Assembly: GCF_022201045.2 (NCBI RefSeq)
Contig: NC_068557.1
Coordinates: 6,324,001 to 6,388,000, forward strand
Direction: 5' to 3'
Length of the DNA: 64,000 nucleotides
Source: Citrus sinensis
Taxonomy: Eukaryota; Streptophyta; Magnoliopsida; Sapindales; Rutaceae
Shown: positions 1-64,000 of the stretch, one piece after another
How positions within the stretch are numbered: the first letter of the stretch is position 1
Layout: every line of letters begins with the position of its first letter
Translations under genes and position numbers: made by a program
Notes under the pieces: generated by a model
Seen by the model: the letters and a program-made list of their open reading frames with translations, nothing else
Databases searched by the model: none
What the model was told of the DNA's origin: nothing

Positions 1-1833
1 AAAGTATGGCTCCTTTCGATAGAACTTTCTAAATAGACCTTATTTAAGTAGAATTTTTATTAGTAAAACTTTATAAATAAAGCTTGCATAAAAAAATTAG
101 TTAATAGATATCAATGAGAGCTTTTATTAGATATTAAAAAACTACTTTAATAGATTAGTTTTTTGAAAGTTATGTTATGAAAGGAATAAATAAGATTATC
201 AAATAAATAAATAAATATATTAGACATTTTAATATTTTAAAAAAATTCCACTGCCAAAAGTAAAAAAAAAATTAAGATTTTGTTAGTAGATAATAAAATG
301 ACTTATTTAATCTTTAAAAATTTTACTAAAAAATAATTAAATAATAGTAAATAATTTTTAAAAATTTATAAAATTAAATAAACACTTATGACAATTAAAT
401 AATTTTTTACAAATAAATAAACAAGCGTTGTGCGTGGGTAGGTTAGCGTACTAGCAATCCAGTATGTGTCTCATGTTGCTTACGTGGAAAGGCCAAAGGT
501 TGGGTGGTTAAAATATGATAATGGGCTGGTTTGGGCCCTTATGGTGGTTGGGGCATCGTATTCTGTGTCTTATTTTTATTATCGACGATGCTATACAGAC
601 ACATAAATGATTTGTTTCTCTCTTATCAATTGTAGCGTGCAAGGTATTAATGGGCTTTATTATTCATTATTAAGACATAAATTTTATCATTCAATCAATT
701 AAAAAGAAATTCTAAAATATCTCTAATGTATTCTAACTAATTGATGCATACATGACATATATAATTAAATTTAATGTAACCATCAATTGAATAATAATTT
801 TTCAAAATAAATGTACACATGTCATAATATCATTTGCTTGTTGTATGATTGACGCAGTACATCTGATGTATTCTAAAATTTCTCATCAAAGTAGAGGCTT
901 TCAAATGACTTAAACTTTAGTTAATCCAAATCCGATTCATTTATTTTTCATATCATATTCGTGTCACCTATTTAATAAAATTTTAATTTATTTAAAAAAA
1001 ACAAATTCAAATATGATTTTATTACATTTCTTAGAAATTTCCAATAAAATGTGACAAATAACACATACCTATATATTAAAAATATAAGTAAATATAATAA
1101 TTAAATATCATAAATAAATTATCGTGTCGGAACTCTAATATACTAACACGGTTATTAATCAAACACAAACATAATCTATTTTAATAATTATGTCAAATTT
1201 AACCACCCATTTATAATTCATTTATTCATATCATTTTTTATCTGGAATCATTTCCTTTTTTTTTTTTATATGTGTTAGTGGATTCTTGTCAAATTTGTCA
1301 GCTCCTACCAAAAAAAAACACACGAAACATTTCAAAACGGAAGTCCAAAATTTCGCCTGCCGACCGGAAGCTTTACTGTTCGCTCAACGTGTTGCTTGCC
1401 GAAACACATGCAACACGAGAATTATGGGCTTTCCCATACCTAAAAATCACGTTACCTTCGGTAGATCTGTTGTTCTCTCTTTAGTTTGACATCTGTTACA
1501 TAGAATTAATTGATTGACATGCAAGTATGCAACTCTGTCTGTGTGGCCTGGTTTCGATGAGCGGCGGTCCAAGCCAATAAGGAGAATGACTTATATACAC
1601 GTACAGATATGTAGAACGTGTGATGCGTGTGAAACTTTGCTGCCGTGGCAGAAAGAAACTTTGAACGTTGTGTTGTTGATGATGATAGTGAAATCCACGT
1701 ACTTGGATTATATATGACGTGTTTGATGAAGTATTGTACTGTGGTGATTTGCCTGAATCAAGAATTGACCCGTTAATTAAAAATTTCAGCTGCGTCCGCA
1801 AGAAAGAGTTCCTTCGATCTCCGGCATTTGACC
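1..1833. other. AT-rich intergenic DNA
   Basis: No gene is supported here. The sequence is AT-rich with A and T runs. The short open frames at 1272-1801 overlap on both strands, have biased composition and show no family motif, so I treat them as chance. Confidence 0.6.
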
Positions 1834-2449
1834 CATTAAAAGACGCCTTCGTGTGGATGGGTTATGGACTCTTACCTTATCCACTAGAATTCAATAAACT
1901 CCAGAAAAGCAATATCACTGACTCGGGCATCAAGCAAAGCCGTCAACTTAAACATCCTCCCAGGCTCCCACGCTATCCGAATGGCAGTACTTCTGATTGG
2001 GTGGCGTTGTCGGTATCATCTACGACTTTTCTATAATTTATAATGAAAATTTTATTTAATTTGATAAGTATATTATAGATTAATTTTCACTAATCCGAGA
2101 AGAAGAATTTACTTTCTATTTATGCGGTCCCAAAAAAAAAAAAAACACACATTAAAAAACGCCTTCGTGTGGATGGGTATGGACTCTTATCTTATCCTGC
2201 TGTACAATTCAATAAACTCGGGAAAAGCAATATCAGTGACTTGGGCATTAAGCAAAGCCGTCAACCCTTAAACTTCTCCCACGCTATTCGAATGGTAGTA
2301 CTTCTGATTGGGTGGCGTTGTCGGTATCATTTAAGATTTTTTTTTTTATAATTTATAATGAATTTTTTATTTAATTTGATAAGTATATTATGGATTAGTT
2401 TTCACTCATCTGAGAATAATTTACTTTCTATTTATACGGTCCCAAAAAA
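1834..2449. repeat. 316-bp tandem duplication (two units)
   Basis: Unit 1 (about 1834-2149) and unit 2 (about 2151-2449) share the same order of landmarks: a GCCTTCGTGTGGATGG block at 1845 and again at 2161, an AATTCAATAAACTC block, a TTCTGATTGGGTGGCGTTGT block, and a terminal CGGTCCCAAAAA run. The copies differ by scattered substitutions and small indels, so the duplication is not recent. A short open frame runs through the first copy (1719-2036), but it is broken in the second and matches nothing I recognise. Confidence 0.85.
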
Positions 2450-4009
2450 AAAATATTGATTTCTTGATAATTAGGAGCTTTCTTAAGAAAGCTTAAACTA
2501 TTAAGAATCAGATTGTTAATTAATGATATTATTATTAGTAGAAGAGAATGCTTCAACACATGTCATGCTAGTAGTAATGGATGTCGAAGAAGATAAACTT
2601 TGGATATTGTGTTTTTTAATTTGGCTCTCTCATATATGTGGATAGCTTTAGGGTACATCTAGGTTTGGGGTTCAACCTTTATAATCTATTTATTTCATAT
2701 TTTTTAATAAAAATAATATTTGGTAAATTTTTCAAAAGGTTGTTATTAATTTTTCTCTACTAAAATTAATATACACTATTAACCTTCTTATTATTTCCAT
2801 AATAGCCAGTAATCTTATGGCTGTATAATTTTATAATATCATCCTCATTTTTAAATATATTTTTTTTTCATATTTATTATAGATTAAATAAATCGTATAA
2901 ATAAAATTTAAAATAAAAATTTAATTACTAGAAATGAGAAATGTGTGTTTCAGTGTGAATAAAACTTAATAAGAAGATATTTTTTATTTTTTATTTTTAA
3001 AAATATTTTTCTTATAATAAATTTTTTTTATTTCTAAGATAAATTATCAAACAAAATAACAAATGACCCATTTACCATGTCTTTTTGTTTAAATTTTTAG
3101 TGTAAGGAAGAATTTTGGATATTATGAAAACAATAGGGGACAAGTGATACATATTGATTTCAGTGGAAAGTAAATTGTTAATCTCACTTTTTTAGAAGTT
3201 ACTTATTTTTTAATAGTTGGAGATTTGCTTTTTATTGTCAGTTATCAAATAAGGCACCACACCTTTTTGAAGTTTCTATTATAGTCTTATTATATTAACA
3301 AAAAGAGAATTATTTCTTATTTTTCATAAACCATAATATATAAATCATCATAAAAAAAATATTATTGCCACAATCATATTGCCGCCATAACTACTGTATA
3401 TTTTCTCTATTATCAAAATTTTGATCCAATAAATTCATATTTTCTATCATAAGAATCTATAAGACTTGCAAGTGATTATGTAAAAACCATGGTATTGTAC
3501 AATTATAAAGAGGCATGCACCAAGTGATCTTCATTTTGACAATATTGAAAATGATTATAGTCCCTTTTGTTATAAAGAAATAAAAAGAAACAATGACACT
3601 TAAAAAAAAGTATCATAATAATAATGACTCTGATCACGTGCATGCACTCTACTTTTCAAACTTATAGTAACTACAACAACGCGGTTTATTAAAAAAGGAG
3701 TTACATTTTTAATCAGCTATTTATTTCATTCACATATTAGAAACAACTTATTTCGTCAACCACCACAGTCCCAAACTAGCCTTAATTATATTATGATTAG
3801 TTAATTTTGAGTAATCCCCTATACATCAAAGATTCATTAAATAAACATATAAACTAGCCACAATTCATTTGACTAATAAAATTTTTGAGTTAAAAACAAG
3901 AGACTTAAAATCCGTTCACCACTCAAATAAATGAAGAGATGGTTGGGTTACCCTTAAGTTAGATAAGAAAATTAAAAAAAGTATTATAAATGTCATAAGA
4001 AGATTTTTG
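2450..4009. other. AT-rich intergenic DNA
   Basis: Very AT-rich sequence with many stops in all frames and no recognisable gene or RNA. Confidence 0.6.
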
Positions 4010-4557
4010 GGGTAATTTTTAAAAACCTCCCTTGAGGTTTGGGCTTGTTGCAAATAGATGACGAAAATCTATTTATTTGTAAAAAATCTCCTACCGTCAG
4101 TTAATTTTAACATTGACCGTTAGTTGACTGTGCAAAGACAATATTACTCTTAACAACAGTTTGTAGACGGACATAACTAAAAAAAAAAAATAAAATTATT
4201 GGTTATTTTACCCTCTTTAAATTATTGATATTTCCTTAAAGTTCCTACAAGAAAGATAAAATTAAAAACTTGAAAATGAAATAGTTATAATATTTACTTA
4301 TGATATTGTAAATCTTTAGAATTGACAAGGATAAAATTGTCAAAAATTAAGATTTGTGCTTTTTACGCCAATAATTTTAGTTTTTTTTAGTTATGTCAGT
4401 CTACAAACTGTTGTTAAGAGTAATATTATCTTTGCACAGTCAACTAACGGTCAATGTTAAAATTAACTGATGGTAGATGGTTTTTTATAAATAAACAGAT
4501 TCTCATCATCTATTTGCAACAAGCTCAAACTTCAGGGAAGATTTTTAAAAATTACCC
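4010..4557. mobile_element. Fold-back MITE with about 190-bp terminal inverted repeats
   Basis: The left arm (4010 to about 4202) begins GGGTAATTTTTAAAAA. The right arm (about 4366-4557) is its imperfect reverse complement and ends AAAAATTACCC. Shared internal blocks in both arms include TTGTTGCAAATAGATGA, TTAATTTTAACATTGACCG and AACAACAGTTTGTAGAC. The arms are flanked by similar AAGATTTTT / AAAATTTTT sequences, consistent with a 9-bp target duplication. Long inverted repeats plus a roughly 9-bp duplication suggest a Mutator-type non-autonomous element. No coding capacity is visible. Confidence 0.85.
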
Positions 4558-5340
4558 AAAATTTTTGGAAAAGTTACTATTTTTTTGGTACCTACAAATG
4601 GACATAAATATCGGTGACTGATATGTATAGAGTTGATGGATCAGACTCTCAACGTGTTAATCATATATTGATTTCTTATATATTCGCTAGGGGCACTTAA
4701 ACTATTTAAGTGAGCTATTTTTGTTGTCATCCCATATATATATATATATATTTTAGATATATCATTAGTACCTCAAATGTCAACAATTTTTAATTGCCAC
4801 TAATAGTTTTCCTCTTCCTCAAAGAATGTTTGTTTGGCACAAAACTTCTGAAAGATTAAGAGAACTCTCGTCCCCTAATAATTGGTGTTGAAAATAATTG
4901 AAGAAAAGACTTGGTGGAATCATTTCTAATGAGTGCTCGCTTCAAAGGTTCAATGAGTGATTATGTTGGAAAGAATAAAGCAGAATTTGACTTCTACTCA
5001 AAGCATGAAAAAGCAGTGGGGTCACAATCGCAGCCAAACACAGCCCTAGCAAACATCAACAACAGAGCATATCCTGAAGTTTTCAAATAGCTGGGCGCCC
5101 ACAACAATTTTTTTTTTTTTTTTAAATTTTCTTCATGCATATCCGGTAAGCACCAACTAACCCAAAAAAATAAAAATAAATAAATAACAAAAATAACAGC
5201 ATCGTGTCATGTGCAAACCATCTCAACAAAATTAATAATTTATTTTTTAAAAATGAAATAAGGAATAAAATCTTAGCCAAAAACTCAAAAGTTTCTGTCC
5301 TTTTTTAATCATTTTCTATTTATAAAAAAAAAAAGAAACC
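4558..5340. other. Intergenic DNA upstream of the RGLG gene
   Basis: AT-rich sequence with a short (AT)n run near 4737-4750 and long A/T homopolymers. No gene is seen. It is the likely distal promoter region of the RGLG gene, but I could not assign a specific promoter element. Confidence 0.5.
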
Positions 5341-6277
5341 AGAAGCCACTGGGAACCTCACTAAACTGTATGGTACATTCAGCAATCCTCAAAGGTAATG
5401 CTCGAAACAGAAACTCACTTCATCATCATCTTCTTCTTGTTCGCATCATCCAGCTCGGGGTATGTTTTAACGTTTCTGATGTAGCCGTTAGTTTGGTGAA
5501 CTGCCCTTGAATTTTGGATCTTGAACAGTAACGTTTTCGTTTCTTTTTCTTTTTTTTTATTTGTCTATTTTTGCGTCATAATGAAAAGATAATAAAATTA
5601 ATAAATAAGTAAATATGGCGTGTGTTATTTGATTTGGTTTATAGTTGTCATATGTCATTGCATAACCTGCCAAAGTTGGAGTCTCTGTGATTTCGTATTA
5701 ATACAGTGTGTAATTTTATTTATAATAAATAAGATGTGATTTGAAAGATTTATAATGATACTTAACTTATAAGTTTTTTCTTTCCTTTTTAATTTTTTTT
5801 TTTGTTTTTGCTTAAGCAGTTACGTGAGCAGTTCTTGCATCTGGAAGAAAGCTGGCGGTTTGTATTTTTCGGCTGTTGTTTGATTTTGAATAAGGTGGCA
5901 AATTCAGAATTCTCTTGGAAAAGGCTGCTGTTCATTTTTAGCAATTGCGTTTACGATAAAATTGCTATTTTAAGGTATTTGGAGATTTGTGTTTTGACTG
6001 GGGTTGTTTTTCTTGATTCGGTGTGCGTTGTTGTGTCAAAGGGTCTTCCTGGAAGGTTCTTATCCTAATTAACACCCTTATAAATGCCTCCTCTGTTGAT
6101 AGTGTAGATGATGCTTTTCATTTTTTTGATAACCTTGTTTTCATTTGGATTGGTTTGGCAAATCTAGTGGTTTGAGGTCTCGTCTTAGGATCGATTTCAT
6201 TGATTTTTGTTGTGTGTTGCGAAGGAGAACAGAGGTTCTTGTTAGAAATTGGCGAATTGCTGTGGATAATTGAGTTG
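5341..6277 (+). other. Probable 5' leader (with intron) of the RGLG gene
   Basis: GC content rises near 5340, and a CT-rich stretch (CATCATCATCTTCTTCTT near 5425) is followed by a GGGGTATG donor-like site at about 5457. The start codon lies about 800 bp further on. RGLG genes commonly have a 5'UTR intron, and the layout fits one here. The acceptor is not resolved; candidates are the AG at about 5819 and the AG at about 6230. The frame at 5802-6068 lacks any family match and is probably intronic or leader. Confidence 0.4.
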
Positions 6278-9200
6278 ATGGGAGGCAGAAGCTCCAGGGA
6301 GGCGAGTTGGAGGCAGGATTCATCGTTCCGATCAACTTCTTCATCTTGGGATCCTCAAACCGGGTATTTGCAGTCCCCTTACGGTCAAGAAAGTCAGAAT
6401 TATCCACCTCAGACTTATCCGCCCCCACAAACATATTCCACACAGCAGTATTATCCATCTTCTGAAGAACACAGCGGCAATACAAGGAAGCTTGATAGGA
6501 GATATTCAAGAATTGCTGATGATTACAAGTCCTTAGACCAGGTATGATTACATATTCTGAGAAGCAATTTTATGTAGTTTTTAGTTTCTTCTCATGAATA
6601 TTCAAACCTTTCATAGCACATTTTAACTTTCTTGAGGTTGCCTTGGGAGGAAGTTTTGTATAACTACTACTTGAGAATTGCAGCCTAATTTTAATTTGTT
6701 GTGCATTGTCTTTTCCCAATTCAAAGTCTTTAATGTTCTCTTGTGTCATTTTCCTGCATCATTGGTTTTGCAAACGTTTAATCTTTAGCTGTCTTTGATT
6801 TTCTGCTATTTTACCTGTCAAAAAGAAAGAATTTCATAGTTCTGTTAGTACCAACTATGTTACCAATTCTGTTTTGGATGCAAAAGTCTCTTATGGGAAA
6901 TGTTTTATTTGTTTAAAGTTTGTAATATAATTCCATAATGGTGGTATGTGATCACTTCTTGGAAGTATTATATGCAGTTGGTTGCACAGTCAACAAGGGT
7001 GGTCAATTCTAGATTTTGCTTGTATGTATGTTTAGCTTAGCTAAGGGATGCCTCTAACTGACCTAACTGGCAACCATATTCAGTAGTTTTTAACTAGTGT
7101 AGGTAGTAGGAAATTCGAGCAGCAATAATTGACATCGGAAAACTTTTTCTATAATTACCTATGCTTCATTGTTTCAATATGTATTTCGTCATTGGACATA
7201 TAGAAAATAATGTAGTTATGACATTGTGGGGGTAGAGAGTTTCTTGCCTTCAATGATGTATTTTCCAAGATATCGAGTCCTAGCAGAATAAGTAATTACC
7301 TTCTTTTCAGGTGACTGAAGCTCTTGCTCGTGCTGGCCTTGAATCTTCTAATCTCATTGTTGGTATTGATTTCACAAAGAGTAATGAGTGGACAGGTTAG
7401 GTTCTTGTAAATGCTTAAAATATTTTATGGCTTTTGTGAAGCATACTGAATATGGGCTGGTAAATAGGTAAAAGGTCATTTAACAGACGAAGCCTGCATT
7501 ACATCGGAGATGGTTTAAATCCCTATGAGCAAGCAATATCCATTATTGGGAAAACTTTAGCTGTCTTTGACGAGGATAACTTGATTCCCTGTTATGGATT
7601 TGGTGATGGTATGTTATACTTTATTTTCTGTGAGAGTTTAGTTTTTTTTTCCCCCCCAAAATTGTGATTGATAAGCATCATTTCTTTATTGGCAGCATCA
7701 ACTCATGATCAAGATGTCTTCAGTTTCTATTCAGGTGGGAGGTTTTGTTATGGATTTGAGGAGGTATTAAGTCGGTACAGGGAAATTGTGCCTAATCTAA
7801 AACTTGCAGGTTTGAATTGTATTCTTTTAGTGTAATGTTTCTCATTTGGATATCTCTTCAGAATTAACCATTCAGATCCTGTAGCTTATTGCCATTGTTG
7901 TAATGTGCCAGGACCAACATCATTTGCCCCCGTCATTGAAATGGCTATGTCTATCGTTGAGCAGAGTGGTGGCCAGTACCATGTATTATTAATAATTGCT
8001 GATGGGCAGGTATTTGCTTCTAGTGTCAATATAAACTCATTATAGCGAACAATTATTGGAAGACTTGTTACTCAAACAACTAGCTAAATTTAGTGATAAA
8101 TGAGAAAACAATTAAAAAAACTTATTTCATTGTGGACAGAGTCTGTGATCACCCTGCATTTAGAGCCATCTTTTTATGAAATAATACGTGGCACTTATGA
8201 TGACACTGGAGTGCCACATGTAATTGCTTAGAAAGAGTGGCACTAGCTCTCTCCAGAATGACAGCTAGGTAGTTTTTGTTGCAATGATATGTTCCTCCAA
8301 TGGTCATCATACCCACATGGATTATGGCCGCAGGTAACTAGAAGTGTTGATACAGTGCGTGGTTGCTTAAGTCCTCAGGAGCAGAAGACAGTTGATGCAA
8401 TTGTAAAAGCAAGGTGAGCTAGAATCAACCTGTTTTTGCTTGTGATGGTTGTTTATCCGATGGTGATTTCCTTATATTTTTGTTTTATTGCAGCGAGCTT
8501 CCCTTGTCAATTGTGCTAGTTGGGGTAGGAGATGGGCCCTGGGACATGATGAAAGAATTTGATGATAACATTCCTGCTCGAGCATTTGATAATTTTCAGG
8601 TATGTGTTTGTCACAAGAATATTTTCTTTTGTTCACTAGCTGCAAAATTTTTGTTCGTAACATATCTTGTCTGTGTTTGCTTCTTGTCTAGTTTGTGAAT
8701 TTTACAGAAATCATGTCAAAGAATCATGATCAAACTCGAAAGGAGACAGAATTTGCGCTTTCTGCTTTAATGGAAATTCCTTCTCAGTATAAAGCAACAA
8801 TAGAGCTTAACCTACTGGGGTAAGGAGTATCTCCCATCTAATTATTTTGAAGATCAGTACTCTTCTTCCTCCCCACCCCCCTTCCTCCTCCTCCTTGGGT
8901 TTTATGATATAAGTTTAACTGTCATCTTATAATATGAGCAGTCGCCGGAAGGGAAATGTTCCAGAGAGGGTTGCCCTCCCTCCACCTGTATATGGTGCAA
9001 CCACATCTTTTCACAGCCCAAAACCTTTCCATTCTACCAGTTTTAAGCCAAATGCACCTTCCTATCAAGAAAGTCAGCCTGTCAGCTCAGCTCCTCCTGC
9101 TACAAGTTCAACGAATGAAAATCAGGTACATAGGCTTTATTGGTGAATGATCTGAGTTCATTTTTCTCTTCAGATATTCTTTAAATATCTGCTTTTGCAT

Positions 9201-10005
9201 GGTAAACAACTGAACATAGAATAGGAATCAGATGAAGTTGATGGTTGTTAACTGGAAGGGAGCAGATTATTATGCGTTCTTTCTCCCATAAATTAAGAGT
9301 TCCTGGTGCATTTATTATTATTTTTTCAAATTGCATAAGTGATATTCCGTTGTGTCTTTTCACCAATCACAAAAAAATAGTCATTTCCTTCAGAACTTGG
9401 TCCAGTATTCTTTGATTTATATGAGCCAAACTTCCGACATCATAACATGTTCCTGAGTTTGGGGAGTACTGCTTAATATCTCCATTTATTTCACAATGGA
9501 TGTCATTCCTCCCAATTACTTTCATAGTAGAAATGTTTCAGTAGTTATAGGAGAGAACAGGTAAAGTCGGAATTATGTCAACTTGGCCATACTTTGCAAC
9601 TTGTAAGACAACACAATGTTTTCTAGGTTGAAACCTGAAGTTTTAGCTGTCAATTATGAGTGTTGATTGCCTTGGGGACCTTTTTCTCCCTACTAATTTT
9701 TTGTTAATGAAGGCCATATTAATCTCTTTGATTTTCCATTTGACTAAAGATTCAATTACGTCTTTTGTTGTTTTCAACAGCTTTGCTCCATTTGCCTAAC
9801 TAATGTGAAAGATATGGCCTTTGGTTGCGGACATCAGGTAGATAGCTTTCTTTACCTCTGATTTTAATGTACTTCTGGAAGCAAATATGTTTATGGATTC
9901 TTACCGTCTTGCATTTTTTGTCAGACATGTTGCGAATGTGGACAAGACCTTGAATTATGTCCCTTTTGTCGAAGCACAATCCAGACCCGAATTAAGCTCT
10001 ACTAA
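6278..10005 (+). CDS. RGLG2-like: RGLG-type RING E3 ubiquitin-protein ligase (copine/VWA plus RING), 445 aa
   Basis: An E3 ligase that passes ubiquitin from E2 enzymes to substrates. Arabidopsis RGLG1/2 are myristoylated membrane-associated enzymes linked to K63 chains, auxin and drought/ABA signalling. There are eleven coding exons: 6278-6541, 7311-7395, 7468-7608, 7696-7809, 7912-8009, 8334-8413, 8494-8599, 8692-8819, 8942-9125, 9781-9837 and 9925-10005. They sum to 1338 nt, all with GT-AG borders and compatible phases. The N-terminus MGGRSS has Gly2 as a predicted myristoylation site and is followed by a Ser/Pro/Tyr/Gln-rich stretch. The copine/VWA domain covers about residues 95-345, with a MIDAS-like D108-F-T-K-S112. 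A Pro/Ser linker leads to the C3HC4 RING at residues 402-434 (C402, C405, C416, H418, C421, C424, C431, C434). The C-terminal IKLY is typical of the family. The ATG chosen gives the myristoylation context. The gene looks intact. Confidence 0.95.
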
Positions 10006-10842
10006 TCTGCATCATCAACAATGACCAAAATTCTTTGTCATTTGTTATGAAAATGATGTTAGATTTGCTGAATTCAGCTTGAGATGATCTTGGATGCTAG
10101 GAAATGGAAGTGTTTAGGTGCTGTACATTATTGTAAACTTATTGGTCACATTATTTTTTGTTTCTTTTTGTGGGCAATTTTTTCTAACATAGATTAATGC
10201 GTGATGGATGTTATTTGCTGCTGTAGAAGTTGTGCAATTATGTATACAGCTGGAAAATGAAAATTCTTTTATTTGCTGGATTTGTTGGTTGAGATCACAC
10301 ATAATAATATAGTATGGCCTATAGGTGAATCAATTTTATTGTCTTTTATTGACTTGTTAGAAACTAGGTCAGCTTACCCACTTTACATATGATTACATTG
10401 ATTTGAAGTAAAAGTTGCCAACTCACCTTCATCTACAATGAGTGAGCTTCTGGTATTTCTTAACCACGTACATGGTTTAAATTAAGGCTTGGTGATGGTT
10501 CAATACGAAGTCAAATCAAAATAATTCTGTTGTAATTACTAACACATGTACCCAACGACACATTTATAGAGAATACATGGGAGAACAAAATAATAAGAAA
10601 GACAAAAGTGATTAAAGAAATGATCCAGTTATGATAAGTTTAATTTCTATACTCAATTACCACTTCTTCACCGGCTTCCAATTTTGCATTTAATGCACTC
10701 AACTGCTTCTGCAAACCAACTGGCTTCTTCTCCTTTATAGTTGACACACGAGTGAGAGAGAGAGAGAGAGAGAGAGAGAAATTTCCATTGGCATCCCTTT
10801 TCACAAAACTCATCTGGGTTGTTTTGTTTACACCTTCCTGAG
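10006..10842 (+). other. RGLG 3'UTR and promoter/leader of the next gene
   Basis: AT-rich sequence following the RGLG stop, then a spacer of about 600 bp. From about 10670 the composition changes to a CT-rich leader leading into the small basic-protein gene. No coding frame of note is present. Confidence 0.5.
10754..10779 (+). repeat. (GA)n microsatellite in a 5' leader
   Basis: About 13 GA units lie about 65 bp upstream of the next start codon. GA/CT repeats are common in plant 5'UTRs and core promoters and may bind BPC/GAGA-type factors; that role is inferred here. Confidence 0.9.
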
Positions 10843-11259
10843 ATGGCCTCAGCTGCCAAGTTTCCTTACCAAAGGTTGATACATGAAGGTGGGTTATTGG
10901 AAGCTGATGTTGATGATCATGATTACAGACGAAGAGTGAATGTCGTTAAATCAAGAAGCTGGTTCAAGATCAGAAGACTGAACATAAAGAGAAGATTCAG
11001 GCTCAAAGTTCCAAGGTTGAGGAGGTTGGTTTTGAGGAAAAAGTTCAGGGTGGTGACTGCTGTTAGACTGTCATGTGCAAAAGTTATGAAGAGGTTCAAG
11101 GAAAGTCAGGCTCATTTTGGCGATCTTTTTGCTGGGAATTATCTGTTTTTGCAGATTAATCCCGCTTCAATGAAGTCCATTCAAAAGTACTCTTGTCAAG
11201 CCAAAGAGCTTAATCTCCATGGCTTGCCTTTAAGCTACTCTCTTCCGAGAACTGACTAG
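10843..11259 (+). CDS. Small basic plant protein of unknown function, single exon, 138 aa
   Basis: A single uninterrupted frame starts at the ATG after CCTTCCTGAG and begins MASAAKFPYQRL. An in-frame TTG 24 nt upstream keeps the frame open but is not a plausible start. The middle (residues 25-85) is strongly basic, with repeated R/K clusters such as RRLNIKRRFRLKVPRLRR, followed by the conserved-looking FKESQAHFGDLFAGNYLF. I recognise the general pattern of a plant-specific family of short uncharacterised proteins with this order (YQRL near the N-terminus, R/K-rich centre, SQxHFGDLFAGNYLF). No enzymatic domain, signal peptide or transmembrane segment is apparent. The R/K-rich centre could bind nucleic acid or act as a nuclear signal, which is inference only. 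The gene lies in the same orientation as the RGLG gene and has its own leader with a GA repeat. Confidence 0.85.
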   Translation: MASAAKFPYQRLIHEGGLLEADVDDHDYRRRVNVVKSRSWFKIRRLNIKRRFRLKVPRLRRLVLRKKFRVVTAVRLSCAKVMKRFKESQAHFGDLFAGNYLFLQINPASMKSIQKYSCQAKELNLHGLPLSYSLPRTD

Positions 11260-11887
11260 CTAACTCTTTCTAGTCTGCTCTTAACAAAAATTAATGTGCT
11301 TTTTTCATGTATTTTTATGTTGCTTATTTCAATAATTTCAAAAGTAAAGTTCTTGGTTAATTATAAATTGCAACTTAGGATCTAACGAGAGTATGAATTC
11401 AAATCTACATATCTGAAGAGATATATTTACACAGCCATCATTTAAAGAATGATCATGTTTCATTGGATTGAGAATCATTTCAATGACATTTTATCTTTTC
11501 TTTTAGTGAAAAGGGCTGTTTCTTTGTCAACCAGAATGTACAGTATGTAATGGGGAAATGTCTGAGGCGGCTAACTTGAGCGGCGAAAGCATAGACATCT
11601 CGTAATCAGTATGCAAGGGGGACGTGATTTCTCAACTAATCCATTAATGACTGTCAAAATTAATAATAAAGCTTTATCATGCACGCACTCACGCGACACA
11701 TGCAAAGTTATTAAATGTTACGCATTGTAGGTGTCAATACAGATAGGTGGACGAATCATGAGCTTGACGGCTCTTCACTTTCAGCCTCAATTAATTAATT
11801 ACAGGGAAGGGACAACTACAGTAGAACTACTCAAGGCGTGGTCGCTCCTCACTACGCTCTAGTCACTAGTCATATATATATATATAT

Positions 11888-11995
11888 GGTCGGTGCTACG
11901 TTACGTTAATCGTAACGTACGCCACACACAGTAATAATAACGGATCCTATTATAAAAAGTGGTTGTACATTACGATTAATATAACGTAACGGAAT
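11888..11995. mobile_element. Possible small MITE between (AT)n tracts
   Basis: Two related inverted blocks flank a 40-60 bp centre: CTACGTTACGTTAATCGTAA near 11895 and its approximate reverse complement, TACATTACGATTAATATAAC followed by GTAACGG, near 11966. The left block is itself nearly palindromic (ACGTTACG/CGTAACGT). The unit sits between (AT)n runs at about 11873-11887 and 12000-12019, as expected for a TA-targeting MITE. Target duplication cannot be told apart from the microsatellite. Confidence 0.5.
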
Positions 11996-12103
11996 CTTTT
12001 ATATATATATATATATATATGCTTTCAAGTTGATTCAAGATTTATCTCTTTCATCTTTTTCTTATCTTTTCACACTTTGTATGTGCCCTTGACCCATGTG
12101 TTG

Positions 12104-12407
12104 ACTTTTTTAGTAGAAGTTAAACCCTTATTAATTTACTAAGTTGGGCCCAATAATTTCATATGTGATTTCAACACAAATATTTGTGACGAGATGCCAA
12201 ATGAAGTAGAAAAAATAAAGATGATGAATGTGGTTAATTGAGGGAAATCTAAACTTTTTTAGTGGAAGTTAAACCCTTATTAATTTACTAAGTCGAGCAC
12301 AATAATTTCATATGCGATTTCAACACAAATATTTGTGACGAGACGCCAAATCAAGCAGAAAAAAATAAAGATGATAAATGTGGTTAATTGAAGGAAATCT
12401 AAACTTT
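12104..12407. repeat. 149-bp tandem duplication (two units)
   Basis: Unit 1 (about 12104-12252) and unit 2 (about 12253-12407) share AGT(A/G)GAAGTTAAACCCTTAT, ATTTCAACACAAATATTTGT and AATGTGGTTAATTG in the same order, with roughly ten substitutions. No coding content. Confidence 0.85.
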
Positions 12408-12989
12408 TGAAATAAAATATTGATTATTTAAAAAAATTAATAAACTCCTAAATACAATTATCAAGTTGTTAAGTAATTACTCAATCAAGACACTCTGTAT
12501 TGAATAACATTAGACTTTAAATACAGCTTAATTAGTTTAGGATTACTAATCTACAAAATATAGCAAACATGAAACGTGTTCTCATATCATGCCCCATGAC
12601 TTACGTATGATACCACAAAATAAGTGCGACTAGCTTTTCACTAGTTCAAAATTAACTAACAAAATAAAATGAAATAATTATTAATCAATTATATTGATAA
12701 TTTGTCAGGTAAATTGGTAGTTATATTAAATGAAATTGCAATATCATTATTGACTGGTTGTATTATCTTCTATAAACATAAAGAAGATTTTCTCAACAAA
12801 TTTAGCAGAGAAAAAATGAAAGTCACCTACTTAATGGTTGTCTTGTCTAGCCTTTCTTATGGATGTACAAATTGAATTTAGTTGATATTCTTAATCTTAT
12901 AATGAATATCTTCCAGAAAATTTCGATTTAATTTTTGTGATTATTACACTACGGTATTGATATTATAGAAAAAGAAATTTGTTAGACCA

Positions 12990-13140
12990 ATGGATGTGCA
13001 AGGGAGTACAGACCAAAAATCTACTCCAACAAAGAGAAATTTACTCAATAAACATATTTAAAAAAAAAAAAAAAATCTATACAACTGGGGAGTGAATCGC
13101 TGGTGCAACTTGGTAAAAATTACAAATCCAAAAAGAAAAA
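12990..13140. repeat. Dispersed repeat, second copy at about 42600-42745
   Basis: The order AGACCAAAAATCTA, CCAACAAAGAGAAATTTACT, CAATAAACATAT, an A run, then TCTATACAACTGGGGAGTGA and TGGTGCAACTTGGTAAAAAT recurs at about 42610-42730 in the same orientation. It lies immediately upstream of the ABT1 pseudogene leader but does not occur upstream of the intact ABT1 gene. Origin unknown. Confidence 0.8.
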
Positions 13141-13159
13141 AAAGGTTTAAAAAAACGAA

Positions 13160-16100
13160 ACCACCATTGCCAGTCGCTGTGCGAGCCAGTTCGTGTTCCT
13201 GCTGCTCGCTCGCCTCGCTCGCGTGGCTCGTCTCCACTCATCACTGCTGCTGTCTGCTTTTTGTTCGCACCGCCGTTGATTCACGGCTGTCATAAAAGAA
13301 GTATTCATCGTTGCCACATTTTTAACATGATTGAAATAATTTTAAGAAAAAGGGAACCCTGTTTCTGCTGTCGCTTAATTCTTAGCTTCCTATATATGCA
13401 CTAGTGGCAGATATTAGAAAGTAAAATAACTTCTGTGAATGTGTTCGTTTATAGAGTTTTATTTATTTCTCAAATCTTCAATTTTGTAAGATTCATTCTT
13501 GTTGTGCCTTTTCTCCTCTGTTGCTTTCTTTAAATCCTTAATCCTAAAACAAACTGTGAGTAGATTAATAATTTTTTTTTTCGATTAGTAATATAATTAC
13601 ATGTATCTTTGTATGCTTTAAAGTCTCAGTAAGTCTATTAATTCAATAAACAGAATGGGTGAGGAGGGCAATCCAAAATCATGTGATAGGAGTGAGAGGA
13701 AACAGAGGAAGAAAAAGGAAAATTTTTTGGTTGAGATCACTGGGAAGACCGATGAAGAAGACGAAGCAAGTCGAGTAGAAAATAATCTAAAATCTAATGT
13801 TGCGGAAATAGGGGAAGCTGACGTGATTGGGAAAGAAAAAGAGCTGAATTTAATGGAGGAAGGGAAGCAGGAGGAATTAAATTTAAAAAAAAGAAGAAGT
13901 CAAAGCATAGTAAAAAGTAAAAAGAAGCAGCGCTTATTAGAGGAAGCTGCTAAAGCTGATCGGTGTGGGATTTGCTACTTGAGTCGGATTCCTGCCCATA
14001 TGGATCCTGTGAAGCTGCGTCAGATCCTCTCTCAGTATGGAGAAATACAACGAATTTATCTTGCCCCTGAAGGTCTTGTTGTTATTTCAATTCTGGTATC
14101 ATGAGTTGAGTCATGTGGCTAATTAACTGAAGGTGATCTATTTCATGTTACAGATCCTTAATCCAGAGTACTTCGTAAATGAGAAAATCGTAAGCGAGAT
14201 GGTGGGTTTCAAGATCAAGGATTTTCAGAAGGGTATGTGTTATTGGATTAATTTGCTTTAACCAATGTGTGCAACTACTGCAGCTTGATGTCAAAGAATT
14301 TATAGAGTTTAATGGTCTTTTATTTCCCTCCAGTAGCCAGAATTTGTCGTTGAATTATTTCTTTAGTTTTTGCGTAGGCTTTATAAAGATGCATTAAGTT
14401 ATTGTTACCTGCTCATATTTGTATGACTGTCCTTTTTATATGGTGTAGGTGGGTTGAGTTCACCAAGAAAGGTGTTGCAAAGAGGGTTGCTAATATGCTA
14501 AATGGTGAACAAATTGGTATGGATACATTAGCTGGAATTATTCTTGCAGTTTCAACTTTTATGATTCCAAAATAACACGAAATCTGATAGGTGTTGATTT
14601 TTTGCTTGTTTTTTTAAAAATAAATCAGAAATTAGTGCCTTTTTTTTTTTTTTGAGAAGCTGAAAAATTTATTTGTTTTTTAAGTTTTTATTTTTCCCAC
14701 TATGTTTTCCTGCTTCTCTGCATTTTGTTCCTTTCCCATTTACCCAGTTAAGCTCCATGTCTTGTTTCATACTTTAATTTTTTTGAGGATTCATTAATTT
14801 GGGCTTGTGTATTTCCCACATTATTTCTTGTATTCTTTCGTTTGTGACTAAGTCAAATGGTTAAGTTCTTCTTCAGTACATTTACTTGCTATTGATGTTT
14901 AGGTGGAAAGAAAAGGTCCTCATTTTATTACAATCTTTGGAATATCAAGTATTTAAGCAAATTCAAATGGGACGATCTTACTGCAGAAATAGGTAAGAGC
15001 ATGTGAAGTGTTTTTCTTTTATGTCCTTCAGATGTTCAGCAGTCTTAATCACATGTCCAAGTTGAAATTTTCTCACTGCAGCGTACAAGAATGCTGTTCG
15101 AGAGCAGAGGCTAGCCTTAGAACTTTCTGCTGCAAAGAGGGAGCGAGATTTCTATCTTTCTAAAGTTGAAAAGTCCCGTGCATTGAGTTCTATAGAAGAA
15201 CGATTAAAGAAGGTGAGCAACAATTATACTTCTTCCACAATCCAGGTTCCTTGTTTGTTATATTTCTATCAAATTGATACAGTTTGAGTCATAGCTTTTG
15301 TTGTTTAAGCATTGGATGCATTTAAGTCTTTAGCTGGTATTCTTGCTTAGCACTAATTTATAATGAGTAGCATGGACATCTTCAAAGAACATTTATCCTA
15401 GTGGATTATCTTTATTTCTATGAAAGCAAATGAGGCTGACCATTTCAAAACTACCATTAGCTGAATTGCCCTATTCTTTACTGCGAAGTTGTTTACGAAG
15501 GATGGAGTTATAACTAGTCCTCTATGAGTGTGAATATCTTTGCACACCAAGTTTGTAACTTGGAGAAGGAAAATAAAGATAGTAAAAAGCAAATGACAAA
15601 TTTTAGGTCCTTGATTGTAGGTGTGTGGAGGAATATTCAATTTTGTGTGTCTTATCACAGAAATTTAAAGTTTATAATAACTGAGGAGTACTCTAGCATT
15701 GATGCAAATCTACCAATGACTATACCTGGTGAAGTCTTGCCTGCTTGGGGATGATGATGGACTTCTTGCTAACAAGTGATATTCACGGCATCTTCATGTG
15801 GTCATTCTTTGAGCAAGTCTGTATAGATGTATATATTGTAGACAAGTGATAATCTTGTAAAATGATAACACTGATTAATATGTCCATGTGCAAAATTGGT
15901 GAAAAATTGTTTGATGTTAATTCTCCATCTTTTTCTCTGTATTTTGTTGCATTTATTGTTTTATGCCTACATGTTTTAGATCTCTTTTCTTTGGCATCTT
16001 CACCTTATACTCTTCTTTTTATACTTAGCTGGTGTTTATCTTGCTTCTTGAGTGTTTCTACCTTGTTCAAGTTGAAGAATAATATAGTTTGGAGGACAGT

Positions 16101-16190
16101 GTAGAGATTTATATGAACTCCCTCGGAATCCTTGGATCTTGCTAACTTTGAACCTCATAACTTCCAGTTTTATTTGTGAATCTGCAAATG
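13160..16190. repeat. Segmental duplication carrying the ABT1/ESF2 pseudogene (copy 1)
   Basis: From the GC-rich leader (CTGCTGCTCGCTCGC near 13200) through five exons and their introns to about 16190 (ATTTGTGAATCTGCAAATG), this segment is nearly identical to about 55950-58705. Copy 1 carries about 240 bp of leader sequence (roughly 13260-13505) absent from copy 2. Homology stops inside intron 5, before exons 6 and 7. Confidence 0.9.
13655..15212 (+). pseudogene. ABT1/ESF2-like pre-rRNA-processing gene, truncated copy with two stops
   Basis: Five exons match exons 1-5 of the intact gene at 56181: 13655-14072, 14154-14232, 14449-14516, 14903-14992 and 15082-15212. The splice borders are intact, so the product would be an RRM protein of the ABT1/ESF2 family. 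It cannot encode it: exon 2 has TAA at 14159-14161 (TCA in the other copy) and TGA at 14180-14182 (CGA in the other copy), both in the RRM. Exons 6-7, encoding the C-terminal tail, are missing because the duplicated segment ends at about 16190. A product ending at the first stop would be about 141 aa: the charged N-terminus and only the first part of the RRM. Exon 1 is 6 nt longer than in the intact copy and remains open. It could still be transcribed, but loss of function is the simplest reading. Confidence 0.9.
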
Positions 16191-17501
16191 AATTTATAAA
16201 AAATTAGGGGCACCTACGTAGGTTATTAGCTTTTATTAGAAAAAAGAATTTTCTTAAAACTCATGTTTTCTTACTTTCTATTTTTTAAAAATATTTATTA
16301 CTGCCAAAAGTATTTAAGAGGAAGCCATTTTTTAAAGAAAAAGCTGTCTTTTAGTTCCCACACCGCTACAAACCCTCGAAAAAAAAGAAAGAAAGAAAGA
16401 AACGTAAGTCTTTGGAGAAGGAAAATAAAGTTTTATAACTTCTTTGCGTGGTGTTTGCCCTTAGGGATTAAGTATTTCTTTGACTTATATGATTTATTTT
16501 TATTAATTGTTTACCTTTAATTACTTGTAGTATGATTTGGGTAATATATATGTGTTTGTAATGCTGTGATGATATGAACAGTCTGTAATTCTTTGCTTCA
16601 AATTGTTTTCTTTATTTAGAATCGCATGAATACATTTTACAAATCATGAAACTAGACATCCTAAGCTTTCCACTGATAAGTTTTGTGTTGAAATCCTCTT
16701 GAGTATGCAAGTTGTTATGATTTTTCAAAGTTGGGTTACTGGTTCTCTAAAATTGAGATTTTCAGCAGCGGTTCTCACTTCTGAAAATTTTTCCATAAGG
16801 TTACACATATTTAAAAATTATGGCGATTTTTGTATCAACAGATCTATGTCTCGTATGATTGCATGTTTAATTTCGTAATTTTTATTCATTATGGTTAAAT
16901 TATTAAAAATCATACCATGCGGCTTCTGCAGATCTCAAAACTGTTTTCCAGAATTGCAGAAGTTGAAACATGCAACAGTTTGGGTGAATTCATGCACATT
17001 ATATGCCATGTGAGGATTTTATAATGAAATTTCGATCTTTCCTCTATCTTTAAAAACTGGAATCGCGATTCTTGAGCATGTAAAATAAAAGATATGAATT
17101 TTTGAAATTCTGTCTTCAAATCTGGAATTTTCTGGACGGGTTAGATGTTCTTGGAAATAAAATACTTTTAAAATAGTTTCAGACCTCTAAAATTATGAAT
17201 GTTAATTAACTACTTTTTGAATGTGTTTACTGTAATTATAAAACACTTTTAAATTTTTAATTTAGGGTTTGAAATCTTTAGTTTTACCCAATCACAAAAA
17301 TACAATAACTAAGGTATGGTACAACTGTTGCGAGGAAGGTGAACCATAATCACATAATGAAGGGTATTATTATAATTTCACTGAAACCGTCCAGATACAA
17401 TCTTATACATTCTTATACCGTCCAGATACAGATTCATTCTCAAGGTCAAACCTCGGTTAAGCCAAATGAAACTTCAAAGCTCTTCAAAAAAAAAAAAATG
17501 A
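16191..17501. other. AT-rich sequence, no gene seen
   Basis: Beyond the ABT1 duplication the sequence is AT-rich with scattered stops. Around 17385-17430 a short ACCGTCCAGATAC(A) motif occurs twice. No coding family is recognised. Confidence 0.5.
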
Positions 17502-17768
17502 CTCTGCTGGTCCGGCGGAATCCGCTCCTTTGTCCTGGATCTTAGCCTTGACATTGTCGATTGTGTCAGAGCTATCGATCTCCAAGTTTATGTTTTGCCG
17601 GTTAGGGTTTTCACAAAAATCTGCATGCCACCCTTGAGACGGAGGACCAAATGAAAGGTTCACTACTTGATATTGTAGTCTGCAAGCGTGCGACCATCGT
17701 CAAGTTGTTTGCCAGTAAAGAGGAACCTCTGCTGGCTTGGTGGAATCCCTTCCTTGCCGCGGATCTGT
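17502..17768 (-). pseudogene. Polyubiquitin gene fragment (broken)
   Basis: Read on the minus strand, this encodes the C-terminal half of one ubiquitin (GKEGIPP, then [24 protein letters not shown]-like, GG) joined head-to-tail to the N-terminal half of the next (MQIFVKTLTGKT, then DSSDTID-like and IPPDQQ in shifted frames). Ubiquitin is the 76-residue protein modifier encoded by plants as head-to-tail repeats. Two consecutive stops replace the QKES region, an indel breaks the frame after GKT, and a further shift follows. No start for the first unit or terminal tail is present. It is a decayed fragment, perhaps captured by a transposon; an A13 tract borders its 3' side at about 17486-17499. 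Confidence 0.9.
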
Positions 17769-18499
17769 TGAACCAAAGAAACAGACATCAGAATATATCC
17801 ATAATTATTACCTTAAAATATTAATTAAACCAAACAAAATATTAACTTAACCAGGATCTCTAGATACATCAAAAATAGAAAAGGAATTATAATAATTTTA
17901 CCTTAACAGAGTGATGAGGGGGCCATTTATCGAAGAAAAATGCCACCCACAGATAAAGAAGAGAGAAAAAAAAAGACGAAGCGACGAGAGAGTCGGTGGG
18001 TAGAGAGAAAGAGAGAGGAAATTTCTCTCCTCTCTCTCTCTCTCATCTTTATCTGCGGTCTGCACCAAGCTATCCTTATGGTTATGGAATTGAAGATGAA
18101 GAAAGAAATGTTCTAGGGTTGAAGCAGGACTCTCCTTTTTATAGTTGTGATTGATAATTAAAATGATGGCGGCGGGAATTGAATATGAAGAAAGAAATGG
18201 TCTAGGGTTGAAGCAGAGGCTCTCCTTTTTATAGTGGGCATGGCTACAGAACATGCATGTATGTGATACATGCAAGCAATAAAAAAACAGGAAATAAGCA
18301 GAGCACTTGGCAGCCAAACACCAAAAACAAACAAAAAAAAAAAAAAATAACTGGGAGCAACCGGATTTTGCAACCGGTTGCCCCTTAAATAAATTAAATG
18401 ATAATAAATATAATAATATTTAATTATAAAAATAAAATAATAATTATTATTTTAATATTAAAGGACATAACAAAAAAAATTATTTTTATAATAATAAAA
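17769..18499. other. Low-complexity and short-repeat sequence
   Basis: Contains a purine-rich (GAGA)-type stretch at about 17940-18045. It also holds a roughly 90-bp imperfect direct repeat (about 18090-18143 and 18180-18234; AAGAAAGAAATG(T/G)TCTAGGG then CTCTCCTTTTTATAG). A GCAACCGG/CCGGTTGC inverted motif lies near 18357-18382. A 40-bp block at 18137-18176 recurs in the same orientation at 42088-42127. The minus-strand frames here are compositional. Confidence 0.55.
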
Positions 18500-20790
18500 A
18501 AGGAGTTTCAAGTTTAATGGTATAGGTATTAAGTTAATGGTATTCATTTCATATTTATTGGTTCATTAATTTCATTATTTTCATGGTTGCGAGTAATAAT
18601 CTCATGTTTCATGTTTATTGTTCTAAGTTTTAATTTCCTTCAGTTTCAAGCTTAATGGTCAATGTATTAACTTAATAATCATGATTTCATGTTTATTGGT
18701 CCATTAATTTAATGATTTTCATGGTTGCAAGTTAATGATAACATGTTTCATGTTTATTGCCCTCCGTTTCACGTTTAATGGTTCGGGTATCAAGTTAATG
18801 GTTATGGTTTTACGTTTATTGGTCAATTAATTAAATGATTTTCATGGTTGCAAGTTAATGATCTCATGTTTCACGTTTATTGCCTTAAGTTTCAAATTCA
18901 ATGGTTTAGGTATCCAGTTAATAGTTATGATTTTATGTTTATTGGTCCATTAATTACATAATTTTTTAGGTTGCAAGTTAATGATCAGATGTTTCATGTT
19001 CATTACCCTAAGTTTCCAGTTTATTAATTTAATCATTTTCATGGTTGCAAGTTAATAATCTCATATTTCAGGTTTATTACCTTAAGTTTTAAGATCACTG
19101 GTTTCAAGTTTATTGATTTAGGTATCACTTTAATGGTCATGATTTCATGTTTATTGGTCCATTAATTAAATAATTTTGAAGGTTGCAAGTTAATGATTAG
19201 AAGTTTCATGTTCATTGCCATAAGTTTCAAGTTTATTAATTTAATCATTTTCATGGTTGCAAGTTAATGATCTCATGTTTCACGTTTATTGCCCTAGGTT
19301 TAAAGTTCATTGGTTTCAAGTTTAATGGTTTAGGTATCAAGCTAATAGTCATGATTTCATGTTTATTGATCCACTAATTAAATAATTTGCGAGGTTGCAA
19401 GTTAATGATCTCACGTTTCATGTTTATTGCCCTAAGTTTCAAGTTTATTAATTTAATTATTTTCATGGTTGCAAGTTAATGATCTCATATTTCACGTTTA
19501 TTGCCTTAAGTTTCAAGTTCACTGGTTTCAAGTTTATTGGTTTTGGTATCAAGTTAATGGTCATAATTTCATATTTATTGGTCAATTAATTAAATAATTT
19601 TGAAGGTTGTAAGTTAATGATCAGAAGTTTCATGTTCATTACCATAAGTTTCAAGTTTATTAATTTAATCATTTTTATGGTTGCAAGTTAATGATCTCAT
19701 ATTTCACGTTTATTACCTTAAGTTTTAAGTTCACTAGTTTCAAGTTTATTGGTTTCGGTATCAAGTTAATGGTCATGATTTCATGTTTATTGGTCCATTA
19801 ATTAAATAATTTTGAAGGTTGCAAGTTAATGATCAGAAGTTTCATGTTCATTGCCATAAGTTTCAAGTTTATTAATTTAATCATTTTCATGGTTGCAAGT
19901 TAATGATCTCATATTTCACGTTTATTCATGTTTCACGTTTATTGCCTCAGGTTTCAAGTTCATTGGTTTCAAGTTTAATGGTTTAGGTATCAAGTTAATG
20001 GTCATGATTTCATGTTTATTGATCCACTAATTAAATAATTTGCGAGGTTGCAAGTTAATGATCTCACGTTTCGTGTTTATTGCCCTAAGTTTCAAGTTTA
20101 TTAATTTAATTATTTTCATGGTTGCAAGTTAATGATTTCATATTTCACATTTATTGCCTTAAGTTTTAAGTTCACTGGTTTCAAGTTTATTGGTTTCGAT
20201 ATCAAGTTAATGGTCATGATTTCATATTTATTGGTTCATTAATTAAATAATTTTAAAGGTTACAAGTTAATGATCAGAAGTTTCATGTTCATTGCTCTAA
20301 GTTTCAAGTTTATTAATTTAATCATTTTTATGGTTGCATGTTAATGATCTCAAGTTTTACGTTTATTGCCCTAAGTTTCAAGTTCATTGGTTTCAAGTTC
20401 ATTCGTTTCAAGTTAATGGTTTAGGTATCAAGTTAATGGTCATGATTTCATGATTATTGGTCCATTAATTAAATAATTTGCAAGGTTGCAAGTTAATGAT
20501 CTCATGTTTCGTGTTTATTGTCCTCAGTTTCAAGTTTATTAATTTAATTATTTTCATGGTTGCAAGTTAATGATCTAATGTTTCATGTTTATTGCCATAA
20601 ACTTCAAGTTAATGATGACATGTTTCATGTCTATTGGCCTTAGTTTCATGTTCCTTTAGTTTCATGTTTAGTGGTCTATGTATCAAGTTAATGGTTATGT
20701 TTTCATGTTTATTGGTAAAAAATTGCATGATTTTCATGGTGCAAATTAATGATCTCATGTTTAAAGTTAATGATTTAATGTTCCTTTAGT
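18500..20790. repeat. Minisatellite, about 2.3 kb
   Basis: Imperfect tandem array built of phrases such as GGTATCAAGTTAATGGTCAT, TTTCATGTTTATTGGTCCAT, GGTTGCAAGTTAATGATC and TTTCAAGTTTATTAATTTAA. The GGTATCAAGTTAATGG anchor recurs near 18530, 18665, 18789, 18910, 19109, 19334, 19545, 19757, 19987, 20199, 20426 and 20681. Spacing is about 121-135 bp in the first four units, then about 200-255 bp. No open frame runs through it. Confidence 0.9.
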
Positions 20791-21116
20791 TTCCCTTACT
20801 TCTCTCGAGAAGTTTCACCACCTGCCATGGAAACCAAAATCCAACTTTGATTAACAAATATTGTGTTTTAGGTCATGATGAACCAATTAAATAGCATGCA
20901 AACAGGTTTCAAATAATGTTTGTCAGAAGTGAACGAGGACTCAGTTTTAAAGAAATAACCTCAGCCGAAGATGCTGCTATTGCTGACAAAAGCAGGCAGC
21001 ATGTGCAGCTGCTGCAAAGCATTCCAGTAGCTGCAGTTTATTCCATTTGCAGCAAGATGCAGCTGCTGGAGTAAGCTGCCAGTTTTAGGGACATCAGTTG
21101 CTGCTGCTGTTGGCAT
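20791..21116. other. Spacer with CAG/CTG-rich stretch
   Basis: No gene recognised. Around 20970-21110 several GCAGCTGCTG-like words occur on both strands. This may be eroded coding sequence of the neighbouring transposon, but nothing supports a specific frame. Confidence 0.4.
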
Positions 21117-21386
21117 AACTTTTGAACTTATAAAACAACCATTCGAACATACAAAACAAACTTTTGAACATATAAAATAAACTTATGAATTTGTAAAACA
21201 AACTTCCAAACATGTAAAACAAACTTATGAACTTATAAAACAACCATCCGAACAAACAAAATAAACTTCTGAACTTATAAAACAACCATCCGAACATACA
21301 AAATAAACTTCCGAACTTATAAAACAACCATCCGAACTTGTAAAATAAACTTCCGAACATGTAAAACAAACTTCTGAACATATAAT
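21117..21386. repeat. 21-bp tandem repeat, about 13 units
   Basis: Units resemble AACTTATAAAACAACCATCCG and AACATGTAAAACAAACTTCCG. Since 21 is a multiple of three, the minus strand reads as an open heptad repeat (for example KFGWLFY, MFGSLFY). It lies just 3' of the minus-strand transposon ORF, after that frame's own stop, so it is probably non-coding. Confidence 0.85.
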
Positions 21387-21409
21387 GGCAAAAAGAAATG
21401 AAAACTACT

Positions 21410-22702
21410 GAGGCGGCGGGGATGATGGTGGTGGAGGTGGAAACAGATAAGGAATGCCAAAGTGCTCAAACATGAGGCGCTGTCCGTGGAGGAGTTACTG
21501 ATGCTGTTGTGAGACATGCTGGTGCTCTTCCAAAACGTGTTGCTGGAAGCTGGTCTGCTGTACAGAAAGTGTCTTCACCTCGTCCATAAGTTGTTGAAGA
21601 GTAACTTTGCCGGAGTCATGTGTGTATGTAGGTGGTACATCAGATGCAGAAGCATTATGATCAGGTTCACAAGAAGGAGGGTCTTCACGTCTACGTTGAC
21701 CCGGAAATGAAGTGAAAAATCAGGCAGCTGATCAGCAGGAACCACAGAATTCAAAGGATGATCATCACTCGGAGGAAACATTGTGTACTTAGCTTCAATA
21801 TACTTCACCCATGCTCCATTACGCCTCTCAAATCTTAAGGCATACACGACCTTATCTCCTATACTCCTACATGGTTTATAAGACGGTTCGTTTATGGGTA
21901 CTCTAAAGTATTTAAGGATATGCGTGATGAAATTTCCATATGGAAGAGCACGACTGATTAAGTTAGGTATGGAAAGCATGGTGCGTATAATAGTGTATCC
22001 GAGGCTAACCAGACGATGCCTGAGGATAGAATCAATAAAAACAACATCCATGTGGGTAACATCATCTAAGTGCCCCGACCTAGGAAGGACAATATTCTGA
22101 ATTATACAATATAAAATACCGGATTTGAGGCATAGACATTGAGCATGGAAATAGATTGTACAGACCTCATAAGAAAGATTAATGCACCTACAAATGTTTC
22201 TAACGGCATCAACATGAACAAAGTTATCAATCGTAGGAACTTTCCTAGTAGAATATATTTCTAACCCATATTCGAAGGTTCGTAGGATAGAATTCAACTC
22301 TGTATCATCAAATTTAATCAAAACTCCTCCAACGTTGGTGATTACTCGATTCTCTTTCTCCGCAGAAGTATCCATATTTGAGTAAAATATTTTCACCAAG
22401 TCGGGATACACATTCTCATAAATCGTAAGGGCATTAATCCAACCAACTTTCTCCAACAATTGCAACAAATTTCCATTGCCAATACTAAGACTACGAAGCC
22501 AATCAAGCAGAATATAGAATGTATCAAGTACCTTACGGGTCATGAATCTTTAGCGAAAACGGGTGGCCAAACGCTTGTCCGGGAAGTGTTTTGATTCAAA
22601 ATCAGGTTGTTCTATAAGGCCTCCATCCTTTCGTGTCCATTTGGGTAGTGGAATCGCCTCTTTCTTTTTGTCTTTCGATCTACGTGGCCTTGAACTTGAC
22701 AT
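21410..22702 (-). pseudogene. Putative plant transposon protein (Transposase_32-like), broken
   Basis: On the minus strand an ATG at 22702-22700 starts a basic, Ser-rich leader (MSSSRPRRSKDKKKE). It is interrupted by TAA at 22550-22552 and continues in the same frame from 22543 for over 270 codons. The central region contains LPRSGHLDDVTHMDVVFIDS and SRALPYGNFITHI-like segments, which I recognise from the plant 'putative plant transposon protein' domain found in transposon-rich loci. A frameshift near 21715 moves the expected C-terminus (Gln/His-rich, ending in a Pro-rich PPPPPSSPPP) into another frame, itself hit by one stop. The molecular role of this family is not established. The ORF lies divergently beside the FAR1-type transposase, suggesting they belong to one decayed element. 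Confidence 0.75.
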
Positions 22703-23111
22703 TATGATTTTTTAGCGATTTGAAGAGGAATATACTGATTAAATGGAAGATAATGATATTTAAAAGGGATATATGGGTTCAATTTCAGCAAACATTTACC
22801 GAAGATTGAAAAATTGGTGAAGTAGCAAGTGAAAGGGGTTTACAAGCAAAAAAGGCTGGTCGCATGAGTTTAAGAGGCTAGCCGTTTAATGTCCAGAGAG
22901 CACAAATGCGAAACCGGCTAGCCTGTTGTAGGTAATAGACTAGCCGTTTAAAGAATGTATCCACCAACCCAAGCACCAACCAAACCCATTATTTAATGAA
23001 GACATTGAATGTCAAATAAACATAACCTACGCAATACTCTTTTAAGTCCTCAACTAGGTCCTTTTGATGGTCTTGAAATGCTAGAATATTGAGACAAGAT
23101 AACCAGAGACC
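22703..23111. other. Divergent spacer between two transposon genes
   Basis: AT-rich spacer between the minus-strand transposon ORF and the plus-strand FAR1 gene. It has three occurrences of a GGCTAGCC(G/T)-like word around 22877-22950, two followed by TTTAA. It may have been a bidirectional promoter of the element (inference). Confidence 0.4.
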
Positions 23112-25316
23112 ATGACAACATCTTCAGACGTGGAAAGCATTTTTGCATGGGTGTTAGACCTCAATAATAACAAGTCATCGGAACAGGCAACAAGTGGAGA
23201 CTAAGATAACCCATCAAATGATAATGGGACGGAAATTTGTGCAAGTGCAGGTACGTCATTACCACTACAAACTGGCGAAAGTAATGAATATTTTGAGGAC
23301 ATATCTAGTACAGTATCATTTGATCATACGACCTACAGTTTGCCTAAAAAAAGTGAACTAATAAAAGTGGGTGTCGGATCATGTTTTGATACTATCAATA
23401 ATGCCCACGCATGGTATAAGAATTATGCTAAGTCAGTGGGATTCTCTATGAGAAAAAATGAACTCCGTCGTGACGGCAAAAGTGGTGAAGTAGTAAGTCG
23501 GCGATGGGTTTAGTCAGGGTAAGGATACATGTTAAAAAAATAGATGGAGAAAACTGACAGAGTTAAGGAACCAAAGGGCATTACTCGTAACGGGTGCAAG
23601 GCGGAACTTTGCGTGAGCTACGAGAAGTTGAAAGGGAAGTACGTGGTACCTAAACTCATTTTTGAGCACACTCATTGCTTGGTTGAATCGCACGAGACAC
23701 AATTTCTTTGTTCGCACAGCATGTTAACGAAGCTGATTTGGCTCACGCAAAGGCATTGCGACAAGTTGGGGGTGAAAGTGTGCCAGTTCATGAATTAAAA
23801 GTCTAATCAAGTAGGAGGGTTCCATCATGTTGGGTATATGGGTAAGGACATGCGGAATAGAATAGACGTAGATCACCGTGCGCAAATTATTGACATCAAC
23901 ACAGAGGCTGTCATTATGTACTTATCTACAAGGGTTGATTATGATGCTGGAGTGTACTTCGAGTATACACTTGATGAGGAAAATTGACTGCGAAACTTGT
24001 TCTGGACCGACACTGTTGCTCGGTACGACTATAAACAATTTAGAGATTGGTTCTTTGTTGTCTATGATCTGGGACTAGAACAAAATACTTGTGTGGAAAA
24101 AATGTATGCAAAACATAGAAAATGGGTAGAGGCTTATTTGAAAGGAACTTTTTTTGCCAGAATGCGGACTACACAAAGGTGTGAGAGCTTGAATTTTTAC
24201 TTGCGTCTCTTTGTTGAGCAGAAGCTAAAACTATATGGTTTCATTAGACAAATTCACCGTGCAATGTATTGCATAAGGCACAAAGAAGTCCAAGATGAGT
24301 ATGACACAAACCACACAACCCATGTTCTTACAACACATTTGCAAAGCATTGAAAAACATGCGTCCGAAATATATACAAGGAATGTATTGAAGTAGGTTCG
24401 GACGGAGATCCTCGGAGAAGCCACGTTGGTTATGCTCGAGTGTACAAAGACAACTAATTCAAATATCTATACTTTAACGAAATTTCAGCATCCGGAACAA
24501 AAATGGACAGTGGTATTTTATAATAAAGAAGTTCCAATTACTTGTTCATGTAAGATGGTAGAATCAACAGGTATTCCATGTATGCATATATTTCATGTTA
24601 TGAAGTTCGAGCAACTAGTTCGCATACCACCAGCATTAATTCTTGGTCATTAGACCAAATCAGCGAAGGTGAGTAAAGTAATGAAAAAGACTGCTGTAAT
24701 GTCACACCTCGATAAGGAAGCGTTAAAAACAACAAAGTTTGGCTCACTTTCAGCATCATGTACTAATCTTTGTCTTTGTATTTTCGCCGCAAAGAATGAA
24801 CAAAGTTTTATGATAGCGTTAGACGAGATTCAACGGCTGACGCTTCGCTTTGAACAGATGGTTGCCGATGATGAATCAACTAAACAAGCAAAGAATTGTG
24901 TACTTCCAGCAGGTATGAAGTTGAAAGACCTGGTTACGGTTAACAGTAAATGTTGCTTTAAAACCGTTAAATACGATGAAGCTAAAAATCGCAAATGCAG
25001 TAAGTGTTTTCAACCTGGCCATACTAAACGAACTTGCCCGCTATATCCGCCAAAGGACATGTAGCCCAATGACCTTCATTACAACGTTGGCGGTATTGGT
25101 TGTGTTTCGACTGACGATCAGCTAAGGGCTTACTCTTATAATGTGTTAACACCGATTGTTTCGATGGAATCGGGCTCACCAAGTTCCCCAACATTTATGT
25201 TCGAGGCAACTTGTCCTTGGAGGCATGAAATCTCAGAAGGAATTGACGGCCATTATGACAATAGTAACACATTTGATATAAACTATGAAACCGATGCAAG
25301 CACATACTATAATTAG
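23112..25316 (+). pseudogene. FAR1/FRS-type Mutator-like transposase, catalytic core deleted
   Basis: Fragments in order: an acidic N-terminus from the ATG at 23112, then a FAR1 DNA-binding region (AWYKNYAKSVGFSMRKNELRR, then GCKAEL and a late H-T-H at about 23550-23680). A stretch resembling the FAR1/FRS linker (HRAQIIDINTEAVIMYLS) follows, then WTDTVARYDY at about 24005-24030. The sequence then jumps straight to the post-catalytic helix region (TTQRCESLNFYLRLFVEQ). A SWIM zinc finger follows (CSCKMVESTGIPCMHI, about 24542-24594) and a CCHC knuckle (CSKCFQPGHTKRTC, about 24994-25036). Roughly 110 residues containing the DDE-type acidic triad are absent between ARYDY and KQFRDW. There are stops around 23200, 23512 and 24651 and frame changes near 23540 and 23800. 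The family comprises Mutator-like transposases and the transcription factors derived from them; this copy cannot transpose. It is not a domesticated FHY3/FAR1 gene, because the frame is broken throughout. Confidence 0.85.
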
Positions 25317-26092
25317 TGGCCTCATAATAACTTGTAAATGATTTCCCATGATATATGAATTTGCTTGACTAACTTTCTAAGGTTGTTTTACTAACTCGGA
25401 TTTACATTATGCATAGTTGAGGACGGTACACATACTTGGAGGATGGGGGATAACCGCTAATGATGCACTTTTTGGATCTTAATCGAGGGGACAAAACGAA
25501 CTTTTTGGAAATCATTGAGTTATATTATCATGTAAGAAGTGAACAATGACAATGTAATAATATATTTTGCGTACTTAGTGATAATAGCAACATTTACAAC
25601 AAGTATCCTCCTTTGAACAAGCATTAATTAAGACAACCGGTTGACGAAGAAAAAAATCATAATTGCCCCATAAATTCCTCTACGGCTTCGAATCATCAAA
25701 ATAATTTACATGACTCATATGTCAACTCCAGTTACAAGATAAATTTAGCAAAAGTTTATAGTTTTGAATGAAGTCAGCAAAAAATTATCATAATCCATAT
25801 TCACAACAATCTCAGCCCTTCCGCCTGAAATGACGTTTTGTGCAACTATTCTTATGACCTTTTCTGGTGGACACATTACGAGGCTTCACTGTTGATGCCA
25901 GCTTCGATTCATTTATGTAAGTTGTAGTGTTACTGTAATGTGCATTAGCCAATGCCAATAATTGATCGCGTTGTTCGTTGAACGGAGAGTCTATAAGTTG
26001 TAACGACAGTTACGCTCGAACATTCTGTGAGTCATACTGCATAAATAATCATGCACTTTCATCATGTCAATGGCCCAATAACAGTAGTAAAA
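25317..26092. other. Spacer between decayed transposon genes
   Basis: AT-rich with no continuous frame. Plus-strand residues after 25317 look like eroded non-coding flank. The minus-strand Ulp1-like frame begins to be recognisable only from about 26090 upward. Confidence 0.5.
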
Positions 26093-27030
26093 TCAACCAA
26101 GAAACCACATAAGGCGAATAAGAGAGCATACCACATACGATTTGTTGGTAATAATTCCAAGAGTATCCATAAATTTGATGACGTAAACTCCACAATCAAA
26201 ACCGTTAGGTTGCTGAGGAACTCTTTCCCCATGGGTCACTACAAATGATAAGAAACTCCAAACTACTGAATATGTAGCATCCATGACACTATGGAGTATA
26301 GCATCCAATGAGTGTAACTATTTTCAAGTGCAAAAATACATCACATATATTAATAAACAATACACAGAAAACTAAACTCATCTTTTTTAGCAAAAATTGG
26401 TACCAGCCCAACTTTCGATTTCTGTATGGCCGAGGAGGGCTTCAAGACAGTGGATTAAAATCTTACGGTTGTTGACATTTCTTCACTTGTTGCGCGGAAG
26501 ACTACATATTTATTTAAGACAAAGAAAGAAGAAAGATTAGACTAAAGGGAAATTATCATTTGTATACCCTATATTTGATCTGTTATAAAAAATACTACAA
26601 CACTTTGAGGGTGTATCAATCGTCCACCCTTAGTTGACAAAATGTATCAGCTGACCACCAAACCGTTAGTTTTTGTTTGAAAGTTAACGGAATTACAGTG
26701 AATTGACGATTTTACCCTTGAAAATTATCACTTGTATCATATGAAAAGACCAAATTACCCTTCTAACATCATCATATTTAAACGGCAACTAACGGTTTGG
26801 TGGTCAGTTGATACATTTTGTCAACTTTGAGTGGACGATTGATACATTCTCAAAGTGTTGTAGTCTTTTTGAAAATGGGGTAAACTAAGGGTATACAAAT
26901 GATAATTTCCCTTAGACTAAATCATATATAGTTTAGACAACAATTAACAAATTATTACTCTATGTATACCTCATCTTCAAGTTCCGGCACCAATTTAGGC
27001 TTCATCGCGTCTTGCAATACTCATGCTAAC
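26093..27030 (-). pseudogene. Ulp1-like (C48) cysteine protease, C-terminal part, broken
   Basis: The minus-strand frame at 26308-26093 contains VPQQPNGFDCGVYVIKFMD, the Gln...Asp-Cys-Gly segment of Ulp1/SENP-type SUMO proteases with the catalytic Cys. The preceding catalytic His/Asp part is not intact, and a 365-bp MITE (26547-26911) interrupts the region upstream. The rest of the gene resumes on the other side of the LTR retrotransposon (39364-41288), which is inserted exactly at 27030/27031. Ulp1-like genes are often carried by plant Mutator-like elements, so this fits the neighbouring FAR1 transposase. Confidence 0.75.
26547..26911. mobile_element. 365-bp fold-back MITE with a 10-bp target duplication
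   Basis: The left end GGGAAATTATCATTTGTATAC and the right end GTATACAAATGATAATTTCCC are reverse complements. The inverted arms extend further (CAACACTTTGA, GTATCAATCGTCCAC, AATGTATCAGCTGACCACCA against their complements on the right). TTAGACTAAA occurs at 26537-26546 and again at 26912-26921, a 10-bp target duplication. A 9-10 bp duplication with long inverted repeats suggests a Mutator-like MITE. It lies inside the decayed Ulp1 region. Confidence 0.9.
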
Positions 27031-27449
27031 TGTTTTCAACTGGTTTTGGGGTAAGAAAAGCCAAACCAATCTAGAACAATAAATTTGTTATTTTGAGGGG
27101 AGATGGGGTACCTCACTGGTTTATTGTGTGTTGGGCGGTGTATCTAAGATTTTGGGGAGGTGAGAAAGGGAGAGAGAGTGGTAACAATGGTGGAAGATCA
27201 GAAACAAGAGAGGTATCCTTCAAAATGAGCTTCACGCCTGCAAAACAATGAAATAGAGGTTAGAGGTGAAGCCGGGGGTACCCCGACGTTCACACTCCGA
27301 CGCTCAAGTTAGCAAACTCAAGCTTTTATTGCAAAGAGAGCTAGCTAGCCCTCTGTAAATTAGGGTTTAAGGTTGAAGAAAACCTCTTTTTTGGAGTGTG
27401 AGTGTTTTTGGGCGAATGAGAGCATGATGGAGAATGAAACCTAGGCGCC

Positions 27450-27457
27450 TTTATATA
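27450..27457 (-). promoter_or_regulatory. LTR TATA box (left LTR)
   Basis: TATATAAA on the minus strand, about 625 bp into the LTR in the element's direction, in a GGCGCC-rich context. It is the only good TATA match between the U3 array and the rest of the LTR. It is the likely U3/R promoter; the start site is not mapped. Confidence 0.7.
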
Positions 27458-27813
27458 TGGAGTACCTTAGCTGCCACGTGGCGTACCCTTTTTGGCTAAC
27501 GTCCTTTTACCGCTTTTATGATTCTTGGGGCCGTTATGTGCATGTTCGCGGCGTATCTCATCTTTTGGAAACGTGGCGCGCGCTGGAGAGTGGTCCAGGG
27601 TACCTCTGCAGTAGCTGTCGGGTAGGCGGCTAGGGACCACTGTCCTTGGGACAGTGTCCTTCACTTTTGGCAGAGGTAGCAGACGGCTGTCTCTCCTTTT
27701 AGCACGTCGCTTTTGATTCCTAATTCTGACAAAATCAAATGATATCTTTTAGGAGGCGGAGACGTTTCTCATGGCGGATATTTTCGGTGGATTCTCTTGC
27801 ATCCGCTTTGCCG

Positions 27814-28009
27814 GGTACCTCGAATTACATGGGGTACCCCCTATTACGCAGGGTACCCCTATCTGTATGGGGTACCTCTATTTGTATGGGGTACCTCTAT
27901 TTGTATGGGGTACCTCTATTTGTGTGGGATACCTCTAATTGTGCAGGGTACCTCTATTTATACGGGGTACCTCAAGTCATGTCGGGCACCTCGGATTATG
28001 TAGGGTACC
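27814..28009. promoter_or_regulatory. 19-bp array of GGTACC palindromes in U3 (left LTR)
   Basis: Eleven motif positions are spaced exactly 19 bp apart: 27814, 27833, 27852, 27871, 27890, 27909, 27928, 27947, 27966, 27985 and 28004. Nine are perfect GGTACC. 27928 is GATACC and 27985 is GGCACC. The 13-bp spacers vary (TCTATTTGTATGG, TCTAATTGTGCAG, TCAAGTCATGTCG and others), so the palindrome is better kept than its surroundings. Position in U3 suggests an enhancer-like or protein-binding array, which is inference. Confidence 0.9.
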
Positions 28010-28082
28010 TCCGATTGTGATGATATCATTCCATTGGCTGACACGTGACGCTCTATTACCTTTCCTATCTTTCCCTCAAACA

Positions 28083-28103
28083 ACATCCCCCTAGTTTCTT
28101 TTT
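28083..28103 (-). other. Polypurine tract (PPT)
   Basis: Directly inside the left LTR the minus strand reads AAAGAAACTAGGGGGATGT, a purine-rich stretch at the place where plus-strand DNA synthesis is primed in LTR retrotransposons. Confidence 0.85.
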
Positions 28104-28736
28104 GGCGAGAAGTATTGGAGGCAAAAGAAACTCATTGTATGAGTGACACGTGGCGATGCGGCTGGACCGGAGGGTACCTTGCTTAGCTTCTTCCCTTAAC
28201 TAAACTTTGTGTACTTCAAACTAAAAATCTTCTCTTTGTCTTTTCCTTTTCCCGCTTTTTTTTTTTTTTTTGGCCGACGTCCTCCTTTGCATTTTTCCGG
28301 CGTCGGTTCTTCTTGGTGGCTGCAGCTGCGGCGGTCGGCGTTGGTTCTCGGTGGTTGCAGCCATTACAGCCGACTCCGGTTACTGCAGCTTCTTCGTTCT
28401 TCATTTTATTTACTTATTTATAAATAATTATATATATTTAAGCTTATTTTTATTTTTATACTTGCATATTTTTACCCACTATTTTTGGTTGCCTGCAGCT
28501 TCATTTCGCCGCGATTATCAATCCCGATCTGTTGAATTGGTGAATCACAGGTATCCCTCCTCGCTTCTCCTCTTTTGGCGCATTCACAGTGGCGCTATTT
28601 TGCATACTCTGAGAAAATTTTGTTTTTGGTTTTTGTTGTTTTTTTTTTGTTTTGTTGGTTGGTGTTTGCATTTGGTGGTTGATGTGTGGTGGATGGTGCT
28701 TGGTATGGATATATTGCTGTTTGGAAAACATGTGGC
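28104..28736. other. Internal 3' region of the Tat element, no coding assigned
   Basis: Sequence between the PPT and the G-rich repeat. Several overlapping frames are open on both strands because of biased composition, and none resembles a known protein. It probably includes the promoter/leader of the antisense ORF. Confidence 0.5.
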
Positions 28737-28970
28737 TTGTTGGATGTGTTGTTGGGGGCTTGTGGATATGTTGTTGGGTGTATCGTTGGGTGTATTGTTG
28801 GGTGTATTGTTGGGGAACTTGTGGATGTGCTGTTGGGAGCTTGTGGATGTGCTGTTGGGGAACTTGTGGGTGTGTTGTTGGGTGTATTGTTGGGGAACTT
28901 GTGGATGTGCTGTTGGGGGCTTGTGGATGTGCTGTTGGGGAACTTGTGGGTGTGTTGTTGGGGAAAAGTA
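28737..28970. repeat. G/T-rich tandem repeat, about 22-23 bp units
   Basis: Repeated (G/T)TGTTGGG(G)(A/G)(A/G)CTTGTGG(A/G)TGTG units, with shorter TGTTGGGTGTATTG units. The array keeps several frames open on both strands (Val/Cys/Trp/Gly-rich on plus, His/Gln/Pro/Thr-rich on minus), explaining the overlapping long frames here. It ends just before the ATG of the antisense ORF. Confidence 0.85.
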
Positions 28971-28971
28971 G

Positions 28972-31275
28972 ATGGGCAAAAAGCACACGAGACCCCCGAT
29001 GAAGCGACGTAAAGTTGGGGCTAGTAGGGTTGACAACCCTCCTGCAGGTTCCCCTTCCCACATCTCCATCAGCGAGGGGGATCGGTCCCCCCCTAGTTCC
29101 TCTAGGAGTCGCAATTCTCGTTCTGAGCCCCCTCCTCCTAGGAGTACCCCTCGTGTCAGCCCACGCTTTCCTAGTAGACGGCCTACCCCCCATCCTCGAA
29201 AGAAGGGTAAGCCAACCAAGCCTAAAGTTCCAGCTCGTTCCTCTGACCAACCGCCTAAATCTCCCCCTGCCACACCTTAAAAATCTAGCAACCCTTTTTC
29301 CCTAGGCATTAGGAGGGCTACTTTGGGGGAGTTGGAGCAAATTAGAGCCAAATACAATATTCCTCCGTCTGTCCAGCTTAGGGTACCCCATGTGAATGAG
29401 CGACCCGAGTGTCCAAAGTCTGATGGGATTACTCTCCATATCGACCTCTTCGATCTAGGACTCCGCCTGCCCCTCCAACCATTCTTTATGAAAATGTTTA
29501 GTTATTTGGGGGTAGCTCCTGGGCAGCTGTCCCTTCCAGGGTGGAGGACACTGACGGGCTTACATGTGTTATGGTTGGAGGTCGTGAAGCGCGACATTTC
29601 TGTTCGGGAGTTGAGGGGCCTTTACCAATTCAAGAAGCCTAAGGGTCCCGGCATTGCTTACTTCTCCCCCTGGGGTGATCATGGCCACATCGTTGAGGGG
29701 AACCCCGCCTTAAAGAAGGGTTACCGAAAGGGATGGTTTGTCGCTGAGGGTAGGTGGGGGACAGAGACTCTAGGTGAGAAGGGCGACCCCGTGGAGGTTC
29801 CTCATTCCTTCAATGTAGACTGTAAGTATCTCCCTTACTTATGGTTTTTCATCGGAATCTTTCGCCTGAATGTCTCACTAACCTTGAGTTCTTTATGCTT
29901 TCGCAGGTGTGACATGGGCTAAAGGATCATGCCCAGTTCAGGAGGTGGGGAGAGAGGTGAAGAAATTTATGGACAGGCTTCGAGGTGCACAGAGGGGTAG
30001 TGATGTGCTGGAGGAGAGCCGATTATGGAGAGCGGGGCTGATTGACCGAAGTCCTACACCTGCTCCTGGGGGTGACTCATGTATGATTTGGGTGTCGGGG
30101 GGATCCTATTATTACTTATGGGACTGGGGTACCCCATTATTATTGCATTCTTCGTTTCGCTTCTCCGCTTTCCATTTCTTATTTTTACTTTTGCAGTAGT
30201 TAGTACTTGTCCAGCTAACATAACTTTTGTGCATTGGGTGCAGTCATGGAATCGACGGGTGATGCTTTCGACGCCTTCTTCCAAGCGGTAGTGGGCGGTG
30301 CTTCCGGATCTCAGGATTCGGCGGTACCCCCGAAAGGCTCCCGACCTCCTCGAGCTCCCGGTCCAAAGGGAAAATCTCAGGGTACCTCCCACAGCGGGTC
30401 AAAGGGTACCCCTCGCTCGAAGAAGAGAAAATTCGGGCTGGTTTCTACTTTCCCCGATGAGTTACGTGAGGGTGACTTAGACCCGGCTTCTAACAAGGAG
30501 GTTTCGCACTTGGCTCGCCACTTTTACTACTCTGCTGAAAATGTTACCTCCGAGGTTGCTGAAGAGGTTGACAAGATGAGCTTGAGCCAGCGTTATGGTC
30601 AAGCACTTAGGGCTACCCAAGAGGTAGGCTTTCTTGGGGTACCCCGGGTGTACTCTTCATCATTTTCTTTTTACTTATTTGATCTTTTCGCCATACACAT
30701 ATATTTAACATGTCTTGCATGACCCGCAAGCATCCTTTCTCCTTAGCCACTGCCTTCCGGATCTCGACTCCCTTGTTGCCGCACAGTCAGAGGTCGACAA
30801 GTTAAGGAGTGAGCTTCAAAGCCGTCAATCTCGTGAGGATCAGCTCGCTCGAGAAGTTAAAACTCTGCAAGAACGCATTGCTGGCCTATCGGGAGAGAAA
30901 GCTAGGGTGGAGAAGGATTGTGAGGAGTTGAGGGCCACCAACGGGGATCTGCTATCTCGGCAAAAGACGATGGCGGAGGATGCATTCTCACTCATCATGA
31001 CAGAGGTGTGGAGTGTGGATCCGACGTTGGAGGTACCCCGCGTGCAGAAATTTGTCAACAAGGCTGCCATTCTGAAGACAATTGCGGAGCGGAAGAAGTC
31101 TTCCCAGGCACGGTCGGGTACCCCTTCTGGGTCACCTGGGGTACCCCATCAGCCTCAGTCGTTGCCCGCCTCGGATGCCCCTATTTCGGCGGCTCATATT
31201 CCGGGTACCTCGGAGTCTTCTGCCGATCGCCCTCTAGAGACAGATGTTGGGGATCGCGTTCCCCCCTCGGTGTAG
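28972..31275 (+). CDS. Antisense additional ORF (aORF) of the Tat element, four exons, one in-frame stop
   Basis: It lies opposite to gag-pol in the 3' internal region. Exons are 28972-29821, 29907-30071, 30244-30623 and 30787-31275. The introns have GT-AG ends (donors GTAAGT, GTGACT, GTAGGC) and all phases join, giving 628 codons including the stop. The N-terminus (residues 1-100) is very basic and Pro/Ser-rich (MGKKHTRPPMKRRK). TAA at 29278-29280 interrupts the frame at codon 103, after which it continues open. The middle (about 115-285) holds LGELEQIRAKYNIP, LHIDLFDLGLRLPLQPFF and a WRTL...FSPWGDHG-type segment. I associate this with the 'putative gypsy type transposon' (Transposase_28-like) domain found antisense in Tat elements. 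The C-terminal exon carries a heptad-rich coiled coil (SEVDKLRSELQSRQSREDQL, about residues 465-535). Role unknown; a nuclear nucleic-acid-binding protein is plausible from its basic and coiled-coil parts. Confidence 0.75.
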
Positions 31276-32363
31276 CCTTCTCACTGTGCTCTTGTTTATC
31301 GGATCTATCCACATTTTGCTATTTGGACCTTGTTTATTTCTTTTTGGTTTCTCGGGATATTTTGTTTTATTGAGACTTCTCTTTTGTTATGATACCATGC
31401 CATCTAGTCCTCTTGTACTTTGCATTATTCTGCAAATGAATGCTTGGCTAAACTGTTATCTTACAAATTCCTAGGGTACCTCTCATTTCATCATTTTTTT
31501 TAAAATGGGGTACCCCTGGTACCTTAACAAGTATTCAACATCAGGCGCCTGCTGGTTTACACTGAGCGGCGAATTTGGTGCATGCCCTCCTCGGCAACCA
31601 TGGCGGATTTTCCACAAATAGGTAATCAAAACATCGTCGCGACATCTCGATCAAAAATTGAAAGTGCGCAATTGGTCCAACCAATCAATTTCTTATTCTT
31701 TCGAAGTGCTCTCCGAATTTTTGAATAGCTTACCCCATACTTTGCAAAAGTACGAGGATGGAGGTGTGGGTGTTCTCATACCTAAGCCGAACTTCGTGCC
31801 GCTAGGGTATGCCGGTTTTTCTTCACCCTCGGGTCCTCTTTGACCCTCCCTCTCTTTGTCTAGGTAGCTTTGTCATGCTTCCGCAGAAAGGCTACCCCTG
31901 GGCTGTTCACTCCATTGCCTATCTTGGCTTTACACAGATCGTCACGATCTAGGCATATCAAGTACCTTGGCTGGTCCTGTGATAGGTTAGTCATAACTGA
32001 CAAGCGTATGGCGAGAATTGCATATAACCAGATGCGAGGGTATATTAACGGCGATAAATGAATGTAATCTGCATTCTAAGATCGAAGTGGCGAAAAATAA
32101 AGAAAGAACTCACATCATATTTGTTGAGAAAGAAAATGCATTTATAGATAACGAAAGCGTTGATCAATACATGACTTAGCTTTGTTACCCTGAGGAGAAT
32201 GAGAGACCGCAAGACCTCCTATTCTTTTCATTTGAAAATTAAAGAAACTCTAAAGTTGTAACTGACCAACATAGGACATTTGGGGTACCCTATTTGGCCT
32301 ACCACACAAAAACATTAAAGAAAGCAAATAACAGCAAAAGACTAAAGGTTGAGACACTGTCCT
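31276..32363. other. Internal region between aORF and pol ends, non-coding
   Basis: Tail-to-tail region between the aORF stop and the end of the integrase frame. Contains several GGTACC sites (for example near 31475, 31508, 31518 and 32283). No coding family seen. Convergent transcripts from gag-pol and aORF would overlap here. Confidence 0.5.
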
Positions 32364-32627
32364 TTAGTAATATTTCCGTACCATTGCAGCGTTCCAGGGG
32401 TGCCTCACAATTGTGCCATCCATGTGGAGTAGCCTGTATGCACCTGTCCCAACGGGTTTGTCGATGCGGTAAGGTCTTTCCCAATTTGCCCCGAAAGCAC
32501 CTTCGTAGGGTACCCTAGTGTTCTGAGTTACCTTTCTCAAGACTAAGTCTCCTTTCTTGAAGGATCGAGGGCGTACCCTTTTTTCATATAGACCCGAAAT
32601 GCGATGCTGATATATGGCTGTCCTCAG
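32364..32627 (-). pseudogene. Integrase C-terminal tail cut off by an in-frame stop
   Basis: The minus strand continues in the pol frame past the TAA at 32630-32628 to TAA at 32366-32364. This adds about 87 residues with the expected integrase C-terminal features (KKGDLVLRKV and an ANWERPYRI-like segment). The single stop appears to be a GAA-to-TAA change in an otherwise intact domain. Confidence 0.8.
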
Positions 32628-35600
32628 TTATGCTCTAGCCCTTTTTTCAGCCACCAAATCAAGGTTTGAAGCAACCAAGGAGGTGTTCTCGGCCTCATCG
32701 AAGTATTCAACCCTGTGAGAGGGTACCCCGATTTCTGCTGGAATCACTGCGTCAACACCGAATGCGAGGGAAAACGGGGTCTCCCTGGTGGAGGTGTTTT
32801 GAGTAGTCCGGTATGCCCACAGTACGCCAGGTAGCTCGTCTACCCATGCTCCCTTTCTTTCCTCTAGCTTCTTCTTCAGGATACCTTTGATAATCTTGTT
32901 AACGGCTTCGACTTGCCCATTAGATTGGGGGTGGGCAGGTGTAGCAAATCGGTTGGCTATCCCCAACTCCGAACAAAATCTTCGGAATTTTTCATTATCG
33001 AATTGCTTGCCGTTATCACTGACAATTGCATAGGGGATTCCAAATCTGCAAATGAGGTTCTTCCAAATGAATTCGGTGGTTTTCCTTTCTGTGATGCTTG
33101 TTAGTGGCTCCGCTTCCGCCCATTTTGTAAAATAATCTACTGCCACGATTGCATGTTTTGCTTGCCCCTTTCCGGTAGGCAACGGGCCAATGAGGTCCAC
33201 TCCCCACATAGCGAAGGGCCAAGGGGAAGATATAACTGTTAGCTTCTCTGGGGGTAGATGGGGTACCCTAGCGAACCTCTGGCATTTGTCACAGCTTCGT
33301 ACCATATTCTTGGCATCCTCCCGCATGGTTGGCCAGTAGTACCCCTGACGGAGAGCTTTTTGCGCCAGTGATTGTGCTCCATAGTGATTGCCACAAATCC
33401 CCTCATGTATCTCCCTCATGACATACTTGGCCTCGTCGCTTCCCAAGCATCTAAGGTAAGGAAGAGTGAACCCTCTTCTATATAGGGTATCCTGGATCAG
33501 GCAATACTGGGCAGCTTTATACTTTAGTCTTCTCGCTTCACTTTTATCTGAGGGGAGGTCTCCGTCCTTGAGGTGCCTTATGATAGGCTCCATCCAAAGT
33601 ACCTCGTTGGACAGTGATCCTACTTCCAACGGCTCTAGGAGATCAATGCTGGGGGCGGGTATGTGTTCTGTTGTGATGGGGCCAGCTGACTGAGCTACAC
33701 CAAGGGACGCCATTTTTGCTAGGGTATCGGCTTCGCTGTTCTCCAGTCGGGGTACCCTTTCCACTTTAACTTCGCAAAATTGGGACATCAATTCTCTGGT
33801 TTTTTCGAGGTACCCCTTCATGTTTTCCTCTTTCGCCTGATATTGTGCGGTAATCTGGCTTACCACCAACTGTGAGTCACTCTTGACGTGTACCCTTTTT
33901 GCTCTCAAAGCCTTTGACATCCTCAACCCCGCTATGATTGCCTCATACTCGGCTTCGTTGTTTGAAGCCTTGAATCCGAATTGCAGGGCGTAGCATATTT
34001 TCACCTTGTTCGGGTCGATGATAATAACTCCTGCGCCACTTCCGCGTGAGTTAGAGGAACCATCTACATATATTTCCCAGACCTGCTCCTCTTCATCGGT
34101 GGGTAGGGTATCTAACAGATATCTCAGATCACATTCACCACTTGAGTCATTGGCGAATTCCGCAATGAAATCAGCAATGGCCTGAGCTTTAATCGCCGAA
34201 CGAAGCTTGAAGATGATGTCGAACTCGCTTAATTCGAGGGACCATCGGAGAAGCCTTCCGGACATGTCTAACTTCTGAAGGATTTGCCGGAGGGGAAGGT
34301 TGGTGACGACTGCAATGGTGTGAGCCTGAAAATATGGTCTGAGCTTCCGTGCGGAGACAACCAATGCCAAAATGATCTTTTCAGAGGTGGGGTACCTTTT
34401 TTCGGCATCAACCATAGCCTTACTAGTGTAGTAAATAGGTCGTTGTACCCCATTATCATCCTCTCGGAGTAACACAGAGCTGGTGGCATGCTCGGATACG
34501 GCGAGATATAGCAGCAGCACCTCTCCCGGCTCAGGTTTGGCAAGTAGTGGAGCATTCACGAGGTACCCCTTCAGTTCTTGGAAAGCCTCTTCGCAATCGG
34601 GTGTCCATTGGAGCTTTTTACCGGTCTTCAAAGCTTTGAAAAAGGGCTTACACCGGTCGGTAGCCTTGGAGATAAAACGGCTCAGAGCAGCTACCCGGCC
34701 TGCCAAACTTTGAACCTCCTTGATGGTGCTTGGCGATTTCATGTCAAGAACTGTGCGAATTTTATCGGGGTTGGCTTCAATCCCCCGTTGTTGTACCATG
34801 AACCCGAGAAACTTTCCCGAGGTTACCCCGAATGCACATTTTTCAGGGTTTAGCCGCATCTGATGTTTTCTCAAAACGGTAAAGGTATCTCTGAGGTGCC
34901 CCAGGTGTTCCCCCGCATGCACCGATTTGGTGATCATGTCGTCTATGTACACCTCCATGGTGCGCCCGATTTGTTCTTTGAAAATTTTGTTCACTAGTCG
35001 CTGGTAGGTAGCCCCGGCATTCTTCAAACCAAACGGCATAACCTTATAACAGTATAACCCCCGGTTGGTGATGAAGGCTGTTTTCTCTTGATCGGGTTCG
35101 TACATCGGGATTTGGTTGTACCCGGAGAAGGCGTCCATAAAACTAAGCATTTCATGCCCCGCTGTTGCATCAACCAGCTGGTCCACCCGAGGAAGCGGGA
35201 AGCTATCCTTGGGGCAGGACTTATTCAAGTCGGTGAAGTCCACGCACATGCGCCACTTTCCGTTTGATTTCTTGACAAGAACAACGTTGGACACCCAATC
35301 GGGGTACACTGCTTCTCGAATAAACCGTGCTGCTAATAGGCGGTCTACCTCTTGTTCAATTGCATCGTACCTCTCTTGATTGAAGGCGCGACGCTTCTGT
35401 TTGACCGGTTTATTATGCGGGCTGACATTGAGTTTGTGACATGAGAGAGAATGTGGGATACCCGGCATATCCAAGTGGGTCCAAGCAAATACATCGAGGT
35501 GCTCACATAGGAAGGTGATGAGTTTCTCCCTTTGTTCCTCCGAGAGGTTGGAGCCTACTTTCACTGTCTTTGTTGGGTCGGTGGCGCAAATCGAGACTGA

Positions 35601-38228
35601 AATAAGATCTTCAACTGGGGTACCCCGCATTTCATCTTTCAATATTCGGGGATCCAAAGGTGCCTCAACTTCACATCTGGGCTCCTCCTGGTCCCCGTGG
35701 GGTACCCTCGAGCTATCCCCCGTAACTGCTTCCATCCCCCTTGGTGAAAACTCCAACTTTTCTCGTGGGTGGGCTACTTGAGGAGATTTTTTCAGTACTG
35801 TTCTCCGCTGTCTAGCAAGTGCTCGCTTTGAGGGGGAAGGTGTGGGCTGGCTGCCACTAGGGTACCCCTTCATTGGCGGATCTGAAGCTATTTGGTAAGT
35901 GACTTTGGAGGCCACGGAATAACATCCACGAGCCGATTGCTGGTCCCCTTTAATGGTGATAACTTCTTGGGCGGCCGGGACTTTCATGGTGAGGTAGTGC
36001 ATGGATACCACCGCTTTAGTTGCTACTAAGAACGGCCTACCCAATATAATATTGTAGGCACCCGGGTGATCTACAATAAGAAAATCAATCATATGAACAA
36101 CACGGTGAGGTACCTTACCAAGTGTAACGGGCAGCGTAATGATGCCTTTTGGTATAACCATATCTCCGGCGAACCCAATAAGAGGCGTAGCATATGGGGT
36201 GATCTTTGGCGACTCAATCAATAGTTGATCCAAGGCGCTTTTGAAAATAATGTCAACGGAGCTACCGGTATCTACGAGAGTTCTTGCTACCTTACCAGTG
36301 GCAACCTTCAACGTAATTACGAAGGCATCGTCGTGGGGGTACGAGATGCCCTCCGCATCTTTTTCTGTAAAAAGGATAGGCGGGGGATGGTGGGGTACCT
36401 TCGGTGTACCCCATTCATTAAGGTTAACTTCTCTGCCCATATTGGTGGTTATCGACAACGATCTACCATAGCCTTTGATAGCCCTCCTAGATTGGCCCGC
36501 TAAAGTCGGTCCGCCCATGATCATTCGGACATACACGCCTTTCTTGTGTCCAGGGGGTACCTCTCGTTCGAGACTGCCATCAGCTACCCGCTTGCCTTTA
36601 TCATGTTCCGCAGATTTCCGAGCTTCTCTCATGCCAGCAACAAATTCTTTGAGGTACCCGCTGAGAATCAAAGATTCAATTTCTTCTCGCAAGGTGAAGC
36701 ACTTGGCTGTGCTGTGACCAAAGTCCTCATGGAACTCGCAATACTTCAGGTTACGCTTCATGTTGGGGTACTTCTTCATTGGCTTAGGAGGGCGGAGGAG
36801 GCCACTATCCCGAATATGGTAGAAGATCTGCTCTGGGGATCGATTCAGTGGGTGGTAAGATTCATACCGAGGCCTCGGCGGTGGCTCTCGCTGATCCGGT
36901 GGTGGCGATCTTGGAGGTTGGGGTACCCTTGAGGCACCCTGAGGGTTATACCCTCGTCCCCGCAAGGCAGCCCGTGGAGGGCTCCGTGCTCGGGGCACCC
37001 GCGGTATTGGGGCCTCCACCCTCTTGGGCTTCTCCTTGTTCTTTGTAACATCGGCCTTATCTTCTTGGCGCTTCAATTGGCATTTTTCGTCCATCTCCAC
37101 TTGTTGCAACGCCCGAGAACGGGTTTCCCCATATGAAAGTGGACGCTTCTTTTGAAAAGAACGCCATAACTTGCCCAACCGTAAATTTTTCTCAAAATGG
37201 GTCAATGTGTATTGGTTTCCAAATGCTCCGGTCCGCAGCACCTCTTGGTGGAAACGACTTACATACTCCGCCAAAGGCTCGGCTTCCCCTTGCTTGATAA
37301 AGGCAAGTTTGGAGGCTACCCTATCTTGAGTGGAAGCATAGGAAAACTCTTTAGTAAATTCAGATAACAATTGGTGTAAGGAAGATATGCTACCCGCCTT
37401 CAAAGAGCGAAACAATGACTTCGCGGGGCCCGTGAGTGTGTGTGTAAACATCCTATACATGGAGCTCTCATCTACACCCTTAATAAGCATTTGGTCACGG
37501 TATAGCTCAGCATGCTCCGAGGGATCAGTGGTACCCGAGTATTGGGGTATCTGAGGCATGGCAAACGCCTCGGGGAGAGCTGCTGTCCTAATCTCCATAG
37601 TGAATGGCGATTGGAAGGTCATTGGCGTTGGTGCAGCTGTGATGTTTTGCTTCTCGGAGAGGAGCTTCACTTGGGCTTCCAGGTTCTCCATCTTTTCCAC
37701 AAGTTCGAGGGGTACCCTCGGTGTACCTGATGATGTCGCCGTCATTTGAGAAGCCCTTTTGGCGTTTAACTTCTCACGGATATCCTCGTGGGTACGCTTT
37801 GCACGCCTCGTACCCTGGCTACTGCGGGAATTGCAAGAGGCGGTGGAACGCTCATCGCGGGAGCCCATGGTTTGAAACTTAGAACGGGTACCCGATGGCC
37901 TAGGCTTTGGCTTGCTGGCCTCGGGAACCCCTCTTCTGACCATAGCTTGGTCGTCCGTTTGAGGTGGTGGAGCTTCTAGCGTCACTGGTGGAAGTGAACT
38001 TTCGGGTGCCCGAGATCCAACCGCCCTAAGTATTGCGTGAGCAAGATCCTCAAAACGCTTGTGCGAAATAGGTTCTTCTTCTTGGCGAACACCCGTCGAC
38101 TGCTTGACACCCTTGCCCTTACTGATGCGGGCTACCCTTCTCGCGGGATCACTGCCTTCACTGCTGCTGTCCTCTCTCATCCTTGTAGGATCCCCCATTA
38201 AACCTTCGGGAGGTACGTCGGGTGCCAT
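32628..38228 (-). CDS. gag-pol: Tat-type Gag-Pol polyprotein, 1866 aa to the first stop
   Basis: A single frame encodes the structural and enzymatic proteins for reverse transcription and integration. The first ATG (38228-38226) is 78 bp from the LTR; the frame is open a little further upstream but only through a TTG. Order with approximate residues: Gag core (FAMPQIPQYSGTTDPSEH about 220, then the capsid-like helical region), a Cys/His knuckle-like CEFHEDFGHSTAKC (about 500), aspartic protease with LVDTGSS (about 650), reverse transcriptase with YIDDM (about 1093), a degenerate RNase H, and a second RNase H (YVDGSS about 1388, then NEAEYEAI and SDSQLV). Integrase follows with an H-H-C-C finger (CDKC about 1650) and the catalytic D...D...E series (WGVDLIG about 1674, VSDNGKQF about 1739, NGQVEA about 1776). 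The frame ends at TAA 32630-32628 just before the integrase C-terminal domain. The rest is open and uninterrupted, fitting a young insertion. Confidence 0.95.
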   Translation of the reverse strand: MAPDVPPEGLMGDPTRMREDSSSEGSDPARRVARISKGKGVKQSTGVRQEEEPISHKRFEDLAHAILRAVGSRAPESSLPPVTLEAPPPQTDDQAMVRRGVPEASKPKPRPSGTRSKFQTMGSRDERSTASCNSRSSQGTRRAKRTHEDIREKLNAKRASQMTATSSGTPRVPLELVEKMENLEAQVKLLSEKQNITAAPTPMTFQSPFTMEIRTAALPEAFAMPQIPQYSGTTDPSEHAELYRDQMLIKGVDESSMYRMFTHTLTGPAKSLFRSLKAGSISSLHQLLSEFTKEFSYASTQDRVASKLAFIKQGEAEPLAEYVSRFHQEVLRTGAFGNQYTLTHFEKNLRLGKLWRSFQKKRPLSYGETRSRALQQVEMDEKCQLKRQEDKADVTKNKEKPKRVEAPIPRVPRARSPPRAALRGRGYNPQGASRVPQPPRSPPPDQREPPPRPRYESYHPLNRSPEQIFYHIRDSGLLRPPKPMKKYPNMKRNLKYCEFHEDFGHSTAKCFTLREEIESLILSGYLKEFVAGMREARKSAEHDKGKRVADGSLEREVPPGHKKGVYVRMIMGGPTLAGQSRRAIKGYGRSLSITTNMGREVNLNEWGTPKVPHHPPPILFTEKDAEGISYPHDDAFVITLKVATGKVARTLVDTGSSVDIIFKSALDQLLIESPKITPYATPLIGFAGDMVIPKGIITLPVTLGKVPHRVVHMIDFLIVDHPGAYNIILGRPFLVATKAVVSMHYLTMKVPAAQEVITIKGDQQSARGCYSVASKVTYQIASDPPMKGYPSGSQPTPSPSKRALARQRRTVLKKSPQVAHPREKLEFSPRGMEAVTGDSSRVPHGDQEEPRCEVEAPLDPRILKDEMRGTPVEDLISVSICATDPTKTVKVGSNLSEEQREKLITFLCEHLDVFAWTHLDMPGIPHSLSCHKLNVSPHNKPVKQKRRAFNQERYDAIEQEVDRLLAARFIREAVYPDWVSNVVLVKKSNGKWRMCVDFTDLNKSCPKDSFPLPRVDQLVDATAGHEMLSFMDAFSGYNQIPMYEPDQEKTAFITNRGLYCYKVMPFGLKNAGATYQRLVNKIFKEQIGRTMEVYIDDMITKSVHAGEHLGHLRDTFTVLRKHQMRLNPEKCAFGVTSGKFLGFMVQQRGIEANPDKIRTVLDMKSPSTIKEVQSLAGRVAALSRFISKATDRCKPFFKALKTGKKLQWTPDCEEAFQELKGYLVNAPLLAKPEPGEVLLLYLAVSEHATSSVLLREDDNGVQRPIYYTSKAMVDAEKRYPTSEKIILALVVSARKLRPYFQAHTIAVVTNLPLRQILQKLDMSGRLLRWSLELSEFDIIFKLRSAIKAQAIADFIAEFANDSSGECDLRYLLDTLPTDEEEQVWEIYVDGSSNSRGSGAGVIIIDPNKVKICYALQFGFKASNNEAEYEAIIAGLRMSKALRAKRVHVKSDSQLVVSQITAQYQAKEENMKGYLEKTRELMSQFCEVKVERVPRLENSEADTLAKMASLGVAQSAGPITTEHIPAPSIDLLEPLEVGSLSNEVLWMEPIIRHLKDGDLPSDKSEARRLKYKAAQYCLIQDTLYRRGFTLPYLRCLGSDEAKYVMREIHEGICGNHYGAQSLAQKALRQGYYWPTMREDAKNMVRSCDKCQRFARVPHLPPEKLTVISSPWPFAMWGVDLIGPLPTGKGQAKHAIVAVDYFTKWAEAEPLTSITERKTTEFIWKNLICRFGIPYAIVSDNGKQFDNEKFRRFCSELGIANRFATPAHPQSNGQVEAVNKIIKGILKKKLEERKGAWVDELPGVLWAYRTTQNTSTRETPFSLAFGVDAVIPAEIGVPSHRVEYFDEAENTSLVASNLDLVAEKRARA

Positions 38229-38287
38229 GTATTGGAGTACACACAACAACTAGTTTGGTAACCGTGGAGGAGGCTTTTTGTGCGTCT

Positions 38288-38304
38288 CCCCATAGACGGC
38301 GCCA
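38288..38304 (-). other. Primer-binding site (PBS)
   Basis: Two bases inside the right LTR the minus strand reads TGGCGCCGTCTATGGGG. Its first nine bases match the CCA-terminated 3' end expected of a plant tRNA such as tRNA-Asp (ACGGCGCCA). The remainder is imperfect, so the exact primer tRNA is uncertain. This proximity to the LTR sets the element's direction. Confidence 0.8.
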
Positions 38305-38725
38305 ATTGTTTTCAACTGGTTTTGGGGTAAGAAAAGCCAAACCAATCTAGAACAATAAATTTGTTATTTTGAGGGGAGATGGGGTACCTCACTGGTTTAT
38401 TGTGTGTTGGGCGGTGTATCTAAGATTTTGGGGAGGTGAGAAAGGGAGAGAGAGTGGTAACAATGGTGGAAGATCAGAAACAAGAGAGGTATCCTTCAAA
38501 ATGAGCTTCACGCCTGCAAAACAATGAAATAGAGGTTAGAGGTGAAGCCGGGGGTACCCCGGCGTTCACACTCCGACGCTCAAGTTAGCAAACTCAAGCT
38601 TTTATTGCAAAGAGAGCTAGCTAGCCCTCTGTAAATTAGGGTTTAAGGTTGAAGAAAACTTCTTTTTTGGAGTGTGAGTGTTTTTGGGCGAATGAGAGCA
38701 TGATGGAGAATGAAACCTAGGCGCC

Positions 38726-38733
38726 TTTATATA
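38726..38733 (-). promoter_or_regulatory. LTR TATA box (right LTR), probable gag-pol promoter
   Basis: Same TATATAAA as in the left LTR, at the matching offset. In the 5' LTR it would initiate the genomic RNA about 400 bp before the PBS. The start site is inferred. Confidence 0.7.
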
Positions 38734-39089
38734 TGGAGTACCTTAGCTGCCACGTGGCGTACCCTTTTTGGCTAACGTCCTTTTACCGCTTTTATGATTC
38801 TTGGGGCCGTTATGTGCATGTTCGCGGCGTATCTCATCTTTTGGAAACGTGGCGCGCGCTGGAGAGTGGTCCAGGGTACCTCTGCAGTAGCTGTCGGGTA
38901 GGCGGCTAGGGACCACTGTCCTTGGGACAGTGTCCTTCACTTTTGGCAGAGGTAGCAGACGGCTGTCTCTCCTTTTAGCACGTCGCTTTTGATTCCTAAT
39001 TCTGACAAAATCAAATGATATCTTTTAGGAGGCGGAGACGTTTCTCATGGCGGATATTTTCGGTGGATTCTCTTGCATCCGCTTTGCCG

Positions 39090-39285
39090 GGTACCTCGAA
39101 TTACATGGGGTACCCCCTATTACGCAGGGTACCCCTATCTGTATGGGGTACCTCTATTTGTATGGGGTACCTCTATTTGTATGGGGTACCTCTATTTGTG
39201 TGGGATACCTCTAATTGTGCAGGGTACCTCTATTTATACGGGGTACCTCAAGTCATGTCGGGCACCTCGGATTATGTAGGGTATC
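39090..39285. promoter_or_regulatory. 19-bp array of GGTACC palindromes in U3 (right LTR)
   Basis: The copy of the left-LTR array at the same 19-bp spacing. The last unit here is GGTATC instead of GGTACC, so eight of eleven are perfect. In the element's direction it lies about 73-268 bp into the LTR, well upstream of the TATA box. Confidence 0.9.
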
Positions 39286-39363
39286 TCCGATTGTGCTGAT
39301 ATCATTCCATTGGCTGACACGTGGCGCTCTATTACCTTTCCTATCTTTCCCTCAAACACTAAC

Positions 39364-41288
39364 TTTTCTTTTAGGACAACCTCTTCATCAGTGGATGTGC
39401 TGGGGTACACAGTTTTTCGTTCTTTAACTTCGATGGGTGTACGCTTTTCCCATACTAGATCTGAAAGCGTGACAACTGCAGGGATATGCGGGTGCATCTC
39501 CATATTTGGAGAGGAAAAGATTAGACCATCAGTTGCCTCAACACCAGTATATGTAGGAGGTGATTGACTATCATCAGCGACATTCGCTTATTCTTTACGA
39601 AAATATACCATTTTCAAGCCCATTTTTTGTAGTAAATCATTATTTCTTCTCACATGTTCTTCTATTCTATCCATTACTGCTAATATAGCATGAAATGGAT
39701 GCTGCCTTGCAGCGTCCTCATCGTCAATTTGTCCTTCACTTTGAGCACCTGATGTGCCGCAACTGATTTCTCGCATCGGAACCTGCATTAACTAAAAATA
39801 TCCATAAATAATATATTCAATTTAATAACATAACTACAAAACACTATACAATAATGGAAGGGAACAAACCGCATTGCTATCAAAGTCACCATACTTTTTT
39901 CGTCATTTGAAGAATCTTTTTATTTCACTATCAGTCCATGCACTAAGAGGACATTCATTCTTGGCAACATAAGAAAGCTGAAACTTAGTTGATGACATGT
40001 AGAACAACTGTAAACAACAACAAATTGGTTAATACGAAAATAATGATTGATAATGCCATAAGCGTTTAACTAACGAGAATACAAATTACAAAATAAATCA
40101 TACCATTAAAAATATAACACATCCGTTCAGCGAAGAAATTTTATTTTCATTGAACTTTGAAACTTCTTCCCATAAAAAGTTGAAAGACCAGTTGGCCCAA
40201 TTTTTGCCGCGAATGTTACTCACGTCTTTTAAAGTATAAAGGTATGATGGGTTGTGATGATGTATGTAGCTGTAGTTGGACACAAAATAGTTCCAATCGC
40301 AAATAGACTAATTAAAATACAGAAATCCTCATCTGCATAACTATTTGTCTTTAATTTGTTAACTAAACTACCTATTGGGATGCCTTTATTTCTTAAGCAA
40401 TACTTGGCTCATAAGTCAGTAATTTTACTATCTTCACCACCAAGCACAATCGGTGTTCCTCCGTCATCAACACCCATCACGCTTGTAAAAGCTTCCGGAG
40501 TAAGCTTGTATTCCATTCCATGGATTGTTATCGACCGCTTATCTACGTTACATTGCTTAACTAACAATCTATATAAATCTTGCCTAAATTGCCACATTTT
40601 AAACCTAACAAGCTTCCGAAACCAATTTCTCTCACAGTATCTTGTTGTTCAATAGATAACGAAGAAACAATGTTGGAGAACCGCAAAACACTTCATCGAG
40701 ATAGGTGATTACCCTTATCAGAATTGTTCTCCACTGTTGGAATCGGTTCACTTAACAATCCACTGGGCAATCTCAAGTTCATTTCAGCATTTTCATTATA
40801 ACTGTTAATGAATTCGGCTTTATCTTTTGTGCTGAGTTTTAACCATTTGTCATGTATACGCCCCTTAACCTACACTAAAAAAAAAAATTCATTGGCCAAT
40901 CATCAACGAAACTATTAGTTAGTGGGCTGCAGCATAGAAAAGTTGTCTACAAACCGTTTCATCCACCTTTACACCTTCCTCCTTTAACTTTTGGGATTCT
41001 ATTTTACTGTAGATAGAAAAATAACATCAAATATCAGTTCCTTATATGTCAATTATCAAATATCAGTTCCTTATATGTCAATTATCAAATATCAGTTCCT
41101 TATATGTCAATTAAAATTATTGCACTGTTAAACTGAAATGACTACAGAATGTCAAGAATAAAATTCAACAATGAATTTGTTTATTACAAGTAGTATATGT
41201 ACGAATGCTTGCCCGGCCTCGGAGGATCCTCCAGCTTCTCAGACTGAATATTAATGTCATCTGCGACATTGGTCTTACGCTTAACCAT
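39364..41288 (-). pseudogene. Ulp1-type transposon gene, N-terminal part, broken
   Basis: Minus-strand fragments run from an ATG at about 41288 (MVKRKTNVADDIN, acidic after that) through several frames. Visible pieces are VKGRIHDKW-like and INSYNENAEMNLRLPSGL near 40740-40870, a segment with VMGVDDGGTPIVLGGEDSKI at 40409-40597, a Trp/Phe-rich piece at 40098-40283, and a Glu/Lys-rich piece at 39364-39503 that runs into the LTR. The VMGVDDGG segment resembles the N-terminal domain found with Ulp1 proteases in plant transposons. Many stops and probable intron remnants are present. The C-terminal protease part is at 26093-27030, separated by the LTR retrotransposon. Confidence 0.6.
41026..41112. 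repeat. 29-bp tandem repeat, three exact units
   Basis: Three copies start at 41026, 41055 and 41084 with the phrase ATCAAATATCAGTTCCTTAT then ATGTCAATT. They are identical in this reading, so the expansion is recent. Confidence 0.95.
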
Positions 41289-43338
41289 TATACTGTGTAC
41301 ACTAAAAATTATGTCCCCTGTCAATACACACTGATAATGTCATCAAACTCTCTCCACGAATTCTAAATCCATGTAAATTATTACATAACCCAATAATACG
41401 CACTAATAAACTTACATGGTAAAAGTTGTAATTTGTAAATATGAGAGGCGAATGAATCTTCTTAGCATATCAAATAAAACACTCAATCAACAATTATAAT
41501 GATACCAAACAAAACCCATGATACCCATGTCTCATTACCATAGGTGGACTGTGGAGATGGCCTGACAACGACTCATAATGGGCTGACGAGAGCTGAGTGG
41601 GTTGTGAATCTGAAACTGCAGATCCTTGCCGCCAATGGAGATCAACCGCCGTGTGTCGTCACTGGATAGCGTCGCCGTTTGTGACCCTGATGAGGCGTCT
41701 CGTGAGGGAGTGTAGGCGAGAGAATGAATGATGAATGAGAGGGAGAGGGAGCCGTGAGGGTGAGTAAAGAGGGAGAAGGAGAGGGAGAGGGAGAGGGAGC
41801 CGTGAGCCATGAGTGAGGAGGGAGGGAAAAAGAAATTGATTTCCCGCGTGAGGTGAAAGCCTTTTGTTTTTTTTGCCCCAACAAATATATATGCCTGGGT
41901 TTGATGTGTGGAGTTTTTTTTAAAGGGGGTTTGATGTTGTTGAGACCGATTTTATAGGTTTCAAGTTTTCTAATTTTTTATTATTATTGTTTAAATTCAT
42001 TTATGGTCGTTGGATTCAAAATAATGAATCCAGCAGCCATAAAACCTGCATATATCTAATACATGCAGGTATTGTAGCATCAACCTTTTATAGTTGCCAT
42101 TGATAATTAAAATGATGGTGGTGGGGAACAAAAAGATGAATTTTAGGGTTTCAATTTTATTGTTGAATTCCCTATAGTTTATAGTTTTATCGTTTGGGCA
42201 GATAAATTTTATTTTTATACATTTAAGTCCAAAAACAGTTTTGAGCTTAATAAATTCTAATTTTAGGTTTAATTAAAATTTGGCTTAATGGATTAAAATG
42301 TATAGATAAAGTTTAACACATTAAATTTATTTTTGGTCCAAAAGTTTTATTTAAATAAAAAATTATTTTTTTATTTTCTTTCAAAATTAAAATTAGACTA
42401 ATAATAAATTTAAAAGTCCAATTTGCCCTAGTCCATTAACAATGACAAGTTTATGGAAGAAATACATGAACAAAAAGCCCAATGAGGATTAGGATTATGG
42501 TTAATGTATTTTTTTTTTTTAAGGAAAGCCATGAATTGAGATTATTTAATTATTTTTTTCTATATTTTATGTTTTGGATTATAACATGTCATACAGAATA
42601 GAAGTGCGTAAAGACCAAAAATCTATTCCAACAAAAAGAAATTTACTCAATAAACATATGAAAAAAAAATCTATACAACTGGGGAGTGAATCCTTGGTGC
42701 AACTTGGTAAAAATTACAAATTAAAAAAAAAAGAGAGGGAAAAAAAGTTTAAAAAATTACTAAAGATCCTTTTTTAGTTTTTGTCTTGAGTCTCCATTCC
42801 TTTGACCAAAGTTATTATTTTCAAAAGACAAAAATGCCTTTATTATCATAAAATTTTCCTTCCAATTGTTAAACCCTTCTTAAAGAAAATCGTACTTGTA
42901 CTCTATTTTTTTTTTTTGTCATGTTGCATGCATATAAGTTTTTGTTATGCACTTTCTTGTACATCTAAGCGTTCGTGTTGTAACACATACAATGTAAGTC
43001 ACTAGTGTAAATACATGATTATTAGATATAAAAGAGACATTAAAGTTTCCAAAACATAAATTTAGACATGTGGTGATAAATCACAACCAAACCCTCGAAT
43101 TATAAACCAATAATTTATTTGTTTACAATCAAACCAGGTGCCTAATTAAGCTGGTAATCTCCATCGGAATTCGGAATGGCTGAAATACTCTTTGGTATCA
43201 TGCTCATTTTCACAATGGGCTATGGACTCTATTTCGTACGAATAGAAAAAACAATATCCTTAATAATGAAAACGTAAAGCTTCGGACCCAATTTTATTTA
43301 AAACAGTAAGGACTGAGAGTAATGGTTATTAGTATGTT
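41289..43338. other. Intergenic and transposon-flank DNA
   Basis: Contains a purine-rich GAGGGA-type microsatellite (about 41738-41805), a 40-bp block shared with 18137-18176 (at 42088-42127) and the dispersed repeat at about 42600-42745. The rest is AT-rich with no gene recognised. One end of the decayed Mutator-like element may lie here, but I found no convincing terminal inverted repeat. Confidence 0.5.
42600..42745. repeat. Dispersed repeat, second copy of 12990-13140
   Basis: Same order of blocks and same orientation as the copy at 12990-13140, with a shorter A run and scattered differences. Function unknown. Confidence 0.8.
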
Positions 43339-43603
43339 AGGATCAGAGAGGTTAGTTTTGTCATTGGCAATGAGTACAACTGTTGAAAGCGAAGATCATT
43401 TTATGACCTTTTAAGAAAGTGAACAGTTAAAAGTCCTTTTCTTTTTTAATGAGAGTTGAAAAGTGAGCCTTTGGAGGCTAATTTCATCGCCCACAAAGGT
43501 TGGGTGTTTTTCATTTTCGTCCATCTGTTTTTTCTTTTCCTCCAAGCTGTTCATTGGCTTGGATTCATCTTCGGTTCTATTCGTAATCTAGCAGTCTGTT
43601 AAG

Positions 43604-44506
43604 ATGGATACTGAAAAACTGATTCGAAAATGTTAGGAAATATCTTTGAGTAGAGAAAGGAGAGCAAGTGTGTCCCTGAAAAATAAAATGAAGGTGGCAG
43701 GGAAGAAAATTGTAGATGGATGCTTAGTTGGAAAAGTTATGGTGAACAGAGAAGTAAAAATTGTGGGACTGAAAACTGCTCTGCAACAAGTGTGGAGAAC
43801 CGTAAGAGAAGTTCAAATCGAAGAAATGGGAGACAATATCTTCATTTTCAGATTTGGAACAGAGGCTGATAAGAGGAACATCTTAGCTGGGGGGCCGTGG
43901 CATTTTGATAGAGCTCTCATAGCTCTTGTTGAACCAAGTGGTATTGGTAAAGTAACCAAACAATCTTTTACCCATGTATCCTTCTGGGTCCAACTATATA
44001 ATGTCCCTATTATGTGCATGAATGAAGAAATTATCAAGGAGATTGGTGAAGAAATTAGAAAGGTGGAGGAAGTGGGGACTAATGCTGCTGGAGAATGCTT
44101 TGACAAGTTTATTAGAATCAGAATTTCGGTGAATGTGACTAAACCTCTAATAAAAGTAGTAGAATTAAGAGATGAGGATGCTGTAGAAACTGAGAGCTTG
44201 AAAGAGGTGGAAGAAGAAGCTGAGAACATGGGTGACACAGAAACAACAAGAGAAGGGGGACAAAAATAAGCCAAAAAGAAAGTCATCCCCATGCCAGTTT
44301 TATATAAAAGGCTGTTAGATTTCTGTTTTGTCTATGGCTGTATTGGACATCAATACAAAGAACGTGCTCAATATAAAAACCAAGCTAGAAAAGAAATGGT
44401 GTATGGGCCATGGCTGAGAGCGATTACAATGGCAAAAAAGTTGAGAATGAACAGAAGGAGAGAAATGTGGAAGAATGAGGCCAATAAACAGAGCAGCGAG
44501 GGGTAA
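43604..44506 (+). pseudogene. LINE ORF1 (DUF4283-like nucleic-acid-binding protein), broken
   Basis: The expected ATG at 43604 (MDTEKLIRKC) is followed by TAG at 43634-43636. The same frame stays open to a TAA at about 44267. It contains the DUF4283-type segment (FRFGTEADKRNILAGGPWHF, then LYNVPIMCM). The downstream zinc knuckle near 44310-44370 is degenerate (DFCFVYGCIGHQYKE, with a Cys lost) and lies in another frame. Such proteins bind LINE RNA. Confidence 0.85.
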
Positions 44507-45139
44507 ATACAAACAAGAGGCAAGGCCAGCACAGATTTGCAGCGGCATCAAGCAAGAGATAGTAACAGTGACCTAGAAAACAAAGGCGGGTTAACCCGGA
44601 GTAAAGAGGAGGAGAATACAGGTGGGCCAAGAATGGGAGAGGCGAGAAACCCAAAAAATTCAGAAAAATACGGCTAAAAGCTGATACAACCAGGTGGGGT
44701 TGACATAGTATTTCAAACAAGTGGAGGTGAGGAGGGAAAAACGTGCATAAATGGGAGGGAAGAGGAAAGAGGAACTGGACAACGAAAAAATGGGAAGGAA
44801 GAAAATAAAATTGTGCATAACCCAAATGGTAAGGAGGCCCAATTAGAAAAAAACACAACACAAACCCAACTTGAAGCAAAGTATGAGGAATGTGACGAGC
44901 CGAATACAACATATTCAAAGGCAAAGAAACGGAAGTGGAAGCTCCAGGCTTGGACAGTAGAAAGAAAAATGGATATAGACAACGGGTCAAAGAGATTAAA
45001 GAGGGCAAAGTAAGACAATTGTGAAGGAACTTCAGTTTAAAAACGGAGGAGAATGTGCAGCCAAAAAAATACTACTCTTTGCTCCTCAACAGAAACAAGA
45101 ACAAATGAGAGGGAAATGATTCAGTATGGAGATGTAAAG

Positions 45140-48100
45140 ATGACAGCAATGAGAGTCATCAGCTGGAACGTTCGGGGACTGGGGAATGACCGAGTGTTCC
45201 GTGAAACCCAAAAAATTCTCCAAATGCATAGGCCTGAGATTATGTTTATGTGCGAAACTAAAATGAGATCCGGGCAAATGCAGGATAAAGGTAAGAAGCT
45301 CAATTTTGATAATTGTTTTGCTGTGAGTAGTAGATGTAGGAGTGGTGGGTTAACTTTGTTATGGAAATCAGAGGTAGTGGTGGATATAAAATCTTTTAGC
45401 CAGCACCATATAGATGCAGTAGTTCACTCTGAAAATGGTAGCTTGTGGAGGTGCACGGGGATTTACGGGCACCCTGAAACAGATCAGAAACGCCATACAT
45501 GGACTTTATTGCAAAGATTAGCCGGGTTACTCTCATTACCATGGCTTTGCTTTGGAGATTTTAACGAGATTTTAAAGCTGGATGAGAAGACTGGAAAAAA
45601 GGATAGATGTATGGCTAGTATAAATGAATTCTGCGAAGCTGTCTATGGATGCGATCTAAAAGATTTAGGCTACAACGGCTATCCGTTTACATGGTCTAAC
45701 AGGAGGTTTGGCCCTAACTTGGTTGAAGAAAGGTTAGATAGGTTTCTGTGCTGTAAAACTTGGGGAAGCATGTTTCATGAAATAGCTGCAGAACATCTTG
45801 AGACATGGACGTCCGATCACAGTCCAGTTCTGATGATTGTGGAAGAAAGAGGCAGAAGGAAACTGTACAGTAAAAGAACTTTCTCAAGAGTCCATTACGA
45901 AGATATGTGGAGCCCTTATGAGAAATGTCAAGAGATTGTTTTTTATGAGTGGCAAGCAAAGAGGAGTTGGAATTGCGAAGATCCGATTTCACAATTTAAA
46001 AAGACAGCAAAAGATTCTCTGGCCGAGTTAAAATTGTGAAGCAAGGAGTAATTTCAGGGCAGAGAGGAAAAGTTGGAGAAGCTGATAAAAGAGCTGAAGA
46101 TTTATAGGGAGAACAGTAAACAATATTGCACTGGAGTTGAACTAAAGGCAATAGAGAAACAAATAGACGATTTACTCATTGATGAAAAAATCTACTGGAG
46201 ACAAAGATCAAGGGCTGTGTGGTTACGGGAAGGAGACAAAAATACAAAGTATTTCCACTCCAAGGCTACTGCAAGAAAGAGGAAAAACAAGATCAGAGGA
46301 ATTGTTGACGAAAGGAACAAATGGACAAGAGAAGTTGATGAAATTGAGAGGATCCTTTGTGATTATTTCGACAACATGTTCAACTCTAATAATCTAACGA
46401 TGCATCAACTGGAGTCAGCACTTAAAGGCATGGCTTGTAAAATTTCAAGTGAGATGAATGCACACCTCGATCAGCCCTACACAGAAGCTGAGATCACAGA
46501 AGCTCTAAGTCAAATGCACCCGACAAAAGCTCCGGGCCCGGACGGTCTTCCAGCAGCCTTCTTTCAAAAGCACTGGAAGTTTGTGAGCCAAGGAGTCATA
46601 GCTGTCTGCCTGCATGTCCTTAATGATGGAGGTAATATCACCCCTTTGAATCATACGTTTATCGCTTTAATTCTGAAGATTGACAAGCCTAGGAAAGTGG
46701 GGGATTATAGACCTATTAGCCTCTGTAATGTTATTTACAGAATTATTGCGAAAACTGTGACAAATAGGTTAAAGCTAATTTTGAATCAGGTTATCTCCCA
46801 AACTTAAAGCGCCTTTGTTCCTAATAGGCTCATAACTGACAACATAATCATAGGTTATGAATGCCTTCACAAAATAAGGCTTAACAAAAGGAAGAAGCAT
46901 GAGATTGTAGCTTTGAAACTAGATGTAAGTAAAGCCTATGATAGGGTGGAATGAAAGTTCTTGCAATGTACATTAGAAAAAATGGGATTTTCCTCAAAAT
47001 TTGTAGGGCTGATTATGAGATGTATAACTACACCATCCTTCTCGGTGTTGATAAATGGGGTAGCTAAGGGGTTGATTAAGCCGCAAAGAGGGCTTAAGCA
47101 AATATGCCCTTTGTCTCTATATTTATTCATTCTTTGTGCAGAAGTTTTTTCTAATCTCCTAAGCCAAGCTAAAATTAACAAGTACATTCATGGAATCAAG
47201 TTCGGCAAGGAGCTATCTATCACCCATCTCTTATTCGCGGATGACAGCTTGATCTTCGTAAGAGCCACAAAAGAAGATTGTTGGAGATTGAAATGAGTGT
47301 TTGACTGTTATACTAATGCTTCAAGCCAAATCTTTAATTTCAAAAAGTCATCCATGTTTTTTAGTCAAAACACAAAGCATGAGCTGATCTCGGTAATAAA
47401 GGACACTTTCCAGCTACCAGTGGTCTCTAGACATGAGAAATACCTTGGGTTGCCCTCAATGATTGGTAGAATCAAGACCACCTTCTTCAATGATATCTAG
47501 CTTAAAATTCTCAGCAAAATTTCCAGCTGGCAGGCAAAGCTGTTCTCGTATGGTGGAAAGGAAATTTTGATAAAAGCCGTGGCCCAAGCAGTGCCAGCAT
47601 ATGCTATGAGTGTGTTTAAGCTCCCCTTAGGTCTCTGTGAAGAAATGTAAAAAACCATAGCCCGATTTTGGTGGGGGAACAGCAAAGACCACAGGCCAAT
47701 TCATTGGCGAAGATGAGAGAAAATGTGTCAAGCTAAGAGTAGAGGGGGAATGGGTTTTCGAGATTTGTCTAGCTTCAACCAAACTCTTGTTGCAAAACAA
47801 GGTTGGAGGATTATTCAAGAGCCGAACTCTTTGGTTGAGAAATTAATGAAGGCTAGATATTTTAAACACTCAAGCTTTATGGAGGCAAAAGCTGGTTCTC
47901 AACCATCTTTCATATGGAGGAGCATTCTTTGGGAAAGAGAAGTGACTGAGAAGGGATTGAGGTGGAGGATTGGAAATGGTGAACAAGTGAAGGTGTATCA
48001 GAGTAAATGGCTTCCAAGACCTGACACTTTCAAGCTGATATCACCCCCAAAATTGCACTTAGAGACAGCTGTTTCGGAGCTCATTAATGAAAAGCATGAA

Positions 48101-49257
48101 TGGAATAAAGAGATAATTCAACATAATTTTTTGAGAGTCGATGCAGAGCAGATTACAAAAATACCTCTCCCAAGGCAACCCAATCCAGATCAAGTAGTAT
48201 GGCACTATGACAAGAAGGGGGACTACTCAGTGAAGAGTGGCTATCAATTGGCGTTAAAGATGAAAACCCCAGACATGGCTAGTTGCTCAGAGGAGAAGCA
48301 AAATTTTTGGAACACTATCTGGTACCTTCAAATTCTAGAAAAAGTAAAATTTTCATGTGGAGAGCATCTAATAACTTGTTGCTAACTGTGGAGAATTTAT
48401 GGAAGAGGAAGGTGGTGCAATTCCCTCGGTGCCAGAGGTGTTATAGAATGGGAGAGTCCATCTTTCATGCTCTTTTTGTGTGTAAAGCTTCAAAAAAAAT
48501 ATGGCAGTTGACTTGTTTTGAAGAAGAGATTGGGCTGTGTAAAAACAAGGATGTATGCAATTTATTTCAATTTATGACGAGGAGAAAAAACAAGCCTGAA
48601 ATGGAGCTGATGGCTGCACTATGCTGGAGTATATGGCATTCAAGGAATCTCCTCATTTTCAAAAACAAAAGAGAAGATTCCCAGTCATCAGTTGCGGCAG
48701 CAGAAGCAATTGTGCAAGCTTACAGAAGAATCCAAATGCCACTGATGCAAGAAGGCTCAAATCATGAAGATGTTGTCCAAAAGAGGTGGAAACTTCCACC
48801 AGCAGGCTGGTTCAAAGCTAACGTAGATGCAGCAATGAAGACTGATCAGCAAAGAACTGGATTGTGAGTAGTCATAACGAATCCAGAGGGCAAGGTTGTA
48901 GCAGTAGCTATGAAGACCACAATCTTTTTGGATAAAGTGGATTATGCAGAAGCTGAAGCAACTCAATTCGGGTTGGAGATAGCAGAGCATGCAGGTTGCA
49001 TTCCAGTGATTATGGAATCTGATTCGCAAGAGGTCACAAGCTTAATGTCTTGTAAAAAAAGCACAAGAACTGAGATATTCTGGGTTGTAGCAGAGGTTCA
49101 GGATCAGATCAAAAGGTTAAAGCATGTAAAAGTGCAATATACTCCAAGAAATTGTAATAGTGTAGCTCACTCACTTGCAAAGCTAGCACTAGAACTAAAT
49201 GATTTTGTCTATTGGGTGGATGAGATTCCAGCCCAATTTTTGTACTTATTCACATAG
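45140..49257 (+). pseudogene. LINE ORF2 (endonuclease, reverse transcriptase, RNase H), broken
   Basis: An ATG at 45140 precedes RVISWNVRGLG, the start of an APE-type endonuclease (CETKMRS, FGDFNEI, LDRFL, SDHSPV). The reverse transcriptase follows (PTKAPGPDGLPAAFF about 46520; DYRPISLCNVIYRIIAKT about 46705; LLFADDSLIF about 47230). A zinc-binding region comes next (PRCQRCYRMGESIFHALFVC about 48430), then a C-terminal RNase H (WFKANVDAA about 48810; AEAEATQFGLEIA about 48950) ending at the TAG at about 49255. In-frame stops occur at 46037, 46049, 46805, 46952, 47294, 47498, about 47647, about 47716 and 48865, and there is one frameshift near 48345. The RNase H domain is typical of a group of plant L1 elements. 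Confidence 0.92.
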
Positions 49258-49357
49258 TTGATGGAATGAAAGTATTACTTTCTCTATAAAAAAAAAAAAA
49301 AAGGATCAGAGAGGTTGATTGTATAAAACTATCATAAATTTATATAATTTTAAAAAA

Positions 49358-50115
49358 GGAAAATTTAAAAAATTAGCTAAAAAAATTTAGAGTCTTTTAG
49401 AATTAGGCAGTTAAATTTTTCTATCCTATGTAGCCAATTTCAACATTTTTTTTACAGCAATACCCTTGTCATTCCAAAAGCTAAAGAAAATTAACATTCT
49501 CTTCACTCCCAAATCCAGCAGCACTGTCTTTACTTTTCCGGCAACAATCGATGGTAGTTGGACATGCATTTGACAAAAACTTCATCTCTGACATCATGTG
49601 GCTGTATTTCCAGCACTTAGATGACATTTAGATGAGCGGTTGACGACAACTTCATCTCCAAAAGCAAGCTTTTTTTTTTTCCTTTCATTAAGATTAGACT
49701 CTCATTTGAATGTAATTAAATGTATATTTCATGAAAATGTTGACTACAAGGTATATCATATGTGAATCGAAAATACAGTTATCAAGGTATAAAATTTTAA
49801 ATTTTAAAACTTGCTTTGGGAGATGAAGTTTACTGTCAATCGCTCGTCCAACTATCGTTTAAGTATTGAAAATTGCCGGATACGAAGCTGCCGTCAAACA
49901 CCCATCTAACTATCATCAATTGTTGCTGGAAAAGTCAAGACCATACTAATACTGTTGGATTTGGGAGAGAAGAAAAGGTTCAGTTTTTTAAGTTTTGAAA
50001 TGACGAGAGTATAGTCGTCTAAAAATGTTGAAATTATCTACATAGGGTAGAAAAATGTTTAATTGACTAATTTTAAAATACCCTAAAATTTTTGAGTTAT
50101 TTTTATAAATTTTCC
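49358..50115. mobile_element. 758-bp fold-back transposable element
   Basis: The left arm from 49358 (GGAAAATTTAAAAAATTAGC, then CTATCCTATGTAG, AATTTCAACATTTTT) matches the reverse complement of the right arm ending at 50115 (AAATGTTGAAATTATCTACA, then TAGGGTAGAAAAATG, ending AAATTTTCC). Further inverted blocks (AAATCCAGCAGCACTGTCTT; TTTTCCGGCAACAATCGATG) pair with 49900-49970. Inverted arms therefore run at least 200 bp. The flanks are A-rich, so the target duplication is unclear. It sits shortly after the LINE. Confidence 0.8.
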
Positions 50116-50359
50116 AAAAAAAAAAAAATGTTACCACTTATTTATAACTCCATTTAATTAATGATAATGATCGTATCCAAAAGCAACAGCCTCAAATATC
50201 CATCCAAACGACGAAGGCATTTGCGTTTTTCGCACATAAAATGACTCGTTTTACACGTACAGAGGAAACAGGGGAACCTTACTCTAGTACCAAACAGTAA
50301 ACCCCAAAACCTGCACTAAACCCTCAAATCTTCTCACGCTCGCGGTCACTCATTTCATT
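50116..50359 (+). other. Promoter/5' leader of the PPR gene
   Basis: AT-rich sequence followed by a C-rich leader (50280-50355) just before the PPR start codon. A short intron follows the first 25 coding bases. Confidence 0.5.
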
Positions 50360-53300
50360 ATGAGACTCCTCCAATCCATTTACCGTACATTACATTTGAA
50401 TTTTTTTTTCAAATTTTAATTTTTGAAGTCTCTTTTTTATCTAATGCATTAGTCGCTCACTTTTCGTTTTCCCAACAGGTCACCACAAGTCCGTGGGCGG
50501 AGCCCTGGGCCGCCGCTTCTTCGTGACGTCGGCGGGGGCGGAGGAATACGCCAGGCGAAACTACGCCAACAACGCCTCCGAATACAACACCGTCGTTACG
50601 TCTCTCACTTCTCAGAGACGGTTCTTCCTTTTGAGGGACGTCTACGATGACATGATGCTCGACGGCGTGCAGCCCACGCGCGACTTGTTCCACTCGCTGA
50701 TCGTTGGGACCATGAAAGGCAGTCGCTTGCAGGACACTTTTTTCTTCAGAGATCAAATGAAAGCCAACGGTTTTCTCCCCGACGTACGTGTCAAAGTGCT
50801 TCTCTAACAAGCACTTCTGGTTAATTTATAATTTGAATTGAATTTTCGCTGTTATTGTCAAATTATCATTTGCTGTATTTTGTTGTATGATTCCATGTTT
50901 GTCGAGATAGCTTTGATGAGTCTTTCGTGTAATAGGTTGCTGTGTACAACTATTTGATCTCAGTATGTGGGAAATGCAAGAATTCTGATCAGGCGATTCG
51001 GGTATTTGTGTATAAATTTTTGTCTTTTTCTGTTTGTTTCTTCATAATTATCCATTAGAAATTTTAATATTTCCACTATTCTCTTTCAATTGAAGATATT
51101 TGAAGAAATGAAGAAATACGAAGTGAAGCCAAATGGTCAAACCTATGTCTGTCTACTTAATGCATGTGCAGCAGCAGGCCAATTAGATCCAGTGTATGTT
51201 TCTTCCTCGAAATTCAACTCTTCTCTTTTTCGTTTCAGTGACTGTGCCTGCTGCTTTTCACCATTATACTTTCTGAGGGTGTGGTTATAGTTTGACTTTT
51301 TGATATTCTGTACGAACTTTATGTTCCATTTCAAAAAAGAAGAGGGAGGAAAAGAAAAGTGGGGGAGGGTTGTCGTGGCCTTTCGTGGGGGAACAAATCC
51401 ATCTTATTATGTAGATCATGGGACCGAGTTTCAGGAGTCAATTTTTTTTGCCAATCATCTTGTGCTAATTGCTGGATTTTTTATTGAGTCCTACTTTCAG
51501 GCTGTATTATGTTATAAGTTCTGTTATTGACCTGCCTAATTTCATCCCGGTGCCAACAAAATGTTACAGGTATGCTATTGTCCGTGATATGACTGCAGCT
51601 GGTGCTGGTCTGGACAAGTTCTGCTATGCTGGGCTCATAACCGCACATACAAACAAGATCCCTAGAGCCGATGATACGGCCACCAAAGTAATTTGTTGAA
51701 TGTGCTTTTAGTTTTAAATAAATATTCATTATGCTGCTGCTAATTTTTTTTTTTTTAAATATCTTTTTGTTGAAAGATTATTGAGCTTGTAGAACAGTCA
51801 AAGGGCTGGTCTTCTGTTGAAACATCAGGAAACAATGCCGAAAATGAAATGATGGGAGTTTCAAAAGAAGAATTGTACAATTTACCCACTGCTGAATATG
51901 TTCATAGACGAGGAGGATTTTTGAGCAGGCTATTAACTGTCTATCATGTTGCCTTTCATGCTTGTGCTGAGCTTAAGGATGTACAGGTATTATCTGAAAC
52001 TATTTCTTGATTTTCCCTCAGAACATGATATTCTTGCTGCTAACTTCTCTTCTTTTTCTCTGCCTGTGTGCTTTGTGCAGGAGTGCTTGTTTTTTTTATG
52101 ACTATTCGTTTTTCATGGTGTTGATAGTATATTATTACTACATTATGAAGCCTTTTCAATTTTTATTGCCATCGTGGTCTTGTTATTATTATGGAATACT
52201 GGTGCCATCATCCATTCTTTAGATTTTTGTTGAATTGTTATATATTTTATTTGCTTTTTAAAACCATAAAGAGTTAAAAGTTGTCACTTACATTATCAGA
52301 AAAGGTACCTCATCAAGGCTGCAACTATATTTACCTGTTCACTAGCAGCTTACATTATCCCATAAATGAGCTTGTACAGCTCCCTTTTCTTATCAGATAA
52401 ATGGATCTGCAACCTTGGTATCTGGGTGCTTCTATATTCGCAAAATTTGTAGTGCATCATTTCATAGCTTGGTTGGATTTGCATATTCTGTACATATAAA
52501 TGCACACTTTGCTTGAACTTTTGATGGTGATGGTAGAAGTGCTTTTGTCTTGCTTATCCACCTAAAAGAATTATTACCTTGCCGTCTCTAGATTTAGCAG
52601 AAGATCACATTGAGCTATGATCATCACCTTTATCGGTTCTGCTTTAGTAAGCTGCATTTAGTTTTTTTTTTTTTTTTGAGTTTATCTGTGTCAAAATTGA
52701 GACATTCTGACTTTAATGTTATAGGCGATGGAGACACTTTTAGAGATGCTTAAGAAAGATAGAAAATCTCCTGATGTCTATATTGTGATGCAAAACATAA
52801 GGTATGTAATTGCTTCTAATTTTTTTCTTTAGTTATTGCTCAGTTGAGTTATTCACATAGCTATTTGCAGTATATTTTTGTACATCTTTCTAAGTGTATG
52901 CACGTGCACATTTATATGATTTATGAAAAGATTTCTGGCTTCGTTCATTTCTTTTTTGATTTTTAAAAAATTTCTTTAATACATAACTTGCTTGAGGTTG
53001 CATCGTATATAGGTTGTAGTGTACATCCAAGTAGTGTTTAAGCAATTGGGGCATTTGCATGCTTTTATTTGTATTAGTGGACAAACTATTTGCAGCATAA
53101 TGATCACTTTCATGTACCTTCCTTCTATCATGCTCATTTGCTTGTCGCTGCCGTAGTTCAATTCCTTTGTGTTTTACAAGACTTCTATCTTTTTCCAGAA
53201 AATCTTTTCATTTTGCAATGATACAGTTTACATGCTTTCTGTTTTTGAGCTGTCACATAGAGAATAAAGCCATTACCCAAAACTATTAGCTTTTATTGAT

Positions 53301-55184
53301 TTGATTTTGAGCCTGGTTAGTTTTTATTTGGTTCGTTTAAATGTAAAACATGTGAATTTGTACCTTTTACTTTCTTGCAGGTGTTATCTACATTCAGGAG
53401 ACATTGATAACGGACATAAAGTTTTTGAAGACTACATATGTTCAGAAAAGTTTCCTCCGGCGGAACTATATGCAGTGAGTAAAATAAAAATTCTAGAAGT
53501 TGCTTACAAATATGTTTTATGTACTTTTTGTGCTAGAACAATGTAACAATTAATATATATTAGTAGCACTAGGCAACTAGGTATTCAGATATTCGACCCC
53601 TCTGTTGATTTGCATTATGCTGTTTTGGTTTGTGTGGAAATCATATTTGTTTCTTAGATTTGATGGTACGGTCCTTAAAAAAGAATTTTTAACAAGATTT
53701 CATACATAATGTTTTCCCTTTAGAGTGTCTGGGAAGCCACCATGAATCTGTAATTAGTTGTTTGACGTATAAGGTTGACTTGCTGGTTGTTACCCAAATT
53801 TGCTTGTTTAATTTCTTTGAAATTCTTCAAATTTCAAAAAGGAAAATCATTTTTACCTAATTTTTCTTTCTTTTGCTGCTGTAATTCAGGCACTTTTGGC
53901 TGTTAAAAGGCTGTTTTTTTTTTGTGTTATAATTAATATGCATTTAAGAAGTTTATGTTTAGTACATGTAACAACTTATACTTGTGTGGATGTAGACACT
54001 TGTAGAGGGAGCTATGTTTGGGTATACTCCCAAAGGAATGCAACTTGCTCAAGACACGTTGGTATGTTAATTTATTACTTTATTTGTTTGTTTCCTGATT
54101 TGTGGGTTTTCCTTATATTATGCAGTATCTTGCTTGGTCCTTTTTAAAGTTTTACTTCTCATATTGTTTCTTTGTTAACACAGGTAAACATGAATTCAAG
54201 GAACATTTTCTTGAGCCCTAGAATGGGAAGTGACCTCCTCCTTGTAGCAGCTGGTGAGAAGGTGAGTAAATACTTTAATGACAAGATTTTCCTATTGATA
54301 GTTGTTTCAGGGAATGTATTATTTCTTCTGCTTGCCCGTCCTCTTGGAAAGTGAATTTTGGGCCTTTTCTGATCAAAATCTCTGTATCTTTCATGCAGAG
54401 TGGTGGGTATACCACTGCCAATTATATTTGGGATCTCATGCAAGCTCGCAAAATTACCCCATCATTGCCTGCTGTGGAAGCATATTATACTGGTTTGAAA
54501 GTAAGACTTCTTGCCTTATTTAGAATTTATTCAAAGTTTTTAGTTTTGGACTATCATATTTGTAAGAGTTCAATATGGACTTGTTTTTGAGGTTTCAATG
54601 GATGAAACTCACCAAGGTAGACTGCAAATTTCTCAAATATCATTCACATAATAAGTGATAAACATTTGTGGGAAAGGGCGTCTAACCTTTTTAGATGAAA
54701 GGAGCCAAAATGCTAGTAGAAACTACTTTAAAGTTGGGCACAATTTGTCACTAGCTTGTGTGGACTGATTGTCTAATGATTTATGAATGGCAAAAAGCAA
54801 TTCAGTCGGTCTTTCAGGGCTCTTCATAGTTATTTGTGAAATTTCTGTCATGAAGCTTTTATTGATTATTTCCATTTGATCGATGAAGTATGGGGGATTC
54901 CTTAGACCTAAGGGATTGATTAAGGTAAATCATTGAATTGTGTTCTGCGACCCAACCATGTAATAAATTATAATTTTTGCCTTTCTTACATGTGCATGGA
55001 AATTGTGATCACCAACATGGTTATCACTGTGATCCTTGTTTGTGAATATTTCCTCATTATCTTATTCTCCTGTGGGAAATTATAGGATCGGGAGGTACCT
55101 GCAGATGATCCGAGGCTGGTAGTAGTTTCTCGAGCTTACGACAATTTGCTTCGTGGAAGACCTGGAGCTGTAAGACAACAGTAG
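50360..55184 (+). CDS. Pentatricopeptide-repeat protein, At4g35850-like, mitochondrial, 445 aa
   Basis: PPR proteins are helical-repeat RNA-binding proteins acting mostly in mitochondria or chloroplasts; the Arabidopsis relative is annotated as mitochondrial. Twelve exons: 50360-50384, 50479-50783, 50936-51001, 51096-51193, 51570-51687, 51777-51986, 52725-52801, 53381-53474, 53996-54061, 54184-54261, 54399-54500 and 55086-55184. They sum to 1338 nt, all with GT-AG borders and matching phases. The N-terminus (MRLLQSIYRHHKSVGGALGR) is basic and amphipathic, as in a mitochondrial presequence. PPR motifs appear about residues 44-180 (EYNTVVTSL, DVYDDMMLDGVQPTRDLFHS, VAVYNYLISVCGKCKNSDQA, IFEEMKKYEVKPNGQTY, YVCLLNACAAAGQLD). 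The C-terminal half has diverged repeats. Many introns are unusual for PPR genes, which are often intronless, but fit this non-PLS subgroup. The RNA target is unknown. Confidence 0.93.
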
Positions 55185-56180
55185 TTGCTGATCCTGAGCT
55201 GGATCCAAGGCGCATGGTTTGGCGATGAAGAATAAATATACTCCCCATAGCATGTCATAAATACTTTGTGCTATGCTATGTAGCCTGCAATGTCTCTATT
55301 CCGCAGCAGGACATCCCAATGCGATAAAGTTTTGATGTTGTTAGTCGGAATTCGTTAATTCTTCCAATTAGATATTTTAGCATCACTCATTACCTATAGA
55401 GATACAATTTTTTCTGAATTTTTTTTTTGTGAATTTACCGAAAGTTATTTTAGAGAAGTCAAAATTTTAATCAAATGACAATAGTTTCGCCAATTTTTGG
55501 TGCAAAAGTGTGTTAGCTTTACCTTCGGTTGCTGAAGCCTGTTGGTACATATTTAAGAAAATGTGGGGTTGGTTTATTTTAGTTTTTGAAAATTAAAGGT
55601 GGGATTATTTTAACTTAAGTTTTGATCCAAACATTATTATTATTATTATGAAGAGTAAGACTAGCCTAGCTTGATTTTCTATACATAAATTTTTACACGA
55701 GTACTCAACCTTGTGCAATTCAATGGTTACGTCTGTAAATATAAAAATTAAATGTTGTTGTCAATATTCTAAATAAAAAAATTATTATAGTTTCCAAATG
55801 AACAAAATTTTTTTTTTTTTTTAAATAGAAAGTCAAAAGTCAAAAGTCAAAACCAGAACGATTACGACAACGTGCAATAATTCGAAAATCGCAGATGGCA
55901 AACCCTTCTCTCGCAAAAATTGTAACACTGGGACCGAGCAGCCGGCGCTTTCAAACGTAACCACCATTGCTGCGAGCCAGTCACTCCGCCGCCACGGGTT
56001 CGTGTTCCTGCTGCTCGCTCGCGTGACTCGTTTCCACTCATCAATTTCTGTTGCTTTCTTTAAATCCTAAAACAAACTGTGAGTATATTAGTAATTATAT
56101 TTTTTAAAGATTAGTCGTATAATTATATGTATCTTTGTACGCTTTAAAGGCTCAGTAAGTTTATTAATTCAATAAACAGA
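55185..56180. other. PPR 3'UTR, intergenic DNA and ABT1 leader
   Basis: The PPR 3' flank is followed by AT-rich DNA and then a GC-rich segment (about 55930-56045; CTGCTGCTCGCTCGC) that begins the segmental duplication shared with 13160. A leader intron upstream of the ATG is possible. Confidence 0.5.
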
Positions 56181-58705
56181 ATGGGTGAGAAGGGAAATCC
56201 AAAATCATGTGAAAGGAGTGAGAGAAAGCAGAGGAAGAAAAAGGAAAATTTTTTTGTTAAGGAGACTGGGAAGACCGATGAAGAAGAAGAAGAAGCAAGT
56301 CGAGTAGAAAATAATCTAAAATCTAATGTTGAGGAAATAGGGGAAGCTGACATGATTGGGAAAGAAAAAGAGGTGAATTTAATGGAGGAAGGGAAGCAGG
56401 AGGAATTAAATGAAAAAAATTCAAAACATAGTAAAAGTAAAAAGAAGCAGCGCTTATTAGAGGAAGCTGCTAAAGCTGATCAGCGTGGGATTTGCTACTT
56501 GAGTCGGATTCCTCCCCATATGGATCCTGTGAAGCTGCGTCAGATCCTCTCTCAGTATGGAGAAATACAACGGATTTATCTTGCCCCTGAAGGTCTTGTT
56601 TTTATTTCAGTTTTGGTATCATGAGTTCAGTCCTGTGGCTAATTAACTGAAGATGATCTATTTCATGATACAGATCCTTCAACCAGAGTACTTCGTAAAC
56701 GAGAAAATCGTAAGCGAGATGGTGGGTTTCAAGATCAAGGATTTTCAGAAGGGTATGTGTTATTGGATTAATTTGCTTTAACCAATGTGTGCAACTGCTG
56801 CAGCTTGATGTCAAAGAATTTATAGAGTTTAATGGTCTTTTATTTCCCTCCAGTAGCCGGAATTTGTCGTTGAATTATTTCTTTAGTTTTTGCGTAGGCT
56901 TTATAAAGATGCATTAAGTTATTGTTACATGCTCATATTCGTATGACTGTCCTTTTTATATGGTGTAGGTGGGTTGAGTTCACCAAGAAAGGTGTTGCAA
57001 AGAGGGTTGCTAATATGCTAAATGGTGAACAAATTGGTATGGATACATTAGCTGGAATTATTCTTGTAGTTTCAACTTTTATGATTCCAAAATAACACGA
57101 AATCTGATAGGTGTTGATTTTTTGCTTGTTTTTAAAAAATAAATCAGAAATTAGCGCCTTTTTTTTTTTTTTGAGAAACAGCAAAATTGATTTGTTTTAA
57201 GTTTTTATTTTTTGCACTATGTTTTCCTGCTTCTCTGCATTTTGTTCCTTTCCCTTTTACCCGGTTAAGCTGCACGTCTTGTTTCATACTTTAATTTTTT
57301 CGAGGATTCGTTTGTTTGAGCTTGTGTATTTCCCACATTGTTTCTTGTATTCTTTCGTTTGTGACTAAGTCAAATGGTTAAATTCTTCTTCAGTACATTA
57401 ACTTGCTATTGATGTTTAGGTGGAAAGAAAAGGTCCTCATTTTATTATGATCTTTGGAATATCAAGTATCTAAGTAAATTCAAATGGGACGATCTTACTG
57501 CAGAAATTGGTAAGAGCATGTGAAGTGTTTTTCTTTTATGTCCTTCAGATGTTCGGCAGTCTATATCACATGTCGAACTTGAAATTTTCTCACTGCAGCG
57601 TACAAGAATGCCGTTCGAGAGCAGAGACTAGCCTTAGAAATTTCTGCTGCAAAGAGGGAGCGAGATTTCTATCTTTCTAAAGTTGACAAGTCCCGTGCAT
57701 TGAGTTCTATAGAAGAACGATTAAAGAAGGTGAGCAACATTTATACTTCTTCCACAATCCGGGATCCTTCTTTGTTATATTTCTATCAAATTGATACAGT
57801 TTTGAGTCATAGCTTCTGTTGTTTAAGCATTGGATGCATTTAAGTCTTTAGCTGGTATTCTTGCTTAGCTCTAATTTATAATGAGTAGCATGGATATCTT
57901 CAAAGAACATTTATCCTAGTGGATTATCTCTACTTTATGAAATCAAATGAGGCTGACCATTTCAAAACTACAGTTAGCTGAATTGTCCTACTCGTTAACT
58001 CGAAGTTGTTTACAAAGGATGGAGTTATAACTTGTCCTCTATGAGTGTGAATATCTTTGCACACCAAGTTTGTAACTTGGAGAGGGAAAATAAAGATAGT
58101 AAAAAATAAATGACAAATTTTAGGTCCTTGATTGTAGACGTGTGCTGATTTTGGAGGAAAATTCAATTTCGTATGTCTTATCACACAAATTTAAAATTTG
58201 TAATAACTGAGGAATACTCTAGCATTGATGCAAATCTACCAATGACTTTACCTGGTGAAGTCTTACCTGCTTGGCGATGCTAATGGACTTCTTGCTAACA
58301 AGTGATATTCACGGCATCTTCATGCGGTCATGCTTTGAGCATGTCCATATGGATGTATATACTGTAGACAAGTGATAATGTTGTAAAATGATAACACTGA
58401 TTAATATGTCCATGTGCAAAATTGGTGAACAATCATTTGAAGTTAACTCTCCCGCTTTTTCTGTGTATTTTGTTGCATTTATTGTTTTATGTCTCCATGT
58501 TTTAGATCTCTTTTCTGTGGCATCTTCATCTTATACACTTCTTTTTATACTTAGCTGGTGTTTATGTTGCTTCTTGAGTGTCTCTATCTTGTTCAAGTTG
58601 AAGAATAACATAGTTTGGGGGACAATGTAGAGATTTATATGAACTCCCTCAGAATCTTTGGACTCTCGCTAACTTTGAACCTCTATTTGTGAATCTGCAA
58701 ATGGA
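55950..58705. repeat. Segmental duplication, copy 2 (intact ABT1/ESF2 gene)
   Basis: Counterpart of 13160-16190 in the same orientation. Coding and intron sequences are both highly similar. In this copy the gene continues beyond the homology end to exons 6-7, so copy 2 is the likely source. Confidence 0.9.
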
Positions 58706-59196
58706 ACTGTTTTCTTCTTCAATGTCCGGCGAGGTCTTGTAAATTTATGTTAATGACAAATAAATTTAGATGATTTATTATTTTATCTTACACAATGTGC
58801 TCTCAGTTGTAGATGTATTATGACTGAAATGTTAATTTAACTGTGAAGGTCGGTTATTGTAAGTTTTGCTTATTATTGCTTTGTGAAAGAGCATCATCAT
58901 TTTAAAGGACATTCACCTACTGTCCTTTTCTTTTCAAACAGAAGCAAAAGGTGCAGCAAGAGTCTCAAACCCACCCTGAGCTCCCTGGTAGCGAGCAGGT
59001 GACAAAGGTGATTCGTCATTTTCCACAGAAAAAGCCAGTTGCAGAGAATGCAGCACCAAGCAAACCTAGACTCTCAAAAGACATCCTGGCTGGGGTGAGT
59101 TCCATTTTCTTGATAGACGACAAATTTAATATAATTTCAATGCTCTGTTTTGTAAAATCTCACTTGTGGTTGTAGGTGTTTGGGGGTCCTCAGTGA
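56181..59196 (+). CDS. ABT1/ESF2-family pre-rRNA-processing protein, 317 aa
   Basis: ABT1/ESF2 proteins carry an RRM and act in the nucleolus in the small-subunit processome, assisting early 18S pre-rRNA cleavage. Seven exons: 56181-56592, 56674-56752, 56969-57036, 57420-57509, 57599-57729, 58942-59094 and 59176-59196. They total 954 nt with consistent phases. A Lys/Glu-rich N-terminus (residues 1-95) precedes the RRM (about 105-195; GICYLSRIPPHMDPVKLRQI, YGEIQRIYLAPE, GWVEFTKKGVAKRVA, NIKYLSKFKWDDLT). A charged helix follows (REQRLALEISAAKRERDFYL). The C-terminal tail ends GVFGGPQ. Its decayed duplicate lies about 42 kb to the left. The start is the first in-frame ATG after the leader and matches copy 1. 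Confidence 0.93.
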
Positions 59197-60136
59197 TTAA
59201 AGTTTCAAATCATTTATGATTGAAGAAGAGCCTGAAGTGAAATACTGAATCCAAGAATATTTGGCGCATGATATCAGAACCTGCATGCGACCTGCATGTG
59301 TTTGGAAGTCCCGTTAATGAAAATTTTAAATTATCATCTGTGGGCACATAGCCATATTGCGGAGTTTTGAATCTTTCCTACAATATCTGGCAGTGTCAAT
59401 TTGAAATATTTGCCTGATCATCAGTAGGCCCAGATCATAATTGACGAAAACAGTATCCAATAAGAATGTTCTTCTGTTGGAAACTTTCTTTGGGAACTAA
59501 GAGTTTAAAGAAGGGCAGGTTCTACATCTTCAATCTCCAAAACTGTAAAAGATGATGTATCATGAAATTTTGATTGTTTTTGTCTTATAGATCTGTGCAT
59601 TATCGCCCCCCCTATTATGAAGCTCTAGTAAGTACTGGGTATTTGCAAGTCATCTTGTTGTGCGGACATGGTAAAAATATGTTGTTATTGCAATCTTGAT
59701 ATAATCTGGCTAATTAAAGGTCCATTTATAGTTGCTTTGCCTCAATTTTAATGTTTCAAAATGCAGCATCTAAAGCGTTCTTATACCTTGACATTTTGGA
59801 CAGACAGGAAAGGCGGGCACTGCCATTAAGTGGAAATAAAAAAAAATTAGGAACACCGGTTTTGCGAACTATTCACTTAAATGTTACCAAAGAAAATAAA
59901 ACTAAATTAAAGATTATAGGAGTGCTTAATAACTAGGAGAATGAAACAATCATGTGAAACAAACGCTCAAACGGAGATGAATCATTTAGTTTGAAGAACT
60001 AGTGAGATAAGATCTATACATTCAATATCCTTCACAGGTTTTGCGTGACATTACTTGACTGATATATCCAAGTTATGGGTAAGGCCTATATAAATTGCTG
60101 AAAAGGATGAAATACAGAATCCACATTTGTATGAAT
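59197..60136. other. Convergent intergenic region between ABT1 and RAB2
   Basis: 3' flanks of two convergent genes. The small plus frame at 59751-59936 lacks family similarity. Nothing else recognised. Confidence 0.55.
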
Positions 60137-62711
<2,575 letters not shown>

Positions 62712-62750
62712 GTTGTTGTTGCTGTTGTTTCTTTTAGATGAACTCTGTCT

Positions 62751-62800
62751 CTCAACTCAACTCAACTCAACTCAACTCAACTCAACTCAACTCAACTCAA
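62751..62800 (-). repeat. (CTCAA)10 pentanucleotide repeat in the RAB2 leader
   Basis: Ten CTCAA units lie about 40 bp upstream of the RAB2 start codon; the transcript would carry TTGAG repeats. The length is probably variable among individuals. Confidence 0.95.
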
Positions 62801-64000
62801 CAACAATAAAAGACGAAGAAGACGCCGCTGCCTGCTGCTGATATGCTTATTATACGTCGTGTAATGTAATAATATTTGAAAACTTGATTTCTTACGATTT
62901 ACCAAAAAGCAGAGGAATAGGGAATGTGTGCGGACACCGTGACCTATTTGCTCACCCTCACCGACACGCTTTGTCTGATTGTCTCTTTTCTAACTATTTC
63001 ATTTTATTATTATTATAATTATATTTTTTTTTTCCCCCTCAGAGCTTTGAGTCTTCGAGAGTCTCCAGACTTCTGGATGCCTTCCTTCCTTAAAGCCCCC
63101 AATCTTAGTTCTTTACTGACACAGAGTACCTTGCCGTGCCCGTGCAGGCGTGCACTGATGGATGGATAATAAAATCTTATTTTTACTTTCGTTGTAATTC
63201 ATATGGCGCCGCGCATGTACAATGCAAGTCTTTGAGATATTCATGTTATTTTCAAGTACCGTTGATCTCGTTTGCATTAAGAATTTACCTTTTGATTTAT
63301 GCTAAATAGATAGACCTTTTTGTTTTATATATATATATACACTAATATAATACAATTCTTAATATTTACAATCAGAAATCAATCAGGTCTTTAGCCTAAG
63401 TAATTCGATTACAGTACAACCCGATTATTAATCCTTACTAAACTAGAAGGAGATTTATCCTTACTAGTAATATAAGAGAAAAATCGATTCTACAGAGCCA
63501 ACCATCCCCATTTTTACAGGGAGGCAAGTCAAGTCCCACTACTAGCCTGCACTGAGACTTGAATCTCAAAGTTGTTGAGGACATGAGTTTTCCCTGTAGC
63601 CCAATTTATATAAATTATAAGACCCATGATATTTGTTCAATTTTTTAATCCCAAGAAGTCAATTATAAAAAAATTGCATGATCACTGTTTTATTTATTTT
63701 TTTAGTATCTTATTGTTTGGCTTATTGATTATACTATATATTCTTGAAAAAGGGATTGTGTACTTGCAGTTGTTGATTTACTGATCCCAAAGGCTAGATT
63801 AGAGGGTGGGCAAATCGCTGTAATACCTAATTATATATTCCAAAACTTTGAAAATCTTTTCACTGAACTGTCTACGCAGTTTTATTAAGAAGAAAATATC
63901 GAAATAAAGAGAGAGATTTTAAAAGTTCAGATTACGGAATTCTCGGTTAATGCAAGACAACGCTAGTTCATAATGAAACCGCAAATGAATTCCATCAACA
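62801..64000. other. RAB2 upstream region and intergenic DNA
   Basis: Likely RAB2 promoter (62801 to about 63200), then AT-rich DNA with an (AT)n tract near 63329-63340. A segment at about 63380-63600 has the look of a transposon remnant but no family could be assigned. No gene seen to the window end. Confidence 0.5.

Follow-up and report, generated by a model that had tools for sequence, protein, structure and literature searches.

A dispersed palindromic word in a Retand-type retrotransposon of Citrus sinensis suggests that related families mark their own DNA

The VANC/VANDAL system of Arabidopsis is the closest described parallel to the element analysed here. In that system binding and demethylation are established, and the reader of the sites has been demonstrated to be encoded by the element; for VANC21, the cited account describes coding-region probes, which lacked its motif, as bound much less efficiently (PMC5735166). 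In structure, the closest described elements are those of the Retand lineage of plant Ty3/gypsy retrotransposons, in which an antisense open reading frame (ORF) carries a Transposase_28 domain. The survey, in the part drawn on here, gives this domain as predicted to bind DNA and leaves its target and function open (PMC11963269), and for the antisense ORF as for the tandem repeats of this lineage, the function is stated to be unknown in the accounts available (PMC11963269, PMC7264820). Among plant proteins, MAIN and MAIL1 are described as having a DNA motif (PMC7156037). Against this background, we analysed a retrotransposon within a 64,000-nucleotide stretch of Citrus sinensis DNA (the window; contig NC_068557.1), in which an earlier note had drawn attention to the palindrome GGTACC.

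The element is a minus-strand LTR retrotransposon whose exact bounds, 27031-39358, are set by a 5-bp CTAAC duplication (Table 1). Its LTRs, 1052 bp each and different at 5 positions, end in TG..CA. Reverse transcriptase (RT), RNase H and integrase follow in Ty3/gypsy order, and an antisense ORF with a Transposase_28-like domain (a weak match to PF04195) is placed between pol and the 3' LTR, both as in Retand/Tat elements; the protease in the gag-pol ORF is a weak match. The window copy encodes a gag-pol of 1873 amino acids, compared with 1961 in four other copies, and has an in-frame stop at 29278-29280 of the antisense ORF. On the plus strand, the 19-bp array of the 3' LTR stands upstream of this ORF. 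A search of the genome (300 Mb in 11 contigs) yielded further copies of the window's own family, F1, and related copies, grouped as F2 to F5. F2 comprises 8 RT loci with RT identities of 88-93% and, near 6 of them, antisense ORFs 57-63% identical to that of F1; F3 shows 75% in RT and about 36% in the antisense ORF, while RT identity is 73% for F4 and 72% for F5. These families come from the 150 scored among 5346 RT candidates, and more are therefore likely.

Table 1. Positions of the element's features within the window
Feature	Positions	Strand	Remarks
Target-site duplication CTAAC, left	27026..27030	no strand	identical to 39359-39363
3' LTR	27031..28082	-	12 GGTACC
19-bp tandem array, 3' LTR	27814..28016		9 units with intact GGTACC
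Antisense ORF, first coding stretch	28972..29820	+	putative start and end; 1 GGTACC
Antisense ORF, middle coding stretch	30249..30644	+	SKKRK inside; putative ends; 4 GGTACC
Antisense ORF, last coding stretch	30709..31275	+	coiled coil; 4 GGTACC
GGTACC pair, starts 9 bp apart	31509..31523		
gag-pol ORF (gag, protease, RT, RNase H, integrase)	32628..38249	-	17 GGTACC
5' LTR	38307..39358	-	11 GGTACC
TATA-like box TATATAAA	38726..38733	-	LTR position 626; putative promoter
19-bp tandem array, 5' LTR	39090..39287		8 units with intact GGTACC
Target-site duplication CTAAC, right	39359..39363	no strand	

About 56 GGTACC sites in the element and about six elsewhere in the window had been reported, against about three expected by chance. 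Exact counting returned 56 and 6, and dinucleotide shuffles of the element gave a mean of 2.6 and a maximum of 8 (200 shuffles). The flanks stay close to expectation, with 3 sites upstream where 2.0 are expected and 3 downstream where 1.7 are, and GGTACC is the most frequent palindromic hexamer in the element, the runners-up standing at 8. The claimed spread over LTRs, gag-pol, antisense ORF and non-coding DNA is borne out by the counts per compartment: in addition to the LTR and gag-pol sites of Table 1, there are 10 in the antisense-ORF region, 5 from its end to the gag-pol stop, 1 between the LTR and the antisense ORF and none in the 57-bp leader. Two near-identical LTRs account for 23 of these 56, mostly within the 19-bp tandem array; the 5' LTR and internal region, counted without the second LTR, have 44 non-redundant sites. 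The longer word GGGTACC occurs 15,982 times genome-wide on both strands compared with 20,324 for its reversed control and is thus not generally common, whereas its 78 occurrences in the 12.3 kb of the element amount to about 100-fold its density in the genome. Triplets of GGTACC with gaps of at most 30 bp are found at 904 places in the genome, compared with 31 for the reversed control; among the matches listed, the array steps differ (19, alternating 19 and 30, or about 26-34), as do the linkers. Titles and abstract openings of open-licence literature, among the matches listed, held no dispersed GGTACC word in a retrotransposon, and among IMG/VR sequences examined for relatives, 2 stretches matched a pattern and 0 were confirmed.

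As the earlier note had observed, the hexamer is read in all three frames of gag-pol (3, 5 and 9 sites). Codon shuffles of gag-pol gave a mean of 3.6 and a maximum of 9 in 2000 trials, and a chain preserving both codons and dinucleotides gave a mean of 4.3 and a maximum of 10 in 1099 samples, which are not independent, compared with the 17 observed. At positions where the amino acids permit it, GGTACC occupies 17 of 24 in F1 and 22 of 33 in F2, whereas the remaining 63 palindromes together take up 62 of 1145 in F1 and 84 of 1272 in F2; for GGTACC the corresponding figures are 2/11 in F3, 1/14 in F4 and 0/9 in F5. The gag-pol of F2 carries 22 sites against 4.4 in codon shuffles, and the excess extends to the open frames of the antisense ORF, with 9 against 1.7 in F1 (maximum 6 of 1000) and 6 against 1.0 in F2. 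The amino acids themselves seem to have moved as well, given that F1 and F2 have more permitted positions; of 19 sites unique to the F1 or F2 copy, 14 fall where the amino acids differ or at a gap. The earlier note had placed the excess at the level of DNA or RNA, not of protein, and had named two grounds for giving this up: similar counts in controls preserving codon and dinucleotide use, and related copies without the excess that had lost no other feature. The controls fall far below the observed count, F2 keeps the density, and the claim is strongly supported on both grounds. Selection at the DNA level is a well-supported explanation of the GGTACC excess.

The flanks of the 44 non-redundant sites extend the word further, with a purine at -2 in 39 and at -1 in 41 and a pyrimidine at +1 in all 44 and at +2 in 41. 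The full site is thus a 10-bp palindrome, RRGGTACCYY, and such a dyad would suit a dimeric protein on double-stranded DNA. Clustered sites are present in the LTRs of both F1 and F2, spaced at 19 bp in F1 and at 9 bp (three sites) in F2, although the F1 LTR and 354 bp of the F2 LTR gave no blastn match at E 1e-10. Pairs at 9 bp recur at six places in F2, gag-pol included, and at one in F1. From the 5' LTR array to the TATA-like box downstream the distance is about 360-515 bp, and a second TATA-like match, at LTR position 121, falls within the GGTACC array. An alignment of 47 distinct 19-bp units shows a conserved core, a conservation that is partly built in because the units were picked by GGTACC.

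Comparison of F1 and F2 indicates that the density is kept while the sites change. The best 30 RT loci, all assigned to F1 or F2 by the tree, carry 8-15 GGTACC per 3.6 kb, and one F2 copy has 42 in 12.6 kb; beyond this F2 copy, L075 and L076, in which 2.1 kb of flank and of the rest of the LTR were covered, contained 0 and 1. Around RT the F1 and F2 copies are 76% identical, with an RT dN of 0.036 and a dS of about 2.2, a rough figure since values near 2 are saturated. Only 10 of 29 gag-pol sites are common to the F1 and F2 copies, and, with occupancy high in both, this amounts to site turnover with density maintained. Likewise, among 23 site columns around RT (those with a site in at least 2 of the 30 copies), 8 are found in both groups, 10 in F1 only and 5 in F2 only, with 3 of the columns falling in an F2 gap. 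Each site was also scored as present or absent along a tree whose root was set by F3 and F4. On internal branches GGTACC was gained 24 times and lost 6 times; for terminal branches the figures are 10 and 15. The mean number of internal gains across 1983 hexamers was 4.4 (sd 2.5), and only the overlapping GGGTAC exceeded the 24 of GGTACC, with 26. The reconstruction was by parsimony with one tie-breaking rule, on columns that had been trimmed (20 for GGTACC) and for words whose mean count was at least 0.7.

The families without the GGTACC excess have a word of their own. With arrays masked, some 72,000 patterns of seven letters, one of them two-fold, were surveyed, and those with 8 or more occurrences were ranked. 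CGASCAG comes second in F3, first in F4 and second in F5; in the same survey GGTACCY ranks second in F1 and first in F2. CGASCAG was not found in the window's element and stands at expectation in F2 (2 vs 1.7). Discovery and testing of this word drew on one set of sequences, but it is top-ranked in each family separately, and the contrast of words is one between two clades in one genome. Against codon shuffles, gag-pol carries 10 vs 2.9, 14 vs 3.4 and 10 vs 2.4 copies in F3, F4 and F5, respectively. In the antisense ORF, F3 is enriched (7 vs 1.1), F5 is weakly so (4 vs 1.1, P 0.02), and F4 shows no significant enrichment (0 vs 0.3 and 2 vs 0.6). None of 14 CGASCAG columns in aligned gag-RT is common to F3 and F4. 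Tandem arrays again contain the word, with CTGCTCG inside the array units of F3 and F5 and CGAGCAG in a 68-bp unit of F4, whose main 57-bp unit holds the near-match CGAACAG. In gag-RT, F5 (L077) and F3 agree at 89%, so F5 is no independent test, for which F4 (66%) is better suited; L078, considered as a hold-out family, was dropped as a mosaic of an F1-like gag and an F3-like antisense ORF.

A candidate reader of these words is encoded by the elements themselves. The antisense ORF is present in F1 to F5 and open in several copies. Its first stretch encodes a basic N-terminus and a Transposase_28-like domain (about 29311-29820), and its last stretch the predicted coiled coil, for which matches to coiled-coil families are weak and below the cut-off. 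PF04195 is the sole Pfam family matched by the domain, at E 0.05 in 3 of 4 aligned domains, and the F1 domain scores 17.9 and 18.1 bits, under the Pfam cut-off of 26.2; a search of solved structures returned no match to it. The protein evolves much faster than RT, with a dN of 0.28 in the Transposase_28-like domain and 0.45 in the coiled-coil part (dS 2.2). Domain identity to F1 is 34% for both F3 and F4 and 62% for F2, although F1 and F2 have the word GGTACC in common. The antisense-ORF protein is the best candidate reader of the sites, because it occurs in all five families, changes fast, combines a basic region with a coiled coil and diverges between clades in parallel with the words. As this correlation between word and protein spans two clades, we infer the assignment from it.

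The reading we prefer, to which we give about an even chance, is that RRGGTACCYY is a selected binding site along the whole element, read on double-stranded DNA, most likely by the antisense-ORF protein, and that binding activates or protects the copy in a VANC-like manner. Selection would keep the word dense along the element, and a sequence-specific, probably dimeric protein, most plausibly the product of the element's own antisense ORF, would bind it. Once bound, the clustered LTR sites together with the dispersed sites of the body would mark the copy as self, and its transcription would be switched on or protected, as VANC does on VANDAL. Related families would follow the same scheme with CGASCAG and a diverged protein. 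That related families carry a different word in a similar way suggests such marking, in which every family would label its DNA for a protein recognising the word.

Several other explanations must be weighed against this one. A host transcription factor or chromatin protein may read GGTACC, the element having gathered host sites for its transcription. Palindromic sites suit many dimeric factors, those of the host included, and the densest cluster does lie in the LTR, near or upstream of the TATA-like boxes. However, a promoter role would leave unexplained both the roughly 70% occupancy in gag-pol and the excess in the antisense ORF, a related clade does without GGTACC and uses another word, and GGGTACC is not common in the genome; we regard this explanation as unlikely. 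Somewhat less likely still is that the antisense-ORF protein binds the sites without any anti-silencing, either repressing or counting copies or aiding cDNA compaction, import or integration. The same sequence evidence fits such roles, as the direction of an effect is not readable from DNA, but an element that repressed itself should be under weaker selection to carry sites in such numbers.

A signal at the RNA level, in which Gag or an accessory protein binds the sites on genomic RNA for packaging or export, would agree with their presence all along the transcribed body, and accessory proteins of other LTR elements do act on RNA; export of Cer1 RNA, for instance, is described as requiring the CERV protein (PMC10309623). 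The orientation of CGASCAG in coding sequence, 24 sense to 10 antisense, also leans this way. Codon shuffles, however, give about 7.5 and 1.4, so that both orientations are in excess overall (by strand within single families the excess is not always significant, with P 0.075 for F3 sense and P 0.083 for F4 antisense), non-coding copies divide into 17 and 15, and GGTACC and its flanks are symmetric, as expected of a word read on double-stranded DNA. The chance that the signal acts on RNA appears small. That the density has no function and stems from composition, codon usage or a single GGTACC-rich ancestor is very improbable. The two LTR copies and their arrays do account for many of the sites, but the codon and dinucleotide controls fall far short of the observed counts, turnover has proceeded at high synonymous divergence, internal gains far exceed the mean, and dissimilar F1 and F2 LTRs both bear clusters. 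A neutral or compositional cause was rejected on the shuffles, the internal-gain count and the occupancy comparisons, and inheritance from one ancestor without selection on the turnover of sites.

If the preferred reading of a selected, protein-bound site holds, element-specific self-recognition has arisen repeatedly in evolution and is able to remodel coding sequence. A wider generalisation, which we advance tentatively and rate below an even chance, is that Retand-type elements run such self-recognition as a rule: each clade would spread its own word across LTR, coding and non-coding DNA, altering proteins where needed, and the antisense Transposase_28 protein would bind it and keep copies active, in a VANC-like arrangement of independent origin. 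This would account for both the antisense ORF and the arrays, whose function the literature, as cited above, calls unknown. In the sunflower methylome, local CG decreases and weak CHH increases are described along Retand elements (PMC12844716), a pattern that is compatible with the self-recognition idea and is not a test of it. The density of GGTACC is in any case an unusually strong natural example of selection on a DNA word within genes, and two clade-specific words provide a direct and cheap handle on binding.

Compared with the Retand survey, in the part cited, the element shares the antisense PF04195 ORF between pol and the 3' LTR and the tandem repeats, and its 4.5-kb stretch from pol to the 3' LTR lies within the 2.9-6.6 kb given there; the difference is that this part of the survey reports no dispersed word (PMC11963269). 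The VANDAL likeness raised in the earlier note holds in several respects and fails in others. As in VANC/VANDAL, a short element-specific word is replaced by a different one in a related family, and words are often found in tandem arrays, which differ from one related family to the next, as far as the cited accounts go (PMC5735166, PMC10398659, PMC12859917); the second word in the related clade, the arrays that contain the words and the density kept at partly different sites all strengthen the parallel. It fails where sites fill coding sequence, unlike the targets of VANC21: non-coding DNA is where VANDAL target sites would be expected, whereas 17 of the 44 non-redundant sites lie in gag-pol here. 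VANDALs are moreover MULE-type DNA transposons and this element is an LTR retrotransposon, and its protein has a Transposase_28-like domain, for which Pfam returned PF04195 and no VANC-type family. The element-encoded reader, demonstrated there, is a proposal for the present element, which is known from its sequence. On this comparison, the element is best regarded as working like the VANC/VANDAL system and not as a member of it.

In related families of the same genome, the family's own dispersed word (CGASCAG), or a near-match to it, is present in the tandem arrays found between pol and the 3' LTR (pieces L070, L077 and L071). GCATGC is likewise multiplied by the F3 array. A further related piece, L078, is a mosaic: its gag pieces, which carry a duplication of 140 bp, resemble F1 and adjoin an F3-like antisense ORF.

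Repeats in and around the Tat element, in related families and elsewhere in the genome
Feature	Location	Description
Inverted repeat	window 26545-26913	137 nt, 85% complementary; ends just left of element
Satellite-like tandem region	window 18387-20774	large; numerous periods that overlap, ranging from 15 to 441 bp
Degenerate TTGTTGGGTGTG-type minisatellite	window 28737-28966	directly upstream of antisense ORF start
F3 tandem array	L070 2392-3667	121-bp units; between pol and 3' LTR
F5 tandem array	L077 2688-3171	121-bp units; between pol and 3' LTR
F4 tandem array	L071 4810-5305	units of 57-68 bp; in the interval from pol to 3' LTR
Other GGTACC array	G000 (whole genome) contig C1 4502938-4504906	
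Other GGTACC array	G000 contig C1 4092740-4095195	

The antisense ORF of the window copy is interrupted by an in-frame stop (29278-29280), and its gag-pol frame (window 32628) is 88 codons shorter than those of four other copies. In the two GGTACC arrays on contig C1, the steps are alternating 19/30-bp or longer, and the linkers are dissimilar.
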